Shown here: positions 1 through 64,000 of the stretch, in pieces
Layout of the letters: the number at the start of each line of letters is the position of its first letter
Position numbering within the stretch: the first letter of the stretch is position 1
Source of the DNA: Winogradskyella luteola
GTDB lineage: Bacteria; Bacteroidota; Bacteroidia; Flavobacteriales; Flavobacteriaceae
Direction of reading: 5' to 3'
NCBI RefSeq assembly: GCF_019203985.1
Contig: NZ_JAGSPD010000002.1
Coordinates: 310,001-374,000 of the forward strand
Length of the DNA: 64,000 nucleotides
Notes under the pieces: model-generated
Database searches by the model: none
Told to the model about the DNA's origin: nothing
Seen by the model: only the letters and a program-made list of their open reading frames with translations
Made by a program: the position numbers and the translations under genes

Positions 1-380
1 TGGACATCTGCGTTTTTAATCCTTGATGTAATTACATCTTCTAAGCTTGAAAGAAATCCGAAGGATTGAATATTAGGTTCATTCCAGCATGTGTCTGCCC
101 CTTTATGACATGTTGGGCCAACTGGGTTTACAGAAATTAAAAGTGTGTCATTATCACAATCTAGTTTCATGTCTACAAGCTTTAACACATTACCGCTTTC
201 TTCACCTTTAGTCCATAGTCTATTCTTTGTTCTACTAAAGAATGTCACCAATCCAGATAACTTTGTTTTTTCTAATGCTTTTTCATTCATGTAACCAAGC
301 ATTAAAACATTTTTAGTAGCAGCATCTTGAATTATTGCTGGCACTAATCCGTCTGCATTTTTATTGAAATTTATGTTCAT
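1..380 (-). CDS. hisIE: Phosphoribosyl-AMP cyclohydrolase / phosphoribosyl-ATP pyrophosphatase HisIE, 3' end cut by the window
   Basis: Carries out steps 2 and 3 of histidine biosynthesis (PR-ATP to PR-AMP to ProFAR) in the cytoplasm. About 126 codons are visible from ATG at 380. Translation starts MNINFNKNADGLVPAIIQD and contains the HisI signatures LMLGYMNEKAL, TFFSRTKNRLWTKGEESGN, the acidic DCDNDTLL metal site and the cysteine motif GPTCHKGADTCW. The last visible residues (FGFLSSLEDVITSRI) look like the linker into the HisE domain, so the gene is probably the bifunctional form, but the HisE part lies beyond base 1. It is the last gene of the his operon, 168 bp after hisF; that gap is filled by repeats. 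Identification as HisI is secure; fusion to HisE is inferred. Confidence 0.93.
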   Translation of the reverse strand, partial: MNINFNKNADGLVPAIIQDAATKNVLMLGYMNEKALEKTKLSGLVTFFSRTKNRLWTKGEESGNVLKLVDMKLDCDNDTLLISVNPVGPTCHKGADTCWNEPNIQSFGFLSSLEDVITSRIKNADV

Positions 381-445
381 TATAAACCTATTTGTCATTC
401 CACACTTAATGCAGAATCGTATTAACCTATCTTTATTTTGTTGAG

Positions 446-469
446 ATTCCTACTTCATCGGTAGTGACA
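446..469. repeat. Short intergenic palindrome (ATTCCTAC...GTAGTGACA)
   Basis: Imperfect hairpin in the hisF-hisIE gap. It belongs to the same loose family of ATTCC/GGAAT-TGACA palindromes found in the other his intergenic gaps. Confidence 0.5.
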
Positions 470-470
470 A

Positions 471-542
471 TGAAATGTATCGAGAGCTTTTTTATGACTT
501 CTCTATATAATTCTTCGTATCCCAGAATCACTCGAAGCGACA
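471..542 (-). repeat. Intergenic inverted repeat, short copy
   Basis: Read on the minus strand it begins TGTCGCTTCGAGTGATTCTG, continues through GGATACGAAGAAT, and ends in TCTCGATACATTTC. The same order of blocks (GAGTGATT, GGnACGAA, TCTCGATACA) occurs in the copy at 34670-34788. The ends are imperfectly complementary (CGAG/CTCG blocks), so the RNA could fold. It sits between hisF and hisIE without interrupting a gene. Confidence 0.6.
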
Positions 543-548
543 TATTAT

Positions 549-1304
549 TTATAGTCTCACAGAAATTCCCTGCCTCTTTAATTCTTTCTTCAAATCTATG
601 ATCGCAATTTCACCAAAATGAAAAACACTTGCAGCCAAGGCCGCATCAGCTTTTCCTTTCTTAAATGTATCTGCAAAGTGCTGAATCGTTCCTGCTCCGC
701 CTGAAGCAATTATCGGAATATTAACCAACTCAGAGAGTTTTGCCAAAGCTTCATTTGCAAATCCTGCTTTTGTTCCATCATGATTCATGGAAGTAAATAA
801 AATTTCACCTGCTCCACGTTCTTCGATTTCTTTTGCCCATTCAAATAATTTAATCTCTGTTGGAATAGTACCACCAGCCAAATGTACAAACCATTCACCT
901 CCAATTTTTTTAGCATCAACAGCAACGACAACACATTGGCTGCCAAACTTTTCTGATAGTTCATTAATTAACACAGGACGCTTAACAGCTGACGAGTTTA
1001 TAGAGACTTTGTCTGCACCACAATGCAATAAATCATCAACATCCTCCACGGAAGAGATCCCACCACCTACAGTAAACGGAATATTAACTTGCTCAGCGAC
1101 CTTTAAAACCATGTCGTGCATGGTTTTTCGTTTCTCTTGTGTTGCAGAAATATCTAAAAAGACCAATTCATCTGCACCTAAATCTGCGTATTGCTTGGCA
1201 AGAACAACAGGATCACCAGCATCGCGCAAATCTACAAAGTTGACACCTTTTACGGTTCGACCGTCTTTTATATCCAAACAAGGAACAATTCGTTTTGTTA
1301 ACAT
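549..1304 (-). CDS. hisF: Imidazole glycerol phosphate synthase subunit HisF
   Basis: Cyclase subunit of IGP synthase. With HisH it converts PRFAR plus glutamine-derived ammonia to IGP and AICAR. The 251 aa are the full family length and form a (beta/alpha)8 barrel. The catalytic pair D11 (PCLDIKDGR) and D130 (VVVAVDAKK) is present, as are the phosphate loops GGGISSVED and [14 protein letters not shown] at 1304 gives the canonical [13 protein letters not shown]-terminus. It lies 42 bp after hisA, with a short palindrome in that gap, and is co-transcribed with the rest of the his operon. Confidence 0.97.
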
Positions 1305-1312
1305 ATTTTTTT

Positions 1313-1336
1313 TGTCATTTCTGCCTTTGCAGGAAT
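1313..1336. repeat. Short intergenic palindrome between hisA and hisF
   Basis: Contains TGTCATTTCTGCCTTTGCAGG followed by AAT: inverted arms CTGC/GCAG flanked by ATT/AAT. This is the typical REP-like hairpin seen several times in this operon. Confidence 0.55.
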
Positions 1337-1346
1337 ACTCTTTGAA

Positions 1347-2090
1347 TTAATTATTAATTATAAAGTTTTCTAATTGTTTTAAGCTAATTCTATTTTCATA
1401 TATAGCTTTACCTATTATTACGCCTTCGCAACCTAGTTCTGCCAATTGAGGTAACTCTTCATATTTTGAGATACCACCTGAAGCAATTAAATGAAGAGAT
1501 TCCTCTACTTGCTCTGAATAACATTCATTTAAAATACGTTTATACAAATCTAAAGAAGGACCTTCTAGCATACCATCTTTGGAAATATCTGTACAAATAA
1601 CATAATCAATACCTTTTGACTGATACTCTTTTATAAAAGAAATCACTTCTAAATCACTTTCCTCCTGCCAACCCGAAATCGCTATTTTTTCGTTGTTACA
1701 ATCTGCACCAAGGATTATCTTGTTGGGACCAAACTTAGAAATCCAGTTTTCAAAAACCTGAGGGTTTTTTACTGCAATACTTCCTCCTGTGATTTGGTTG
1801 GCTCCTGAATTGAATGCAATTTTTAAATCTTCATCAGACTTTAATCCACCTCCAAAATCTATTTTCAAATTGGTATTTGTAGCTATAGCTTCCAAAACCT
1901 TATAGTTAACGATATGGCTCGCTTTAGCACCATCTAGGTCAACAACATGCAAATATTCAATCCCTGATCCTTCAAAAGTCTTAGCAACTTCTACAGGGTT
2001 TTCATTGTATACTTTTTTTGTGTCATAATCGCCTTTTGTTAGACGCACACATTGGCCATTTATAATATCTATTGCTGGTATTATTCTCAT
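1347..2090 (-). CDS. hisA: ProFAR isomerase HisA
   Basis: 1-(5-phosphoribosyl)-5-[(5-phosphoribosylamino)methylideneamino]imidazole-4-carboxamide isomerase, the fourth step of histidine synthesis, converting ProFAR to PRFAR. At 247 aa it is full length, a (beta/alpha)8 barrel paralogous to HisF. Visible motifs are [16 protein letters not shown] with catalytic D8, [15 protein letters not shown] at 128-130, [12 protein letters not shown] and the phosphate loop [12 protein letters not shown]. It lies 106 bp after hisH; that gap also holds repeat-like sequence (CGCTTCGACCACACTCAGTA). Confidence 0.96.
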
Positions 2091-2196
2091 AATCTTTACC
2101 TCGAAAGTGGGAATCTTTTAATTACTATTCTATTTTTATTGAAACGCTTCGACCACACTCAGTACAGGAAAGCTCAGTGTTGCATTTTATTTCAAA

Positions 2197-2778
2197 TTAA
2201 AGCTCAAGAAAATTTTTCAACAACTGCTCGCCTGTCGTTCCACTTTTCTCAGGATGAAATTGTACTCCGTAAAAATTGCCGTTTTCCAATGCCGAAGCAT
2301 ATTCTATTTCATAATCTGAAGTAGCGATAGCTTCTTCGCAATTTTCTGCATAATAACTATGTATCAAATACATATAATCTTTTTCGTTAATGTTTTTGAA
2401 CAAATCTGATTTTAAATTCTCAACAGTGTTCCAGCCCATTTGTGGTACTTTTACACCATTAGAAAAGCGTTTCACGTTCGTCTTGAAAATACCAAGTCCT
2501 TTGGTATCACCTTCTTCTGTATAGTTGCACATTAATTGCATGCCTAAGCAAATACCCAAAACAGGTTGGCTCAATTTTGGTATAAGCAAATCGAGACCAG
2601 TCTCTTTAAGCATTTTCATTGCTGAACTTGCTTCTCCTACACCTGGAAAAATCACCTTTTCGGCATTAATTATCTCATCAGCATTATTAGATAATTGAGC
2701 ATTATAGCCCAAGCGTTGAAAAGCAAATTGAATGCTCTTTATATTACCCGCACCGTAGTTTACAATTTTTAAATTCAC
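2197..2778 (-). CDS. hisH: Imidazole glycerol phosphate synthase glutaminase subunit HisH
   Basis: Class I glutamine amidotransferase that supplies ammonia to HisF. It is 193 aa with nucleophile C77 in PVLGICLGMQ and the H175/E177 dyad in VQFHPEKSGTTG. The oxyanion-strand motif FPGVGEASSAM is present. The start MNLKIVNYGAGNIKS is canonical. It lies between hisB and hisA, 61 bp downstream of hisB, in the same transcript. Confidence 0.96.
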   Translation of the reverse strand: MNLKIVNYGAGNIKSIQFAFQRLGYNAQLSNNADEIINAEKVIFPGVGEASSAMKMLKETGLDLLIPKLSQPVLGICLGMQLMCNYTEEGDTKGLGIFKTNVKRFSNGVKVPQMGWNTVENLKSDLFKNINEKDYMYLIHSYYAENCEEAIATSDYEIEYASALENGNFYGVQFHPEKSGTTGEQLLKNFLEL

Positions 2779-2796
2779 TTTTATTTTTTAATTCTT

Positions 2797-2838
2797 TGTC
2801 ATTTAGATTCCTCATCGTTTCATTCTTTCGGAATGACA
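2797..2838. repeat. Intergenic hairpin repeat between hisB and hisH
   Basis: Outer arms TGTCATT...GGAATGACA with GATTCC inside; it ends at the hisB stop region. Another member of the TGTCATTCC-type palindrome family. Confidence 0.5.
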
Positions 2839-2839
2839 T

Positions 2840-3976
2840 TTACAACATTCCTTTTGTTGATGGTAAAATCATTTTATCGACATTTTGCTTTATAGCCATT
2901 TTAATTGCCTTAGCAAAAGCTTTGAAAATAGCTTCAATTTTATGGTGTTCATTAACACCTTCAACTTTAACATTTAAGTTACATTTTGCCCCGTCTGTAA
3001 AGGATTTGAAGAAGTGATAGAACATCTCAGTTGGCATTTTACCAATCATTTCGCGATTAAATTCAGCATCCCAAACCAACCAGTTTCGACCACCAAAGTC
3101 AATCGCTACTTGAGCTAAACAGTCGTCCATTGGCAGGCAGAATCCATAACGCTCAATACCAAGTTTATTTCCTAAGGTTTTTGCAAAGACTTCCCCTAAA
3201 GCAATTGCTGTGTCTTCAATAGTATGATGCTCATCGACTTCTAAATCGCCCTCTACTTTAATGTTTAAATCAATCTGGCCATGACGTGCTATCTGATCTA
3301 ACATGTGGTCAAAAAAAGCAATGCCAGTATCTATATTGCTCTTTCCTGTTCCATCTAGGTTAAGGTCAATCTTAATCTTGGTTTCATTTGTGTCACGCTC
3401 AATAAACCCAATACGTTCAGTAGTTTTTAGAAATCTATAAATGGTTTCCCAATCATTAGTTTCTAATGCAATGTGCGCTTCTAATTCATTTTTGCTAACT
3501 GTAATTTCGTCTGTACCGAGATTGGTGTTGTCGTTAATAAAAATCCCTTTTGCACCCAAGTTTTTTGCCAATTCCACATCAGTTAAACGATCACCAATGA
3601 CAAATGAATTAACCAAATCATAATCTTCAGAAAAATACTTTGTTAATAGTCCTGTATTAGGCTTGCGTGTTGGTGCATTATTTTTAGCAAATGTTCTGTC
3701 GATAAATTGCTCTTTAAAAACAACGCCTTCGTGTTTAAAGGTTTTGACTACAAAATTATGAACTGGCCAAAAGGTGTTTTCTGGATAAACATCTGTACCC
3801 AATCCGTCTTGATTGGTGACCATCACAATTTCAAAATTCAATTCTTTGGCAATTTTGCTTAGGTATTGGAATACTTTTGGATAAAACTCTAACTTTTTAA
3901 ACGAATCGATTTGCTCGTCTGCTGGTTCTCTTATTAGTGTTCCGTCTCTGTCTATGAATAGTACTGGTTTTTTCAT
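2840..3976 (-). CDS. hisB: Bifunctional histidinol-phosphatase / imidazoleglycerol-phosphate dehydratase HisB
   Basis: Two-domain histidine enzyme of 378 aa. Residues 1 to about 165 are a HAD-family histidinol phosphatase, with nucleophile motif FIDRDGTLI and late motif [16 protein letters not shown]. Residues about 188-378 are IGP dehydratase, with manganese ligands in [47 protein letters not shown] and [20 protein letters not shown]. The fusion resembles the enterobacterial arrangement and performs steps 6 and 8 of the pathway. It lies after hisC with an 83 bp gap holding two palindromes. Confidence 0.96.
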
Positions 3977-3983
3977 CTTTCTT

Positions 3984-4055
3984 GTTGTTCCTACTCTGGC
4001 AGGAATCTATATTATTTTTGGTTTAAAGTGGATTCCGCATCAAATGCGGAATGAC
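3984..4055. repeat. Two adjacent REP-like palindromes between hisC and hisB
   Basis: The first is GTTGTTCCTACTCTGGCAGG plus AATCT (3984-4008). The second is ATTCCGCAT-CAA-ATGCGGAAT followed by GACA (4031-4055), a 9-bp perfect stem with a 3-nt loop. Both match the family scattered through the his operon and fill almost the whole gap. Confidence 0.6.
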
Positions 4056-4059
4056 AACC

Positions 4060-5106
4060 TCAGTTTAATTCTTTTAATGCCATAATTAATTTTTCATTTT
4101 CGCCTTTAGTCCCTACTGTAAATCTTAGACAATTTCCACATAAAGGTTGTGTTGTTCTATTTCTAACCACAATACCTTTTTTAATTAACTGATTGTAACG
4201 CAAATTAGCATTATCCACTTTTGCCAAAATGAAATTGGCATCAGATGGATACGTGGTTTCTATAAAAGAAATATTACATATCTTAGAACCTAGCACTTCT
4301 CTTTCCTTCAAAATTGAACTTATTTGTTGGCTGACTTCGTTGAGTGAATTTAAGCGAATAAGTGCTTTATCTTGAGTTAGTTGATTGATGTTGTAAGGCG
4401 GCTTAATTTTATTTAATATTGAAATTATGAATTCTGAAGCATAACAAATGCCTAGTCGAATCCCTGCCAAACCGTAAGCCTTTGACAAAGTTTGAGTCAC
4501 GATTAAATTCGGAAACTCATTCAGTCCAATGAGCCAACTTTCTTGATTTGAAAAATCAATATAAGCTTCGTCAATAACTACTATTCCGTTAAATCCATTA
4601 ATTAATTCTACAACTTTATTCCTATTAAAACTATTGGCTGTAGGATTATTTGGGGAGCACAAAAACAAGATTTTTGAATTACTATTCTGTGCCGATAGAA
4701 TTTCTGAAACTTTAGGTTCAAAATTTGTATCCAATTCTACCGAAATAATATCAATAGCGTTTAAATCTGCCAAGACCGAATACATACCATAAGTTGGCGG
4801 CAGAATAATAACATTATCGTCCTTAGGTTCGCAAAATGCTCTAAACAATAAATCTAAGACCTCATCACTACCATTCCCTAAAAGGATTTGAGATGTTGAA
4901 ACTCCCTTAACTTCTGCTAATCGCTCCTTAACCTTGGTCTGTTGCGGATCGGGATATCGATTCACATCGGTCTGAAATGGATTCTCATTAGCGTCCATAA
5001 AGACCATATCCAAAGACATATCTTTATACTCATCCCTTGCTGAAGAATAAGGCTTGATATTTTTAATATTATCTCTAATGAGATTATTTAAATTAAACTC
5101 TTTCAT
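4060..5106 (-). CDS. hisC: Histidinol-phosphate aminotransferase HisC
   Basis: PLP-dependent fold-type I aminotransferase converting imidazole acetol-phosphate plus glutamate to histidinol phosphate. Motifs are GNGSDEVLDLLFRAFCEP, CSPNNPTAN, IDEAYIDF, the PLP lysine K209 in TLSKAYGLAGIRLG, and C-terminal LRFTVGTKGEN. I start it at ATG 5106 (MKEFNLNNLIRDNIKNIKPY, 348 aa). An in-frame ATG at 5127 would add seven atypical residues (MLYRNRK) and leave only 1 bp after hisD. Confidence 0.95.
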   Translation of the reverse strand: MKEFNLNNLIRDNIKNIKPYSSARDEYKDMSLDMVFMDANENPFQTDVNRYPDPQQTKVKERLAEVKGVSTSQILLGNGSDEVLDLLFRAFCEPKDDNVIILPPTYGMYSVLADLNAIDIISVELDTNFEPKVSEILSAQNSNSKILFLCSPNNPTANSFNRNKVVELINGFNGIVVIDEAYIDFSNQESWLIGLNEFPNLIVTQTLSKAYGLAGIRLGICYASEFIISILNKIKPPYNINQLTQDKALIRLNSLNEVSQQISSILKEREVLGSKICNISFIETTYPSDANFILAKVDNANLRYNQLIKKGIVVRNRTTQPLCGNCLRFTVGTKGENEKLIMALKELN

Positions 5107-5128
5107 TTTTCTGTTTCTGTATAACAAA

Positions 5129-6415
5129 CTATTTCTTTAAATCACTCAACCTCAATGACACTGCATTTTTGTGAGCTTGCAATCCTTCAGCTTCAGCCAT
5201 TAATTCAATTGCTGGGCCAATGTTTTTAATTCCCTTTTGAGATATTTTTTGGAAGGTTATACTCTTCTGAAAGCTATCTAAATTCACACCAGAATAAGCT
5301 TTTGAAAACCCGTTTGTTGGTAAGGTATGATTTGTTCCAGAAGCATAATCCCCAGCACTTTCTGGCGTATAATTACCTATAAATACTGAACCTGCATTAC
5401 CGATATTATCTACAAAGTAATCGTTATTTTTAGTAGCCACAATAAAGTGTTCTGGACCATATTCATCAATTAATGTTAGAGCGGTTTCAAAATTATCTAC
5501 AACAATTGATTTAGAGTTATTGATAGCATCAACAGCCATATCTTTTCTCGGCAATACTTCCAGTTGGGCAGAAATTTCAGCATCTACCTTTTTAGCAAAT
5601 GATCTTGAAGTCGTTATTAAAATCACTTGACTATCCGAGCCATGCTCTGCCTGACTCAATAAATCTGACGCCACATATACTGGATTTGCAGAATCATCAG
5701 CCATAATCAATAATTCACTTGGGCCAGCAGGCATATCTATAGCAACACCATACTTAGTAGCCAATTGCTTTGCAACCGTAACAAATTGGTTTCCCGGCCC
5801 GAATATTTTATAGACTTGCGGAATTGATTCTGTACCAAAAGTTAAGCCCGCTATAGCTTGAATACCACCTACTTTTATAATTTTGGTAACGCCACAAAGC
5901 TGTGCTGTATACAAAATTTCATTGGCGATTTTGCCTTTGCGATTTGGTGGTGAGCACAAAACAACTTCTTTACAACCTGCTATATTAGCAGGAACAGTTA
6001 GCATTAAAACAGTAGAAAATAAAGGTGCTGTTCCACTAGGTATATACAAACCTACTTTTTGAATAGGTCTTTTTTCTTGCCAGCATTCTACCCCATCCAT
6101 AGTAGTTACTTGAACTCGACTTGTTCTTTGGGCTCTATGAAATGCATCAATATTTGATTTTGCCAATTGAATAGCTTGCTTTAAGTCTTCCGATACAACT
6201 TTTGACGCTTCTTTTATTTCTTCATCTGTAACTACAAAAGAATCCAGTTTTACTTTGTCAAATTTTGATGTGTATGACTTTATAGCTCTATCACCATCAG
6301 TTTTAACACTCGCAAAAATATCATTAACGATTGATTCAATATCATCAACGGTCTGAGTAGGTCGTTGCAATAAAGTCTTCCAATCGGATCTATCTGGGTT
6401 TATGTATGTTTTCAT
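5129..6415 (-). CDS. hisD: Histidinol dehydrogenase HisD
   Basis: Zinc-dependent NAD enzyme oxidising histidinol to histidine in two steps, the last in the pathway. It is 428 aa, full length. Visible signatures are the family pattern GPSELLIMADDSANP, LLSQAEHGSDSQVILIT, the GPEHFIV segment with catalytic Glu-His, and YTPESAGDYASGTNHTLPT. ATG at 6415 gives MKTYINPDRSDWKTLLQRP, typical of Bacteroidota HisD. It follows hisG with a 55 bp gap carrying one palindrome. Confidence 0.97.
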   Translation of the reverse strand: MKTYINPDRSDWKTLLQRPTQTVDDIESIVNDIFASVKTDGDRAIKSYTSKFDKVKLDSFVVTDEEIKEASKVVSEDLKQAIQLAKSNIDAFHRAQRTSRVQVTTMDGVECWQEKRPIQKVGLYIPSGTAPLFSTVLMLTVPANIAGCKEVVLCSPPNRKGKIANEILYTAQLCGVTKIIKVGGIQAIAGLTFGTESIPQVYKIFGPGNQFVTVAKQLATKYGVAIDMPAGPSELLIMADDSANPVYVASDLLSQAEHGSDSQVILITTSRSFAKKVDAEISAQLEVLPRKDMAVDAINNSKSIVVDNFETALTLIDEYGPEHFIVATKNNDYFVDNIGNAGSVFIGNYTPESAGDYASGTNHTLPTNGFSKAYSGVNLDSFQKSITFQKISQKGIKNIGPAIELMAEAEGLQAHKNAVSLRLSDLKK

Positions 6416-6450
6416 TTATAAAGACTAAGTTCAGTTCAATTAATTATGAG

Positions 6451-6470
6451 ATTCCTACTTTTGCAGGAAT
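6451..6470. repeat. Short palindrome between hisG and hisD
   Basis: ATTCCTACTTTTGCAGGAAT: arms ATTCCTgc/GCAGGAAT with one mismatch. Same family as the repeats at 1313, 2797 and 3984. Confidence 0.5.
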
Positions 6471-7328
6471 TTATAGGACCATATTCTCTATTGGACAAAC
6501 AAGAATTCCTTCTGCTCCACTTGCTTTAAGCTCATCTATGACATTCCAAAAATCATTTTTATTTATTACTGAGTGTAGTGAACTCCAGCCTTTTTGAACC
6601 AATGGTAAAATAGTCGGCGAGTTCATTCCTGGTAATATTTCAACAATCCTATCTAGTTTTTCATTTGGCGCATTCAACAACACGTACTTGTTTTCCCTTC
6701 CTTTTAAAACAGACTTTAAACGAAATTGAATTTTATTGATAATTGTTTGATTTTCAGCAGAAATTCTCGGTGAGGTTGCCAATACAGCTTCAGACTTTAA
6801 GAGAACTTCAATTTCTTTTAACCCGTTTTTAAACAATGTACTTCCGCTAGAGACTATATCGCATATTCCATCAGCCAAACCAATGTTAGGGGCAATTTCA
6901 ACAGAGCCATTAATGATATGGAGGTTTGCCTTAATGCCTGCTAGATCTAAAAAATAGTTTACAGTGTTTGGATATGATGTTGCTATACGCTTTTGCTCTA
7001 AATCCTTTAATGATTTGACTTTGGAAGCTTTGGGCACAGCAATAGAGACTCTACATTTTGAAAATCCAAGTTTTTCAACTATGTTGATATCATCACCTTT
7101 TTCAATAAGCACATTTTCTCCGATAATAGCGGCATCAACAACACCATCTCTTAAGTATTGAGGTATATCTCCATTACGTAAATAGAACACTTCTAACGGA
7201 AAATTTCTAGCGGATGCTTTTAATTGGTCTTTACCATTATCTACTGATATTCCGATTTCTTTTAAGATTTTCATGGAATCATCGTGAAGACGACCAGATT
7301 TCTGAACAGCAATTTTTAATTTACTCAT
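6471..7328 (-). CDS. hisG: ATP phosphoribosyltransferase HisG (long form)
   Basis: First, feedback-controlled step of histidine synthesis: ATP plus PRPP to PR-ATP. The chosen start at 7328 (MSKLKIAVQKSGRLHDDSMK) gives 285 aa, the length of the long HisG form with its own C-terminal regulatory domain, so no HisZ is expected. The PRPP-loop motif GLADGICDIVSSGSTL is present near residue 165. Longer in-frame starts at 7379 and 7358 lie in or directly after the attenuator hairpin and add residues not typical of the family. It is the first structural gene of the operon, directly downstream of the His leader peptide and terminator. Confidence 0.95.
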   Translation of the reverse strand: MSKLKIAVQKSGRLHDDSMKILKEIGISVDNGKDQLKASARNFPLEVFYLRNGDIPQYLRDGVVDAAIIGENVLIEKGDDINIVEKLGFSKCRVSIAVPKASKVKSLKDLEQKRIATSYPNTVNYFLDLAGIKANLHIINGSVEIAPNIGLADGICDIVSSGSTLFKNGLKEIEVLLKSEAVLATSPRISAENQTIINKIQFRLKSVLKGRENKYVLLNAPNEKLDRIVEILPGMNSPTILPLVQKGWSSLHSVINKNDFWNVIDELKASGAEGILVCPIENMVL

Positions 7329-7365
7329 TTCTAATTTTAGTTGGTCTGAAAATATCATGAGCTCA

Positions 7366-7403
7366 ATAAAAAAACCCATTTGATATTCTCAAACGGGTTT
7401 TAA
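7366..7403 (-). terminator. his operon attenuator (intrinsic terminator upstream of hisG)
   Basis: On the minus strand AAACCCGTTTGA (7400-7389), loop GAATA, TCAAATGGGTTT (7383-7372) form a 12-bp stem with one G-U pair, followed directly by a U-run (TTTTATT). It lies between the histidine-rich leader peptide stop (7435) and the hisG start (7328), exactly where an attenuator should be. An antiterminator pairing with the leader region is inferred, not worked out. Confidence 0.85.
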
Positions 7404-7434
7404 TATATTATGTTGAAAATTAATCAATACATCA

Positions 7435-7488
7435 TCACCTCGCTTGAGCGATTATGTGAAAATGATGATGTAATTGAATAAAATTCAT
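7435..7488 (-). CDS. hisL: his operon leader peptide
   Basis: A 17-codon ORF reading MNFIQLHHHFHIIAQAR then TGA. Four of five consecutive codons are histidine (HHHFH). It stands 106 nt upstream of the hisG start with a perfect terminator hairpin in between. This is the classic arrangement of ribosome-mediated attenuation: when charged tRNA-His is scarce, the ribosome stalls at the His codons and the terminator does not form. His-codon leaders are well known in enterobacteria; I infer the same mechanism here from architecture alone. Confidence 0.82.
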   Translation of the reverse strand: MNFIQLHHHFHIIAQAR

Positions 7489-7520
7489 TTCTATTTTGTT
7501 CTGAACAAAGTTTCAGAAAA

Positions 7521-7549
7521 TAAAATTACAATTCCAAGTGTTTAACAAA
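7521..7549 (-). promoter_or_regulatory. Candidate promoter of the his operon
   Basis: On the minus strand TTTG (7549-7546), 17 nt spacer, then TAATTTTA (7528-7521), close to the Bacteroidota consensus TTTG / TAnnTTTG with A in the last position. It sits immediately after the stop codon of the SPFH gene and about 33 nt upstream of the leader-peptide ATG. Confidence 0.5.
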
Positions 7550-7553
7550 AAAA

Positions 7554-8366
7554 TTATTGATTACCTAAAATAATTGGCATTCCGCTTTCACCAGAACCAA
7601 TTATAACTATCTTACTATTAGGTGATTCCGCTAATTTATTTGTCGCTTCAATACCTTTATCTTGAAGAATTTTATCCGTTAATGAAGCACTCAAAATCCT
7701 ATTTGCGTCTGCTTTACCTTGAGCTTCAATACGTTGTTTTTGAGCTTCTTTATCTGCAGTAACTAATCTAAACTCGTATTCTAAAGATTCTTGCTCTTGC
7801 TTTAATTTACGTTCAATTGCTCCTTTAATTGTTGGTGGTAATTGAACATCTTCTACTAAAACACGTTTTACTGTTAAAAACTGACCATCTAAAAGCTTTG
7901 TAACTTCATCTAAGATTTCTTGTTCAATAACATCTCTTTTACTAGAATATAATTGCTCAGGAGTATAGCGACCGACCACACTTCTTGCAGCAGCATTTAT
8001 AGCAGGATCTAGTAATTCGTGCTCATAGTCTTCGCCTTTAGTTTTAATGAGGTTTCCAAGGTTACTGTATTCTGGTTCGTACCAAATAGTTCCGTTAACT
8101 TTAACTTCTAAACCATTTACAGATAACACATTCATTTTATCAGAAATCGACTGTTGTCTTACTTTTCTAACTATCATTTCGTTCCAAGGAGCGACTATAT
8201 GAAATCCTTCACCATAAGTTTTATCGGTGTTTATACCATCACCAAAACGTTCAAATATTACGCCTCCCTCACCAGGACCAATGGTCACAGCAGATTTGGC
8301 TATTAATATAATTAATAATACAATCCCAATTAATATTGGCAACCCAATTTTTGGCAATTTTTCCAT
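7554..8366 (-). CDS. SPFH/prohibitin-family membrane protein
   Basis: 270 aa. An N-terminal membrane anchor (about residues 9-27, IGLPILIGIVLLIILIAKSA) is followed by an SPFH domain (about 27-190; GPGEGGVIFERFGDG, EVKVNGTIWYEP) and a charged helical coiled-coil (about 190-245; LKQEQESLEYEFRLVTADKEAQKQ). Such proteins assemble into ring scaffolds at the membrane and often modulate proteases (HflC/K, prohibitins). The exact partner is unknown and no protease gene adjoins. It lies 11 bp after the VWA gene, so the two are probably co-transcribed. Confidence 0.85.
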   Translation of the reverse strand: MEKLPKIGLPILIGIVLLIILIAKSAVTIGPGEGGVIFERFGDGINTDKTYGEGFHIVAPWNEMIVRKVRQQSISDKMNVLSVNGLEVKVNGTIWYEPEYSNLGNLIKTKGEDYEHELLDPAINAAARSVVGRYTPEQLYSSKRDVIEQEILDEVTKLLDGQFLTVKRVLVEDVQLPPTIKGAIERKLKQEQESLEYEFRLVTADKEAQKQRIEAQGKADANRILSASLTDKILQDKGIEATNKLAESPNSKIVIIGSGESGMPIILGNQ

Positions 8367-8377
8367 TTCTTTATGTT

Positions 8378-10411
8378 TTAAATTAATCCGTTATATTTTC
8401 TGATAAACCACTCTATAAATAGACTTATTGCTATTAATCCGAGTAGGTATTTCCAATCTATCAAAGGTACGATATTTTTAGTGCTTTTTTGAATGGTTGC
8501 ATATCTATTATCAGAGAGAAGGTTCGCTATCAAATCATTATGCTCAGTGCTAAAAAAAGCTTTTCCCGAACTTGCATTCGCAATAGATTCTAATTTATCA
8601 ACATCAGCATTTAAGAATTGTTGTTCTACGTTATACTCCAACACTTCAAAGCTACCAGAGGCAGCAATGGATTCCGTATTATGCTTTATGGTGAAATCAT
8701 ACGAGCCTGATGAAACACCACTTAAATCAACACTATAACTACCTTTATTTAGCAAAAGTGGCACTTCCTTAACACTATCATCATCCTTATTTTTTAAAAT
8801 GATGGTTAATGCTGCTGAACTATCAAATTCAAAATTTTTATTGAAATATTGTGCTGTGATTATAACATCATCGTTACCATTATAAAACGATTTGTAATCA
8901 ATATTAATGCGATTACGTTTTTTGTTTGTACTTAAATATTGCACCAATTTTCCAATAAAATTATCAAAATTATTAAAACGCTCTGCATCTAAATAGGCCT
9001 GTGCTCTCCATCTCCAAATACCCTCACCACTAAGTAGTGCATGCTTTGTATTATCAACCTCAAAAGTTGAAAGCATGGGCTGATTAGTATCGATTTCATT
9101 TACAGCTTTAGTGAGAATAACATCATTTGGCACTAAAAATTCTATAGATCCGAATTCGGATTGCAAAGGTGGATAATCTTCAAAATTGAGATTATCAATA
9201 ATGAATATGCTATAATTTCTGTTTAGATTAGGCTGAAAATCTTCTGTTTGGTTGGTTATGGTTTGCCTAAAATACGATTGGGAATTATTCAATAAACTCC
9301 AGTTTGTTGTATTACCGGTTATTAGTATTGAATTTAATTTTTGCTTATAGACTTCATTTAAAACAGTGTTGAAGCTATTATTAGGTTGATATAAAATAAC
9401 TAACTGAAAATCATTTATTTTACTCAAATAATCTTTAGGTTTTAAGATTGAAACACTACGTTGCTCATTACTCTCTATCGCCTTTTTTAAAGCACCTAAA
9501 TCTGGATGTAAGCGTTCTGAAACTAAGGCAATATTTGTTTTTTGGTCAATAACCTCTACTCCAAAGTTTTTAGAATTATTGACTGTGTTCTTTTCGTTCG
9601 CAAGAGGTGTTAATTCTACACGATAGGTTTTTACACCAACACTATTAGCCGATAAAGCCGTAGAAACAATTTCTGAAGTTTTAGAACTATTAAATTGAAT
9701 CGATTTTCTGTACACAACCGAATTACCAGACCAAATTTTCAGTTCAGTTTTTACGGTTTCTGATCCATTGTAATTAGCAATAACCTCTACAGGAAACTTA
9801 TTCTTTAAGTATACATAGCGATTAACGTTGAGCTGTTTAATACTTAAATCTGAATACACTGTTGAGTCCCCTAAAATAATTGGATAAATTGGTTGTTTCA
9901 CAGATTTTGTGATATAACTATAATCTGATCCGTAGGTTTGATTGCCATCACTTATTATAATAATCGGAGCCGTTTGATTCGCATAGACTTCACCAAATTG
10001 CTTTAAGGCTTTGGAAATATTAGATTGATGTTCACCAAAGCTTAGACTATCTAAACTATTGACGGACTTGCCAAAGCTATACTTTTCAATATTGAAGCGT
10101 TCATTTAATTCTGAATTAGATGCTATAGTGTTTAAAACCGAACTTACATTCTCGTCTTGTTTTAAATAAGAAACAGATTCTGAATTATCTACCGCAACTA
10201 CCAAAGTTGGTTTTTCTTCATAATATGTTTTAGATTCAAACTTTGGATTGATGAGCAATAATAATATTCCAAAAATTGAAACAGTTCTTAACGCTGTAAG
10301 TAAGTATCTAAGATTAGACTTTACTTTCGATTTGTACAAGTACTGAAACAGCGCTAATAAAAGCGCTGCTACTCCAGCAATGATAATATATAATAGAGTT
10401 TCAGAACCCAT
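8378..10411 (-). CDS. VWA-domain membrane protein
   Basis: 677 aa. Two transmembrane helices lie at the N-terminus (about 5-24 and 38-60) and one at the C-terminus (about 650-670, WKYLLGLIAISLFIEWF). Between them is a von Willebrand A-like domain with a MIDAS-type DNSES sequence (VVAVDNSESVSYL) and IIIISDGNQTYGSDY, followed by Ig-like periplasmic regions (YRVELTPLANEKNTVNN) and a class I glutamine-amidotransferase-like segment. Layout resembles the Bacteroidota membrane-VWA proteins related to Bat proteins. Function is unknown; it may be an envelope sensor or scaffold with the adjoining SPFH protein. It starts 48 bp after fabG. Confidence 0.75.
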   Translation of the reverse strand: MGSETLLYIIIAGVAALLLALFQYLYKSKVKSNLRYLLTALRTVSIFGILLLLINPKFESKTYYEEKPTLVVAVDNSESVSYLKQDENVSSVLNTIASNSELNERFNIEKYSFGKSVNSLDSLSFGEHQSNISKALKQFGEVYANQTAPIIIISDGNQTYGSDYSYITKSVKQPIYPIILGDSTVYSDLSIKQLNVNRYVYLKNKFPVEVIANYNGSETVKTELKIWSGNSVVYRKSIQFNSSKTSEIVSTALSANSVGVKTYRVELTPLANEKNTVNNSKNFGVEVIDQKTNIALVSERLHPDLGALKKAIESNEQRSVSILKPKDYLSKINDFQLVILYQPNNSFNTVLNEVYKQKLNSILITGNTTNWSLLNNSQSYFRQTITNQTEDFQPNLNRNYSIFIIDNLNFEDYPPLQSEFGSIEFLVPNDVILTKAVNEIDTNQPMLSTFEVDNTKHALLSGEGIWRWRAQAYLDAERFNNFDNFIGKLVQYLSTNKKRNRINIDYKSFYNGNDDVIITAQYFNKNFEFDSSAALTIILKNKDDDSVKEVPLLLNKGSYSVDLSGVSSGSYDFTIKHNTESIAASGSFEVLEYNVEQQFLNADVDKLESIANASSGKAFFSTEHNDLIANLLSDNRYATIQKSTKNIVPLIDWKYLLGLIAISLFIEWFIRKYNGLI

Positions 10412-10459
10412 TAAATCTTATTCTAATTTTAAAGAAATTCCTGCCTACACAGAAATTTA

Positions 10460-11206
10460 TTAAGTCAACATACCTCCATCAACATTAAGTGTCTGTCCCG
10501 TAACATAGGCACTTAAATCACTTGCCAAGAAGACACATGCATTAGCAATGTCTTCTGGTGAGCCACCGCGTTTTAATGGAATAGCAGCTCTCCAACCTTT
10601 AACCGTTTCTTCATCGAGTTTCGCTGTCATTTCAGTTTCTATAAACCCTGGTGCAATGACGTTGCTTCTAATATTTCTAGAACCTAACTCTAATGCCACA
10701 GATTTTGAAAATCCAATAATTCCTGCCTTCGAAGCTGCATAATTGGTCTGTCCAGCATTTCCTTTAACTCCAACCACAGAACTCATATTAATGATTGAGC
10801 CCTTGCGTTGCTTTAACATGGTTCGCTGTACAGCTTTTGTCATATTAAAAACAGATTTTAGGTTCACTTCAATAACTTTATCAAAATCGGCTTCTCCCAT
10901 TCGCATTAAGAGGTTATCCTTAGTAATACCAGCATTATTTATCAAAATATCTATTGAACCAAAATCGGCCAGTACGTCTTCAGCCAATTTTTGAGCTTCA
11001 TCAAAACTTGCTGCATTGCTCTGGTAACCCACAGCTTTTATACCTTTAGAATTTAAATCTGCCTCCAAAGCTTTGGCTGCATCGACAGAAGAACTGTACG
11101 TAAACGCCACATTGGCACCATGCTCTGCAAAAACCTCAGCAATGCCTTTTCCTATACCTCGGCTTGCACCTGTTATAATCGCTGTTTTTCCTTCTAATAA
11201 TTTCAT
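10460..11206 (-). CDS. fabG: 3-oxoacyl-[acyl-carrier-protein] reductase FabG
   Basis: NADPH-dependent SDR reductase of fatty-acid elongation, 248 aa. The Rossmann motif is GASRGIGKG (13-21), followed by NNAG at 90-93. The catalytic set is Ser in the INMSSVVG segment, Y156 and K160 (NYAASKAG). The C-terminal motif YVTGQTLNVDGGM is typical of true FabG. It heads a probable fabG-VWA-SPFH unit. A terminator for the upstream M16 gene separates it from that gene. Confidence 0.94.
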   Translation of the reverse strand: MKLLEGKTAIITGASRGIGKGIAEVFAEHGANVAFTYSSSVDAAKALEADLNSKGIKAVGYQSNAASFDEAQKLAEDVLADFGSIDILINNAGITKDNLLMRMGEADFDKVIEVNLKSVFNMTKAVQRTMLKQRKGSIINMSSVVGVKGNAGQTNYAASKAGIIGFSKSVALELGSRNIRSNVIAPGFIETEMTAKLDEETVKGWRAAIPLKRGGSPEDIANACVFLASDLSAYVTGQTLNVDGGMLT

Positions 11207-11325
11207 AATATTTATGGTTGGTTCATTTAAGTTATTGAAATATCATATTGATAAATCTCGAAAACAATCAATCTGATACGTATTTCTCTTGAATTTCAAA
11301 TATACCAATTACAAATTGTACGAAA

Positions 11326-11368
11326 TAAAAAAACCTCATAATTCATGTTAAACAAACTATGAGGTTTA
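11326..11368 (-). terminator. Intrinsic terminator downstream of the M16 peptidase gene
   Basis: Stem AAACCTCATA (11331-11340) / TATGAGGTTT (11359-11368) with an A-run on the plus strand at 11326-11333, i.e. a U-run after the stem in the minus transcript. Ten base pairs. Confidence 0.8.
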
Positions 11369-11416
11369 CATTTTATCATAACCTCTAATCAAGGAATGTA
11401 AAAAAATATAAATTGA

Positions 11417-14383
11417 TTAAAGCTTAACGTCTTCCTCTTGGTTATAGTTAAACAAGTAATCGATGTCGAGTTCTTTGATCTCTCCCAAGGTGCTTAAAGC
11501 TTCAAAGTCCATATCTTTTTTGTTTCCGATTACCATGACATTATATGATTTACCACTAATGTTTTCGTTAAAAAACGTTTTTAAATCCTCTAAGGTCATG
11601 TTCTTAATGGTATTATACATCTCCTCACGATTGTCATTGGTAATACCTCTTTTCTTTAAACCTTCATAAGTCCAGAAAATATTAGACTTAGTTATACGTT
11701 GTGCAGCAATTTTCTTTAAAGTCGCTTCTTTTGCCTGATTAAACTGATCTTCAGCTTCTGGCATATTTGTCATCAACTCCATCATAGCATCAACCGCTTG
11801 CTCCAATTTATTGGCTTGTGTACCAACATACGCCATTGTATAATCGGGTTTCCCCACTTCGCTTGCGTTTCGGTAGCTAGAAAAGGCTGAATACGCCAAC
11901 GATTTAGACTCTCTAATCTCTTGAAAGACTATGGATGACAGCCCACTTCCGAAATAGGTGTTGAATAAACGCGAAGCTGCCATTTTCTTGGGATCGAAAG
12001 TATCGCCTTTTGATAATAACATAATTTCACTTTGCACCATATCATAATCCACAAAATAAACATTGCCTCCTGTTTCTAAATTAACGTATTCCGTTTTCTC
12101 TGGATAATCCAAAAAGTTTTCTGGCACAGTATGGTTTTTTTCTAAGGAAGCTACAGCTGCATCAATATCATTACCATAATAAAATACACGCTGCTTATAG
12201 TTACGTAGTTCCTTAATTGTACTCACCAATTCTTCAGGGTTAATTTTCTTTAACTCAGCCTCTGAATATATGTTGCGTAATCTTGAGTTTTCACCATATT
12301 GGGCATAGCTCATTAAACCATTCCAAAAGATATTTCCCTTTTGGGTCTTGCCATCTTCTCTTCCTTTTAAAATACTTTCAACATATTTATTATAGGTATC
12401 TTGATTTGGCTGCGCGTTATCCCAAAGGTTTTCCAACAAAGCCAAGCCAGCGTCCAAATTTTCTTTTAAGCCCGAAATCCCAACATAGGTTTTGTCACTC
12501 GATGAAAAGAAATTAGTACTAATACCCAATTTATAAAACTCTTGTTTTAATTCTTCTGGTGAATACTTGTCCGTGCCTAAATAATCCAAATAACCAGCGG
12601 CCAATGACACCATCCGATCGTTGTCCTGACCCATATCGAAAATAATATTCAAGTTAAAAATATCATTATTGGGATTATCCACATAAGAGACTTTCACTCC
12701 ATTATCCATTTCCACCTCTTTTATTGCTGTTTTGTAGTCTATAAACTGAGGCTTTAGATCTGGTGATGTCTTAGAGTTAAATGTCTTTAAGAAATCCGAT
12801 TCTTTATCTCTATTGAGTTCAATCGGGGTAATTCCTGGGTTTTCTACCTTTACTATGGACTTGTCCTCACCTTTTATTTTATGAACCTCTACATAGTTAT
12901 TACCGTAAAATTCGTTGGCGAATTTCACCACTTGATCCTTGGTGATTTTTTTCATTTCATCCAACATTACAACTCTGTCCTTCCAATCCTGAAACCCTAT
13001 GAAGGCCTCTAAATAGGCATAAGCTGTAGATGAAGCATTCTCGTACTGGCGTATTTGAGATAAACGTAAATCGTTGACCACAGCATCTAACAGCCAATCT
13101 TCAAATTCACCTTTTTTCACTTTTTCTATCTGCTCCAAAAGCAAGTCTCTAACGTCATCTAAAGTTTGATCCGCTTTTGGTCTTCCATAAAGCAAGTGGA
13201 AACCATAATCGTTATTAAAATTGGTAAACGAAGACGCTTGCTGAACCATCTGTTTTTGGTTGAGGTTTAAATCTATTAAACCGGCTTGGGAATTTGCAAG
13301 CATGTAATCTACTAAAGTTAACATCACTTCCTGATCCGAGCCTTTTCCTTTTGATCTAAATGCAACATAAACTGATTCTGCCGTTGGTCCGTAAACTTCC
13401 TTTTTTACAGGTTCTGTAATAGGCTCTAACTCTGGAAAAGTAGGGTGCATAAGCTCTTTCTCTTTATAATCGCCAAAGGCATCATTTACCTTTTTAATGG
13501 TCTCATCGAAGTCTAAGTCACCAACTAAGATTACTGCCATATTATTTGGCACGTAGTATTTATCAAAATAAGCATTTATAGCTTCCATTGAAGGGTTCTT
13601 TAGATGCTCAGAAACACCAATTGTAGATTGCGTACCGTAAGGATGTGTTGGATAAAGTCCTTGTAAAGTTGCATAGTATTGCTTGCGTCCGTCGTTATCC
13701 TGCCCTCTGTTGAATTCTTCGTAAACAGCTTCAATTTCTGTATGGAACAAACGAAGCACCAATTGACTGAAACGCTCACTTTCTACCATTAGCCATTTAT
13801 CCAATTCGTTGGACGGAATCTTACCTACGTAAACTGTTTGTTCATTGGAAGTAAATGCATTTGTACCTTCAGTTCCAAGAGAATTTACCATTTTATCATA
13901 CTCGTTTGCTATAGCAATTTTAGATGCCTCTAGAGATACTGAATCTATTTGTTTATAGATTGCTTTTTTTGCCTCAGGATCTTGCTCTTTTTTGTGCGCT
14001 TCGTACAAATCAGAGATTTGCTTTAAAAACTTAGATTCTGTTTCATAATCTGTAGTTCCGATTTCGTCAGTTCCTTTAAAAACCATGTGCTCTAAATAAT
14101 GGGCTAAACCAGTATTATCTGCTGGATCGTATGTAGAACCTGCTCTAACGGCAATTAAGGTTTGAATTTTTGGTTCCTCTTCGTTTTTGCCCAAATAAAC
14201 TTTTAGACCGTTGTCTAAAGTATATAGGCGCAAACCTGTTGGGTCATTGTTAACGGTTTCATAAGTAAAGCCATTAGCATCTGTTTCTGAATTGATTGCA
14301 TATTCTTGCTTTGAACTATTGTCTTTACAAGCCGAAAAGCATACTAATGCAATGATTAATGTGTAAAATTTAGTAAGTCTCAT
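11417..14383 (-). CDS. M16 family zinc metallopeptidase, lipoprotein
   Basis: 988 aa with two tandem insulinase-type halves. The lipoprotein signal ends at C19 (CFSAC). The zinc site HXXEH is H95-Y-L-E98-H99 (GLAHYLEHMVFKGT) with the distal glutamate in TEIEAVYEEFNRG. The second half (about 540-970) lacks HXXEH but has the R-Y-like SSIVFQEIRESKSLAYSAFS motif of M16 C-terminal halves. It is probably a periplasmic peptide-degrading clamshell enzyme. It is flanked by terminators on both sides and so probably monocistronic. Confidence 0.92.
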   Translation of the reverse strand: MRLTKFYTLIIALVCFSACKDNSSKQEYAINSETDANGFTYETVNNDPTGLRLYTLDNGLKVYLGKNEEEPKIQTLIAVRAGSTYDPADNTGLAHYLEHMVFKGTDEIGTTDYETESKFLKQISDLYEAHKKEQDPEAKKAIYKQIDSVSLEASKIAIANEYDKMVNSLGTEGTNAFTSNEQTVYVGKIPSNELDKWLMVESERFSQLVLRLFHTEIEAVYEEFNRGQDNDGRKQYYATLQGLYPTHPYGTQSTIGVSEHLKNPSMEAINAYFDKYYVPNNMAVILVGDLDFDETIKKVNDAFGDYKEKELMHPTFPELEPITEPVKKEVYGPTAESVYVAFRSKGKGSDQEVMLTLVDYMLANSQAGLIDLNLNQKQMVQQASSFTNFNNDYGFHLLYGRPKADQTLDDVRDLLLEQIEKVKKGEFEDWLLDAVVNDLRLSQIRQYENASSTAYAYLEAFIGFQDWKDRVVMLDEMKKITKDQVVKFANEFYGNNYVEVHKIKGEDKSIVKVENPGITPIELNRDKESDFLKTFNSKTSPDLKPQFIDYKTAIKEVEMDNGVKVSYVDNPNNDIFNLNIIFDMGQDNDRMVSLAAGYLDYLGTDKYSPEELKQEFYKLGISTNFFSSSDKTYVGISGLKENLDAGLALLENLWDNAQPNQDTYNKYVESILKGREDGKTQKGNIFWNGLMSYAQYGENSRLRNIYSEAELKKINPEELVSTIKELRNYKQRVFYYGNDIDAAVASLEKNHTVPENFLDYPEKTEYVNLETGGNVYFVDYDMVQSEIMLLSKGDTFDPKKMAASRLFNTYFGSGLSSIVFQEIRESKSLAYSAFSSYRNASEVGKPDYTMAYVGTQANKLEQAVDAMMELMTNMPEAEDQFNQAKEATLKKIAAQRITKSNIFWTYEGLKKRGITNDNREEMYNTIKNMTLEDLKTFFNENISGKSYNVMVIGNKKDMDFEALSTLGEIKELDIDYLFNYNQEEDVKL

Positions 14384-14402
14384 ATGAGTTGATTATAGTG
14401 AA

Positions 14403-14441
14403 TAAAAAAATCCATTGACCAAAATAAAGTCAATGGATTTA
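14403..14441 (-). terminator. Intrinsic terminator downstream of sucD
   Basis: Stem AAATCCATTGAC / GTCAATGGATTT with loop CAAAATAAA and an A-run on the plus 5' side (U-run in the minus transcript). Confidence 0.8.
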
Positions 14442-14476
14442 TAACGTGTATAAATTAGATATATTTTAACAGAATT

Positions 14477-15349
14477 TTAGCTAATTACTTCCGCCACTTT
14501 CTTGCCTATTTCTGCTGGTGAATCCACAACGTGAATTCCGCATGCTCTCATTATTTTCTTTTTAGCTTGCGCAGTATCATCACTACCGCCAACAATAGCG
14601 CCAGCATGCCCCATAGTACGACCTGCGGGAGCAGTTTCACCAGCAATAAAACCTACTACCGGCTTTTTACTTCCACTCTCTTTATACCAATTTGCAGCAT
14701 CAGCTTCTAATTGACCACCAATTTCACCAATCATTACAACGGCTTCTGTTTCTGGGTCATTAATCAATAACTCAACAGCTTCTTTAGTTGTGGTTCCTAT
14801 TATTGGATCTCCACCAATACCAATTGCTGTTGTTATACCCAAACCTTGTTTTACAACTTGATCTGCCGCCTCGTAAGTTAATGTTCCAGATTTAGAAACT
14901 ATACCTACTTTACCTCGTTTAAAGACAAAACCTGGCATAATACCAACTTTAGCTTCACCTGGTGTTATTACACCCGGACAGTTAGGACCTACCAAACGAC
15001 AATCTCTATCTTTAATATAATCTGCAGCTTTAATCATGTCTGCTACGGGAATTCCTTCTGTAATGGTTATGATGACTTTTATACCTGCATCAGCAGCTTC
15101 CATAATCGCATCAGCAGCAAATGCTGGCGGCACAAAAATAATGGTTGTGTCAGCACCTACTTTTTCAACAGCTTCAGAAACCGTGTTAAAAACAGGTCTG
15201 TCTAAATGTGTCTGACCACCTTTTCCCGGAGTTACACCTCCTACAACATTGGTTCCGTATTCAATCATTTGACCAGCATGAAATGTACCTTCACTACCAG
15301 TAAATCCTTGTACGATGATGTTTGAATTTTTATTAACTAAAACGCTCAT
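14477..15349 (-). CDS. sucD: Succinyl-CoA ligase alpha subunit SucD
   Basis: TCA-cycle enzyme subunit that binds CoA and carries the phosphohistidine. It is 290 aa with CoA-fold motif [19 protein letters not shown] and phosphorylated H248 in [25 protein letters not shown] and [11 protein letters not shown] are also family motifs. The beta subunit gene is not in this window. It is followed by a terminator and preceded by the NTF2-like gene with a 77 bp gap. Confidence 0.97.
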
Positions 15350-15426
15350 TTGATATTGTTGTTTTTAAGTTTTGTAAATTTAGTTGTGCAAAAATAAGTG
15401 TTTTGAAGTGCAATTACGACCTCTTT

Positions 15427-15837
15427 TTATATTTTTCTTTCAGCATAAGACGCCATACTTTCCGCATCACTCTCATCTGCTTGTTGACTAATCTCGTAAC
15501 CTCTGTATAATTTGTTATCCTTTACTTCCCAAATCGTTGAAAAATGTGCTAAAACCGTTTCATTATCTGGATTTTCAATAGTATTGGCAAACAATGTATG
15601 TCTGGTAAATACTTTAGAGTCTGCTTCTATAAAATGTGTGAATTCAAATCTGAGATTGGTATAAGATTTTCTCGTGCCCTCAAAAAAATCCACAATAGCA
15701 TCGTAATCTAAATGCATAAATCCTTGACTACTGCTCCAATGCAATTCACATTCCTTATGGTAAAATCTCGGAACCACAGTTGGGTCGTTCGCCAAATCAG
15801 AATTATAAAATGCTTTAACAATTTCTTTAGCTGACAT
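15427..15837 (-). CDS. NTF2-like (SnoaL-type) protein
   Basis: 136 aa; a small cone-shaped alpha+beta fold is predicted from MSAKEIVKAFYNSDLANDPTV followed by strand-rich FEFTHFIEADSKVFTRHTLFAN and FSTIWEVKDNKLYRGYEISQ. No signal peptide. NTF2-like folds host enzymes and ligand-binding proteins, so the role is unknown. The start codon abuts the stop of the LpxD-like gene (15837/15838), which implies translational coupling. Confidence 0.7.
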   Translation of the reverse strand: MSAKEIVKAFYNSDLANDPTVVPRFYHKECELHWSSSQGFMHLDYDAIVDFFEGTRKSYTNLRFEFTHFIEADSKVFTRHTLFANTIENPDNETVLAHFSTIWEVKDNKLYRGYEISQQADESDAESMASYAERKI

Positions 15838-16773
15838 TTATAAATCTTTTAGTTTTTTAAGTATTTCAGGTATTTTCTTAACATAGGCTCTATCTTTAAA
15901 AAAGGCTCTTGCTTCTTGAGCCGGAGAACCAAAATAGGTTTTACCTTCTTCTGTTGTATGCCCCAAACCAGATTGTGCATATAGAACTGTGCCTTTAGAA
16001 ATGGTAATGCCACTTTTTACACCAACTTGTCCCCAAATGGTAACATTATCTTCAACAACGACACAACCCGCAATTCCTGTTTGCGAGGCTATCAAACATT
16101 TTTTGCCCAAAACCGTATCGTGTCCAATCTGTATTTGGTTATCTAATTTAGACCCTTCCCCAATAGTCGTATCACCAGTAACACCTCTATCTATTGTGCA
16201 AGCTGCTCCTATATCTACATTATCCTCAATAATTACACGACCACCAGATAGTAATTGATCGTAACCCTCTGGTCGGTTTTTGTAATAGAAAGCACTTGCT
16301 CCTAAAACTGTTCCTGCGTGAACAGTAACGTTGTCTCCAATTACGGTATCATCATAAATGCTAACATTAGGATGAATAACACAATTTTTACCAATGGTTA
16401 CATTATTACCAATAAAACAGTTAGGTTGAATTATGGTGCCTTCACCAATTTCTGCATCAGTCGCAATAGCAACATTTGAAGATTTAAAAGGTTTGAAGTG
16501 AAGCGTTAACTTATTGAAATCTCTAAATGGGTCATCTGAAATTAAGAGTGCTTTACCTTCTGGACAATCCACTTCTTTATTAATAAGAACAATGGTTGCA
16601 GCAGATTCTAAAGCTTTATCATAATATTTCGGATGGTCGACAAATACAATATCGCCAGCTTCAACAACATGAATTTCGTTGATGCCCAAAACTGGAAAAT
16701 CATCATCGCCGATATATTCGGTATCAATTAAACCGGCAATCTCTTTTAAAGTGTGTGGTCTTGGAAATTTCAA
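15838..16773 (-). CDS. LpxD-like UDP-3-O-acylglucosamine N-acyltransferase homolog
   Basis: 311 aa left-handed beta-helix acyltransferase with an N-terminal uridine-binding-like domain (1 to about 100) and many hexapeptide repeats ([26 protein letters not shown]). The catalytic-type His is H218 in [10 protein letters not shown]. It differs from the adjacent genuine LpxD (19778-20806) in the acyl/substrate region: [14 protein letters not shown] here against [15 protein letters not shown] there. It is probably a second acyltransferase of lipid A or another UDP-sugar. It lies 47 bp downstream of efp in the lpx cluster. Confidence 0.85.
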
Positions 16774-16820
16774 ATGATCTAATTTATTATATAAAATTTC
16801 TGCATAGTCAGGAATGACAA

Positions 16821-17387
16821 TTATTCCTTAATACGCTCTTTGTAAGTCCCTTTTTCGGTTTCAACCTTAATTTTATCACCTTCATTGATAAATAACGGAA
16901 CATTTACAGATGCTCCAGTTTCTACCGTTGCAGGTTTTGTAGCATTTGTTGCCGTATTGCCTTTTACACCTGGTTCTGTTGCTGTAACTTCTAATATAAC
17001 GGTTGCCGGCATATCTACAGATAAAGGCATATTATCTTCAGAGTTAATCTGTATGGTTACTATTTCTCCTTCTTTCATTAAGTCGGGTCTATCTAACGCA
17101 GATTCCAGTAATCTAATTTGTGTATAGTCGGCTTCATTCATAAAATGATAAAACTCGCCATCGTTATATAGATATTGAAATTTATGGGTCTCTACTCTAA
17201 CATCTTCAATTTTATGACCTGCGGAAAAGGTGTTATCAATTACTTTTCCAGTAGTTACGCTTTTTAATTTTGTTCTTACAAAAGCTGGGCCTTTCCCTGG
17301 TTTTACATGAAGGAATTCAATGATTTTATAAATATCGTGGTTATATCTAATGCATAATCCGTTTCTAATATCTGATGTACTTGCCAT
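16821..17387 (-). CDS. efp: Translation elongation factor P
   Basis: 188 aa three-domain EF-P that relieves ribosome stalling at polyproline. Domain I ends the loop [13 protein letters not shown], whose tip residue K32 is the position modified in other EF-Ps. Domain II carries [25 protein letters not shown], and domain III ends [27 protein letters not shown]. It lies between lpxA and the second acyltransferase gene, a frequent arrangement in Flavobacteria. No modification enzyme is seen in the window. Confidence 0.97.
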
Positions 17388-17505
17388 AATGCTGTTAAGT
17401 CGTTTGTTTAGTTATTTATTTCCCATCTTCCGTTTTCCCAAAAGGAAGAAGCGTAAACACTTTGGTTTTTAGCCTTGGGTTTTTTTTATGCTCTTTTTTC
17501 TAAAA

Positions 17506-18291
17506 TCAATTCGATTTGAAGTAGCCTTTCATAATACCACGATGTGAGTTCTTAATAAACTGAAGAATCTCATCGCGCTCAGGAGTAGCTTCCATTTCAG
17601 CTTCAATAATTTCCGAAGCTTGTGTATTGTTATAATTCTTTTGATATAATATTCTGAATATATGCTGAATTTCCCTGATTTTTTCTGTTGTGAATCCTCT
17701 ACGTCTTAAACCGACAGAGTTAATTCCCACATAAGACAATGGTTCACGAGCTGCTTTTACATAAGGAGGTACATCCTTTCGTACCAAAGAACCACCAGTT
17801 ACAAATGCATGATTTCCTATTGAACAGAATTGATGCACAGCGGTCATACCTGCCAAAACCACATAATCCCCAACGGTTATATGACCTGCTAATGTGCTAT
17901 TGTTAGAGAAAATACAATTGTTGCCAACGAAACAATCATGAGCAATATGGCAGTATGCCATTATCAAACAATTATCTCCAATAACAGTTTTCATTTTATC
18001 GGTTGTACCTCTGTTGATGGTAACACATTCTCTAATGGTAACGTTATTGCCAATTTCTACAGTGGTATCTTCATCGTTATATTTTAAATCTTGTGGAACG
18101 GCTGAAATGACGGCTCCGGGGAAAATATTACAATTCTTTCCGATGCGGGCACCTTCCATAATAGTAACATTGCTTCCAATCCATGTACCTTCACCAATTT
18201 TTACATTGTTGTGAATAGTAGTGAAAGGTTCTATAACTACATTCTTGGCAATTTTAGCCCCAGGATGTACGTATGCTAAGGGTTGGTTCAT
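17506..18291 (-). CDS. lpxA: UDP-N-acetylglucosamine acyltransferase LpxA
   Basis: First committed acylation of lipid A: 3-hydroxyacyl-ACP plus UDP-GlcNAc. It is 261 aa. Hexapeptide repeats fill residues 5-180. The catalytic His is H118 in CHIAHDCFVGNNC, with the following NNSTLAGHITVGDYVVLAG and the C-terminal SVGLRRRGFTTEKIREIQHIFRILY helix of LpxA. It lies between lpxC-fabZ (93 bp upstream) and efp. Confidence 0.96.
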   Translation of the reverse strand: MNQPLAYVHPGAKIAKNVVIEPFTTIHNNVKIGEGTWIGSNVTIMEGARIGKNCNIFPGAVISAVPQDLKYNDEDTTVEIGNNVTIRECVTINRGTTDKMKTVIGDNCLIMAYCHIAHDCFVGNNCIFSNNSTLAGHITVGDYVVLAGMTAVHQFCSIGNHAFVTGGSLVRKDVPPYVKAAREPLSYVGINSVGLRRRGFTTEKIREIQHIFRILYQKNYNNTQASEIIEAEMEATPERDEILQFIKNSHRGIMKGYFKSN

Positions 18292-18384
18292 TTTCGTGAT
18301 TTTATTTTTGACAAATAGGTAAAAGTGTGTTCGCCTATCAGCTTATCTGAAACTAATAAAAACTCTAGATTCGCTCTGTTCATT

Positions 18385-19791
18385 CTATTTTACTTTTGAA
18401 ATTTGCGCCATAAGCTCGGCTTCTGCACATAATTTACCGTTGGCATAAGCATAGCCTTGCATGTGGCATATACCTCTTCTAATTGGTGTTATTAATGAGC
18501 ATTTAAAAATAAGTGTATCTCCAGGCATTACTTTTTGCTTAAATTTTACATTATCCATTTTCATGAAGAATGTTAAATAATTTTCAGGATCTGGAACGGT
18601 ACTCAACACCAATATGCCACCAGTTTGCGCCATAGCTTCGACGATTAAAACACCAGGCATAACAGGTTGACCAGGAAAATGTCCTTTGAAGAATTCTTCG
18701 TTCATGGTGACATTTTTCATTCCTATTACATAATTGTCTGTGAGCTCAAAAACTTTATCCAACAGCAAAAACGGTTGTCTATGCGGTAACATATTCATGA
18801 TTTGGTTTACATCCATCAAAGGTTTTGAATTCAAATCAATTTGAGGCACATTATTACGTCTTTCATTTTTTATAATCTTAGACATCTTTTTTGCAAACTG
18901 GGTGTTAACAAAATGTCCTGGTTTGTTGGCAATCACCTTACCTCTTATTCTTGTACCAATTAGTGCTAAATCGCCAACCACATCCAGTAGTTTGTGACGT
19001 GCAGCTTCATTGGGATGATGTAAGGTTAAATTATCTAAAATACCGTTAGGCTTAACCGCTATGTTGTCTTTTTTAAAGGCCACTCTTAATTTTTCCATGG
19101 TATTTGGTGATAATTCTTTATCCACATATACAATAGCATTGTTTAAATCGCCTCCTTTTATTAGACCGTTTTCGAGAAGCATTTCAATTTCGTGTAGAAA
19201 ACTGAAAGTTCTGGCATCTGCAATTTCAGTTTTAAATTCTGAAACAGCAGTCATGGTTGCATTTTGTGTGCCAAGTACTTTGGTGCCAAAATCTACCATT
19301 GTAGTAACTTGGTAAGCGTTGGATGGCATTAAAATAATTTCACTGCCAGAAGCTTCATCAGAATAAGAAACTACTTCCTTTACGATATACTCTTCTCTTA
19401 CCGCATCTTGCTCTACGATTCCTGCTTTTTCTAAAGCTTCAACAAAAAACTTTGAAGAACCATCCATAATAGGTGGCTCGGAAGCATTTAATTCTATTAC
19501 TGCATTATCAATATCCAGACCGACCAAAGCAGCCAAAACGTGCTCGCAAGTTTGAATAGTCACTCCATTTTTTTCTAAGCATGTACCACGTTGTGTGTTG
19601 GTGACATAGTTTGCATCAGCTTCAATTTTTGGGTGGCCTTCTAAGTCTACACGTTCAAATAGAAACCCTGAATTTTCAGCACCCGGCTTAAACACCAACG
19701 TTACATCTGCACCTGTATGGAGCCCAACACCTTTTAGGGTAACTTCTTTTTCAATGGTCTTTTGTTTTGCTTCTGTTTTAACTATCGCCAT
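18385..19791 (-). CDS. lpxC-fabZ: Bifunctional LpxC-FabZ
   Basis: 468 aa fusion. Residues 1 to about 310 are UDP-3-O-acyl-GlcNAc deacetylase: zinc ligand H84 (TCEHVLAAL), then H266 and D270 in HKLLD, and catalytic H293. Residues about 325-468 are 3-hydroxyacyl-ACP dehydratase: catalytic H371 and E385 in [23 protein letters not shown]. This Bacteroidota-type fusion couples lipid A deacetylation to the fatty-acid cycle. Its start overlaps the lpxD end by 14 bp, showing translational coupling. Confidence 0.97.
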
Positions 19792-20806
19792 TTAATTTTT
19801 TTTCAATTTCATTAATATTTTTTACAATCTTAGGTAAGTTTTTAAAATACACGTAAGATTTATTGTAGTCACCATATGTTAGAGCTGGTGAGCCTTGCAA
19901 TACTTCGTTATCTTTTACATGACGACCTATACCAGATTGCGCTTGTATTCTTACATTATTTCCAATAGTTATATGGCCTACGATACCAACTTGCCCACCT
20001 ATTTGACAATTTTCGCCAATTTTAGTAGAACCTGCAACACCAGTTTGTGCTGCTATCACTGTATTTTTACCTATCTCTACATTGTGTGCAATCTGTATTT
20101 GATTATCTAGCTTTACACCTTTTCTAATAATCGTAGAACCTAATGTGGCTCTATCTATGGTTGTACCTGCCCCTATATCAACATTATCTTCTAAAATAAC
20201 GTTACCTATTTGGGGTACTTTAGAATATTCCCCTTTTTCGTTTGGTGCAAACCCAAAACCATCAGCTCCGATAATAGCACCAGAATTAATAACACAATTA
20301 TTTCCAATTACACAATCTGAATAAACCTTACCACCAGAAAACACTATACTATTATCTCCTATCGTTACATTATCACCTATATAAGAATTAGGAAAAATTT
20401 TTACATTGTTACCAATCTTTACATTGTCACCAACATAGGTGAAAGCACCTATATATATATCATTACCAATTTTAGCAGAGTCTGAAACAAAACTTGGCTG
20501 TTCCACACCAGATTTGTTTAACTTAATTTGATTGTAATATTCCAATAGTTTTGTAAATGCTCCATAGGCATCTTCAACCTTAATCAATGTAGTTGTTAAT
20601 GCTTCTTCGGGTTCGAAATCAGAGCCCACAATAGTAATGGAGGCTTGAGTCGTATAGATGTAAGGTTTATACTTTGGGTTAGCTAAAAACGTTAGCGAAC
20701 CTTTTGTGCCCTCCTCTATTTTTGCAAGTTTAAAAACTTCAATATTAGGGTCGCCGTCAACTGTACCTTCTAAAATACCTGCGATTTGTTCTGCTGTAAA
20801 TTTCAA
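19778..20806 (-). CDS. lpxD: UDP-3-O-(3-hydroxymyristoyl)glucosamine N-acyltransferase LpxD
   Basis: 342 aa. N-terminal uridine-binding domain (1 to about 100, [14 protein letters not shown]), left-handed beta-helix (about 105-310) and C-terminal helix. Catalytic H241 is in [15 protein letters not shown], and the signature GADGFGFAP (180-188) is typical of LpxD. The start codon is TTG at 20806. It catalyses N-acylation of deacetylated UDP-GlcNAc in lipid A synthesis and opens the lpxD-lpxC/fabZ-lpxA-efp run. A TAnnTTTG box lies 33 bp upstream. Confidence 0.96.
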
Positions 20807-20838
20807 TTAATTGATTTTAATATGTCGGTTGGTTTCCG

Positions 20839-20846
20839 CAAAAGTA
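20839..20846 (-). promoter_or_regulatory. Candidate -7 box for lpxD
   Basis: TACTTTTG on the minus strand, matching TAnnTTTG, about 33 nt upstream of the TTG start of lpxD. No clear TTTG -33 element. Confidence 0.4.
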
Positions 20847-20857
20847 AAAAAAAAGCA

Positions 20858-22087
20858 TCACATTTGCTTTTTAGGATAGCACATATAATATTTAGTAATG
20901 GGTTTACCCAATGTTTTTAGGTTGAGTTGGTCCGATGCTTTTACGATAGTTTTTATTTTCCCAGACTTCAGCAAAATATTTATGGGTGCTTTTTTATTAT
21001 GATAAGCTACATTAGTTATTTCATCATAAAACACAAAATAACCAGCTTCGGCCTTAGATATATTGTATTTGCCCATCAAGGCATTAGAATGTGTAACCAG
21101 TTCTGAAGTTTTAATGGGTTTATTCTTTATCTTTATTTTCAACAAATCTCTATTGAGAATCATTTGACAAAGATTTTGTAGCACAAAGTCCTCATGGTTT
21201 TGCCAATCTTTCATTGCAGCTACAATATCATAATCATCTAATTGTGCAAAAATGGCTAAGGTTTCAGCATTAAAACCTTGTCTATTAACATCAGACTTTA
21301 AGAAAAATAGTAGTGCTTTGCTACAATTTAACGTATTCCCTAACTCAACAAGCTCTTTGGCACGTTTTAAAATTCGCATCAACAGCTGTTCTGCAACCAC
21401 ACCCGTTTTATGTAAGTAAACCTGCCAATACATAAAACGTCTTGCTACCAAGAATTTTTCTACACTGTAAATCCCTTTTTCTTCGACTACCAACTGATCG
21501 TCTATAACATTGAGCATGGTTATTAAACGTTCACTGTTAATATTACCTTCAGCTACACCTGTATAAAAACTGTCGCGTTTTAGGTAATCTGCCCTATCCA
21601 TGTCTATTTGACTGGAAATGAGTTGACACATAAACTTACGAGAGTATTCACCTTTAAAAATTGAAATTGCTAACGTTAAACTTCCGTTAAACTCTGCATT
21701 GAGAATTTCCATAAATTTCAATGAAATTTCCTCATGAGAAATACCATTTACAATACTATGCTCCATAGCATGAGAAAAAGGACCATGACCAATATCGTGC
21801 AATAAAATAGCAACCAACAAGCCATCTTCTTCTTCCTTAGAAATTGTAACTCCCTTAAAACGAAGTATATTAATCGCTTTTTGCATCAAATGCATACTTC
21901 CCAAAGCATGATGAAATCGTGTGTGGTGTGCACCAGGATATACTAAATAGGATAAACCCATTTGGCTAATTCTACGCAATCTCTGAAAGTATTTATGCTG
22001 AATAAGTTCGAAAATCAACGAATTGGGAATCGTAATAAATCCGTAAATTGGATCGTTAAATATTTTAAGTTTATTATTGGACTTCAA
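20858..22087 (-). CDS. HD-domain phosphohydrolase
   Basis: 409 aa metal-dependent HD-superfamily protein. The H...HD motif is visible as HHTRFHHALGSMHLM (H60) and LLHDIGHGPFSHAMEH (H97-D98), followed by QIDMDRADYLKRDSFYTGV with the second metal Asp. This resembles the dNTPase-like SAMHD1/YpsD-type families that cleave nucleotides. The substrate cannot be predicted. The start codon appears to be TTG (22087); an in-frame stop lies 9 bp upstream and no ATG follows for 40 codons. It is divergent from porX with only 33 bp between the starts. Confidence 0.88.
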   Translation of the reverse strand: MKSNNKLKIFNDPIYGFITIPNSLIFELIQHKYFQRLRRISQMGLSYLVYPGAHHTRFHHALGSMHLMQKAINILRFKGVTISKEEEDGLLVAILLHDIGHGPFSHAMEHSIVNGISHEEISLKFMEILNAEFNGSLTLAISIFKGEYSRKFMCQLISSQIDMDRADYLKRDSFYTGVAEGNINSERLITMLNVIDDQLVVEEKGIYSVEKFLVARRFMYWQVYLHKTGVVAEQLLMRILKRAKELVELGNTLNCSKALLFFLKSDVNRQGFNAETLAIFAQLDDYDIVAAMKDWQNHEDFVLQNLCQMILNRDLLKIKIKNKPIKTSELVTHSNALMGKYNISKAEAGYFVFYDEITNVAYHNKKAPINILLKSGKIKTIVKASDQLNLKTLGKPITKYYMCYPKKQM

Positions 22088-22111
22088 ACTAAAAATTCAT
22101 TAATTAGAAAA

Positions 22112-22119
22112 CAAATATA
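22112..22119 (-). promoter_or_regulatory. Candidate -7 box for the HD-domain gene
   Basis: TATATTTG on the minus strand (TAnnTTTG), 25 nt upstream of the TTG start. It lies directly against the porX start codon, so the two divergent promoters must reach into each other's genes. Confidence 0.4.
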
Positions 22120-22120
22120 C

Positions 22121-23674
22121 ATGAACAACATAAATATTCTCTGGGTTGACGATGAAATTGATTTATTAAAACCACATATTCTTTTTTTAGAGCAAAAACA
22201 ATATAAGGTCACAACTTGCCAAAGTGGTACTGAAGCACTTGAGATTATTAATGACACAAATTTTGATATTGTTTTTTTAGATGAAAACATGCCTGGACTC
22301 ACCGGTCTTGAAACCCTTAATGAAATTAAGGAAAGAAGGGCAAATCTTCCTATTGTGATGATTACTAAAAGTGAAGAGGAATATATTATGGAGGAAGCTA
22401 TCGGTAACAAAATTGCAGATTATTTGATTAAACCTGTAAATCCCAATCAGATATTATTGAGTCTGAAGAAAAACCTAGATCACTCGCGTTTGGTATCTGA
22501 GAAAACCACGTCAAATTATCAGCAGGAATTTAGAAAAATCGCTATGGATTTGTCTATGGTTAATTCCTTTGAAGAATGGAAAGATCTATATCAAAAACTA
22601 ATTTACTGGGAATTACAGCTCGAAGATATTGAAGATGTTGGAATGACTGATATTTTAGAATCTCAAAAAACAGAGGCCAATATGCAGTTTGGTAAATTTA
22701 TTGAGAAAAATTACGAAGACTGGTTTCAGCCAAACGCCGATGCACCGGTTATGTCGCACACACTTTTTAAGGATAAAGTGGTACCAGAATTAAGTGATAA
22801 GCAACCTACACTATTAGTGGTTATAGACAATCTGCGTTATGACCAGTGGAAAGCTTTTGAACCTATTGTCAATAACTACTATAAGAAGGTATCGGAGCTT
22901 TCATTTTACAGCATTTTGCCAACTGCTACTCAATATGCGCGTAATGCAATTTTTTCTGGCTTAATGCCTTCGGATATGGAAAAACTGTATCCCCAATACT
23001 GGAAAAACGATACCGATGAAGGTGGTAAAAACATGCACGAAGATGATTTTCTAAGAGAGCAATTAAAACGATTGGGCTTAAACCACATTAAATATGAATA
23101 TTATAAGATTACCAATTTAAAATCTGGCAGAAAGTTGGTCGATAATTTTAGATCGCTAAAAGATAACGACTTAAATGTTGTGGTATATAATTTTGTGGAT
23201 ATGCTCTCTCATTCCAAAACAGAAATGGAGGTCGTAAAGGAATTGGCCTCCAACGATAAAGCATACCGCTCATTAACCCTTAGTTGGTTTAAGAATTCGC
23301 CTTTATTAGAAATGATTCAGCTATCACAACAATTGGGTTTTAAGCTTATATTAACCACAGATCACGGTACCATAAACGTAAAAGCTCCATCTAAAGTCAT
23401 TGGTGACAGAGATACAAGCTTAAATTTACGCTATAAAACGGGTAGAAGCTTAACGTACCAAGACAAAGACGTACTAGCGGTTAAAAATCCAAAGTCCATA
23501 CATTTGCCAGCATTAAGTATGAGCAGCTCTTTTATATTTGCTAAAGGGGATTTGTTTTTGGCTTATCCCAATAACTTTAACCATTATGTAAGTTACTACA
23601 GGAATACTTACCAACATGGAGGAGTGTCTTTAGAGGAGATGATTATCCCTTTTGTGGTTTTAGATCCTAAATAG
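22121..23674 (+). CDS. porX: T9SS response regulator PorX (receiver-PglZ)
   Basis: 517 aa from ATG 22121 (MNNINILWVDDEIDLLKPHI). A longer in-frame ATG at 21962 would run through the divergent gene and adds no family sequence. Residues 1-120 are a receiver domain with the acidic pair D10/D11, phosphoacceptor D54 (VFLDENMPG) and K104. The rest is a PglZ/alkaline-phosphatase-like domain with metal motifs VVIDNLRYDQW, LTTDHGTINVKAP and QHGGVSLEEMIIP. PorX with PorY controls type IX secretion genes. The partner kinase is not in the window, but two T9SS substrates are. Confidence 0.95.
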   Translation: MNNINILWVDDEIDLLKPHILFLEQKQYKVTTCQSGTEALEIINDTNFDIVFLDENMPGLTGLETLNEIKERRANLPIVMITKSEEEYIMEEAIGNKIADYLIKPVNPNQILLSLKKNLDHSRLVSEKTTSNYQQEFRKIAMDLSMVNSFEEWKDLYQKLIYWELQLEDIEDVGMTDILESQKTEANMQFGKFIEKNYEDWFQPNADAPVMSHTLFKDKVVPELSDKQPTLLVVIDNLRYDQWKAFEPIVNNYYKKVSELSFYSILPTATQYARNAIFSGLMPSDMEKLYPQYWKNDTDEGGKNMHEDDFLREQLKRLGLNHIKYEYYKITNLKSGRKLVDNFRSLKDNDLNVVVYNFVDMLSHSKTEMEVVKELASNDKAYRSLTLSWFKNSPLLEMIQLSQQLGFKLILTTDHGTINVKAPSKVIGDRDTSLNLRYKTGRSLTYQDKDVLAVKNPKSIHLPALSMSSSFIFAKGDLFLAYPNNFNHYVSYYRNTYQHGGVSLEEMIIPFVVLDPK

Positions 23675-23805
23675 GTTTTTCTATTACTATAATTCCCTAT
23701 AAACAAATATCTTCTAAAAGCAAAAAAATCCGATGAAATACACTTTTTTCTAGGATTTCTCAATATTTATTGTTAACATTGTCGTCTATTTTACAATAGG
23801 TTACA

Positions 23806-24267
23806 GTGAAAACTATTGCCCTAACATACCACTTAAAAGACATTGATGCCATTGCAACTAAGGTTTTGGAGCATTTAGAATCTAAAACCCTACTTTTTGA
23901 TGGTGCCATGGGAACAGGAAAAACCACTTTTATTAGTGCACTGTTAAAAGCTATGGGAAGTAGTGATATTGCTACTAGCCCAACCTTTTCTATAGTTAAT
24001 GAATACACTTTACCTGAAGACAAAATCTATCATTTCGATTTTTATAGAATAGAATCTATAGATGAAGCCTATAATTTTGGTATAGAAGACTATTTATCAA
24101 GTAATCATTGGCTTTTTATAGAATGGCCAGAGCGCATTTCTGATTTATTAAATGACGCTCAAACACTTACGATAACTAAGATTGACAAGAATACAAGATC
24201 CCTCAAATTAACTATAAACAATAAACTTTTAACCGAAGATAACGCTATGACAGAACCGAAATTTTAG
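23806..24267 (+). CDS. tsaE: tRNA threonylcarbamoyladenosine biosynthesis ATPase TsaE
   Basis: 153 aa P-loop ATPase that works with TsaB and TsaD in making t6A37 of tRNA. Walker A is GAMGTGKTTF, followed by TSPTFSIVNEYTL, YHFDFYRIES and the terminal strand motif HWLFIEWPERI, all family signatures. The start is GTG at 23806. It is transcribed with or just after porX (131 bp gap). Confidence 0.95.
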   Translation: MKTIALTYHLKDIDAIATKVLEHLESKTLLFDGAMGTGKTTFISALLKAMGSSDIATSPTFSIVNEYTLPEDKIYHFDFYRIESIDEAYNFGIEDYLSSNHWLFIEWPERISDLLNDAQTLTITKIDKNTRSLKLTINNKLLTEDNAMTEPKF

Positions 24268-24303
24268 ATAAATTTCACTAACATTTTACCGAAAGAGTAT
24301 GAA

Positions 24304-24322
24304 ATTACGGAAAAACCGTAAT
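24304..24322. promoter_or_regulatory. Inverted repeat, candidate operator
   Basis: ATTACGG-AAAAA-CCGTAAT: perfect 7-bp arms, 5-bp spacer, centred about 80 bp upstream of the TAnnTTTG box at 24385. Symmetric and not followed by a T-run, so more like a protein-binding site than a terminator. The regulator is unknown. Confidence 0.45.
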
Positions 24323-24384
24323 TGAAACTTCAAAATTTCTAGGGTTTTAACACTAATTGATTTTCGCAAACTACGTGTGCGCTA

Positions 24385-24392
24385 TACTTTTG
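24385..24392 (+). promoter_or_regulatory. Candidate -7 box for the small secreted peptide gene
   Basis: TACTTTTG matches TAnnTTTG, 30 nt before the ATG at 24423. No well-placed TTTG -33 element, which fits an activator-dependent promoter. Confidence 0.5.
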
Positions 24393-24422
24393 TAGTAATT
24401 AATTAATTAAATCCCTTAAATT

Positions 24423-24566
24423 ATGAAAACTAAAAAATTAGTATTAGCAATTGCTATCTTTGGTGGGATGTTATTTACTGTACAGGCAACTAACATTATT
24501 GACTTAGATGGACAGACTACTACACAAGTTGACAAAAGAAAACTTAAGCCGCCGCCAAACGGATAA
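24423..24566 (+). CDS. Small secreted peptide, 47 aa, family not recognised
   Basis: 47 codons. Residues 1-22 look like a signal peptide: MKTKK followed by the hydrophobic LVLAIAIFGGMLFTVQA, with a possible cleavage after QA. The mature part is about 25 residues and ends VDKRKLKPPPNG, basic and proline-rich. A TAnnTTTG box is 30 nt upstream and an inverted repeat lies further up. The 3' third overlaps the next gene in another frame, so the two are probably translated in a coupled way. Too short for a database-free identification; it could be a signalling or leader peptide. Confidence 0.6.
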   Translation: MKTKKLVLAIAIFGGMLFTVQATNIIDLDGQTTTQVDKRKLKPPPNG

Positions 24567-25062
24567 GAAAAACTATAATCGGAAGATTTTATTAGGGAGT
24601 ATTGTTGCATCACTTGTAGCAGGTACTCCCTTTTTGTTTTATCTATATGAATATGTCCCAGATACCCAAGAATGGGACACTATATTTGGCACATATAAAA
24701 GTATAGAGTATCAAAGTGCTAATGCCGCAATGTGGATTTTGGCAATGAAAATGGTACCCCTATTATTATCCTTTATTTGGTTTTTTACATGTCGTCATTG
24801 GTGGTATCATGCACTCCTAGTCCCAATAACAATGTTCTCTTTTCAATGCATAACAGCTTTAAATTTTGATGCAAGATATTTAGATGTCGCTGATATAATT
24901 TGGTTTCTTCCAATTATGGCAATTGTCTTTCCTTCAATATATCTTATACGAGCAAAAATGTTTAATAAAATTAATTATGCTGACAAAACTATGGAAGAAC
25001 TTGAAGAAGAATTTATGATTAAACCTAAAACAATTTGGGGCAAGGTAAAGCAGTATTTCTAA
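24508..25062 (+). CDS. Polytopic membrane protein, unknown function
   Basis: Up to 184 aa. Hydrophobic segments lie at about 28-48 (LLGSIVASLVAGTPFLFYLYEY), 73-93, 98-118 and 128-148, then a charged cytoplasmic tail (DKTMEELEEEFMIKPKTIWGKVKQYF). The basic N-terminus (RRQTDKKNYNRK) suggests an inside orientation. The start lies within the small peptide gene: ATG 24508 or TTG 24529 (LTKENLSRRQ). No ATG lies between 24508 and the middle of the protein, so overlap with the upstream gene is unavoidable. The family was not recognised. Confidence 0.75.
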   Translation: MDRLLHKLTKENLSRRQTDKKNYNRKILLGSIVASLVAGTPFLFYLYEYVPDTQEWDTIFGTYKSIEYQSANAAMWILAMKMVPLLLSFIWFFTCRHWWYHALLVPITMFSFQCITALNFDARYLDVADIIWFLPIMAIVFPSIYLIRAKMFNKINYADKTMEELEEEFMIKPKTIWGKVKQYF

Positions 25063-25347
25063 AATTAAATGATTACTTTACTAAGCTATTTGACAAATTT
25101 CAATATAGATTACACAATCCTTATCCCTATAAATCAGGTAGATTGATTAACAGTAATTTTACACTTCCTTTTATATATTATTTCTCGGTGAAATTAAATT
25201 GTATTTTTATGCTATTCAATAGACTAATTGCATAACTTCAACGTGTTTTAACATTTGTGTAAAGTAAACATATTCAAGTATTTACTTCTTGCTAAAGTTA
25301 TGAAAATCAACTTCAACCGATTTAATGCATTCTCGTCGAAAATTTTG
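25063..25347. other. Intergenic region without recognisable genes
   Basis: The gap continues to 25408. A short ORF overlapping the end of the membrane-protein gene looks non-coding. The only signal is the candidate promoter near its 3' end, at 25348-25377. Confidence 0.5.
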
Positions 25348-25377
25348 TTTGCTTCATAGTTGAATAAGCTACATTTA
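25348..25377 (+). promoter_or_regulatory. Candidate promoter for the GSDH/cytochrome protein
   Basis: TTTG (25348-25351), 18 nt spacer, TACATTTA (25370-25377), one base from TAnnTTTG. It is 31 nt before the ATG at 25409. Confidence 0.5.
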
Positions 25378-25408
25378 CTTAGCTATTAATTTATTCAATT
25401 TAAATCTT

Positions 25409-28400
25409 ATGAAATTTAATATTTCCAAACAACCTATTGGAAGTTTTATGACATACATAAATACCAAATCTAAGACACTTAAAATTGTCTCTATTCTACT
25501 GACTTCACTATTTTTATTAGCCGCCTTCCCCTACTTTTCAGGATCAGGTTTATCGTCTGCAAAAACTATAGCTCCTTATTCTAACGGTGTTTTTCCACAA
25601 GCCATTGACGATGATTTAGATGCTACTTATAGAGTTGCGTTTCCAAACCTTGAGTTTTTCTACCCAATAACGTTTAATCCTATCCCCAATCAAAATAAAA
25701 TAATAGTAGGACAGTTAGATGGCAAGATGTTTTGGTTTAATAATGATGAGGCTACAACGAACAAGAACCTCCTACTCGACTTATCCAATGAGGTTGGATT
25801 AGTATCAGATGGTGGTTTTTTGGGCTTGACCATACATCCCGATTTTGGTGCCCCGATAGACGAAAAGAATTACATCTACATATATTACGCAACAAAAAAT
25901 AGTAATGGGCAAGATCTTCCTGGCTTTGGGCAGTACACGGGGCAAGGTTGTTCTTACAGTGACAATGAGTATCAAGGCAACTATTTGATCTTAGAACGAT
26001 TTGAGATTGGTGACACTACCACTATGAGCGTAGTTGCAAATTCAAGAACTATTTTATTGAAAAATAGAATGTACGGCACTACGCATTACGGTGGTGGTTT
26101 GGATTTTGGTGATGATGGTTTTCTGTACCTAACCACAGGAGATATGGCTTCGTGGAAACGAGCACAGGATATTGAGAATAACTTGGCTGGGGGAGTCTTA
26201 AGGCTTGATGTAGATAAAGACCCAACAAAGAGCCATCCGCCCGCAAGAATCAAACCCGATGATGCTGGTTTTCCTGGTGAGATTACAGGTTTAGAATATT
26301 GGATACCAAATGACAATCCGTTTTCGGATACAACACCAGGTTCAACAACAAACATATACGGGCAGCCTAATTTAACTACTACTGATCCGAATGATGTATA
26401 TGCACCCGGCGACTTCTTTGAAGAATATTATGGTATAGGACTTAGAAACCCATTTAGAATGACAAAGGATAGCCAAACAGGCACATTCTACATTGGAGAT
26501 GTTGGCCTTAATAATCGTGAAGAAGTTAATGTTTTAGATGTTAATTCTAATTTTGGCTGGCCATTGTTTGAAGGCAACATTACAGGTCCTGGCTGTTATT
26601 CTGGTCTGTTAAACGGGATGGATCACACAGAGCCACTAGTTGACTTTGGTCACGATATTGTTAATTCTATAACAGGAGGATTTGTTTATAGAGGTACTGG
26701 CATACCAGAACTCTACGGAAAATACATTTGTGCTGACTATGGAGGTGGTGACGAAATCTTTTCTGTGGATATAAGTTCGGGTGATTACGAGCAAATTGGT
26801 ACTTTCTTACCTGAAGACATTATTTCTTTTGGTCAAGATTATGATAAAGAGCTTTTTATCCTAAGATTAGGGTTTAGTACAAACATATATAAACTCATTG
26901 ATGACGATGTAGATTACGGACCTGCTCCGCAACTTCTTTCACAAACTGGAATTTTCTCAGACTTATCAACATTAGATATAATCGATGGCTATGTACCTTA
27001 CGAACTCTATGAATCGTTTTGGTCTGATGGTGCCTTAAAAAAACGATGGATAGCTGTGCCAAATAACGATGGCGTGCATAGTGGTGCAGCTGAACAGATA
27101 AATTATTCTGAATATGGAGATTGGGAATTTCCTGCTGGTACTGTGATCGTTAAGCATTTTGATTTACGGGTAGATGATAACAATCCGTCCATTACAAAGA
27201 AAATTGAAACCCGAGTCTCTGTTGTAGATGAAAACGGGGAAATGTATTTCTTAACCTACAACTGGAATGAGAATGAAACTGATGCTGTACTGCAAGCTTC
27301 AAGTTTGGATGAGCCTGTAGACATTGCTACTACAGGCGGAGGTACAAGAACACAAACTTGGCACTTCCCTTCTAATTCAGACTGTATAAATTGTCATAAC
27401 CATGCAAATAAAGGTGGGCTTGGTTTAAAATCCAGATATCTAAATACAGATTATACCTATAATGAAACTGGCATAACGGCTAATCAATTAGTAACTCTGA
27501 GCCATTTGGGTGTAATCAACGAATCTATAACTGATTCTGATACACCAGATATTTACACCAATAAATCGCTACAGGATTCTAATGCTTCTTTAGATGAAAA
27601 GGCAAGATCCTATTTAGACCTAAATTGTGCCTATTGCCATAGACGTGACAATAGCATAAGAACCAATTATGATTTAAGAGTTTATAATACATTAGAAGCT
27701 ACCGAGTTATTAACAAGTGGAATCCTGACTCCTTTAGGTATTGACCCAAATGAAGAAATCGTTTTTCCTGGTGATGCATCAAAATCTATATTATTTCACA
27801 GGATGAATAGTGTCGATGTATCGGTAATGATGCCTCCCATCTCAAAAACAATTATAGATCAACCAGCTGTAGATCTTGTAGAACAGTGGATCAATCAGCT
27901 CGAACCTATTAGTACAGATACAATTAACAATCCTAATCCATTAATTAATTTAGCACTCCTTCCATCTGCTCAACTTAGTGGTTCTGTAGCCCAAGGTGAT
28001 GGTAGAGGAACACCTCTAGATATTTTGTACGATCCTTTGGCAGGTAATTATAAAGTTATAACACAGTTTGGTGAATATGGTGAATTTTACGGAGTAAACT
28101 TAGGAACTGTAGATATTGACAATGGATTCTATTGGAGAACGGATTGGACAGAACCAAAATTTGTTAACTATATTACGTTTGGCGGTACTTATCCAAACCA
28201 ACCACAGCCAAATACATTATGGCGTGTTAGCTATTTAAGAGAAGGGGCTTGGATAATTATTGAAGAAGGTACAGGTGGTTGGATAGATTCTGGTATTTAT
28301 GAATGGGACGGCACCAACCAACCTCCAATATATGCAGAAGCTGTGAGATTACAATTATACAGCGATGGGGTCAACGATTTAGTACACATTCATTTAAGAG

Positions 28401-30325
28401 GTCGTGGTGGTGAAACTACAAATAGTGGTACCGGAGATTTAAGTACAGAACCTAAAGCTTCACTCTTGCAGTTTAAGCCATTTAATAATCCTACAACTAT
28501 TGATAACATCGTGGTCGGTCAACAGACAAGCTGTGACACTATGAATAATTATTACAGCCAAGAATTGACTGTGAGCTATACCAATCCTCCTGCTACTGGG
28601 GCTTTGGTTGTAAATGGCCAAACGTTTCCAATCACAGCAAGTCCACAAACCATAACGCTGACAGGGTTAGATTCTGATAGTAACGATGTAGAAGTCATTG
28701 CAGAATTTACTGATGGATATGACACACTTTACAGAAGCAACGGGGCATTATTTTCTGCACCAGAAAACTGTAGTGATTTACTTGTTGGTATAGATGAGCA
28801 TGTTGTAATTGATAATGATTATGAAGTACATTCTAATGCAAGTATAGAAATTTTGGAAGGTGGAAGCCTAACCATAAATGGTAATTTGACTGTTAATGGC
28901 GAGGTTATACTCAATTCAATCTCTAATAAGTATTCTAGCCTTATAATTAACGGAACCACTACAGGAAGTATTAAATATAAGCGCCATGTCAATGCCTATA
29001 ATGGTATTACTGGAAATGATTTAATTGCCTCACCTGTTATGGGTGAGACATTCGGGGATTTTGCGACAAATAATCCAAACCTATTTGAAAACCCTGGCAA
29101 TACATCTCAAAAATTATTCGGTCCTTTTAATGAGCCCGCAAGTAGCTACGAGATTTATGATACTACTGCTAATAATGGCTCTGTAATAAGTTCTGGGGTA
29201 GGTTATCGTGTCGCAAGAGACAGTTCTGAGGACAGTACTTATGGCACTACCCTAACTTTTACTGGGGAAATTGAAACTGGTAATGTCAACGTAGCTTTGA
29301 CAACACTTGGCACCTCTTTTAACGGTTGGAATTTAATAGGAAACCCATACACCTCATATATAGATTTTGATCTGTTTTTTAATCTCAATAAGGATGAATT
29401 AGACATTGCTACATATCAATCCATTTATGGTTATGATGGTGATGCTTCAAATGGTTGGACTATTTGGAACCAAGCTAAAATAGATGATGAAAATGAAATT
29501 GAACTCATTGCACCTGGTCAGGCATTTTTTGTAAAAAGTAAAACAGGAGGTGGTTCAATAACCTTTACACCTAACATGAGAGTTTCTGGAAATAGTGATG
29601 ATTTTATTCAAGGTAGATCATCATCGTCTCCTCATCATGGGTACTTAAAATTATTGGCTAATTCTGGCACCTCTGATTACAGTACGGATTTTTATTTTAA
29701 TGATAATGCATCCCTTGGTTTAGACACTGGTTATGATGCGTCTCTATTTAATGGAAATGTCCCAGAATTTTCAATATATTCAAACTTAGTAGATAATAGC
29801 TCCAATACTGCTTTTGCCATCCAAAGCTTAAATAGCAATGCCATCAATGATGTTACTATTCCTCTTGGGTTAAATGCATTGCAGGGCCAAAACGTAACTA
29901 TTAGTATTTCTGAAACAGATATACCTTCTTCTATAAACGTCTATCTAGAAGATAATTTAAACAATACTTATACCTTATTGAACACAAATACATATAGCTT
30001 TACCGCAATGAGTGATTTAACAGGTACAGGTCGTTTTTATCTAAGGTTTCAGAATCAATCGCTCAGTACACCAGCTTCTGCTCTAGAAGACTTGAGTATT
30101 TTCAGTCTTGAAAAAGAAAAAGCTATAGTTATTCTTGGACAATTGCAAGGCAAAACCAATTTTAAACTCTATGACATTAATGGTCGTGCTTTGATAGTAA
30201 ATAAATTAGACTTACATAGTACAAGACAAGTGATAAATGTAGACCATTTAAGTGCTGGCATATATATTGCTGAACTGGTAACCAATGGGAATAAAAAACG
30301 TGTTCAAAAACTTATTATAAAATAG
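25409..30325 (+). CDS. GSDH-type sugar dehydrogenase / dihaem cytochrome c protein with T9SS sorting domain
   Basis: 1638 aa multidomain exported protein. A hydrophobic signal/anchor lies at about 25-45. A quinoprotein glucose/sorbosone dehydrogenase-like beta-propeller covers about 65-500 (GGFLGLTIHPDF, TTHYGGGLDFGDDG, YGIGLRNPFRM, GDVGLNNREEVN). A region of about 510-810 carries two c-type haem motifs, C659INCH and C740AYCH, and the likely Met-ligand region MMPPISK. Then come beta-sandwich and adhesive parts, and about 1550-1638 is a T9SS type A sorting domain (FKLYDINGRAL...LSAGIYIAELVTNGNKKRVQKLIIK). It is likely a surface or secreted oxidase that passes electrons through its haems. The N-terminal half resembles the SO_2930-type dihaem cytochromes. 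The substrate is unknown. Confidence 0.88.
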   Translation: MKFNISKQPIGSFMTYINTKSKTLKIVSILLTSLFLLAAFPYFSGSGLSSAKTIAPYSNGVFPQAIDDDLDATYRVAFPNLEFFYPITFNPIPNQNKIIVGQLDGKMFWFNNDEATTNKNLLLDLSNEVGLVSDGGFLGLTIHPDFGAPIDEKNYIYIYYATKNSNGQDLPGFGQYTGQGCSYSDNEYQGNYLILERFEIGDTTTMSVVANSRTILLKNRMYGTTHYGGGLDFGDDGFLYLTTGDMASWKRAQDIENNLAGGVLRLDVDKDPTKSHPPARIKPDDAGFPGEITGLEYWIPNDNPFSDTTPGSTTNIYGQPNLTTTDPNDVYAPGDFFEEYYGIGLRNPFRMTKDSQTGTFYIGDVGLNNREEVNVLDVNSNFGWPLFEGNITGPGCYSGLLNGMDHTEPLVDFGHDIVNSITGGFVYRGTGIPELYGKYICADYGGGDEIFSVDISSGDYEQIGTFLPEDIISFGQDYDKELFILRLGFSTNIYKLIDDDVDYGPAPQLLSQTGIFSDLSTLDIIDGYVPYELYESFWSDGALKKRWIAVPNNDGVHSGAAEQINYSEYGDWEFPAGTVIVKHFDLRVDDNNPSITKKIETRVSVVDENGEMYFLTYNWNENETDAVLQASSLDEPVDIATTGGGTRTQTWHFPSNSDCINCHNHANKGGLGLKSRYLNTDYTYNETGITANQLVTLSHLGVINESITDSDTPDIYTNKSLQDSNASLDEKARSYLDLNCAYCHRRDNSIRTNYDLRVYNTLEATELLTSGILTPLGIDPNEEIVFPGDASKSILFHRMNSVDVSVMMPPISKTIIDQPAVDLVEQWINQLEPISTDTINNPNPLINLALLPSAQLSGSVAQGDGRGTPLDILYDPLAGNYKVITQFGEYGEFYGVNLGTVDIDNGFYWRTDWTEPKFVNYITFGGTYPNQPQPNTLWRVSYLREGAWIIIEEGTGGWIDSGIYEWDGTNQPPIYAEAVRLQLYSDGVNDLVHIHLRGRGGETTNSGTGDLSTEPKASLLQFKPFNNPTTIDNIVVGQQTSCDTMNNYYSQELTVSYTNPPATGALVVNGQTFPITASPQTITLTGLDSDSNDVEVIAEFTDGYDTLYRSNGALFSAPENCSDLLVGIDEHVVIDNDYEVHSNASIEILEGGSLTINGNLTVNGEVILNSISNKYSSLIINGTTTGSIKYKRHVNAYNGITGNDLIASPVMGETFGDFATNNPNLFENPGNTSQKLFGPFNEPASSYEIYDTTANNGSVISSGVGYRVARDSSEDSTYGTTLTFTGEIETGNVNVALTTLGTSFNGWNLIGNPYTSYIDFDLFFNLNKDELDIATYQSIYGYDGDASNGWTIWNQAKIDDENEIELIAPGQAFFVKSKTGGGSITFTPNMRVSGNSDDFIQGRSSSSPHHGYLKLLANSGTSDYSTDFYFNDNASLGLDTGYDASLFNGNVPEFSIYSNLVDNSSNTAFAIQSLNSNAINDVTIPLGLNALQGQNVTISISETDIPSSINVYLEDNLNNTYTLLNTNTYSFTAMSDLTGTGRFYLRFQNQSLSTPASALEDLSIFSLEKEKAIVILGQLQGKTNFKLYDINGRALIVNKLDLHSTRQVINVDHLSAGIYIAELVTNGNKKRVQKLIIK

Positions 30326-30342
30326 TAATACATACTTTATTG

Positions 30343-30380
30343 AAGCGTATACTCTATAAAGATTATGCGCTTTTTTATTT
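30343..30380 (+). terminator. Intrinsic terminator after the GSDH/cytochrome gene
   Basis: Stem AAGCGTAT (30343-30350) / ATGCGCTT (30365-30372) with one G-U, followed by TTTTATTTTT. Confidence 0.65.
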
Positions 30381-30401
30381 TTACATACTATTGAACACAA
30401 A

Positions 30402-31004
30402 ATGGCTGACAATTTAGATAACGTAATGCATAGTTATTATAAAATATACAAACCTTATGGTTATCTAAGCCAATTTGTGAATAACCAAAACAAACGGAGA
30501 AATAAAAAACTCTTAAATGAATTTTATAATTTTCCTGAAGGAATTATGGCAGTCGGTAGACTTGATGAAAAGTCTGAGGGATTATTGTTATTAACTACTA
30601 ACGGTAAATTTAGTCACCATATAACGAGTTCTAAAATTGAAAAGGAATATCATGTTATGGTTGATGGTATAATCACCAAATCTGATATAGAGGTATTAAA
30701 AAATGGCATAGAAATCTCTGTTAATGGAAAGCCATATACCACAAAAAAATGTAGCGCTCATATCCTAAATGATACTTCACATATTATCAATCGCTTTGTA
30801 CGAGATAAAAAACATGGCCCAACTTCTTGGCTTAGCATCACATTGACTGAGGGGAAATTTAGACAGGTTAGAAAAATGACAGCAAAACTTGGTTTTCCTA
30901 CTTTACGATTGGTGAGAATACGTATAGGTAATTATAAATTAAGGTCTATGAAACCAGGTGAAGTACTACCTATTAACTTTAACCCTATTGATATTTCTCT
31001 GTAG
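30402..31004 (+). CDS. rRNA pseudouridine synthase, RsuA/RluE type
   Basis: 200 aa. Isomerises uridine to pseudouridine in rRNA. The catalytic Asp is D55 in GRLDEKSEGLLLLTTNG; the family motifs KPYGYLSQF and GKFRQVRKMTAKLGFPTLRLVRIRIG are present. No S4 domain, as in RluE. An in-frame ATG at 30426 (MHSYYKIYKPYGYLSQ) is an equally plausible start and closer to the usual family N-terminus. It follows a terminator, so has its own promoter. Confidence 0.9.
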   Translation: MADNLDNVMHSYYKIYKPYGYLSQFVNNQNKRRNKKLLNEFYNFPEGIMAVGRLDEKSEGLLLLTTNGKFSHHITSSKIEKEYHVMVDGIITKSDIEVLKNGIEISVNGKPYTTKKCSAHILNDTSHIINRFVRDKKHGPTSWLSITLTEGKFRQVRKMTAKLGFPTLRLVRIRIGNYKLRSMKPGEVLPINFNPIDISL

Positions 31005-31172
31005 TTGATTGATTGTCAATGTGTAATATTAAATAAGAAAATCCTACGGTTTTTTTAACTTGTAATATGGGTATTTCGAATATAATTGACACCTACAAGG
31101 TATCAAAAAACCTTTCTGGTATATAGTATAAGTTATTTAAAATTAGCTCATTAATATTAGAAACTCAGGTTA

Positions 31173-31964
31173 TTAATTATTTGAGGCTTCATCAGTTGAA
31201 TTTTCATCTTTAGATGATTTTTCTTTTATAACTACCTTTTCATTATTAAAGACTATGATAGCCTTTACACCTGTGAGTAAATTCCATTCCTTTGAAGAAA
31301 TGAGCTTTCCCTTATCGTCGTAAACTAAAAATTCTGCTGTATTTGGGCCTGAATCTCCTTGATTCAAAGCTTCGATTTCAACAGTGTTTTTGCCTTGTAC
31401 TAAATTTACCTCTACACGTCTATAGCTATTGGTAAGGTATAAGTTTTGTTTTACAACAACATCATTTACATAAATCCGCACACGATCGCCATCGACATAT
31501 TCATGATCGCGACAAATAATATTTACAAACTTAGTGTCAACGTTGTGTTCACCAAGAAACTGATCAGACATGGTTCTAATTATACCACCTTTTTCAAGCT
31601 CTTTATTCCAACGTTTTTCGAAAATCTCACCGGGGCTTTTTAGTCCATCCTTATCCGTCATAGAAAACGGCTTTTCAGAATCTTTAATTACAAATTTTTT
31701 CTTTTCTTCCTTTTTGGAGTCTCCACTGTTCTTATTTTCGTTATTATCAAGTTTTGGAGCTACTTTAATCTTTACTGGTATGGAATCTTTTTTAATCTTA
31801 GATGGCTCAGCAGGAATTCGGATAGATTTATTCTCTTTGTCTTTTACCTTTTTTTCTTGAGAAAAAACAACGGTACAACATAACATACAGAATAAGAGTA
31901 ATATGTGCTTAAAAGCTTTCACTTGTATTTGAGATGCGTTTTTGTTTCTAATCTTGTGGTACAA
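31173..31964 (-). CDS. Exported protein of unknown function with lysine-rich linker
   Basis: 263 aa. A signal peptide is likely at about 18-36 (AFKHILLLFCMLCCTVVFSQ). A charged low-complexity linker (40-95, KKEEKKK and similar) follows. A folded domain (about 110-245) contains GIIRTMSDQFLGEHNVDTKFVNI and a beta-rich part (RVRIYVNDVVVKQNLYL, VEVNLVQGKNTVEIEALNQG, EFLVYDDKGKLIS). No catalytic motif is recognised. It is probably a periplasmic or surface protein. It is followed by the helicase gene in the same direction upstream, with a 56 bp gap. Confidence 0.7.
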   Translation of the reverse strand: MYHKIRNKNASQIQVKAFKHILLLFCMLCCTVVFSQEKKVKDKENKSIRIPAEPSKIKKDSIPVKIKVAPKLDNNENKNSGDSKKEEKKKFVIKDSEKPFSMTDKDGLKSPGEIFEKRWNKELEKGGIIRTMSDQFLGEHNVDTKFVNIICRDHEYVDGDRVRIYVNDVVVKQNLYLTNSYRRVEVNLVQGKNTVEIEALNQGDSGPNTAEFLVYDDKGKLISSKEWNLLTGVKAIIVFNNEKVVIKEKSSKDENSTDEASNN

Positions 31965-32020
31965 AAACCATACCTACTTCAAAATAAACGTATAAAATTG
32001 TAATACCTTACAAAAAAACG

Positions 32021-33529
32021 TTAAAACTTACCATTAAAACTAATGCGCAATTTACGGTTGTATTCTTCAAATAACCAATCTTTGTAATTTTGGGTGCTGT
32101 TCATAATACAATAACAATACTGCTTTATACGATAGGCAATTTCATCTTGAAGTAGTTTTGTTAAATCTCTTGCATCGTAAACATCCTCACTGTTTTCAAT
32201 ACACATTTTAGAATGTTGCGCAATGGAACGCTCTATAACAGTAAATGATTTTTTACCAGAACCTACTACATCTTTATATTGTGCTTTAACATCAAAATCC
32301 AGAGTCTCCGAATTCTTGAATTTTTCCCTTAAAGTATCTGGCATTACGTAAACAAAATCACGCTCAAGGGATTCATCATCAACTATGTTCTCTAAATAAA
32401 GATCTGGGTACTTAAAAATATGTTGCCAATCTACTGGTTGGTTCCATGGCCCGAAACGTGCTACATTATTTCCTAAGTCAATAACCTGAAATATTGACCT
32501 ATTCTTATAAATACGACTGCCACGACCAATCATTTGAAAATATAAAGTCAGGGATCGAGTCGCTCTATTCAAAATAATAGATTCCACAGAAGGCTCATCA
32601 AAACCTGTTGTTAGAATACTCACAGAAGTTAGTACTGCATCTGGTGTGGTCTTAAACCATTCTAAAATATCTCTTCGTTCTTGCTTACCCGCTGTATTAT
32701 CTAAATGTCGTACGTTATAACCCGCTTTCTTAAACGTATAATACACCTCTTTGGACGTATATATACCGTTATTAAATATCAAGGTTTTCTTCCCTTTTGC
32801 CAATTCCTCATATGCAGATAGTAATTTGGTCTGCATTAGACTATTAGTATATAAAGCCTCGGAAGACTTCACAGTGTAGTCGCCATTGATACCAATCTTT
32901 AAAGTGGTTAGTCCTACATCGTAATGATACACATCTGCATTGGCTAAAAATCCATTTTTAATTAAGGTAGAAATATCATCACCAACAATCAACTTATCAT
33001 AGTTATCTTTCATTGGTAACTTAATATTACTACTTAGTGGTGTGGCAGTAACACCGAGAATAAAACAATGTTCAAAAAATTTAAAAAGTTTTCTAAAAGA
33101 ATTGTAGTGCGCTTCGTCAATGATGACCAAGCCAACGTTTTTAAGCTCAAAATCCTTATCAGACAATCGGTTGTTCAACGTTTCCACCATAGCAACAAAA
33201 CACTCGTATGTGTCTTGGTCCGGTAAAGTTTTTACCTTGCTATTAATAACTTTATTTTTAACCTTAAATCCAGAAAGCACATTAGAGGTTTGCTTACATA
33301 ATTCAATTCTGTGCGTAAGAATCACTACTTTTTTTTTGTGCTTCTCTATGTAACGTCTAACAATTTCTGAAAAAATAACCGTCTTACCACCTCCAGTAGG
33401 CAGTTGATACAATAGATTAAAATCATCAGACTCATCTTGTATCACATCAAAAATACGATTGAGATCCTTAATTTGATAATCGTAGAGCCTTTTCTCAGTT
33501 ACATTTTCCTTAATTGTGCCTGTTGACAT
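32021..33529 (-). CDS. DEAD/DEAH-box superfamily 2 helicase
   Basis: 502 aa. Motif I is QLPTGGGKTVIFSEIV, motif II is VIIDEAHYNSF (DEAH), motif III is LGVTATPLS, and motif VI is YFQMIGRGSRIYKN. The N-terminal YQIKDL Q-like motif and IVGDDISTLIKNGFLANADVY follow the pattern of the type III restriction/RecQ-like and RadD-type helicases. Without partner genes (no methylase or specificity subunit nearby) it appears a stand-alone ATP-dependent DNA/RNA helicase. A TAnnTTTG box lies 29 bp upstream of the start. Confidence 0.9.
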   Translation of the reverse strand: MSTGTIKENVTEKRLYDYQIKDLNRIFDVIQDESDDFNLLYQLPTGGGKTVIFSEIVRRYIEKHKKKVVILTHRIELCKQTSNVLSGFKVKNKVINSKVKTLPDQDTYECFVAMVETLNNRLSDKDFELKNVGLVIIDEAHYNSFRKLFKFFEHCFILGVTATPLSSNIKLPMKDNYDKLIVGDDISTLIKNGFLANADVYHYDVGLTTLKIGINGDYTVKSSEALYTNSLMQTKLLSAYEELAKGKKTLIFNNGIYTSKEVYYTFKKAGYNVRHLDNTAGKQERRDILEWFKTTPDAVLTSVSILTTGFDEPSVESIILNRATRSLTLYFQMIGRGSRIYKNRSIFQVIDLGNNVARFGPWNQPVDWQHIFKYPDLYLENIVDDESLERDFVYVMPDTLREKFKNSETLDFDVKAQYKDVVGSGKKSFTVIERSIAQHSKMCIENSEDVYDARDLTKLLQDEIAYRIKQYCYCIMNSTQNYKDWLFEEYNRKLRISFNGKF

Positions 33530-33557
33530 ATAATTGTTTCCTCCAAGGTTAATTTTG

Positions 33558-33565
33558 CAAAAATA
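33558..33565 (-). promoter_or_regulatory. Candidate -7 box for the helicase gene
   Basis: TATTTTTG on the minus strand, 29 nt upstream of the ATG at 33529; fits TAnnTTTG. Confidence 0.4.
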
Positions 33566-33665
33566 GCATATTGTAAGTGTTTTTGTAATGAATTGTTAAT
33601 AACCTTTAACAAGATTGGTACTGTTATTGTGCTTAAGAAAGCATTAACATTTTAAAATTTATATT

Positions 33666-34232
33666 ATGAAATCTATTCGAAGATATTCTGCGACGGTCAA
33701 CGCAGGATCTATGGCAGACATTGCCTTTCTGTTACTCATCTTCTTTTTGGTAACTACGACTATTTCTGCCGACAAAGGCATATTAAGGCAATTACCCAGT
33801 GATTGTCCTGATATCAATGAATGTATTAAAGACATTAAAGAAAGAAATTTGCTAAGGATTAGTTTAAACAGTAATCAGGAAATTTTTATTGAAGATGAAG
33901 TTGTTGAGCTTGAAGATATTCAGCAAATCGTAAAGGCATTTGTAGATAATAACGGCCTATCGGATTGTGATTATTGTAATGGTAATAAATCATCTGAATC
34001 TTCAGATCATCCAAGTGAAGCTGTTATTTCTTTGCATCATGATGCGTTAACAAAGTATCATTTGTTTATTTCTGTACAAGATGAGATTACCAAAGCTTTT
34101 TACGATTTAAGGACACGTTACATAAAAGAAAAATTCAATAAAGCACCAGCACAAATCACTGATGCGGAATTTAAAATTGTAAAAGAAGCATATCCTTTTA
34201 TAGTTTCTGAAGTTATGGTAAAACGTGATTAA
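33666..34232 (+). CDS. ExbD/TolR-family biopolymer transport protein
   Basis: 188 aa. MKSIRRYSATVNAGSMADIAFLLL: the conserved Asp lies in the single transmembrane helix (about 17-36), as in ExbD/TolR, where it couples proton flow to TonB/Tol motions. The periplasmic part is longer than in E. coli ExbD, with an inserted segment (CDYCNGNKSSESSDHPS). No exbB or tonB adjoins, so it probably works with a complex encoded elsewhere. It ends convergent with the 3D-domain gene, overlapping it by 4 bp. Confidence 0.88.
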   Translation: MKSIRRYSATVNAGSMADIAFLLLIFFLVTTTISADKGILRQLPSDCPDINECIKDIKERNLLRISLNSNQEIFIEDEVVELEDIQQIVKAFVDNNGLSDCDYCNGNKSSESSDHPSEAVISLHHDALTKYHLFISVQDEITKAFYDLRTRYIKEKFNKAPAQITDAEFKIVKEAYPFIVSEVMVKRD

Positions 34233-34642
34233 GGGCTAGTATCTTTTATTGGAATACAGTATTCAATCTGCACCCTTCTTTTGCCCCATTTCTTTGCCTT
34301 TTTAACATTGATGCCCATATAAATATCTATTCGCTTTCGCCAGCGTCTATTCATTTTATCTTTAACTGTAAATAAACTGTCAAAGCCTTGTATTTTCACT
34401 TTAGCATTATGCACCAGACCAGAATCTAGCAAATCTCTAGATACTGCAATATATCTAAGTCCCGGTTTTAGACTATCACCAAAAGCAGTTATATTAGGGT
34501 TAGAACTGGTCTGGTATGCCAATGAATTATAGGCCGTTGCTGTCACTTCAAAGGCTTTTGAAACACAATGTGTCTCTACTTTTGATTTACAATTAAAAGT
34601 AAATACTGCAATAATCAATAAAATATAAATTCTTACTCTCAC
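34229..34642 (-). CDS. 3D-domain lipoprotein (double-psi beta-barrel)
   Basis: 137 aa. Lipobox FTFNC (C18), then a 3D domain: VTATAYNSLAYQTSS, TAFGDSLKPGLRYIAVSRDLL, and the Asp signature DKMNRRWRKRIDIYMG with conserved aspartates. Such domains occur in the peptidoglycan lytic transglycosylase MltA and in YabE/YuiC-like proteins. This stand-alone small version probably acts on or binds cell-wall glycans. Convergent with the exbD-like gene, with 4-bp overlap. Confidence 0.85.
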   Translation of the reverse strand: MRVRIYILLIIAVFTFNCKSKVETHCVSKAFEVTATAYNSLAYQTSSNPNITAFGDSLKPGLRYIAVSRDLLDSGLVHNAKVKIQGFDSLFTVKDKMNRRWRKRIDIYMGINVKKAKKWGKRRVQIEYCIPIKDTSP

Positions 34643-34669
34643 AACCCATTGTGTTTTTTAATAAAATTC

Positions 34670-34788
34670 GTCAATTCGAGTAAATTTTACGATTAAAATG
34701 AGTGAAATTTGTATCGAGAAAAAGAATTTTGACTTAAAAATTAGTTTTCGATACGATTTTTCGTTCCTCAAAATCACTCAAACTGACA
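34670..34788 (-). repeat. Intergenic inverted repeat, long copy
   Basis: The arms read GTCAATTCGAGTAAATTTTA at the left and, on the opposite strand, GTCAGTTTGAGTGATTTTGA at the right, with inner arms GTATCGAGAA / TTTTCGATAC. The right half on the minus strand shares block order with the copy at 471-542. No ORF is present. Most of the 34643-34951 gap is this repeat. Confidence 0.65.
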
Positions 34789-34951
34789 CTTTACTTTAAA
34801 ATGAACTGAAAATGCACAATGGCTTCTCACAGATTAAAGATACACTAAATAGTTAAAAACTGTTAAATAACTACTATGCTATACAAAGTACTGTAACATT
34901 TTAATCCATTCATCGTCTATTAGATATAAATCAATTAAAAAACGAAAAATC

Positions 34952-35038
34952 ATGAGAACTTTAAACAACAATCAATTATCAAGTACATCAACAGAAACAA
35001 AAAGTTTTACTTGGAACAGTAAAAGACGTTACAGATAA
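34952..35038 (+). CDS. Micro-ORF 1 (28 aa), MRTL family
   Basis: ATG to TAA, reading MRTLNNNQLSST... and ending in SFTWNSKRRYR. It is very short and I do not recognise it. What supports it is the second ORF 63 bp after it, which shares the first four residues and 14 of the 20 bases just upstream of the ATG. Both are before a strong terminator. The C-terminus is basic and aromatic. It could be a peptide gene or part of a small RNA. Confidence 0.4.
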   Translation: MRTLNNNQLSSTSTETKSFTWNSKRRYR

Positions 35039-35057
35039 TAACGTAATTCATCAATCT

Positions 35058-35078
35058 ATGCTGAACTAAATTCGGCAT
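35058..35078. repeat. Short palindrome between the two micro-ORFs
   Basis: ATGCTGAA-CTAAA-TTCGGCAT, an 8-bp stem with one G-T pair. Resembles TGCTGAA...TTCAGCA-type intergenic repeats, as at 43754. Confidence 0.5.
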
Positions 35079-35100
35079 ATCAATCAAAAATCGAACACCT

Positions 35101-35175
35101 ATGAGAACCTTATCTAAAATCGTCAATACATCTAATAGTTTAGATGATGACTTAGAAACTATTAAACTCAGCTAA
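35101..35175 (+). CDS. Micro-ORF 2 (24 aa), MRTL family
   Basis: ATG to TAA: starts MRTLSKIVNTSNSLDDD and ends LETIKLS. The start region (ATGAGAACCTTA) differs by one base from that of micro-ORF 1, and the upstream 20 bases are 70% identical, suggesting a diverged tandem duplication. The C-terminus differs completely (acidic rather than basic). The terminator at 35186 directly follows. Confidence 0.38.
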   Translation: MRTLSKIVNTSNSLDDDLETIKLS

Positions 35176-35185
35176 GTGTTGTGTT

Positions 35186-35229
35186 AAATCAAGAAGCCCA
35201 TTTTCTAATGAAAATGGGCTTCTTGATTT
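35186..35229. terminator. Strong bidirectional terminator
   Basis: Perfect 19-bp stem AAATCAAGAAGCCCATTTT / AAAATGGGCTTCTTGATTT with a 6-nt loop. It serves the micro-ORFs on the plus strand and the protease gene (35245) on the minus strand. Confidence 0.85.
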
Positions 35230-35244
35230 AAATAATTTGTAAAT

Positions 35245-37560
35245 CTATTTCTTTACCACTTTTTTAGTGAGCGATCGAGATGCAGTAGATAACTTAACAA
35301 AATAAATTCCTCCCTGTAATTGAGACATATTAACTGTATGTGTACTATTTGCTGCCAAATTTCCTCTTCTAACAAGTTGACCTAATGTATTAAAGACTTG
35401 AAAATCTACATTTTCATTAATATCATTGAGCACAATGTTTAATTTATCGGCAACAGGATTTGGGAATAATTCTACCAAATCGTCTAACCCATATTCTTCA
35501 ATACTCAATGGGTCTTGTACGTTGAACGTTACAGATTCACTATCAGTAAACTGTCCACCGCTAATGATGATATTACCATCTTCATCTTGTAAGTTATAAT
35601 TTCCATCACCAAAAATTCCGCAACAAATACCATCACCCTCAGTATCCAAAATTGTAAATGTGTAACATTCGTCAAAACTAGGAATAGTAATTGTTTCTTG
35701 GTAGGATTGATCATCGTTATAAGGGAATAATGGACCCGAGTCTACAATAGTGCCAGATTCATTAGTTAATGTCCATGATGTCTCATCTCCATAATCATCG
35801 GTTAAAAGATTAAAAATAACCGATGCTGTTGAATAAGAAGGTGGTACATTAAAGTCAAAAACAGACGTATCATTTTGTGTGTTTTCATCTGTTGTACCAT
35901 TGGGGTTAGATACACTAATTGTAAATGTGTGTCCACCTAGGCTGATATTGCTGTAAGTTGGCATATCTACAACAACGCTAGCCCCACTAGCCAGATTACC
36001 TGTCCAATTGATCGTTGTACTTGTACCAAAATCCAAGTTATAATTTATAGTTGCAGAGGTTAAAGCTAAATTACCAGCATTTACTAAAGTTACTTGAGGT
36101 GTAAAATCTTCATTACATAATGTGGTACTATTACCAGAACCAGCATTCACGGTTGCATCGATATCAAAAGTTTCCACAGGTGGAAATTGACCCAATACCG
36201 TCGCACCAGAATTTGTAGGATCTAACCATTCTCTTAATCTTGTAGACGTAGAACTACCAAAATCCCAAGCTACTCCAAAACGACCATAAAAATCAACACC
36301 ACCATTATTGTTAGTTCCAGAACATGCGGCAGATCCACCAGATAACATACCTATTAGGTGACCGTTTTCATTAAATAAACCAGAACCTGATGAAGCTGGT
36401 TCGGTAACACCTAATTCCCATTGATCTATAAACCACATTTGGGTATTATTGTTCCCATTAAAAGGTACTACAGTTCTGTAAGCGCCATCATCTTCTCTAC
36501 ATACTTTTTGTATATCTCCTCTAGGGTGATGGATTCCAAAGTTTATAACCGGTACATCTGTAGTCGATCTGTTCCATCCTGCCCAGACTACATCGGGATT
36601 ATTGTTAAAAAATGTAACATCATTAATTTGTACTAATTCCATATCTGATTGAGAACTCGCTGCCCTCAAGGTTGCACCACTTACGGTCTGGTTAAATGTA
36701 CCGTTGGTGCTATTTGTATTTGTACCACATGATGGATTAGGACTTCTCCAGTTAAATCTGAATGCCCATCCGGCTTCACCTCCACCGCAGTGATTTGCTG
36801 TTAAAAAATAAGGTGTACCATCATTACTGGTATTATTAACTAAAGTACCAGAACAAAACCCACCGCCGCTCACAAGCATACCTACAGATTTTTTAACCTC
36901 TTCTTTTCTGGTATTTATCTCAAAAGGATCTGCTCCCGTTGGTGTAATATCACAGTCAACATCGTGGTTACAAGCTCCAGAATCATTTAAGGCTTTTTGA
37001 TAAGTTTCTGCTGTTCGGTATCCGTGAATCACAGACCCAACAGTTATTTTAGCGTTTCCTACAACACCAGCAGGTTGATAGTATTCAATCCAAGCTGTGT
37101 CGCCTTGCACCAACCAGGTACCAAGAACTTCTTCAGGATTATTGTTATGGTGTGTGAATGGTCGTAACAAATCTGTTTTATCGTTATTATAGACGTAGAG
37201 TTTAGCTCCCACAGGTATCTTAAATACATCGAACATAAAATTCAAAGTCTGAGCATTTTTAGACGTATAGGACATTCTCCAAATCTTGTCTCCGTTTTCA
37301 AAAGTGGTCCATTTACCTACATCATTAAAATTATGATCTACGTAAATATCGTGACCAAATCTCCAAGGCTTGGATTTATTTTGGTCATTGATCTTATCTT
37401 CGTCTTGTAGCTTTTTAAGATCAAAACCAGGTAGCTTAAATGGTTTTACGCTTTTTAAGTTGTCTTTATTCCAACTTGGTGGCTTTACATTTTCGGGTAT
37501 TGTTTGACCAAAAACTGCAAAGGTCAAAAGGAAAAAAGTAGATTGTAAAATTCTTTTCAT
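35245..37560 (-). CDS. Trypsin-like serine protease with T9SS sorting domain
   Basis: 771 aa exported protease of the lysyl-endopeptidase type. Signal peptide MKRILQSTFFLLTFAVFGQ, propeptide-like region to about 200, then the chymotrypsin fold: catalytic H257 (TPYFLTANHCGGG), Asp in SSQSDMELVQ, and S391 in PASSGSGLF. Cysteine-rich segments (SGACNHDVDCD, NPSCGTN) suggest disulfides. After it come an Ig-like/CARDB-like region (about 465-560), a TED/GDGICC-type domain (EGDGICCGIFGDGNYNL) and a T9SS type A domain (LFPNPVADKLNIVL...GGIYFVKLSTASRSLTKKVVKK). It is secreted by T9SS, whose regulator PorX is in this window. Confidence 0.92.
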   Translation of the reverse strand: MKRILQSTFFLLTFAVFGQTIPENVKPPSWNKDNLKSVKPFKLPGFDLKKLQDEDKINDQNKSKPWRFGHDIYVDHNFNDVGKWTTFENGDKIWRMSYTSKNAQTLNFMFDVFKIPVGAKLYVYNNDKTDLLRPFTHHNNNPEEVLGTWLVQGDTAWIEYYQPAGVVGNAKITVGSVIHGYRTAETYQKALNDSGACNHDVDCDITPTGADPFEINTRKEEVKKSVGMLVSGGGFCSGTLVNNTSNDGTPYFLTANHCGGGEAGWAFRFNWRSPNPSCGTNTNSTNGTFNQTVSGATLRAASSQSDMELVQINDVTFFNNNPDVVWAGWNRSTTDVPVINFGIHHPRGDIQKVCREDDGAYRTVVPFNGNNNTQMWFIDQWELGVTEPASSGSGLFNENGHLIGMLSGGSAACSGTNNNGGVDFYGRFGVAWDFGSSTSTRLREWLDPTNSGATVLGQFPPVETFDIDATVNAGSGNSTTLCNEDFTPQVTLVNAGNLALTSATINYNLDFGTSTTINWTGNLASGASVVVDMPTYSNISLGGHTFTISVSNPNGTTDENTQNDTSVFDFNVPPSYSTASVIFNLLTDDYGDETSWTLTNESGTIVDSGPLFPYNDDQSYQETITIPSFDECYTFTILDTEGDGICCGIFGDGNYNLQDEDGNIIISGGQFTDSESVTFNVQDPLSIEEYGLDDLVELFPNPVADKLNIVLNDINENVDFQVFNTLGQLVRRGNLAANSTHTVNMSQLQGGIYFVKLSTASRSLTKKVVKK

Positions 37561-37627
37561 GGTTTTTTAAAGGTTACGTAATTAAAAAGTATGGTAAATT
37601 ACAATCTTTACTTCATTATTTATAATA

Positions 37628-37666
37628 AAATGAATTTCGCCGATTATTATTCGGCGAAATTCATTT
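37628..37666. repeat. Perfect hairpin upstream of the protease gene
   Basis: AAATGAATTTCGCCGA (37628-37643) / TCGGCGAAATTCATTT (37651-37666): 16-bp perfect stem, 7-nt loop. It lies between hsp20 and the protease, without a clean T-run; it may be a terminator or a regulatory hairpin in the protease 5' region. Confidence 0.55.
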
Positions 37667-37744
37667 AACATCGATAAAATACACGAAAACGATTGAATTT
37701 TAATTCTATTTTTATTTAATCTTAGTTAAGCGCTTTTATTCCAA

Positions 37745-37771
37745 TAAAAAAAGCCAGTATAAAACTGGCTT
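37745..37771 (-). terminator. Intrinsic terminator after hsp20
   Basis: Stem AAGCCAGT / ACTGGCTT with an A-run on the plus 5' side, i.e. U-run in the minus transcript, about 24 bp after the hsp20 stop. Confidence 0.8.
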
Positions 37772-37794
37772 ATTAATGCATGAAATTATAGTAA

Positions 37795-38274
37795 TTAGGA
37801 GACTTTAATTTGTTTTAAAGGTTTCTGTTTTGCTTCATCACGTTTTGGCAATAGAACTTTTAACAAACCATCTTCATATTTGGCTTTAATCTTATCAGTT
37901 TCTACAGTTTCTGGCAATGAAAATGTACGTTTGAAAGACGAATAACCAAACTCGCGTCTTGTATAGTTTTCGTCAGTATCCTTATGCTCTGTGCTTCGCT
38001 CAGCAGAAATTGATAACATTTGATTATCTAAACTGATATCGAAATCAGATTTTTTTAAACCTGGCAAAGCCATTTCTACAATATAATCTTCTGCGTTGTC
38101 CAATACATTAACTGCCGGTAAAGTGATACCAGTATTAAAATTTGAAACGAATTCGTTACCAAAGCTTTTGTTAATCATATCATCCATCCAAGATGATAAA
38201 CTCGGTAGTGATCTAAAACCTAGATTAGAATTTCTTTCACTACCATTCTTTACAGTCGGAATTAAATTATTCAT
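37795..38274 (-). CDS. Small heat-shock protein, Hsp20/alpha-crystallin family
   Basis: 159 aa ATP-independent chaperone. The N-terminal arm is about 1-45 (LPSLSSWMDDMINKSFGNEF). The alpha-crystallin domain is about 48-150 (PAVNVLDNAEDYIVEMALPGLKKSDFDISLDNQ, AERSTEHK, YEDGLLKVLLPKRDEA), with the GLLKVxLPK signature. Likely stress-induced. Monocistronic between a terminator and a 134 bp gap to the E1 gene. Confidence 0.94.
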   Translation of the reverse strand: MNNLIPTVKNGSERNSNLGFRSLPSLSSWMDDMINKSFGNEFVSNFNTGITLPAVNVLDNAEDYIVEMALPGLKKSDFDISLDNQMLSISAERSTEHKDTDENYTRREFGYSSFKRTFSLPETVETDKIKAKYEDGLLKVLLPKRDEAKQKPLKQIKVS

Positions 38275-38408
38275 AAGTTTTAAAATTTAAATTAAACATT
38301 AATTTACTTATGAAAATGCAAAATAAATGCCAATTGAAAACAACTGAAAATTTTTCAGAAATACTGATATTTTTTCAGCTAAATAACTTACTGTTAGATA
38401 AGTACATA

Positions 38409-40409
38409 TTAATAGTTCAGTAATTCCCTTAAAGCGTCTTCAAACTTTCCTTTAGCTAAATACTGATCTTCTAATTGTCCAATAAACGGAATAGGTGTTT
38501 CCATACTCGCCACACGTTTTACTGGCGCATCCAAATATTCAAAACAATCTTCCATAAGCATAGCTGAAATATCACTTGCTATGCCTCCAAATAAAGAATC
38601 TTCTTGTAAAATGATAGCTTTACCTGTTTTCTTAACTGAATTATAAATAGCATCCTTATCTAAAGGTTGTAGAGTACGTAAATCTATTAAGTCAGCAGAT
38701 ATGTCTGCATTATTCTCTATGGTCTCTAAGGCCCAATGAACTCCAGCTCCATAGGTTATGATTGTTACGCTTTCACCTTCTTTTAAAAGTGCAGCTATAC
38801 CAAAAGGTAAGGTGTAATAATCTGTTGGCACCTCTTGCCTAATGCTTCTGTATAAAGCTTTATGCTCAAAGAACAGTACAGGATTAGGGTCATTGACAGC
38901 AGTTGCCAGTAAACCTTTGGCATCATACGGGAACGCTGGGTATACTACTTTTAAGCCCGGTGTTTTGGTAAACCAAGCTTCATTGGTTTGTGAATGAAAA
39001 GGACCAGCTGCAACACCTGCCCCACATGGCATTCTCACAACCACATCCGCATGTTGTTCCCAACGATAATAAGACTTAGCTAAGTAATTGACTATAGGAT
39101 TAAAACCAGAGCTAACAAAATCTGCAAATTGCATTTCTACAACAGCTTTCATACCTGCTATAGACAAGCCCATACCAGCTTCGACAATTGCAGATTCACA
39201 AATTGGTGTATTACGTACTCTGTCTCTGCCAAATTGTTCTACAAAACCTTCTGTGATTTTAAAGACACCACCATACTCAGCAATATCCTGTCCCATAATT
39301 ACCAAGTCTTTGTGCCTTTCCATAGACTGTTTTAATCCTTCAGAAATTGCATCAATCAATCGTAATTCTTTTGTTTCTGAGCTTGGATGTATTTCTTGAT
39401 AGTCAAATGGTTTGTAAACATCATTTAATTCCGTAGTCGGATTAGGTGTGATATCATCTTCAGCATAAGCGGATTCCAAAGACGAGTCAATTTCTGCCTT
39501 GATTTCTGCAACATATTTTTCATCAACTTCAGCAGATAATATCTTTTTGCTGAACAGATAACTTCTAAAGTTTTCGATTGGGTCTTTGGCTTCCCATTCT
39601 TCCATTAAAGCTTTAGGAATATATTTAGTACCACTAGCTTCTTCATGCCCGCGACGCCTAAAGGTTTTAAACTCAATTAAAATTGGTCTAGGTCGCTTTC
39701 TCACGCTTTCTACTAATTTTTTAACTTTAGAATAGGTCTCTATAATATCGTTTCCATCTAAAATAAAAGATTCTATACCATAGCCTTTTCCCCTATCCGC
39801 CAAATGCTTGCAATTATACTGCTCGCTTGTTGGCGTGGATAGACCGTAACCATTATTCTCAATACAGAAAATTACTGGCAATTGCCATACAGAGGCAACA
39901 TTTAAGGCTTCATGAAAATCGCCCTCGCTCGTTCCCCCTTCACCTGTAAAAACAGCAGTCACCTGTCCATTTTTCTTCAATAAATTAGCTAAAGCAATAC
40001 CATCTGCTACACCAAGCTGTGGGCCCAAGTGTGAAATCATACCTACAATATTATACTCTTGTGTACCAAAGTGAAATGAACGATCTCTACCTTTAGTAAA
40101 ACCACTAGCTTTTCCTTGCCATTGACAAAACAAACGATGTAAAGGAATTTCTCGCGTAGTAAAAACCCCTAAATTTCTATGCATCGGCAGAATGTACTCG
40201 CTAGGTTTTAGTGCCATAGTAACACCAACAGAAATCGCTTCTTGGCCAATACCAGAAAACCATTTGGATATTTTCCCCTGGCGTAATAAAATGAGCATCT
40301 TCTCTTCAATGAGTCGAGGCTTCAACATGTTATAGTACAACTTTAAAAGTGTCTTATCGTTGAGATCTTTCTTATCGTAATCGATATTGCTTTTGGTTAT
40401 GGTAGGCAT
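38409..40409 (-). CDS. 2-oxoacid dehydrogenase E1, fused alpha and beta subunits
   Basis: 666 aa. Residues 1 to about 330 are the alpha (TPP-binding) part: GDG-like TPP motif GEGGTSEGDFHEALNVASVWQLPVIFCIENNGYGLST. Residues about 345-666 are the beta part: MGQDIAEYGGVFKITEGFVEQFGRDRVRNTPICESAI, TYGAGVHWALETIE and QEDSLFGGIASDISA. This is the fused form of branched-chain oxoacid or pyruvate-type dehydrogenase E1 common in Bacteroidota; the likely role is 2-oxoisovalerate/branched-chain oxoacid decarboxylation feeding branched fatty acids. No E2 or E3 genes adjoin, so the substrate is inferred. Confidence 0.9.
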   Translation of the reverse strand: MPTITKSNIDYDKKDLNDKTLLKLYYNMLKPRLIEEKMLILLRQGKISKWFSGIGQEAISVGVTMALKPSEYILPMHRNLGVFTTREIPLHRLFCQWQGKASGFTKGRDRSFHFGTQEYNIVGMISHLGPQLGVADGIALANLLKKNGQVTAVFTGEGGTSEGDFHEALNVASVWQLPVIFCIENNGYGLSTPTSEQYNCKHLADRGKGYGIESFILDGNDIIETYSKVKKLVESVRKRPRPILIEFKTFRRRGHEEASGTKYIPKALMEEWEAKDPIENFRSYLFSKKILSAEVDEKYVAEIKAEIDSSLESAYAEDDITPNPTTELNDVYKPFDYQEIHPSSETKELRLIDAISEGLKQSMERHKDLVIMGQDIAEYGGVFKITEGFVEQFGRDRVRNTPICESAIVEAGMGLSIAGMKAVVEMQFADFVSSGFNPIVNYLAKSYYRWEQHADVVVRMPCGAGVAAGPFHSQTNEAWFTKTPGLKVVYPAFPYDAKGLLATAVNDPNPVLFFEHKALYRSIRQEVPTDYYTLPFGIAALLKEGESVTIITYGAGVHWALETIENNADISADLIDLRTLQPLDKDAIYNSVKKTGKAIILQEDSLFGGIASDISAMLMEDCFEYLDAPVKRVASMETPIPFIGQLEDQYLAKGKFEDALRELLNY

Positions 40410-40557
40410 AAGTTCTTATTAAGTAATACTTCAAATGTAAATAAAAATGTATCAAAATTGCAGTGTTTGCGGTCAAGTTATCAAAAATTACTATCCAATT
40501 TTTTAACACTATTTTCGTTACTTTTGTATATTGATTAAAATTTAAACGAAAACTCCA

Positions 40558-41508
40558 ATGGATAGAATACCTAGTGTAGATTTAAAGGATTTCCTTTCAG
40601 ATGACCCAAATAGAAAACAAAAATTCATCAATGAAATAGGCAAAGCATACCAAGATATTGGTTTTGTTGCATTAAAAGGGCATTTTTTAGATGATGAATT
40701 GGTAGATAAATTATATGGTGAGGTTAAGAATTTTTTCAATTTACCTTTAGAGATTAAAGAAAGTTATGAAATTCCTGGCATAGGTGGTCAGCGTGGTTAT
40801 GTATCTTTTGGTAAAGAAAGTGCCAAAGGAAAAAAAGAAGGAGATTTAAAAGAGTTTTGGCATTTTGGTCAGTATGTAGAAGATGATGAAGAACGCAGAA
40901 AAGAATATCCAGAAAATGTTGAAGTTAATGAGCTTCCCGAATTTAATAAGGTGGGAAAGCAAACCTACCAGATGTTAGAAAAAACAGCTAAATATGTTTT
41001 GCGGGCTCTAGCACTTCATTTAGATTTAGAAGAAACCTATTTTGATAATTATATCCATAATGGAAATTCAATTTTAAGACCTATCCATTATCCGCCTATT
41101 ACCCAAGAACCTAAAAATGCTGTTAGAGCAGCTGCACATGGTGATATTAATTTAATTACACTTTTAATGGGAGCTCAAGGTCGTGGCTTGCAAGTACAGC
41201 GGCACGATGGTGAATGGTTAGATGCTATTGCAGAACCAGACGAACTTATGATTAACGTTGGTGATATGCTATCGCGACATACCAATAACAAATTAAAATC
41301 TACAATACACCGTGTTGTAAATCCGCCTCGTGAGCTTTGGGGAACATCGCGCTACTCTATTCCGTTTTTTATGCACCCAATAAGTGAAATGAAATTAGAT
41401 GTTTTGGAGAGTTGTATGGATAAGGATAATCCAAAACAGTTTGAAGACATCACTGCAGGAGAATTTTTAAATCAACGTCTTATTGAACTGGGACTTATTA
41501 AGAAGTAG
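40558..41508 (+). CDS. 2-oxoglutarate/Fe(II) oxygenase, isopenicillin N synthase family
   Basis: 316 aa. N-terminal DIOX_N-like half (IPSVDLKDFLSDDPN, GFVALKGHFLDDEL) and C-terminal jelly-roll with iron ligands H194, D196 (AAAHGDINLITLL) and H251 (STIHRVV), then the substrate/cosubstrate-binding TSRYSIPFF (R-x-S). Substrate unknown. It opens a plus-strand run (SUI1, DUF1835, phosphorylase), but a 73 bp gap precedes the SUI1 gene, so co-transcription is only likely. Confidence 0.88.
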   Translation: MDRIPSVDLKDFLSDDPNRKQKFINEIGKAYQDIGFVALKGHFLDDELVDKLYGEVKNFFNLPLEIKESYEIPGIGGQRGYVSFGKESAKGKKEGDLKEFWHFGQYVEDDEERRKEYPENVEVNELPEFNKVGKQTYQMLEKTAKYVLRALALHLDLEETYFDNYIHNGNSILRPIHYPPITQEPKNAVRAAAHGDINLITLLMGAQGRGLQVQRHDGEWLDAIAEPDELMINVGDMLSRHTNNKLKSTIHRVVNPPRELWGTSRYSIPFFMHPISEMKLDVLESCMDKDNPKQFEDITAGEFLNQRLIELGLIKK

Positions 41509-41581
41509 TTAGTCTCTGTCTCAGTTTTAAGCCTTTTAATGGCAAACTGCGACTGCGAACTGCAATTGAAAATTAAAAACA

Positions 41582-41914
41582 ATGGATTTACAAGACCAGT
41601 TAAAGAATTTATTTCCAGATCATGTATCAGATGAATCTACAAATGATTCACAAAAAGTTAAAAATGGCATTTGGCTTCAAGATGAACCCATTGTTTGTAA
41701 ATACGAAAAACGAAAAGGAAAGCCCATAACCATTCTAGAAGGTTACAATGGTGCAACAGAAGACTTTAAAAAATTAGCAAAAGAGTTAAAGACCAAACTT
41801 AGTGTTGGAGGTAGTTTTAAAGACGATAAGATTATTATTCAAGGGGATTACCGTGATAAAATTATGGAAATGCTAAAAGAAAAAGGATTCAATGTAAAAC
41901 GTGTTGGTGGTTAA
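41582..41914 (+). CDS. SUI1/YciH-family translation factor
   Basis: 110 aa. The C-terminal SUI1 domain has the family pattern KRKGKPITILEGYNGATEDFKKLAKELKTKLSVGGS and DDKIIIQGDYRDKIMEML. The N-terminus is a short acidic linker. Bacterial members are homologous to eukaryotic eIF1 and affect start-codon fidelity. It lies 3 bp before the DUF1835 gene, so the two are in one operon. Confidence 0.92.
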   Translation: MDLQDQLKNLFPDHVSDESTNDSQKVKNGIWLQDEPIVCKYEKRKGKPITILEGYNGATEDFKKLAKELKTKLSVGGSFKDDKIIIQGDYRDKIMEMLKEKGFNVKRVGG

Positions 41915-41917
41915 TTT

Positions 41918-42859
41918 ATGACAAAACAAATTCTTCATATTACCAATGGCAATGCTTTAACCGATTATTTAAGAGAGTTAGATTTTACGGAAGATATACT
42001 GACTTGGCAAGAAATGCTTTGCGAAGGGCCAACGATTCCTGCCATAGCATCAGACAAATTTTTTGAAATACGACGGAAGTTTCTCAAAGAATATTATAAT
42101 ATTGAAGTTAACAGCGAAGAACTTAAAAGTGAATTATCAAAACTAGATGAAGCTGAAAAATATTCAGAAATTCACCTTTGGTTTGAGTACGATTTGTTTT
42201 GCCACATCAATCTTATAGGTATCATCAATCTTTTACATCAGAAAAATATCAGCAAACCACTTTATTTGATTTGTAGTGGCCGTGTTGAAGGAGAGAAAAA
42301 CTTAAAAGGACTCTGTGAATTGTCCTCCGAGCAACTCATGGAACATTACCATGAAAGAACTTTGCTAACTAAGGACGATAAGGAATTGGCTACAACGCTT
42401 TGGAGAACATATTGCGGTAAAGATCATAATATTCTTAAGCCTTACATTGTTACTGAGTCTAACTTTAAGTACATGAGCAACTGTCTTAAAGCGCATCTAA
42501 AACGCTTTCCGCATCAAAAAAGTGGACTTAGTGTATTAGAAGACAATATTTTAAGATTGGTTAGAGATCATCAAATAAAATCTATACACCACCTTTTAGG
42601 TTACAGTCTCAATTATCAAGGATATTATGGTTTTGGCGATACGCAATTGCGACGAATCATTGATAAATTATCCATATTCTTAGATAAAACCGAAACAGGT
42701 ATTAAGCTCAACAGAAAAGGTCATGAAGCGCTTTTAAGGCAATATAATTTTGCTTCAGAAATAAAAAATAATATGGTCTATGGAGGTGTTGACCGCTTGG
42801 GCTTTCAATTTAGCATAGATCAAAATAAACTTGTAAAGACCGTATTACATGTCAATTAA
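41918..42859 (+). CDS. DUF1835 domain protein
   Basis: 313 aa, cytoplasmic. The N-terminal region LHITNGNALTDYLRELDFTEDILTWQEMLCEGPTI is typical of DUF1835, and the C-terminal half resembles DUF3658-type sequences. Function unknown. The stop overlaps the nucleoside phosphorylase start by 11 bp, so it is translationally coupled to it and probably shares its pathway or regulation. Confidence 0.8.
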   Translation: MTKQILHITNGNALTDYLRELDFTEDILTWQEMLCEGPTIPAIASDKFFEIRRKFLKEYYNIEVNSEELKSELSKLDEAEKYSEIHLWFEYDLFCHINLIGIINLLHQKNISKPLYLICSGRVEGEKNLKGLCELSSEQLMEHYHERTLLTKDDKELATTLWRTYCGKDHNILKPYIVTESNFKYMSNCLKAHLKRFPHQKSGLSVLEDNILRLVRDHQIKSIHHLLGYSLNYQGYYGFGDTQLRRIIDKLSIFLDKTETGIKLNRKGHEALLRQYNFASEIKNNMVYGGVDRLGFQFSIDQNKLVKTVLHVN

Positions 42860-43721
42860 AAATTCAGAGTTAATATTGAATCCAGATGGTAGTGTTTATC
42901 ATTTAAATTTAAAACCAGAGGACATTTCTGATACCATAATTTTCGTAGGAGATCAAGATCGTGTAGAGAAAATAACGAAGCATTTTGACAGCGTTGAGTT
43001 TAGTACTCAAAAGCGTGAATTTAAAACCCAAACCGGTTATTACAAAGACCGAAGAATTACAGTGCTTTCTACAGGAATTGGACCAGACAATATTGATATT
43101 GTTCTTAATGAACTCGATGCACTCGTTAATATTGATTTAAAAACACGCCGACCAAAAACAGAGCTAACAAGCCTTAATATTATTAGAATAGGAACCTCTG
43201 GATCCTTACAAGCAGACATTCCTGTAGATGCTTTTTTAGCAAGTACACATGGGCTTGATGTAAATGGTATGTTGCATTTTTATCAGATTGATGGTATAAG
43301 TAACCCTGAGATTGAAGATGAGTTTATTAGACATACTCGTTGGGATGAGAATAAAGCACGACCAATAATTATCAACAACAGTAAGTACTTAGAAAAGTAT
43401 TTTGAAAGCGATAAGATATTTAAAGGTATGACGGGAACAGCTGGTGGGTTTTACGGCCCACAAGGTCGAGTATTACGACTTCCTCTTCACGACGCTGGTT
43501 TAAACGCTAAGCTAGATTCTTTTAGTTATAGAGGTTTTAGAATTACAAATTTTGAAATGGAAACCTCAGTTATTTATGGTCTTTCAAAATTACTGGGTCA
43601 TGAAGCTTTGTCTCTAAATGCCATTATTGCCAATAGAGCTACAGGCGATTTTAGTAAAGATCCAAAGAAAACAGTAGAGAAACTTATAGTATATGCTTTA
43701 GAACGTATTGTTAATATTTAG
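42849..43721 (+). CDS. Nucleoside phosphorylase
   Basis: 290 aa PNP_UDP_1 family enzyme that cleaves nucleosides with phosphate. The N-terminal loop IIFVGDQDRVEKITKHFD, phosphate/ribose motifs STGIGPDNIDIVLNEL, and RIGTSGSLQADI are visible; the base region carries NFEMETSVIYGLSKLLGHEAL. The pattern of the E-M-E motif fits uridine phosphorylase-like enzymes. Overlaps the DUF1835 gene by 11 bp. Base specificity is uncertain. Confidence 0.9.
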   Translation: MSIKNSELILNPDGSVYHLNLKPEDISDTIIFVGDQDRVEKITKHFDSVEFSTQKREFKTQTGYYKDRRITVLSTGIGPDNIDIVLNELDALVNIDLKTRRPKTELTSLNIIRIGTSGSLQADIPVDAFLASTHGLDVNGMLHFYQIDGISNPEIEDEFIRHTRWDENKARPIIINNSKYLEKYFESDKIFKGMTGTAGGFYGPQGRVLRLPLHDAGLNAKLDSFSYRGFRITNFEMETSVIYGLSKLLGHEALSLNAIIANRATGDFSKDPKKTVEKLIVYALERIVNI

Positions 43722-43753
43722 AATATAATGCTAAGCTCAAGAAGCGAAATAAA

Positions 43754-43788
43754 TACTGAAACAAGTTCAGTACAAGCAAATTCAGCAT
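43754..43788. repeat. Short TACTGAA/TTCAGTA palindrome
   Basis: TACTGAA-ACAAG-TTCAGTA (43754-43772) followed by ATTCAGCAT. Same TTCAG-type intergenic repeat as at 35058; placed immediately before the substrate-binding protein start. Confidence 0.5.
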
Positions 43789-43790
43789 AA

Positions 43791-44645
43791 ATGAAAAAAG
43801 TAAATATAGGTGGTGTACCAGAGCATTTTAATTTGGCTTGGTATTTAACCCTTAAAAATGGTGAATATAAAGCCGAAGATATAAATCTACGTTGGCATGA
43901 CTACTATGGTGGTACCGGAGAAATGTGTAAAGGTTTACGCTCTGGAGACATAGATATGGCAGTAATTCTTACTGAAGGTATCGTTAAGGATATAATAGCT
44001 GGCAACCCCTCAAAAATAGTTCAAACTTTTGTCGAGACTCCTTTGATATGGGGAATCCATGTTGCTAAAGATTCAAAATTTAAAACTATTGAAGACATTA
44101 AAGGGACTAGAGCAGCGATAAGTCGTTATGGTTCTGGCTCACATTTAATGGCGTACATCAATGCAAAAAATCATGATTGGAATTTAGAAAAAGATCTCAA
44201 CTTTGAGGTTATTAAAAATCTTGATGGTGCCGTAAAAGGTCTTACAGATGGTGATGCAGACTATTTTATGTGGGAGAAATTCACTACAAAACCTTTAGTT
44301 GATGATGGTACCTTTAGAAGAATAGATAATTGCCCTTCACCATGGCCTTGCTTTGTTATTGCAGTGCGAGAAGAGTTCATTGAGAACAATAACAATGATT
44401 TAATAACTATTCTACAAATTATCAACCAAACAACTACAGAATTTAAATCCATACCAAGTATTGACAGAACAATTGCAAATCGCTACGAACAAGAATTAGA
44501 AGATGTACAGGAGTGGCTTTCACTCACAGAATGGTCACAAGATATAATTGATAAAAAGACAATTGAAAATGTGCAAAAACAACTTTTTGACTTAAATATC
44601 ATTCCAAAAAAAATTAGTTATAAAGACTTAACTCACATCCTTTAG
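43791..44645 (+). CDS. NMT1/SBP-like substrate-binding protein, cytoplasmic
   Basis: 284 aa periplasmic-binding-protein type II fold: MKKVNIGGVPEHFNLAWYLTLK, MAVILTEGIVKDIIAGNPSKIV, and ISRYGSGSHLMAYINAK. This matches ABC-type nitrate/sulfonate/thiamine-precursor binding proteins. There is no signal peptide and no permease or ATPase gene nearby. It may be an intracellular ligand-binding enzyme or sensor of the THI5/NMT1-like type. Substrate unknown. Confidence 0.78.
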   Translation: MKKVNIGGVPEHFNLAWYLTLKNGEYKAEDINLRWHDYYGGTGEMCKGLRSGDIDMAVILTEGIVKDIIAGNPSKIVQTFVETPLIWGIHVAKDSKFKTIEDIKGTRAAISRYGSGSHLMAYINAKNHDWNLEKDLNFEVIKNLDGAVKGLTDGDADYFMWEKFTTKPLVDDGTFRRIDNCPSPWPCFVIAVREEFIENNNNDLITILQIINQTTTEFKSIPSIDRTIANRYEQELEDVQEWLSLTEWSQDIIDKKTIENVQKQLFDLNIIPKKISYKDLTHIL

Positions 44646-44832
44646 TCAAGAAATCGATTGGTAAAACAGTCATTAATTAACATTTTAAATGTGATTTTCT
44701 CATTTTTTTTTAGGGTACAAAAAACGCCAAAGTACCAGTAAATATTGATAAAGCGTGTTAATTCTTCTTAAAACATTTAAAGTTAAATCTTACAGTTTAT
44801 GTTTATAACTTTCACTATTTCAAATTTTTAGT

Positions 44833-44840
44833 TACATTTG
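44833..44840 (+). promoter_or_regulatory. Candidate -7 box for the 64-aa membrane peptide
   Basis: TACATTTG, exact TAnnTTTG match, 47 nt before the ATG at 44887. No clear -33 element. Confidence 0.45.
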
Positions 44841-44886
44841 TTTTAACCAAGTCTTAGCTATTAACAACACTATTAAGAACAAATTT

Positions 44887-45081
44887 ATGATTATAACCAT
44901 TACCTTGATTTTGTCTTTTTTGGTCTGTGTTAACTTTTTATTGCTAATTTTTAGTTGCAATAAAACTCCTAAAAAAGCTGAGAATAAAAAACCAACTGTG
45001 ATACGCAATCAAAAACCTACGACAACTACTTTAGCTGCCACTCGATTACGGACACGCCAACTTGCTGCAACAGGGAGTTAG
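44887..45081 (+). CDS. Small membrane protein, 64 aa
   Basis: One hydrophobic segment (residues 2-23, LILSFLVCVNFLLLIFSC) followed by a Lys/Thr-rich tail ending LAATGS. A TAnnTTTG box lies 47 nt upstream. The last 56 nt overlap the end of ung on the other strand, so the coding pattern there serves two genes. It could be a real small inner-membrane protein; no family can be named. The hydrophobic start and promoter support it. Confidence 0.5.
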   Translation: MIITITLILSFLVCVNFLLLIFSCNKTPKKAENKKPTVIRNQKPTTTTLAATRLRTRQLAATGS

Positions 45082-45700
45082 TTTTACTAAAATGTTTATT
45101 GCCAAACCAGTAACCTCTATTTGCACTCAGCGGAGATGGATGACCTGTTTCTAAAATAGAATGAATAGCCGTGTTTATAAGTTTCTTTTTCTTTTTGGCA
45201 AATCCACCCCAAAGTAAAAACACTACGTTTTGTTTTTTTTGACTAATAATTTGAATGACAGCATCGGTAAATTGCTCCCAGCCCTTGTTTTGATGACTAC
45301 CAGCTTGATGGGCTCTCACAGTTAATGTAGCATTTAATAACAGTACACCTTGATCTGCCCATGGTATTAGATTTCCACTTTTAGGATAAGGAAAACCTAA
45401 ATCTTGCTCAAGCTCTTTAAAAATATTAATAAGTGAAGGTGGATGAGCTATACCATCACTAACAGAGAAGCATAATCCATTTGCCTGACCCATTCCGTGA
45501 TATGGATCTTGACCTATGATGACGACTTTAACATCATCAAAAGAACAATGATTAAAAGCATTAAAAATATCAGATCCTTTTGGAAAGCACTTATGTGTTG
45601 TGTATTCCATTTTTACAAATTCAACTAAATCCTTAAAATAAGGCTTGTCGAATTCAGCCTGAAGGTAAGGTTTCCAACTCTGATGTATGTCTACATTCAT
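45026..45700 (-). CDS. ung: Uracil-DNA glycosylase
   Basis: 224 aa family 1 enzyme that removes uracil from DNA. Catalytic D65 is in the water-activating loop IIGQDPYHGMGQANGLCFSV, and H187 in HPSPLSANRGYWFGNKHF. WGGFAKKKKKLI and the Leu-loop complete the family. The C-terminus overlaps the 64-aa membrane peptide gene on the plus strand by 56 bp. Confidence 0.97.
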   Translation of the reverse strand: MNVDIHQSWKPYLQAEFDKPYFKDLVEFVKMEYTTHKCFPKGSDIFNAFNHCSFDDVKVVIIGQDPYHGMGQANGLCFSVSDGIAHPPSLINIFKELEQDLGFPYPKSGNLIPWADQGVLLLNATLTVRAHQAGSHQNKGWEQFTDAVIQIISQKKQNVVFLLWGGFAKKKKKLINTAIHSILETGHPSPLSANRGYWFGNKHFSKTNSLLQQVGVSVIEWQLK

Positions 45701-45794
45701 ACCATAGATTTTACATCAAAAATAAGGATTTATTGTCGTTGGTCATATCATATTATTTAACCTAAATTTGCAACTTTAGAAGTTATAACATTCC

Positions 45795-47963
45795 ATGATA
45801 CGAATTCATGAAAAAACCTTAAAAGACTTAGAGTTTTATACGGTTTTAGAACAAATTAGCGAGTATACTATTACAGCTTTGGGAAAAGAGGCTTCCTTAG
45901 CCACACGCCCTATTGAAGTTGAAGCTCAGCTTATTCGAGAATTGGATTATGTCAATGAATATCATTCTTCATTTGACAATGAAAATAGAATACCTAATCA
46001 TGGTTTTGAACCCATCTCAAAAGAACTCAAACTTTTAAATATTGAAAGCACATATCTAGAAATTTCCAGTCTTCAGAAATTGGTAAGTATTTCGCTTACG
46101 GCCAACAGTATTGTTAAGTTCTTAGAAAAGTTTAAAGACTACTACCCAAAACTGCAACAATACAGTAAGTATATAGAAATAACTACAGCCATAATCGAAC
46201 AAATAGACAATGTTGTGGATCGTTTTGGTGATATAAAAGATAACGCTTCTCCACAACTAGAGGAATTGAGACGTGAAATAAACAAGCTAAAAGGGAAAAT
46301 AAACAGTAGTTTTTCTTCGGCCTTAAATCGATATCATGGTCTAGATTATTTAGATGACATTAGAGAATCTGTGGTAGACAACAGACGCGTACTAGCGGTT
46401 AAAGCCATGTACCGTCGTAAAGTTAAAGGTGCTATAATGGGCGGCAGCAAAACTGGCAGTATTGTTTATATAGAGCCAGAAACTACACTACAACACACCC
46501 GAGAACTCAATAACTTAGAGTACGAAGAAAAAGAAGAAGTTATTAAAATCCTTAAAGAGCTTACAGATTTTGTTCGTTTGTTCTTACCCCTTTTAAATGA
46601 CTATCAAACATTTCTAACCAAAATTGATGTTATTGCCGCTAAGGCAAAATATGCTCGCAGTATGGAAGCCATTCTACCAGAAATATCCAACGAGCGACAC
46701 ATTTTTATAAAAGATGCATATCACCCACTGCTCTATTTAACCAATAAAGAAAAAGGAGAAAAAACGTTTCCGCAAACTATTGGACTAAATGAAGAGAACC
46801 GAATCATCGTAATTTCGGGACCAAATGCAGGTGGAAAAAGTATTACCCTAAAAACTGTTGGTTTATTACAGGTAATGCTACAAAGTGCTATGTTGATTCC
46901 TGTACATGAGCGTAGTAAAGTTTGTTTATTTGAAAGGGTTTTGAGTGACATTGGCGACAATCAATCTATAGAAAATCATTTAAGTACGTATAGCTATCGC
47001 TTAAAACAAATGAACTATTTCTTAAAAAAGTGCAACTCTAAAACCTTATTCTTAATTGATGAATTTGGAACCGGTAGTGATCCTGAGCTTGGTGGTGCAT
47101 TGGCTGAAACTTTTCTTGAAGTTTTCTACGATAGAAAAGCCTTCGGAATTATTACAACCCACTACTCCAACCTAAAATTATTGGCCAACGAGTTACCACA
47201 CATGCAAAACGCAAATATGTTGTTTAACGAGCGAAGTTTGGAACCCATGTACAAATTGGTTACGGGACAAGCAGGTAGCTCTTTTACGTTCGAAGTGGCT
47301 CAGAAAAATGGCATTCCATATAGTTTAATCAATAAATCTAAAAAGAAGATTGAACGTGGCAAAGTACGTTTTGATGCTACTATTGCCAAGCTCCAAAAAG
47401 AACGCAGTAAACTAGAACGCACTGAGCAATCTTTAAAAGCTAATGAAAAAAAGAAACTTTCTGAGGCCGAAAAACTTGAAGAAACCAATGCTAAAATCCA
47501 AAAGAAATTGGAAAGCTTTCAAGAATTGTACGATACTAATCAACGCTTAATATATCTAGGCCAGAAAGTTAATGACTTAGCTGAAAAATTTCAGAATAAT
47601 AAAAAGAAGCGTGAGTTAATGGCAGAATTATTTCGGTTGGTACAGATTGAGAATTCCAAACGCAAAAAGCTTTCAACCAAACAGAAGCGTGCTGAAAAAG
47701 CGAAAGAAAAACAGGTGAAAGCAGAGGCTGAAAAGAAAGTTGCAGTGATCCGTAAAAAGAAAAAAGCTGCAAAAAAGAAGGAAGTTGTTGTCGAAAAACC
47801 AAAACCTGTGTTAAAAGTTGGCGATCGTGTTAGGATGTACGATGGTAAAGCCGTTGGTAGTATTGACAATATAGAAAAAGGAAAAGCCATAGTAAACTAT
47901 GGCGTTTTCACGACTAACGTAAATTTGGATTTATTAGAATTGGTTGAGGCTAAAAATAAATAA
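45795..47963 (+). CDS. MutS2-like ATPase without Smr domain
   Basis: 722 aa. MutS core (KMDxxx-like lever and clamp regions) to about 320, then the ATPase with Walker A GPNAGGKSITLKT at about residue 342, Walker B LFLIDEFGTGSDPELGGALAE, and TTHYSNLKLLA. The C-terminal part is a long coiled-coil and lysine/alanine-rich linker (RAEKAKEKQVKAEAEKKVAV), then a KOW-like end (VGDRVRMYDGKAVGSIDNIEKG). The Smr nuclease domain of typical MutS2 is absent. It probably acts in recombination control or ribosome rescue; the Smr-less form should lack nuclease activity. Confidence 0.9.
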   Translation: MIRIHEKTLKDLEFYTVLEQISEYTITALGKEASLATRPIEVEAQLIRELDYVNEYHSSFDNENRIPNHGFEPISKELKLLNIESTYLEISSLQKLVSISLTANSIVKFLEKFKDYYPKLQQYSKYIEITTAIIEQIDNVVDRFGDIKDNASPQLEELRREINKLKGKINSSFSSALNRYHGLDYLDDIRESVVDNRRVLAVKAMYRRKVKGAIMGGSKTGSIVYIEPETTLQHTRELNNLEYEEKEEVIKILKELTDFVRLFLPLLNDYQTFLTKIDVIAAKAKYARSMEAILPEISNERHIFIKDAYHPLLYLTNKEKGEKTFPQTIGLNEENRIIVISGPNAGGKSITLKTVGLLQVMLQSAMLIPVHERSKVCLFERVLSDIGDNQSIENHLSTYSYRLKQMNYFLKKCNSKTLFLIDEFGTGSDPELGGALAETFLEVFYDRKAFGIITTHYSNLKLLANELPHMQNANMLFNERSLEPMYKLVTGQAGSSFTFEVAQKNGIPYSLINKSKKKIERGKVRFDATIAKLQKERSKLERTEQSLKANEKKKLSEAEKLEETNAKIQKKLESFQELYDTNQRLIYLGQKVNDLAEKFQNNKKKRELMAELFRLVQIENSKRKKLSTKQKRAEKAKEKQVKAEAEKKVAVIRKKKKAAKKKEVVVEKPKPVLKVGDRVRMYDGKAVGSIDNIEKGKAIVNYGVFTTNVNLDLLELVEAKNK

Positions 47964-48016
47964 CCTTAAATTATACTGCTTTAAGCTAAAGTTATCTTGA
48001 TTTTTTTGTTTTCTAA

Positions 48017-48190
48017 AAAATACTTGAAATCCGACTGGCCCCGTTTTTACGTATGAATCTATCTACTAAAGAAATTGCATCAATGCTCAATGTACTACCG
48101 GATAGCGTATTAAAATCCAAATACCGCTTAAAGAAAAAATTGGTGTTAAGCAAAGAAGAGTATTTAACGCAATTTTTAAATACACTATAA
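48017..48190 (+). pseudogene. Remnant of a LuxR-type HTH regulator (C-terminal fragment)
   Basis: Frame translates to KILEIRLAPFLRMNLSTKEIASML and on to YRLKKKLVLSKEEYLTQFLNTL, then TAA. This is the C-terminal helix-turn-helix of the Bacteroidota sensor/TPR regulators, whose usual end reads like LRxNLSTKEIAxxLNVSPDSVxxSRYRLKKKL. The stop codon at 48014 cuts the frame upstream and there is no room for the N-terminal part of about 500 residues. A 45-codon ORF from ATG 48053 could still be translated. The region looks like a leftover after deletion or integration. Confidence 0.65.
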
Positions 48191-48212
48191 GCATAAGGCT
48201 TATCTTTGCATT

Positions 48213-48635
48213 GTGATAGATAACATACCAAAAGATAAGCAATTAATTCTGTTTGATGGTGTTTGTAACTTATGCAACAGCAGTGTTTTATATGTTATAA
48301 AGCGCGATACAAATAATGCGTTTCTATTTGCTCCGTTACAGAGCGAAATTGGTGAGTCAATCATTAATGAGTTTAACATAGACACTGCTAAAACAGACTC
48401 AATTATACTTTATAAACCTAAAGAAAGAAAGATATATCACAAATCTAGTGCAGCGCTGCAAGTAGCAAAGCAGCTAAGTTTCCCAACTAAACTAATGGCT
48501 GTATTTTTCATTGTACCTAAATTGATACGCAATTGGGTATATGACTACGTGGCCAAAAATCGCTACAAATGGTACGGCAAAAAAGATGCGTGCATGATAC
48601 CAACACCAGAATTAAAATCTAAGTTTCTTGAATAA
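48213..48635 (+). CDS. Thiol-disulfide oxidoreductase-like DCC family protein (DUF393)
   Basis: 140 aa. Thioredoxin-like: LILFDGVCNLCNSSVLYVIKRD, with CxxC at C18 and C21 and the DCC-family pattern DGVCNLC. It also has FAPLQSEIGESIINEFN and the C-terminal NWVYDYVAKNRYKWYGKKD. The start codon is GTG at 48213; that gives the usual N-terminal length. Predicted redox-related; membrane association is unlikely. It follows the HTH remnant by 22 bp, but the two are unlikely to be functionally linked. Confidence 0.88.
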   Translation: MIDNIPKDKQLILFDGVCNLCNSSVLYVIKRDTNNAFLFAPLQSEIGESIINEFNIDTAKTDSIILYKPKERKIYHKSSAALQVAKQLSFPTKLMAVFFIVPKLIRNWVYDYVAKNRYKWYGKKDACMIPTPELKSKFLE

Positions 48636-48638
48636 AAA

Positions 48639-48668
48639 AAGCCTTTTAGTATCCATTCTAAAAGGCTT
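48639..48668. terminator. Hairpin terminator after the DCC gene
   Basis: Stem AAGCCTTTTAG / CTAAAAGGCTT (11 bp) with 8-nt loop. The A-run before the stem would make a better terminator on the minus strand, but it stands directly after the DCC stop codon. Confidence 0.6.
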
Positions 48669-48997
48669 CTTAAATTAACAACTTACTTAAAACTAATTTA
48701 ACTTAAACAAAATTCAATTCGTATAGAGGGATGATAACGAATTGGTTAATAGCACATGGTTTTGTTTGTTCAAAAATAAAGTACCATCTACTACTACATA
48801 AAAAAAATCGATATAAGTCCATTTATAATTGTTTTAAAAGTTAAAAGTGCAAATAATATCCATAAGGAGCATCAAAAGTTCAAAGCTCGCTAATTGAAAC
48901 GTAGGGTTTACCTTTTATATTCAATCGTATACTCATTTTAAGTTTTGAGTTTATATACACCATAATAGTTTTGATAAAACTAAAACTCTAAGCTATT
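48669..48997. other. Intergenic region without recognisable gene
   Basis: AT-rich; I see no coding pattern beyond a short minus-strand frame (MSIRLNIKGKPYVSISEL) that I do not recognise. No clear promoter for the following DUF4139 gene. Confidence 0.4.
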
Positions 48998-50902
48998 ATG
49001 AAAAACGTATTAAAACTTCTATACTTTCTTTTGAGTATACAATGGATAAGTGCCCAAACAGAAAGTAAAATTACAAATGTAACTGTCTATCTCGATGGTG
49101 CAGAAATCAACCGAACAGCTCGCGTAAGTTTAAAATCTGGTACTTCAGAATTTACATTTAATGCTTTGTCACCTCATATTGAAGAAAGTAGCATACAAAT
49201 TTCTGGGCTAAAAAAAGCTTCTATACTATCTATTAACTATGGCATAAATTATTTGTCTAAACAAAAGCAGAATGACTCCATCACAGCTTTAAAAGACGAA
49301 CTAAAAGTACTTAAAGGTAAAATTCAAAATCAATACGATTCAATTTCTGGCTATAATGAAGAAGTGAGCCTTATTCAAAGTAATAAAAAACTTGGCAATG
49401 CAACTAAAGTGGTAAGTCTAGAGCAGTTAAAAACTTTTGCCACCTACTACAGAGAAAGAATTACCGAGCTAAAAATGGCGATTCACAAATCTAATCGTAT
49501 GATTGAAAGTTATGAAAAAAAACAAGTAAATATAAAGCAACAACTCGTAGAATTTAATGTTGATGAAAAAGTGCAAACCGGAGAAATAACCCTAAAACTA
49601 AACAGTGACAAACCAATAGGTTTAGACCTAAAAATAAGTTACAATATAGAAAATGCCGGATGGTTTCCTATTTACGATTTAAAAGCCGATAAAATCAATG
49701 AACCAATAAACTTAGAATACAAAGCGCACGTTTATCAAAATTCTGGTTGCGATTGGAATGGTGTAAATCTAGTACTCTCTACTGGAGACCCAAATACCAA
49801 CAATGAAAAACCAATAGTTAACCCTAAATACTTAAACTTTGTTAGTGCATATAGTAATTACCAATCGCAGCGTGCCACAAGAAATTATAATTATAAATAT
49901 AATCCGTTGGTAAAGACGGTTACTGGTGTCGTAACAACTTCGAGCGATGGGTTACCTTTGCCTGGTGCTAACATTATTGAAAAAGGGACTTCTAATGGTG
50001 TACAAACAGATTTTGATGGGCGTTACACCTTAAAAACTTCTACTGGTAACACATTAATATTTTCTTATGTAGGTATGAAAACCGAAGAGCTCCCTATTCA
50101 CTCCAGTACAATGAATGTAGCGCTAGATGAAAATAATACATTAGAAGAGGTTGTTGTAGTTGCTTATGGCATCAAAAAAGAGAAACTTAACGGCACCAAC
50201 GCAGTACAGCAAATGATAGATGAGGATGATTTTGAAGAACAGCCTTACGTAGAACCCATAAACTATACGTTTAATGGCAATATAATTGAAACAGGAATAA
50301 CAAATACCAACTTTAAAATCGATAAAACATATAGCATACCGTCCGATGGTGATGTAACCGTTATTGAAGTGGACAGGTTCAGTGTACCAGCAAATTACGA
50401 GTACTTTACAGCACCTGTTTTAAACGAAAATGTATTCTTAACTGCAAAAATCGGTAACTGGGAACAGTATAATCTGTTACCTGCAGAAGCCAATGTATAT
50501 TTTGAAGGTAGTTATTCTGGTAAAACAAATATAAATCCAGGAGCAACTACAGATAGTTTAACAATTTCTCTTGGAGTGGATCCGAATATCATTGTAAAAC
50601 GCACACAACGTAATGACTTTAAGAAAACCACATTTATTGGAAACAATAAAGTTGTTTACAAAGGTTTTGAAGTTGAACTTAGAAACAACAAACAATCAAA
50701 AATTCAATTAACACTTATGGATAGAGTTCCCATTACTCAAAATAAATCTATTAAACTCGATGATATTGAAACTGGCACCTCAGAATATGATAAGGAAAAA
50801 GGTATTCTGAAATGGGTTTTTAATTTAGAACCAGGTGAAACCGATAAGGTTGAGCACTCATATTCCGTAAAATATCCAAAAGGAAAACGGGTTAACCTTT
50901 AA
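48998..50902 (+). CDS. DUF4139 protein with inserted TonB-receptor-type N-terminal domain
   Basis: 634 aa exported protein (signal peptide MKNVLKLLYFLLSIQWISAQ). The N-terminal DUF4140-like part (about 20-115) includes TKITNVTVYLDGAEINRTARV. A coiled-coil (about 85-185) and the DUF4139 start (about 190-280, ISYNIENAGWFPIYDLKAD) follow. Residues about 308-405 are a carboxypeptidase-D-regulatory-like domain (VTGVVTTSSDGLPLPGANIIEKGT) ending in EEVVVVAYG, exactly the signature of SusC-type TonB-dependent receptors. The DUF4139 fold then resumes to the C-terminus (DRVPITQNKSIKL). Function unknown; related to mucoidy-inhibitor A-like proteins. Confidence 0.85.
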   Translation: MKNVLKLLYFLLSIQWISAQTESKITNVTVYLDGAEINRTARVSLKSGTSEFTFNALSPHIEESSIQISGLKKASILSINYGINYLSKQKQNDSITALKDELKVLKGKIQNQYDSISGYNEEVSLIQSNKKLGNATKVVSLEQLKTFATYYRERITELKMAIHKSNRMIESYEKKQVNIKQQLVEFNVDEKVQTGEITLKLNSDKPIGLDLKISYNIENAGWFPIYDLKADKINEPINLEYKAHVYQNSGCDWNGVNLVLSTGDPNTNNEKPIVNPKYLNFVSAYSNYQSQRATRNYNYKYNPLVKTVTGVVTTSSDGLPLPGANIIEKGTSNGVQTDFDGRYTLKTSTGNTLIFSYVGMKTEELPIHSSTMNVALDENNTLEEVVVVAYGIKKEKLNGTNAVQQMIDEDDFEEQPYVEPINYTFNGNIIETGITNTNFKIDKTYSIPSDGDVTVIEVDRFSVPANYEYFTAPVLNENVFLTAKIGNWEQYNLLPAEANVYFEGSYSGKTNINPGATTDSLTISLGVDPNIIVKRTQRNDFKKTTFIGNNKVVYKGFEVELRNNKQSKIQLTLMDRVPITQNKSIKLDDIETGTSEYDKEKGILKWVFNLEPGETDKVEHSYSVKYPKGKRVNL

Positions 50903-50930
50903 CTTATTAAAACATCACGTTTACTTATCC

Positions 50931-50963
50931 AAAAAAACCAGTACACTCAGTATTGGTTTTTTT
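50931..50963 (+). terminator. Intrinsic terminator after the DUF4139 gene
   Basis: AAAAAAACCAGTA / TATTGGTTTTTTT stem with one G-U pair and a T-run on both sides of the DNA; works in either orientation. Confidence 0.7.
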
Positions 50964-51217
50964 GTTGAAACAATTGTAGTACCTTAGATTTAAGCTTATT
51001 TTTAAGTTAATGGTTTTTAAGCTTAGTAATTCTGAACCTCAAAGCAAAATGATGTTAATTTAACCCTAGCTTCTGTTAGTTGGGAACGAGTTAAATTCTA
51101 TAAAGAGACTTGTCTAACCTCTTCTATGGTGTCAGCTAATGATAAACGGAAACATTTAGCTTTGGGGTTTTTACTCTAAAATTGAAGTCTAAACACCTAA
51201 TGAGTTCATTGGCATAT
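50964..51217. other. Intergenic region, no gene seen
   Basis: Contains an imperfect inverted repeat TAAGCTTA...TAAGCTTA (50991-51026). Otherwise no coding or promoter signal that I can support. Confidence 0.4.
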
Positions 51218-52378
51218 TTACTTTAAACTCTTCAAGATAAAATCTAAATTCGGGTTGGTGTTATCATTGGTATCATAAGCATCTGTAAAATATGTTGGCT
51301 CAAATGCTAATCCCAAATCTTGTAATTTTTTTATTGTTGGTATATATTCCTGACTTACTTTTCCTGTGAGCAATATACCTAAATCATATTTTGCTTTGGC
51401 GTATTTGTATATGTTGCGTAAGCCTCTTAGGTACAAATGATCTTTTGTAAAACCACCTCCTCTATGGACTCTAAGTGTAATTCCAAAAGCCTTATCTCTA
51501 TTCAGTTTATGCTGATTGTGCAATAAATGAAACGTATCAGAAAAACTGTAACCTTTATTTAGGCTATCTACCGCAATGACCCTAAATGCCAACTCTTTTA
51601 AACGCTCAATGGTTAAACAACCACTCATAAATTCGGCATAAACAGCTAAACCTTCTTGTGTCTCAACGTTATTTGGCAATCCATTAGAAAATATATTTAG
51701 GGGTTGATCCAAGGCATTAAATGTCGTGACCATGTGTACGCCAATCTCGTGATTCGTAAGTACTTTTAGTTGATTTAAGCTATACTTATGGCTCTTTTTG
51801 AGCACCAAAGTTTGTATATTATTAAGCACCATGGCTGCTGCAGAAAGATTATTGGATATCTTTATGTTATATTTAAAACTGTAACGTTTAGAAAATTCTT
51901 CAAAATAATCTTTGGCCTCACTGGCATTGTACATAGGAAGCATTTCTTCATCAAATTCAGAGTCATCAAAACGAAAAATAAACTTCGCATTTTCAATATC
52001 CTTTTCAGTTGGTGTACCAAAGCTCTTTAAACTATTAAAGTAAAATTTTCTGCCTTGACCAATTGTCTCTACACACTCAATTAAACCCGAATATTCATAG
52101 ATAATGTCTTCATACAACTGCCGTATATCTTCATCTTCTATGCGTTCCAAACGTTGCGAAAAAAACAAACGATGCAACTTATACCCGTTGAATCGTACTT
52201 TTTTATATTTAAATGCTGGCTCGTAATTATATTTTGAAGCAAAGAATTTTTTCTTTTCTGAAGCTATATTTAATGGATTGATATAATTAAGCAGTTCAAT
52301 ATTTCTCACTAATCGGTTAAGATTGGAATCGATATCAAATAAATCTTGAAACTCTTCCGTTGTTTTAATTTGGGACAT
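51218..52378 (-). CDS. QEGLA-motif (DUF1704/MATCAP-type) metallopeptidase
   Basis: 386 aa. Zinc-peptidase motif H210-E211-I-G-V-H215 (LTNHEIGVHMV) with the downstream family motif QEGLAVYAEF (241-250), E242 probably the third ligand. Eukaryotic members (MATCAP) remove the C-terminal tyrosine of tubulin, so the fold is a carboxypeptidase-like zincin. Bacterial members are annotated as flavohaemoglobin-expression modulators. It is the last gene in a tight operon with an N-formylglutamate amidohydrolase-like enzyme and an ATP-grasp ligase; the start overlaps the preceding stop by 1 bp. A peptide-tail processing role is inferred. Confidence 0.88.
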   Translation of the reverse strand: MSQIKTTEEFQDLFDIDSNLNRLVRNIELLNYINPLNIASEKKKFFASKYNYEPAFKYKKVRFNGYKLHRLFFSQRLERIEDEDIRQLYEDIIYEYSGLIECVETIGQGRKFYFNSLKSFGTPTEKDIENAKFIFRFDDSEFDEEMLPMYNASEAKDYFEEFSKRYSFKYNIKISNNLSAAAMVLNNIQTLVLKKSHKYSLNQLKVLTNHEIGVHMVTTFNALDQPLNIFSNGLPNNVETQEGLAVYAEFMSGCLTIERLKELAFRVIAVDSLNKGYSFSDTFHLLHNQHKLNRDKAFGITLRVHRGGGFTKDHLYLRGLRNIYKYAKAKYDLGILLTGKVSQEYIPTIKKLQDLGLAFEPTYFTDAYDTNDNTNPNLDFILKSLK

Positions 52379-53208
52379 TATTCTTTAAAGGTATTGTAAA
52401 ATTCGTTAGCATGCTTTGGCAAAAGTGTTTGTAATTGTTTTTCAACAGCGGCTACCACTTCTGGATAATTTATCTGCTTATATTCATCGCAGTATACTTT
52501 TGCTATTTCGGTTGCCAAAACTAAGGTGTTCTTAAAGTTGTTGGTAATATATTTTAGGAAATATCCATTGCCTTGAAAAGTGTCATTAACCTTAGCAGTT
52601 TGTTTAATGCCATGTGGCAATTGGATACCCGCCAAAGCTTGTCTCCAGGTTTCAACTTGTACTCCAAAACGTTCATTATCAATATTGGTAGTCCCTAAAT
52701 TCCAAGTAGGTACTTCCCTATCCCAACGTTGCCAATTGTAGCTGTGCATATCGTAAACGATGCATACACCAAATTTTTCTTCAAGCTTAGCAATTAAAGC
52801 GTTCACAACTTTATAAAAGTTAGTGTGCTTTTGTAAACTTTTTTCTTTTTCCTTCTTTGGTAAAGGATTTTTCCAAAGTTGCTTTCCCCAAGCGGTATCA
52901 AAAACGGCATTCTCAGGATCGCGATTAAGGTCGTATTCAAAACGAGAGTCACATCCTGCAATTACAATAGGGTGCGAAATCACCATACTCTTAGTTTCCG
53001 GGTCTTCCTCGTACCATCTGTCATATTCAGAATGTAAGCAATTGTTCCATAGGTCTTTTCGAAACTGATGACCATCATGCACAGCACCACAGGCATAAGG
53101 TACATATTTACTTATTTTAAGTGTAAATGCATAATCTTCTGAAACCGCAGAAAACGTTTCCTCGTTTTCTATTTTAGATATGATTTGTTGAACTGAAAGT
53201 CGATCCAT
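52378..53208 (-). CDS. N-formylglutamate amidohydrolase family protein
   Basis: 276 aa. The zinc-enzyme pattern DMHSYNWQRW, preceded by FYKVVNALIAKLEEKFGVCIVYDMHSY, and RFEYDLNRDP match the N-formylglutamate amidohydrolase family. The family hydrolyses N-acyl glutamate or similar amide substrates; the actual substrate here is probably the product of the adjacent ATP-grasp ligase. One-base overlaps with both neighbours show a strict operon. No histidine utilisation genes are nearby, so a role in His degradation is unlikely. Confidence 0.88.
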   Translation of the reverse strand: MDRLSVQQIISKIENEETFSAVSEDYAFTLKISKYVPYACGAVHDGHQFRKDLWNNCLHSEYDRWYEEDPETKSMVISHPIVIAGCDSRFEYDLNRDPENAVFDTAWGKQLWKNPLPKKEKEKSLQKHTNFYKVVNALIAKLEEKFGVCIVYDMHSYNWQRWDREVPTWNLGTTNIDNERFGVQVETWRQALAGIQLPHGIKQTAKVNDTFQGNGYFLKYITNNFKNTLVLATEIAKVYCDEYKQINYPEVVAAVEKQLQTLLPKHANEFYNTFKE

Positions 53209-53543
53209 TATACTGCTTTAAATAACCGTTTTAATGCCAACAGCATATTTTGCTCAAGAACCGTGTATTCGTCATCCACAAAAAATAACACCTTAATATC
53301 TTCGATAAGAATATCTATGTCATCTTTTCCGTAATGGTGTTGCTCTAAACTAGTCATTATCTTTTTTAGGCCTTGATAATCGTTGTCGTTTTCAAATTCT
53401 TCCTTTATATCAAGGAATGTGTCAATATCTACTTTAGATAAAATTAGTTTTTGCTCATTGGCAGTTTCCTTAAAGTCTGCATTAGCCGCAAACAATAAGA
53501 TATAAGCCAACAACTCGTCTTTGGTCCAGTCGATTGATTTCAT
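53208..53543 (-). CDS. TerB-like small acidic protein
   Basis: 111 aa all-helical, acidic protein: MKSIDWTKDELLAYILLFAANADFKETANEQKLILSKVDIDTFLDIKEEF, ending MLLALKRLFKAV. The pattern of a long helix with a TerB-type N-terminal segment suggests a scaffold or metal-binding protein. The role is not known, but the context indicates that it belongs to the peptide-tailoring operon, with a 1-bp overlap with the amidohydrolase. Confidence 0.72.
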   Translation of the reverse strand: MKSIDWTKDELLAYILLFAANADFKETANEQKLILSKVDIDTFLDIKEEFENDNDYQGLKKIMTSLEQHHYGKDDIDILIEDIKVLFFVDDEYTVLEQNMLLALKRLFKAV

Positions 53544-53560
53544 TATTATAACATTAGGGT

Positions 53561-54391
53561 TTAATATATATGTTCAAACTTATTTGTTGATTCTCCTTGG
53601 GTTGATAACCTATAAGTATATATTTTGCTACTTAAAGTATCTACCTTTACAGTAAATTCTATCGATATGTCTAAGCTTTTATCCCAACCATTTCCAGCTA
53701 CCGCAAAATGACTGTTTCTAGAGTCTTTTTTACCGATAAAATAGGGAAATTTGTGCTTTTGGAAAAAACTAATGGTGTTATGTGATGCTTTTATATTTTG
53801 CATATAAATTGGTTGTCCTACATTATAGAACGACATGTAGAACTTACCGGAATCTTTAACATCTAAATCAGAAAATCTAATTATAGGTTCATTAGCATTA
53901 TTAATGCTTGATAATCTTAGCTTTTCCTCTGAATCTAAAAGTTGTATTCCGCAAAATGTAAAGCCAATTAACGGAATATAGTTATCACATACACCATCTG
54001 CTAAATCCTTACGGCTTAGTTTAACGACTTTTAGCTTTTCTTTCTCCCGAGAAAAATGACGGTCTATATCCTTTAGTTTTATACTTGTCATAAAATTAAA
54101 AGGAACTATGGTTACAGAATCGTTTGCAATTTCGATAACTCTTGCGCAGTTGTATGTTTTTTTAGCTTTAAATCCTTCTATATTTTCAAATTGAATATAA
54201 TCGCCGATCTTCAATGCATCCAATTCAGAATATACCTGTAGATTTTGGTTGGATATCCTGTTCTTTTCCCATTGGTATGTACTGTAACAATCATTGAATG
54301 CTTTAGATTTTACTACTCCAAAACAAACGACAATTAAAACTATTAAAATGATTACTTTAAATAGTCTTTTTTTTGAATTGAAAAGATTCAT
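53561..54391 (-). CDS. Membrane-anchored protein, unknown family
   Basis: 276 aa. N-terminal hydrophobic segment (about 11-28, VIILIVLIVVCFGVVKS), which is a signal anchor or uncleaved signal, then a domain with many beta strands (YIQFENIEGFKAKKTYNCARVIEIANDSVTIVPFNF) and cysteines at CYSTY, CARV, CDNY and CGIQ. I do not recognise the family. It sits between the ATP-grasp gene (10 bp) and the TerB-like gene, so it is co-transcribed. It may be the envelope partner of the system or an unrelated insertion. Confidence 0.65.
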   Translation of the reverse strand: MNLFNSKKRLFKVIILIVLIVVCFGVVKSKAFNDCYSTYQWEKNRISNQNLQVYSELDALKIGDYIQFENIEGFKAKKTYNCARVIEIANDSVTIVPFNFMTSIKLKDIDRHFSREKEKLKVVKLSRKDLADGVCDNYIPLIGFTFCGIQLLDSEEKLRLSSINNANEPIIRFSDLDVKDSGKFYMSFYNVGQPIYMQNIKASHNTISFFQKHKFPYFIGKKDSRNSHFAVAGNGWDKSLDISIEFTVKVDTLSSKIYTYRLSTQGESTNKFEHIY

Positions 54392-54401
54392 TTAATACCA
54401 A

Positions 54402-55439
54402 TTATGCTTCATCAACAGCTTTACGTAATCGAGCACGTCTATCAAAAGCTTGTAACTGGTCAATGACCTTGCTTTCTAAAAAGTCAATAACTTTTTCTTC
54501 AACTCTTCGTTTATTTTTATAGACTTTGTTGATGTATGTAATTCCACCAGGAGACATCACATTGACTTCTACCAACTTTCCGCCAATAACATCTATACCT
54601 ACAAAGTATAGTCCATCTTTTACCAATTTAGGCCCTATTTGCTTACACAAAGCTCTTTCTGCTTTTGTCAGCGTATGCTTGGCAATACTACCACCAGCTG
54701 ACACATTAGAACGATGATCATCAGAACCTGGTATACGCTTCATCGCTCCTACAGGCTCGCCATTCAACAACAAAATCCTAACATCGCCTTGGTCTGCTCC
54801 TTCTATATAATCTTGCAAAATGACATAATTAGATCCTCCATCTCCAGTTGAAATATAGAAATCTAACAGTGAGTTAATATTATTCATGGCCGATTTTTCA
54901 ATAAGAATTACACCCGAACCACCAAAACCGTTTAGAGGTTTTAGTATCATTTTATCAGCTTTTGATTCTTTAATCTGCTGCACTAAATACTTTTTGTTTT
55001 TAGATACGTGAGTATTCGGAATAATATTGCTGTGCGCATCGCCAAAAGCTGCTGTATACAATTTATTATTGGCCTCTCGCATACCCTGTAAAGAATTAAC
55101 GATAAAAACATCATCCTTTACTGAATCTAAAAAATTAAGCATCAAAGGGTCTAAAGGCGGATTGGCTCTAAAGAATATAGCATCAAACCCTGCCAATGGA
55201 AGCATTTCTTCTCTAAGTTTTACTTTATTATAAAACGATTTTAGCGTAGAAGGTACTTTATCCATTCTGCCAATGACGTTACAAAATGCATTGGTAACGC
55301 TATCCCTAATGGTAAGATTAGCAGGCGTACACATAGCTACACCGTGATCTCGCTTTGCACATTCTTTTATTAAGGCCAGACTTGTATCGTTTTCCGGGTC
55401 TATATCTTCCCAAGGATACATTATAAAGCAAATATTCAT
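54402..55439 (-). CDS. ATP-grasp ligase, glutathione-synthase-like
   Basis: 345 aa. Glutathione-synthase-like N-terminal region (MNICFIMYPWEDIDPENDTS, ANPPLDPLMLNFLDSV, SLQGMREANNKLYTA) and the ATP-grasp domain with glycine-rich loop LKPLNGFGGSGVILIEKS, DYIEGADQGDVRILLLNGEP, AMKRIPG and magnesium-binding VNVMSPGGI. In a bacterium with bshA (bacillithiol) and no glutamate-cysteine ligase visible here, true glutathione synthesis is unlikely. It is probably an amide-bond-forming ligase of the same operon. First gene of that operon. Confidence 0.85.
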   Translation of the reverse strand: MNICFIMYPWEDIDPENDTSLALIKECAKRDHGVAMCTPANLTIRDSVTNAFCNVIGRMDKVPSTLKSFYNKVKLREEMLPLAGFDAIFFRANPPLDPLMLNFLDSVKDDVFIVNSLQGMREANNKLYTAAFGDAHSNIIPNTHVSKNKKYLVQQIKESKADKMILKPLNGFGGSGVILIEKSAMNNINSLLDFYISTGDGGSNYVILQDYIEGADQGDVRILLLNGEPVGAMKRIPGSDDHRSNVSAGGSIAKHTLTKAERALCKQIGPKLVKDGLYFVGIDVIGGKLVEVNVMSPGGITYINKVYKNKRRVEEKVIDFLESKVIDQLQAFDRRARLRKAVDEA

Positions 55440-55584
55440 CTAAATATCTTTTAGTTGATTAAGAAATTCTTTCTAAGTAAAAATAAGCAAATACTTTACG
55501 ATACAAAACTACTGAAAAGTGATAATATTCTGAGACAAACCCAGAATAAGTGATTCTCAAAGCTTAAATGAACTTGTTCACTGC

Positions 55585-56910
55585 TTATTTTACCTCATCG
55601 TAATTGTCATCCCATTCTTTGGGCTTAGGATTATCATGAAGCTTGTCCAAAGATTTAGCCACCATCATAGAAACTGTAGCATCTCCTGTAACATTAACTA
55701 CTGTTCTGCACATATCCAAAGGTCTATCGACAGCAAAAATTAAAGCCAAACCTATCGGTAATAATTCTGCAGGAAAACCAATAGATTCTAACACAATCAC
55801 AAGCATTACCATACCTGCACTCGGCACTGCTGCACTTCCTATTGAAGCCAATAAAGCCGTTAACACAATTACTAATTGATTGGTAAATGTTAATCCTTCT
55901 GGCCATATGACTTGCATGATAAATACAGCTGCTATACCTTGATATAAACTCGTACCATCCATATTTACTGTAGCCCCAACTGGCAGCACAAAACCTGAGA
56001 CTTCTTTATCTACACCCAAATGCTCTTCTACACGCTCCATAGTTACAGGCAATGTTGCCGCACTACTACTGGTTGAAAAAGCCAATAGCTGTGCAGGACT
56101 GATTTTATTTAAAAACCAAAACGGTGATTTTTTAGTGAATACTTTAATCAAAATTAAGTAAAACCCGATCATTAGCAAAAGACCTCCGACTACACACAGC
56201 GCATACTGCAACAGTTTCAACAGAATTTCGGTATCATCAAATGCAATAATCACATTTGCCATTAATGCGAAAACTGCATAAGGAGCAAACAACATAATGA
56301 GATCTACCATCTTCATGACGACTTCGTTGAGCGAATCAAAAATATCAATCATAGGCTTAGCTTGCTTCTCTCCAATGAGCAACAAACAAATCCCGACAAA
56401 AAGTGCAAAGAAAATCACCTGAAGCATTTTGGCTTCTCCCATAGCCTGAAATATATTGCTCGGAAATATATCTACTAAAGCCTGTAACGGACCAGCATCT
56501 TTCTGAGCACTTGCTTTTGCTAATTTATCAGTGACTCCAGCATCATTTTCGTATTTCATTTTTATTTTTTCAATAGTCTCTTGTGGCATCCCAGTCCCTG
56601 GTTTGACCAAATTTACTATTGAAAGTCCAATTATAATGGCCACCAAAGTTGTTCCTATATAAATTGAAATTGTGCGTAAACCCATATCCCTGATTTTTGA
56701 AATGTCTTTTAAATCAGAAATACCTTTAATCAAAGAAGCCAATATCAAAGGCACTGCAATCAATTTTAGGAGATTGATAAATATGGTGCCAAAGGGAGCT
56801 ATCCAGTCCGTTACAAATTGTTGACCACTTACGGAATTCATTATAAATCCAAAAATGATACCGAGTACCATTCCTATAATAATCTTCCAGTGTAATGCTA
56901 GTTTTTTCAT
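55585..56910 (-). CDS. Dicarboxylate/amino-acid:cation symporter (DAACS family)
   Basis: 441 aa inner-membrane transporter. About eight hydrophobic helices with the family signatures SSSAATLPVTMERVEE (serine-rich hairpin) and NMDGTSLYQGIAAVFI and PSAGMVMLVIVLESIGFP. The C-terminus RTVVNVTGDATVSMMVAKS binds substrate. Takes up glutamate, aspartate or C4-dicarboxylates with Na+ or H+. Standalone; it follows aroC on the same strand with 134 bp between, so is likely an independent unit. Confidence 0.94.
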   Translation of the reverse strand: MKKLALHWKIIIGMVLGIIFGFIMNSVSGQQFVTDWIAPFGTIFINLLKLIAVPLILASLIKGISDLKDISKIRDMGLRTISIYIGTTLVAIIIGLSIVNLVKPGTGMPQETIEKIKMKYENDAGVTDKLAKASAQKDAGPLQALVDIFPSNIFQAMGEAKMLQVIFFALFVGICLLLIGEKQAKPMIDIFDSLNEVVMKMVDLIMLFAPYAVFALMANVIIAFDDTEILLKLLQYALCVVGGLLLMIGFYLILIKVFTKKSPFWFLNKISPAQLLAFSTSSSAATLPVTMERVEEHLGVDKEVSGFVLPVGATVNMDGTSLYQGIAAVFIMQVIWPEGLTFTNQLVIVLTALLASIGSAAVPSAGMVMLVIVLESIGFPAELLPIGLALIFAVDRPLDMCRTVVNVTGDATVSMMVAKSLDKLHDNPKPKEWDDNYDEVK

Positions 56911-56930
56911 TCCTATCCGTAACCCTTTCC

Positions 56931-56951
56931 CAAGGAAAGGGAGTTTTGTTT
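56931..56951. repeat. Short hairpin between aroC and the symporter gene
   Basis: ACCCTTTCCCAAGGAAAGGG: 8-bp stem CCCTTTCC/GGAAAGGG. No T-run on either strand, so a terminator is not supported. Confidence 0.4.
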
Positions 56952-57044
56952 AGTTAAAATCAATTTACTCTTAGATTACCACTCTCTCTTCGACAGTTCA
57001 ATAAACTCGCTAAAGCACAAGCTCAATGTGACATATAGGAACTA

Positions 57045-58115
57045 CTACCAATCTCTAGACTCTTGCCATCGAAGGAGTGTGTAATCCGCCAAAACCAAAG
57101 CAGCCATAGCTTCAACAATCGGCACCGCCCTTGGCACTACACAAGGATCGTGTCTTCCCTTTCCTTGCATTTCTACAGTTTCGCCTTTACTATTTATGGT
57201 GTCTTGTTTTTGAAGTGTCGTTGCTACAGGTTTAAATGCCACTCTAAAGTAAATATCCATACCATTAGAAATACCACCTTGTACACCACCAGATAAATTA
57301 GTCTTTGTAGTGCCATTTTCGTTAAATTGATCGTTGTGTTCGCTGCCTTTCATTTTAGCACCACAAAAACCACTACCATATTCAAAGCCTTTTACAGCAT
57401 TTATAGACAACATTGCTTTACCTAGTTCTGCGTGTAGTTTATCAAAAACTGGTTCTCCCAATCCAACAGGTACGTTTTGCAATACGCAAGTTATTGTACC
57501 GCCAATAGTATCGCCTTGCTTTTTCACCTCTTGTACTTTTGCTATCATTTTTTCTGCCGAAGCTTCATCAGGACAACGAATAACATTAGATTCTATCTTA
57601 GAGAAATCTAAATCTTGATAGGGTTTATCAATAAAAATATCGCCAACAGAAGAGGTAAACGCATTAATTTTAATAGTTGTTAAAAACTGCTTTGCAATCG
57701 CTCCTGCCACAACACGACAAGCAGTTTCACGTGCAGAGCTTCTTCCTCCTCCCCTGTAATCGCGTACACCATACTTTTTATCGTAAGTATAATCGGCATG
57801 GCTAGGGCGATAAACATCCTTTATATGCGAATAGTCTTTGGATTTTTGATTGGTATTATGAATTACAAAACCTATTGGAGTTCCTGTAGTTTGTCCTTCA
57901 AAAATACCTGATAAGAATTCCACAGTATCAGGTTCTTTACGTTGCGTAACAATTTTAGATTGTCCAGGTTTACGCCTATTTAATTCATTTTGAATGGCTT
58001 CGATATTTAATTTTAAACCTGAAGGACAACCATCTATAATTCCACCAATAGCCTTTCCATGAGATTCACCAAAAGTGGTGAGCTTAAACAATTTTCCGAA
58101 GGAATTTCCTGCCAT
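57045..58115 (-). CDS. aroC: Chorismate synthase AroC
   Basis: 356 aa. Last step of the shikimate pathway, EPSP to chorismate, using reduced FMN. Signatures are [31 protein letters not shown] at the N-terminus, [29 protein letters not shown], and [25 protein letters not shown]. Full length. The gene ends shortly before the symporter and is divergent from the LpxH-like gene. Confidence 0.97.
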
Positions 58116-58315
58116 TAAAACTTATTTTACGCTAATGTAATTGTATTATCACAGAAACAAAAATCGCAATGGGATTTTTGCGAACCAAAATCAATATTTA
58201 ACGAGACAACTCTCGTAACGTTAGCTTAACATTTTCCTTATGGTTAATTAATTGTGCCTTGACATCTTGTTAATATGAGTTGTTGTTATTTGTAAAAAAT
58301 TGATTTTTAATAGTA

Positions 58316-59173
58316 TTGAATCTAAAACGGAAAGTCGAAATAGCAGTAATCTCTGATGTGCACCTAGGTACTTATGGTTGCCATGCCAAACAGCTATTGA
58401 CTTACCTCAACAGCATTGAACCAAAAAAACTTATTCTTAACGGGGATATTGTTGATATTTGGCAATTTAAAAAACGGTACTTTCCGAAATCTCACCTCAG
58501 CATTATTAAAAAAATAATGGATTTTGCTGCCAATGGTACCGAAGTCGTTTACATTACAGGAAACCATGACGAAATGCTACGCAAATTTACAGATACAGAG
58601 ATTGGTAATATCTCGATTGTAAATAAATTGGTTTTAAATCTCGATGGAAAAAAAGCTTGGTTTTTTCATGGTGATGTGTTCGATATTTCCATACAAAATG
58701 CCAAATGGTTGGCAAAACTGGGAGGTCATGGTTATGATTTATTGATTTTGTTAAACAGTTTTGTCAATTGGTGCTTAGAAAAATTGGGTAAAGAGCGTTA
58801 TTCGCTTTCGAAGAAAATAAAAAATAGCGTTAAAGGTGCTTTAAAATACATCCATGACTTTGAGCAAGTCGCTACAGATTTAGCTATAGAAAATGGTTAC
58901 GATTATGTAGTTTGCGGTCATATACACCAGCCAAAAATGCTGGTGAAGGAAAATAAAAATGGTAAAACCACATATTTAAATTCTGGTGATTGGGTAGAGA
59001 ATTTCACTGCTTTAGAATATCAGTTTAAACGCTGGAAAATCTATAATTACAACAAAGATAAGCTTGCTGCTTTCTATGCGGATGAAGATTTAAAAGACAT
59101 GGACACCAAAGATTTAATTGCAGCAATAACAATAGTGGAAAAGCCTAAAAAACAGAAAACAAAAAAGGATTAA
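58316..59173 (+). CDS. UDP-2,3-diacylglucosamine diphosphatase family phosphoesterase (LpxH-like)
   Basis: 285 aa calcineurin-like metallophosphoesterase. Metal-binding motifs are ISDVHLGTYG, NGDIVDIWQF, GNHDEML and VVCGHIHQPK. It corresponds to the LpxH-type enzymes that hydrolyse UDP-2,3-diacylglucosamine to lipid X, which fits the lpxD/C/A genes in the window. The start codon is TTG at 58316. The C-terminal 30 residues are a lysine-rich tail (EKPKKQKTKKD). Assignment to lipid A over another nucleotide phosphoesterase is probable, not certain. Confidence 0.85.
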   Translation: MNLKRKVEIAVISDVHLGTYGCHAKQLLTYLNSIEPKKLILNGDIVDIWQFKKRYFPKSHLSIIKKIMDFAANGTEVVYITGNHDEMLRKFTDTEIGNISIVNKLVLNLDGKKAWFFHGDVFDISIQNAKWLAKLGGHGYDLLILLNSFVNWCLEKLGKERYSLSKKIKNSVKGALKYIHDFEQVATDLAIENGYDYVVCGHIHQPKMLVKENKNGKTTYLNSGDWVENFTALEYQFKRWKIYNYNKDKLAAFYADEDLKDMDTKDLIAAITIVEKPKKQKTKKD

Positions 59174-59312
59174 AACATTTCGCTATTTTGTATTTGGTTC
59201 TAATAAAACTACCTTATAATTCCTGATTTTAATTCAAAAGAAGTTTACTATATTTAGATTTAATCGCACACAGAATACCTGAAGAAGTGCAATAGATTTA
59301 TTTTAGATTAAA

Positions 59313-59663
59313 ATGCCCAAAACACTATATCGCATTTATGTTGTTGAGTTGTCAAAACGCGTGTATACGGAAAATACAAAATTTAGAGTTGCCAACCCAC
59401 AGTTTAATGGTGTACTTCAATGCCTTTACGTTGGCATGACAAGTAAAACTCCCAAAGAACGCTTTTTGCAACACAAAACGGGCTACAGGAACAAGAAGGG
59501 TCATAAACTATCCTCAAACATTGTAGAAAAATATGGATTGTATTTACGACCTAGTCTTTACAATCACATCGATCCTTTCTTTTCGAGGGAAGAAGCCTTA
59601 ATTGCAGAAAAGCAAATTGCTTTAGAATTACGAAGAGAACGTTATGCCGTATGGTTTAATTAA
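59313..59663 (+). CDS. GIY-YIG nuclease-like protein
   Basis: 116 aa. The core CLYVGMTSKTPKERFLQHKTGYRNK has the Y-V-G-M-T and R/H spacing of the GIY-YIG fold, with acidic EEALIAEKQIALELRRERYA as the final helix. The N-terminal TLYRIYVVEL would be the first strand. It looks like a DNA-binding or nuclease domain of the small stand-alone kind. Convergent with bshA, overlapping its end by 8 bp. Confidence 0.72.
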   Translation: MPKTLYRIYVVELSKRVYTENTKFRVANPQFNGVLQCLYVGMTSKTPKERFLQHKTGYRNKKGHKLSSNIVEKYGLYLRPSLYNHIDPFFSREEALIAEKQIALELRRERYAVWFN

Positions 59664-60795
59664 TGACTAGAAAATTCTTCAAGGTCTCTTTATAAATGGC
59701 TTCGTACATGGGAACTATGCTATGTAAATCGAATTTTTGGGATTGAACTTTGGCATTGACCTTAAACTGATTTAGCATCTCAATATTCTTTAAAATCTTA
59801 ATAGCATTAGCTGACATGTCTTTAACCGCATTGACATCGCTTAAATAACCAGAAAAACCATCTTCATTAACTTCTGGCAAACCTCCAGTGTTTGTAGATA
59901 TAACAGGCACACCACTCGCCATAGCTTCTAAAGCAGCTAATCCGAAACTTTCGGTTTGAGAAGGTAGTAAGAACAAATCACTAAAACAAAGAATTCTATC
60001 TATCTCGCTACTGTTACCAAAAAACACGACTCTATCTGAGATTCCCAGTTCTCTTGTTAAACGTTCAGCTGATTCTTTTTCTGGCCCTTCACCTACCATC
60101 ATCAATTTAGCAGGGATTTCCTTCTGAATGTTATAAAAGATCTTGATAACGTCTGGTATTTGTTTTACCTCACGCATATTACTAATATGGGTAATGATAC
60201 GTTCGTCTTCATTTGCCATCATTTCGCGTTGGCAATCTGTAAAACTGTGTTGATATTTCTCTAGGTCTATAAAATTTGGAACAACATGGATATCTTTTTC
60301 AATATTAAAAAGACGCATCGTATCCTTCTTTAAGCTATCTGAAACTGAAGTCACTGCATCTGATTTATTAATACTGAATGTTACTGCGGGTTTATAAAAC
60401 GGATGACTTCCAACTAAAGTAATATCCGTACCATGCAAGGTTGTAACTATTGGCACATGTATACCTTCGTCTAACAACATTTGCTGTGCCATGTATGCGG
60501 CATAAGCATGAGGTATGGCGTAATGCACGTGCAATAACTGGATATCGTGCAACTTCACCATATCCACTAATTTACTTGACAATGCCAATTCGTAAGGCTG
60601 ATAATGAAATAAAGGGTATTCTGGTACGTGTACTTCGTGAAAGTGCAAATTGTTACTTAACAACTCTAGTCTTACTGGCTGACTGTAAGTTATAAAGTGA
60701 ATCTCATGACCACGTTTAGAAAGCTCTAAACCTAATTCCGTGGCAACTACTCCACTTCCACCAAATGTTGGATAACAAACGATTCCTATTTTCAT
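59656..60795 (-). CDS. bshA: N-acetyl-alpha-D-glucosaminyl L-malate synthase BshA
   Basis: 379 aa GT4 glycosyltransferase. First step of bacillithiol synthesis: UDP-GlcNAc plus L-malate. The glycine-rich N-terminus CYPTFGGSGVVATELGLELSKRGHEIHFIT, HVHYAIPHAYAAYMA, and the nucleotide-sugar site ESFGLAALEAMASGVPVISTNTGGLPEV are all BshA-type. ATG at 60795. bshB and bshC are not visible here. Presence indicates a bacillithiol-type thiol economy. Confidence 0.93.
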   Translation of the reverse strand: MKIGIVCYPTFGGSGVVATELGLELSKRGHEIHFITYSQPVRLELLSNNLHFHEVHVPEYPLFHYQPYELALSSKLVDMVKLHDIQLLHVHYAIPHAYAAYMAQQMLLDEGIHVPIVTTLHGTDITLVGSHPFYKPAVTFSINKSDAVTSVSDSLKKDTMRLFNIEKDIHVVPNFIDLEKYQHSFTDCQREMMANEDERIITHISNMREVKQIPDVIKIFYNIQKEIPAKLMMVGEGPEKESAERLTRELGISDRVVFFGNSSEIDRILCFSDLFLLPSQTESFGLAALEAMASGVPVISTNTGGLPEVNEDGFSGYLSDVNAVKDMSANAIKILKNIEMLNQFKVNAKVQSQKFDLHSIVPMYEAIYKETLKNFLVIN

Positions 60796-60931
60796 TTATG
60801 AATTATAAATATTTAAAAGTGATAAAGTTTTTTTAATCTTTTATTCTGAATTCAATTTATAAAGTTAGAGGTTTTAAAGGATTGAATATTAACTTTAAGT
60901 CCTTTTTAACTTACAACCCTTAGCACTACTA

Positions 60932-63889
60932 TTATTCAATAATCGCTTCATAAATTAGGCGCTGAATTTCTGTTCTGATATTCTCCCGTAACAACAAGTT
61001 CTTACCAGCTTCAGGATACGTTCTGTTAGCTAGGAAAATATAGAGGATTTCTTCTTCTGGATCTGCCCATGCGTAAGTTCCTGTAAAACCTGAGTGACCG
61101 AAACTGGTCATGGATATACAGCCACATGTTGGACCTTCTTCACCTAATTGGGGTTTATCAAATCCCACACCTCTTCTATTATCAGCATGGCAATAGTGAC
61201 ATTTTGTAAACTTCTCTAGAGTTTCGTTTTTAAAATAACGCTTTCCTCCATAAAACCCTTTTTGCAAGTACATTTGCATAATCTTGGCAACATCATTTGC
61301 ATTACTAAAAATACCGGCATGACCACCTATGCCACCTTGCATTGCCGCTCCCATATCATGCACATAGCCATGTACTTTTTTATATCTATAATAGTTATCC
61401 ACTTCGGTTGGTACGATATCCTTTAAACTGAATTTTTTTCGTGGATTGTAAGTAGTGTAATTTGCTCCCAAGGATTTATAGTAACGATCTTGAGTGATCT
61501 CATCTAAGGATTTATCATAAAAGCCTTCTAAATAATTCTTCAATATATAATAAGGTAAATCACTGTAACGGTAACGCAAGCGAGACAACAATTCACTTTC
61601 TTTTATAATCTCTTGTATAGAATCTTGATAATCATTTCGCATAAACAGCGTATTGGTAACCTCTACATTAAAGTTATCTGTTCGCTTACTCCTGTAGTAT
61701 TTAGTGTCCGGTTTTTTGGTTACTGAATCTAAAGTTGCATAGTAAAATGGTATCCATGGTTTTAATTGTGCATAATGTGATAACATTTTCTTTAAAGTGA
61801 TGTTTTTCTTATTGGTCTTTTTATACTCAGGAAGCAATGTTCCGAGCTTAGAATTTAAAGACAAGGATCCTTGTTGCTCTAACTCCATTATAACAGGAAG
61901 GGTTGCCAATATCTTTGTAAGTGAAGCTACATCGTAGATATCATCAAAATCGACTTTATTCTTTTTTGAATAGGTATGATAGCCAAAGTTCTTGTTATAG
62001 ATAACTTTGCCCTTTCTGGCCACTAGTAACTGAATGCCGGGTGTCATTTTTTTATCTATGGCGTAATTTGCGATGGAATCTATTCTGTTTAAAAGTTTTG
62101 AGTCAACACCTACTCGCTCTGGTAGCCCATAACTTAAGCTCATCAAAGGATTATAGGCCTCGCCTGTTCCTAAAGGAAAAAACTGTCCAGTAGTTACCGG
62201 CAATTTACCTTTAGCGCCAATAGCTCCAAAAATAAGCTGTGCCGATTTCTCTTGGGCTATTCTACTGTTTTGGTAGCTCATTACAATTCCTTCAATATTC
62301 TCAATGGATAATAAATCGTTTAAAGCATAAGGTCTGGCAAATACATCTAAAACAACAGTATTGGTTCTGGCAATCTCATAGAGCCAAGCCATTTCGCGCT
62401 GAGAGAATTTAAACTTTTCCCACGGGTTACCATTAGGTTTATGAAAACCAACAACAACAGTATTATAATTTTGAAGTTTAGAAATAAGGTCATCTAACTT
62501 ATCAGCTTTTATTTCGTGAACTTTTGTGTATTTTTTCAACTCGCTGAGAAAAACAGAGCCATCATCAGTTCCTAATGATACATAAGCCATTTTTTTAGTT
62601 TCTAAATCCCTTAATGGCAATAATGATTTTGCATTCTTTAAAACAGTAATTGCACTCTCCATTAAGTTTTCGTAAAGCAAGTCATCTTTAATACGATTTA
62701 AATCTTTGGATAGGTCATATAAACCTATTGGCGAATAGTTGTCTAATCCCACCTTGTATTTTGCCATTAAAATCTTCTTTACGGAATGCGCCAAACGCTC
62801 TTCAGTAATAATACCTTCATTATATGCTTCAACGAATTTTGCAATACCCTTTTTTGGATTTTCAGACATGAGCATAACATCATTTCCTGCCATAAATGCC
62901 ATTAAATCTATTTCTCCTCCTGTTGTCAAATTTTTTGGAGTAATACCATCGACACCTTTTTCCACATAATCTGCAGCTCCTTTCATGGTTAGTGCATCAG
63001 TGAATATTAACCCTTTAAAGTCTAGCTCTTTTTTGAGCATATCGGTAACAATATGCTTAGATAACGAAGATGGGAATCCTCTTCTCTTTTCTAGACTTGG
63101 TACATTGAGATGTGCCACCATTACACTTGATAAACCTTCCTTTATAAGTTGTCTATATGGGTATAGTTCGATAGAATCAATACGTTCTTCACTAAAAGAA
63201 ACTGTTGGCAGGGTTTTATGCGAATCATCTTCGGTATCTCCATGACCAGGAAAATGTTTAGCGTTTGCCAATACTCCAGCACTTTGCATCCCTTTCATAA
63301 ATGCTAAACCTTTGGCTGTAACATTATCTCTGTCCTCACCAAAAGAACGGTTGCCAATAATAGGGTTCTTAGGATTGGTATTAATATCTACAACAGGTGC
63401 AAAATTAAAATGTACACCCAAACGCTTACAGTGCTCACCTATTTGCCTTCCCGTTTGTTCAACCAAACTATTATCCGATATTGCCCCCAATGTCATATTC
63501 CAAGGAAAAGCATAAGTAGAATCTAATCGCATGCTCAATCCCCATTCTGCATCCATACCAACCAATAAAGGGATCTTAGACGCAGCCTGTAATTGATTGT
63601 TCAGCTTTGCTTGCCTGTAAGGACCACCATTGGAATAAATAACACCCCCAATATGATGGTTTTTTATCAAGTCTACGATTTCATTATTGACTTTATCGCT
63701 GTGTTTAGACATTACCTGAACCATATAGAGCTGTCCTATACGTTCTTTTATAGACATAGCACTATAAATACTATCAACCCACTTTTGTTGTTCAATAGGA
63801 TCTTCGGAAAGTAAAGGGTTATTAATGAGTTCTTGCGAAAAGTTTATTTGAACACAAAAACATAATATAATAAGGGACAGGTAGCGCAT
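60932..63889 (-). CDS. Glycoside hydrolase family 3 / serine beta-lactamase-like fusion
   Basis: 985 aa exported protein. Signal peptide MRYLSLIILCFCVQINFS. GH3 domain about 40-560: NagZ-type ANAKHFPGHGDTEDDSHKTLP, and the catalytic nucleophile region GLIFTDALTMKG. A beta-lactamase/serine hydrolase domain is at about 595-980: SxxK motif VASLTKILATLPVIM, Y-S-D in YRYSDLPYYIL, and HSGFTGTYAWADP. It likely acts on peptidoglycan fragments or chito-sugars with a coupled esterase or peptidase. The fusion is a Bacteroidota type. Confidence 0.9.
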   Translation of the reverse strand: MRYLSLIILCFCVQINFSQELINNPLLSEDPIEQQKWVDSIYSAMSIKERIGQLYMVQVMSKHSDKVNNEIVDLIKNHHIGGVIYSNGGPYRQAKLNNQLQAASKIPLLVGMDAEWGLSMRLDSTYAFPWNMTLGAISDNSLVEQTGRQIGEHCKRLGVHFNFAPVVDINTNPKNPIIGNRSFGEDRDNVTAKGLAFMKGMQSAGVLANAKHFPGHGDTEDDSHKTLPTVSFSEERIDSIELYPYRQLIKEGLSSVMVAHLNVPSLEKRRGFPSSLSKHIVTDMLKKELDFKGLIFTDALTMKGAADYVEKGVDGITPKNLTTGGEIDLMAFMAGNDVMLMSENPKKGIAKFVEAYNEGIITEERLAHSVKKILMAKYKVGLDNYSPIGLYDLSKDLNRIKDDLLYENLMESAITVLKNAKSLLPLRDLETKKMAYVSLGTDDGSVFLSELKKYTKVHEIKADKLDDLISKLQNYNTVVVGFHKPNGNPWEKFKFSQREMAWLYEIARTNTVVLDVFARPYALNDLLSIENIEGIVMSYQNSRIAQEKSAQLIFGAIGAKGKLPVTTGQFFPLGTGEAYNPLMSLSYGLPERVGVDSKLLNRIDSIANYAIDKKMTPGIQLLVARKGKVIYNKNFGYHTYSKKNKVDFDDIYDVASLTKILATLPVIMELEQQGSLSLNSKLGTLLPEYKKTNKKNITLKKMLSHYAQLKPWIPFYYATLDSVTKKPDTKYYRSKRTDNFNVEVTNTLFMRNDYQDSIQEIIKESELLSRLRYRYSDLPYYILKNYLEGFYDKSLDEITQDRYYKSLGANYTTYNPRKKFSLKDIVPTEVDNYYRYKKVHGYVHDMGAAMQGGIGGHAGIFSNANDVAKIMQMYLQKGFYGGKRYFKNETLEKFTKCHYCHADNRRGVGFDKPQLGEEGPTCGCISMTSFGHSGFTGTYAWADPEEEILYIFLANRTYPEAGKNLLLRENIRTEIQRLIYEAIIE

Positions 63890-64000
63890 ATAAAATCTTT
63901 TATCGTTTTTTTGATATGTAACGAATACTATGCCAAAATAGCATAATTAATAAGAAGTAAAAAGACTTTATGATACTTTTATAAACCGTATAATTAACAG
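63890..64000. other. Intergenic tail of the window
   Basis: No ORF or RNA gene recognised; the region upstream of the GH3 fusion gene (minus strand) is AT-rich. Confidence 0.4.

Follow-up and report, generated by a model that had tools for sequence, protein, structure and literature searches.

A histidine leader-peptide attenuator before hisG in Winogradskyella luteola, with a putative additional pairing strand downstream of the terminator

Known attenuators and the his locus

Leader-peptide attenuation, one of the founding examples of gene regulation, is mostly known from Proteobacteria. The his attenuators of Escherichia coli and Salmonella (hisL; Rfam RF00514) combine a His-rich leader peptide (MTRVQFKHHHHHHHPD in E. 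coli, for which leader and terminator were read for comparison) with a terminator located before hisG, and the E. coli system also has an antiterminator. In Bacillus subtilis trpE, the read-through RNA is controlled at the level of translation as well, with the TRAP protein sensing the amino acid, and the Sinorhizobium trp leader RNA acts in trans on other mRNAs (the rnTrpL type). Attenuators have reportedly been catalogued in many phyla by Lyubetsky and co-workers. To the knowledge of the authors of a 2010 study, Proteobacteria and Actinobacteria were, apart from ermC, the only groups with demonstrated leader-peptide systems; the study added the Firmicutes (PMC2965389). In a paper devoted to his genes in Bacteroidota, attenuation is covered for S. 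enterica and E. coli (PMC8305728), and the 5' UTRs of Bacteroides thetaiotaomicron contain short ORFs reminiscent of leader peptides (PMC7366714). For Flavobacterium psychrophilum, one study presents strong indications that amino-acid operons are preceded by leader-peptide attenuators, along with a structured element before hisG that is present in other genera of Flavobacteriaceae and has no Rfam hits (PMC9723704). The latter is very probably the same element as the one described here; the portions of that paper that concern it neither name a strand downstream of the terminator nor state it as a leader-peptide case. Nor was a description of such a strand for his terminators found among the openly accessible titles and abstract openings surveyed.

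The window analyzed here is a stretch of 64,000 nucleotides of the Winogradskyella luteola genome. It carries on the minus strand a his operon with the gene order hisGDCBHAF, downstream of a leader and a terminator. Among named hisG sequences, those closest to that of the window come mostly from Winogradskyella. The first regulated gene, hisG (6471-7328, with the ATG at 7328; TIGR00070, E 1.6e-53), is followed by hisD, hisC, hisB, hisH, hisA and hisF (549-6415), and the identities of all seven products are backed by NCBIfam models. The genes behind the attenuator are thus those for the biosynthesis of histidine, the amino acid of the leader codons. Upstream of the leader, on the same strand, lies a gene of the SPFH/Band 7 family (7554-8366; PF01145, E 5.7e-31). 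No Rfam family, including T-box and Flavo-1, matches the 64-kb window at the gathering score, and the His_leader model RF00514 reaches only 28.2 bits on the local stretch (cut-off 49). Other sub-threshold matches between 7320 and 7540 on the minus strand are trpB RF04312 (32.6 bits, cut-off 59) and SSRC10 (29.4 bits).

The window element shares with hisL the His-rich leader peptide, the terminator before hisG and the antiterminator. It differs from the enterobacterial system in its shorter 1:2/2:3/3:4 scheme and in the presence of a fifth strand, which was not detected in the E. coli his leader (p 0.68). Altogether, the attenuator itself is real but ordinary and partly in print, and strand 5 is the part for which no description was found in the literature surveyed.

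Leader, terminator and antiterminator

The initial annotation placed a histidine-codon attenuator at positions 7366-7488. Its coordinates and wording are correct, the leader ORF and the terminator both being read directly from the window, and the complete leader/terminator pair that it claimed is borne out by sequence, folding and conservation, so that the candidate is confirmed as a real, complete his leader system. The leader ORF MNFIQLHHHFHIIAQAR (7435-7488, minus strand, as are all features below; 17 codons including the TGA stop) extends from the ATG at 7488 to a TGA with the final base at 7435, and is supported by conservation; its regulatory His codons, CAT CAT CAT TTT CAC, are located at 7456-7470. 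Strand 1 (7463-7479), delineated by folding and covariation, contains His codons and forms a helix with the 3' half of strand 2. Strand 2 itself (7423-7448), derived from the alignment and the folds, consists of the antiterminator segment CTCAAGCGAGG (7448-7438) and TGATGATGTATTGAT, which pairs with strand 1. Strand 3, ACCCGTTTGAG (7388-7398), is the 5' arm of the terminator and the target of strands 2, 4 and 5. The terminator hairpin 3:4 (7371-7401), backed by folding and covariation, has the form AAAACCCGTTTGA-GAATA-TCAAATGGGTTTT with 13 bp, one of them G:U, and its U-run of seven T is read at 7368-7374. Folding, which the initial annotation had proposed as a way to find an antiterminator, reveals one in which CTCAAGCG (7448-7441) pairs with CGTTTGAG (7395-7388). 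Given the His leader, the terminator and the antiterminator strand at 7448-7438, the element is almost certainly a ribosome-mediated (leader-peptide) transcription attenuator, as judged from its sequence and from comparison.

The RNA from 7500 to 7362 folds at -43 kcal/mol, compared with -18.5 on average in shuffles (sd 3.15; z -7.8; none of 200 shuffles equal), and the 1:2 hairpin is present in predicted folds (dot-bracket) of the window RNA. When nascent RNA of the window is folded with a block the size of a ribosome over His codons 7-9, the probability of 2:3 is 1.0; it drops to 0.46 with the ribosome on His 11 and to at most 0.03 without a ribosome or with the ribosome at the stop codon. 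The 3:4 hairpin is favored at equilibrium in every state after strand 4 emerges. Attenuators generally work by the order of synthesis, and an equilibrium preference for the terminator is usual.

Comparative support was obtained from an alignment of 68 sequences, comprising the window and those 67 of the 80 named loci in which the leader-to-start length is at most 188 nt. Length changes inside the leader ORF are whole codons, so that the frame is kept. In 3:4, 96.4% of cells are paired, with 27 cells changed on both sides compared with 6.1 in shuffles; the outer 1:2 pairs are 89.7% paired and show weak covariation. The 2:3 pairing (93.5% of cells) is practically invariant inside Flavobacteriaceae, with no both-side changes in the 68 sequences, and was therefore tested across the class. 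Of 58 class loci, 41 have a leader that pairs with the 5' arm of the same locus better than shuffles do (p<=0.05), and in 51 the native leader exceeds the mean of the swapped leaders. Through shared strands, 2:3 excludes both the terminator and the 1:2 hairpin; within the family, this mutual exclusion is supported by conservation only.

The distribution of the leader is broad. An upstream ATG-initiated ORF with at least three His codons precedes each of the 29 hisG loci detected among 40 genomes (the window's own and relatives) and all 80 named hisG loci; these two sets overlap partly (e.g., L012 and L030), so the counts are not independent. In the sample with one genome per genus of Flavobacteriaceae, in which 124 of the 129 genomes with hisG were analyzed (G000, G011, G100, G163 and G189 were covered separately), the leader is present in 122 of 124 loci (absent in L346 and L354), and a terminator follows in 118 of the 122 (absent in L317, L375, L376 and L392). 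The search for His-rich leaders in flavobacterial genomes that the initial annotation called for is thus positive, and the His run, the loss of which in close relatives would have spoken against the attenuator, is conserved. An even sample of the class Bacteroidia (197 genomes, 89 with hisG, 87 loci analyzed; G000 and G028 covered separately) has a His-run ORF upstream of hisG in 76 of 87 loci, compared with 8 of 435 shuffled upstream regions, and a terminator after the leader in 58 of the 76. When only ATG-initiated ORFs are counted, His leads at 71 of the 87 loci, with Leu as the runner-up at 20. A few of the 76 ORFs, such as that of L173, are probably accidental.

In other families of Bacteroidia, His-run leaders precede hisG with no terminator by the rule used. 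In one such group, the leader peptides end with HHSS (L183, L217, L218, L221 and L243) or HHAS (L239), and in most of its members a GAGGAA-type hairpin extends over the stop codon; further leaders without a terminator were found in L192, L199, L206, L211, L222 and L231. These terminator-less leaders could possibly represent another kind of attenuation.

A promoter can be predicted directly ahead of the leader. The window contains a -7-like element, AAACTTTG (7506-7513), that matches the NAnnTTTG pattern of its relatives, the consensus of the sigma-A -7 box in F. psychrophilum being TAnnTTTG (PMC9723704), and a -33-like element, CTTGGA (7533-7538), with TTGG 21 nt upstream of AAACTTTG and TT[AG]G at a matching spacer in relatives. 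NAnnTTTG was found anywhere in the upstream region of 105 of 108 loci, compared with 241 of 2160 shuffles; in 101 of the 105 it ends 16-20 nt before the leader ATG, and TT[AG]G separated from A..TTTG by 21-22 nt was scored 90 times in the 108 loci. This predicted promoter would place the RNA start about 10 nt before the leader ATG, upstream of the leader rather than downstream of 7435, and would yield a very short 5' UTR; a leader start of this kind needs no Shine-Dalgarno (SD) sequence. A palindrome, TTTGTTCAGAACAAA (7509-7495), overlaps the end of the -7 box ahead of the leader ATG; it was rejected as an operator because, by eye, it is not conserved in the genus alignment.

The initial annotation remarked that control by this element should work despite weak SD signals, but these are not special to it: Bacteroidota as a whole naturally lack SD sequences, and starts in F. 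johnsoniae are tuned by upstream adenines and by low structure in the zone from -20 to +20, with which the SD-less leader start in the window agrees (PMC6847099). The suggested rarity of such leaders in the phylum does not hold either. The his leader is nearly universal before hisG in the sampled Flavobacteriaceae and common in Bacteroidia, all 28 full-length trpE-like loci examined also have a leader with WW or WWW, and leader-peptide attenuation is already in print for F. psychrophilum (PMC9723704). What stands of the earlier interpretation is the leader/terminator/antiterminator architecture.

The trp set comprises 28 of 30 fetched loci (L110-L137), none of which reached the cut-off of the trpE model; the other two (L138 and L139) are weaker matches. 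A terminator was found in 27 of the 28, with none in L125. The trp leader of the window's own genome (L134, contig C50) reads MKTKTNHTWWWNFSNSCS. Ile-rich leader peptides (e.g., MNKQVIIIISIISIAIISRCQGMV) were observed about 320-370 nt before ilvD in six loci of relatives (L140, L146, L151, L153, L155 and L157); no ilvD match was obtained in the genome of the window.

A fifth strand between the terminator and hisG

The initial annotation recognized the classical leader/terminator pair and missed a further strand. Strand 5, TGATATTTTCAGAC (7344-7357), first seen in the genus alignment, lies downstream of the terminator, is complementary to the terminator 5' arm and loop (7394-7381), and is separated from the hisG ATG by 15 nt. 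The duplex of 7357-7344 with 7394-7381 has an energy of -22.7 kcal/mol, compared with a shuffle average of -7.6; partners swapped in from loci with another loop average -14.1, and none is as good. Among 95 distinct loci, strand 5 beats shuffles (p<=0.05) in 89 and the mean swapped partner in 90. These 95 remain of 108 parsed loci after removal of identical combinations of hairpin and downstream sequence (94 under a shorter duplicate key); L001 was not parsed, and L074 and L085 are outside the set because the hairpin was missed by the finder.

In the 68-sequence alignment, 89.2% of strand 5 cells are paired and 58 cells are changed on both sides, compared with 21.1 in shuffles. The covariation score is 0.285, compared with 0.174 in shuffles (sd 0.009; 0 of 500) and at most 0.096 in slid registers, and the loop positions of the terminator covary with strand 5. 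The number of pairs with any double change, five, is not above the 4.4 of the shuffles in these 68 sequences. Parsimony on the HisG protein tree (67 loci, 55 with a usable register) yields 23 double compensatory changes, 35 single pair-keeping changes and 29 breaks.

The kind of mismatch tolerated in the helix points to the molecule that pairs. For this count and for the tree, registers with at least 60% Watson-Crick pairs and less than 60 nt to the AUG were used (82 and 55 loci, respectively), and the first column, which lies outside the helix, was omitted. Inside the helix, G:U occurs 76 times and A:C 12 times, compared with 0.064 and 0.062 in shuffled strands. When the first column, in which C faces A, T or C, is included, the counts are 76 and 65, and when both the first and the last columns are omitted, they are 76 and 6; the one-per-genus repeat gives 98 G:U and 19 A:C inside the helix (78 of 89 positive loci). 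The excess of G:U over A:C indicates pairing of sense-strand RNA rather than of the antisense strand or DNA. Strand 5 as a DNA operator or an antisense-strand structure is ruled out by the same observations, namely that loop and strand change together and that the in-helix differences are G:U in the sense strand. Selection for 3:5 pairing as RNA is therefore well supported by sequence comparison and very likely. Strand 5 can be considered an addition to the classical four-strand design, with strong support as a selected RNA pairing and with a putative function.

The phyletic distribution of strand 5 is narrower than that of the leader. In Flavobacterium, where 90 of 120 genomes have hisG, strand 5 was detected in all 29 loci tested among the best 30 of the 90; one locus on a short contig (L263) has no leader. 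In the one-per-genus sample, it beats shuffles in 89 and swaps in 92 of 115 loci (L302, L334 and L370 being left out because the downstream sequence is too short); strand 5 is thus not universal, the remaining 26 of the 115 showing no significant pairing. Only 11 of 55 loci are positive in the class sample, most Bacteroidia tested being without strand 5; ten of these belong to families f1, f34, f35, f37 and f51, and the isolated positive in f19 may be due to chance. Trp leaders of the same family likewise combine a Trp-codon peptide with a terminator but have no strand 5 as a rule: it reaches p<=0.05 in only 2 of 27, one of them in the window's own genome (L134), so that strand 5 as a general design rule of flavobacterial attenuators is unsupported. 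Only two of seven ilvD leaders could be parsed under the rule used, both strand-5 negative, which is too few to judge.

The position of strand 5 relative to hisG is constrained. The gap between the end of strand 5 and the hisG AUG measures 12-22 nt in 78 of 89 loci, with an interquartile range of 14-17. In several loci (e.g., L095 and L056), inserts, some of them hairpins, part strand 5 from the terminator or from the AUG, and the pairing is kept. In L303, L341 and L384, which have ATGACAAAA hisG starts, strand 5 by eye extends to mirror the whole upper terminator hairpin, and this extended form could fold on itself with a loop complementary to the terminator loop.

Possible roles of strand 5

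The explanation that we consider probable on the whole involves four classical strands with strand 5 as an extra control. With enough His-tRNA, the ribosome would read through the leader and strand 2 would be covered or held by strand 1; with strand 2 unavailable, 3:4 would form and transcription would end before hisG. When His-tRNA is short, the ribosome would stall on the His codons, 2:3 would pair and RNA polymerase would read through. Only then would strand 5 emerge and pair with strand 3 and the loop: in the antiterminated RNA, the free loop could serve as a toehold from which strand 5 displaces strand 2 from strand 3. The 3:5 helix would keep the mRNA out of the 3:4 form, so that the hisG start region would be more open than in leaky read-through RNA still carrying 3:4, and a single decision would govern both the transcription of hisG and its translation.

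Since the terminator is transcribed ahead of strand 5, no effect of this strand on termination at the U-run is expected; it can act on read-through RNA, and its position beside the hisG start points to translation. Strand 5 sits at the upstream edge of the low-structure zone from -20 to +20 known for F. johnsoniae starts (PMC6847099). An action on hisG translation in some way appears somewhat likely; that it is exerted in the ON direction, such that hisG translation follows the transcription decision, is a more tentative proposal. Folds in which 3:5 is imposed have a more open start region than those with 3:4 in 53 of 60 and 77 of 89 loci; part of this opening is unspecific, shuffled starts gaining +0.078 compared with +0.135 for the own starts, which exceed the control in only 55 of 89 loci. 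In nested folds, 3:4 beats 3:5 at equilibrium by a median of 4.75 kcal/mol in 60 loci and 2.8 in 89, with mean probabilities in relatives of 0.92 for 3:4 and 0.02 for 3:5. Strand 5 as the equilibrium fold of the read-through RNA is thus unsupported, and 3:5 pairing needs a kinetic route, likely an exchange from 2:3 through the free loop. With a stalled ribosome modeled, the probability of 3:5 in the window is 0.51-0.80, compared with 0.13-0.34 for 3:4; it exceeds that of 3:4 in only 2 of 60 relatives.

Several other readings of the locus have to be weighed against this scheme. The opposite sign of control is unlikely: here 3:5 would be a lock that forms when the leader ribosome is not stalled and strand 3, free of strand 4, pairs with strand 5, and its helix, ending about 15 nt before the AUG, would bar the 30S subunit from hisG until 2:3 releases it. 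The tight spacing of strand 5 to the AUG, bordering the -20 to +20 zone (PMC6847099), and the use of the same bases of strand 3 by strands 2 and 5 are in keeping with a lock; however, folds with 3:5 show the start to be more open, not less (77 of 89), and strand 3 is taken by 3:4 when no ribosome is stalled. An action in trans, in which the loop of the terminated leader RNA pairs with strand 5 of full-length hisG mRNA, is quite improbable. The complementarity is indeed centered on the loop, the positions of which covary with strand 5, but the same pairing is available in cis at a much higher local concentration, and a loop contact does not require the conserved half of strand 5 that matches strand 3. 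A strand without function, kept alike by template switching during replication, would be compatible with close inverted copies; this possibility is very improbable given that correction at the DNA level would produce exact copies whereas the in-helix differences are G:U rather than A:C (76:12 and 98:19), and that the spacing to the AUG is narrow. Finally, with the SPFH/Band 7 gene (7554-8366) upstream on the same strand, the hairpin might be the mere terminator of that gene and the His ORF a chance occurrence. This is barely credible considering the His leader in 122 of 124 one-per-genus loci, the promoter-like motif before the leader in 105 of 108 and the positive antiterminator tests (41 of 58 and 51 of 58); a chance ORF is ruled out by conservation (29/29, 80/80 and 122/124).

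A further alternative concerns the hisG start codon itself. Strand 5, or the adjoining CTCAT (7357-7361), might pair with the hisG start ATGAGTAAA and sequester it, with the start-mimicking strand 3 and loop as a competitor. In the window, CTCAT can by eye pair with the start ATGAG (7328-7324), a weak, lineage-specific anti-start, and the stretch downstream of the U-run pairs with the start at -7.2 kcal/mol (shuffle p 0.035). The terminator arm and loop (TGAGTAAAT) imitate the hisG start ATGAGTAAA in many loci, at least seven bases being shared in 46% of 67 loci compared with 1% of comparisons with class families that lack strand 5. Pairing between the strand-5 stretch and the start reaches p<=0.05 in 56 of 90 loci, compared with 2 of 75 class loci from families without strand 5; among the best 30 of 90 Flavobacterium loci, 28 of 29 are positive. 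Joint changes of start and strand 5 are seen in Flavobacterium loci whose hisG begins with ATGAGTACA or ATGAGTACT (-10.9 and -9.7 with the own start, compared with -6.6 for the common one); Bizionia with ATGAAC is a further case (-11.1 compared with -5.9). Conversely, only 38 of 115 one-per-genus loci are positive, and none of 12 loci with ATGACAAAA starts is, although 10 of the 12 keep 3:5. The start changed with no compensation in several Winogradskyella (ATGAAT), L053, L057, L086 and L232, and the own start gives no clear gain in L237 (ATGAGTATT; -11.5 compared with -11.1) and L071 (-9.2 compared with -9.9). Start sequestration is rather unlikely as the explanation of strand 5: as its universal reason, start pairing is unsupported in the one-per-genus sample (38 of 115), and at best it is a lineage-specific refinement.

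Returning to the scheme of four classical strands with strand 5 as an extra control, it is conceivable, as a more speculative extension, that the whole constitutes a relay of five strands (six in Flavobacterium) in which the terminator arm is read twice, by RNA polymerase and then by the initiating ribosome. The second reading might, just as tentatively, proceed through strand 5 and partly through mimicry of the hisG start by the terminator loop. If such a relay exists, one stalled leader ribosome would set both transcription and translation of hisG, with no SD sequence to hide. As in B. subtilis trpE, one leader would then control the first gene twice, in its transcription and in its translation, the second control being the conjectural one here; unlike in B. 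subtilis, the sensor is the ribosome on a leader peptide and not TRAP.

Altogether, attenuation is the normal state before hisG in the sampled Flavobacteriaceae and common in Bacteroidia, that is, in bacteria without SD sequences. If strand 5 works as proposed, translation would provide a correction for leaky read-through, and the gating of start codons by RNA structure in SD-less bacteria would become testable on a small, well-defined RNA in the genetically tractable genus Flavobacterium.
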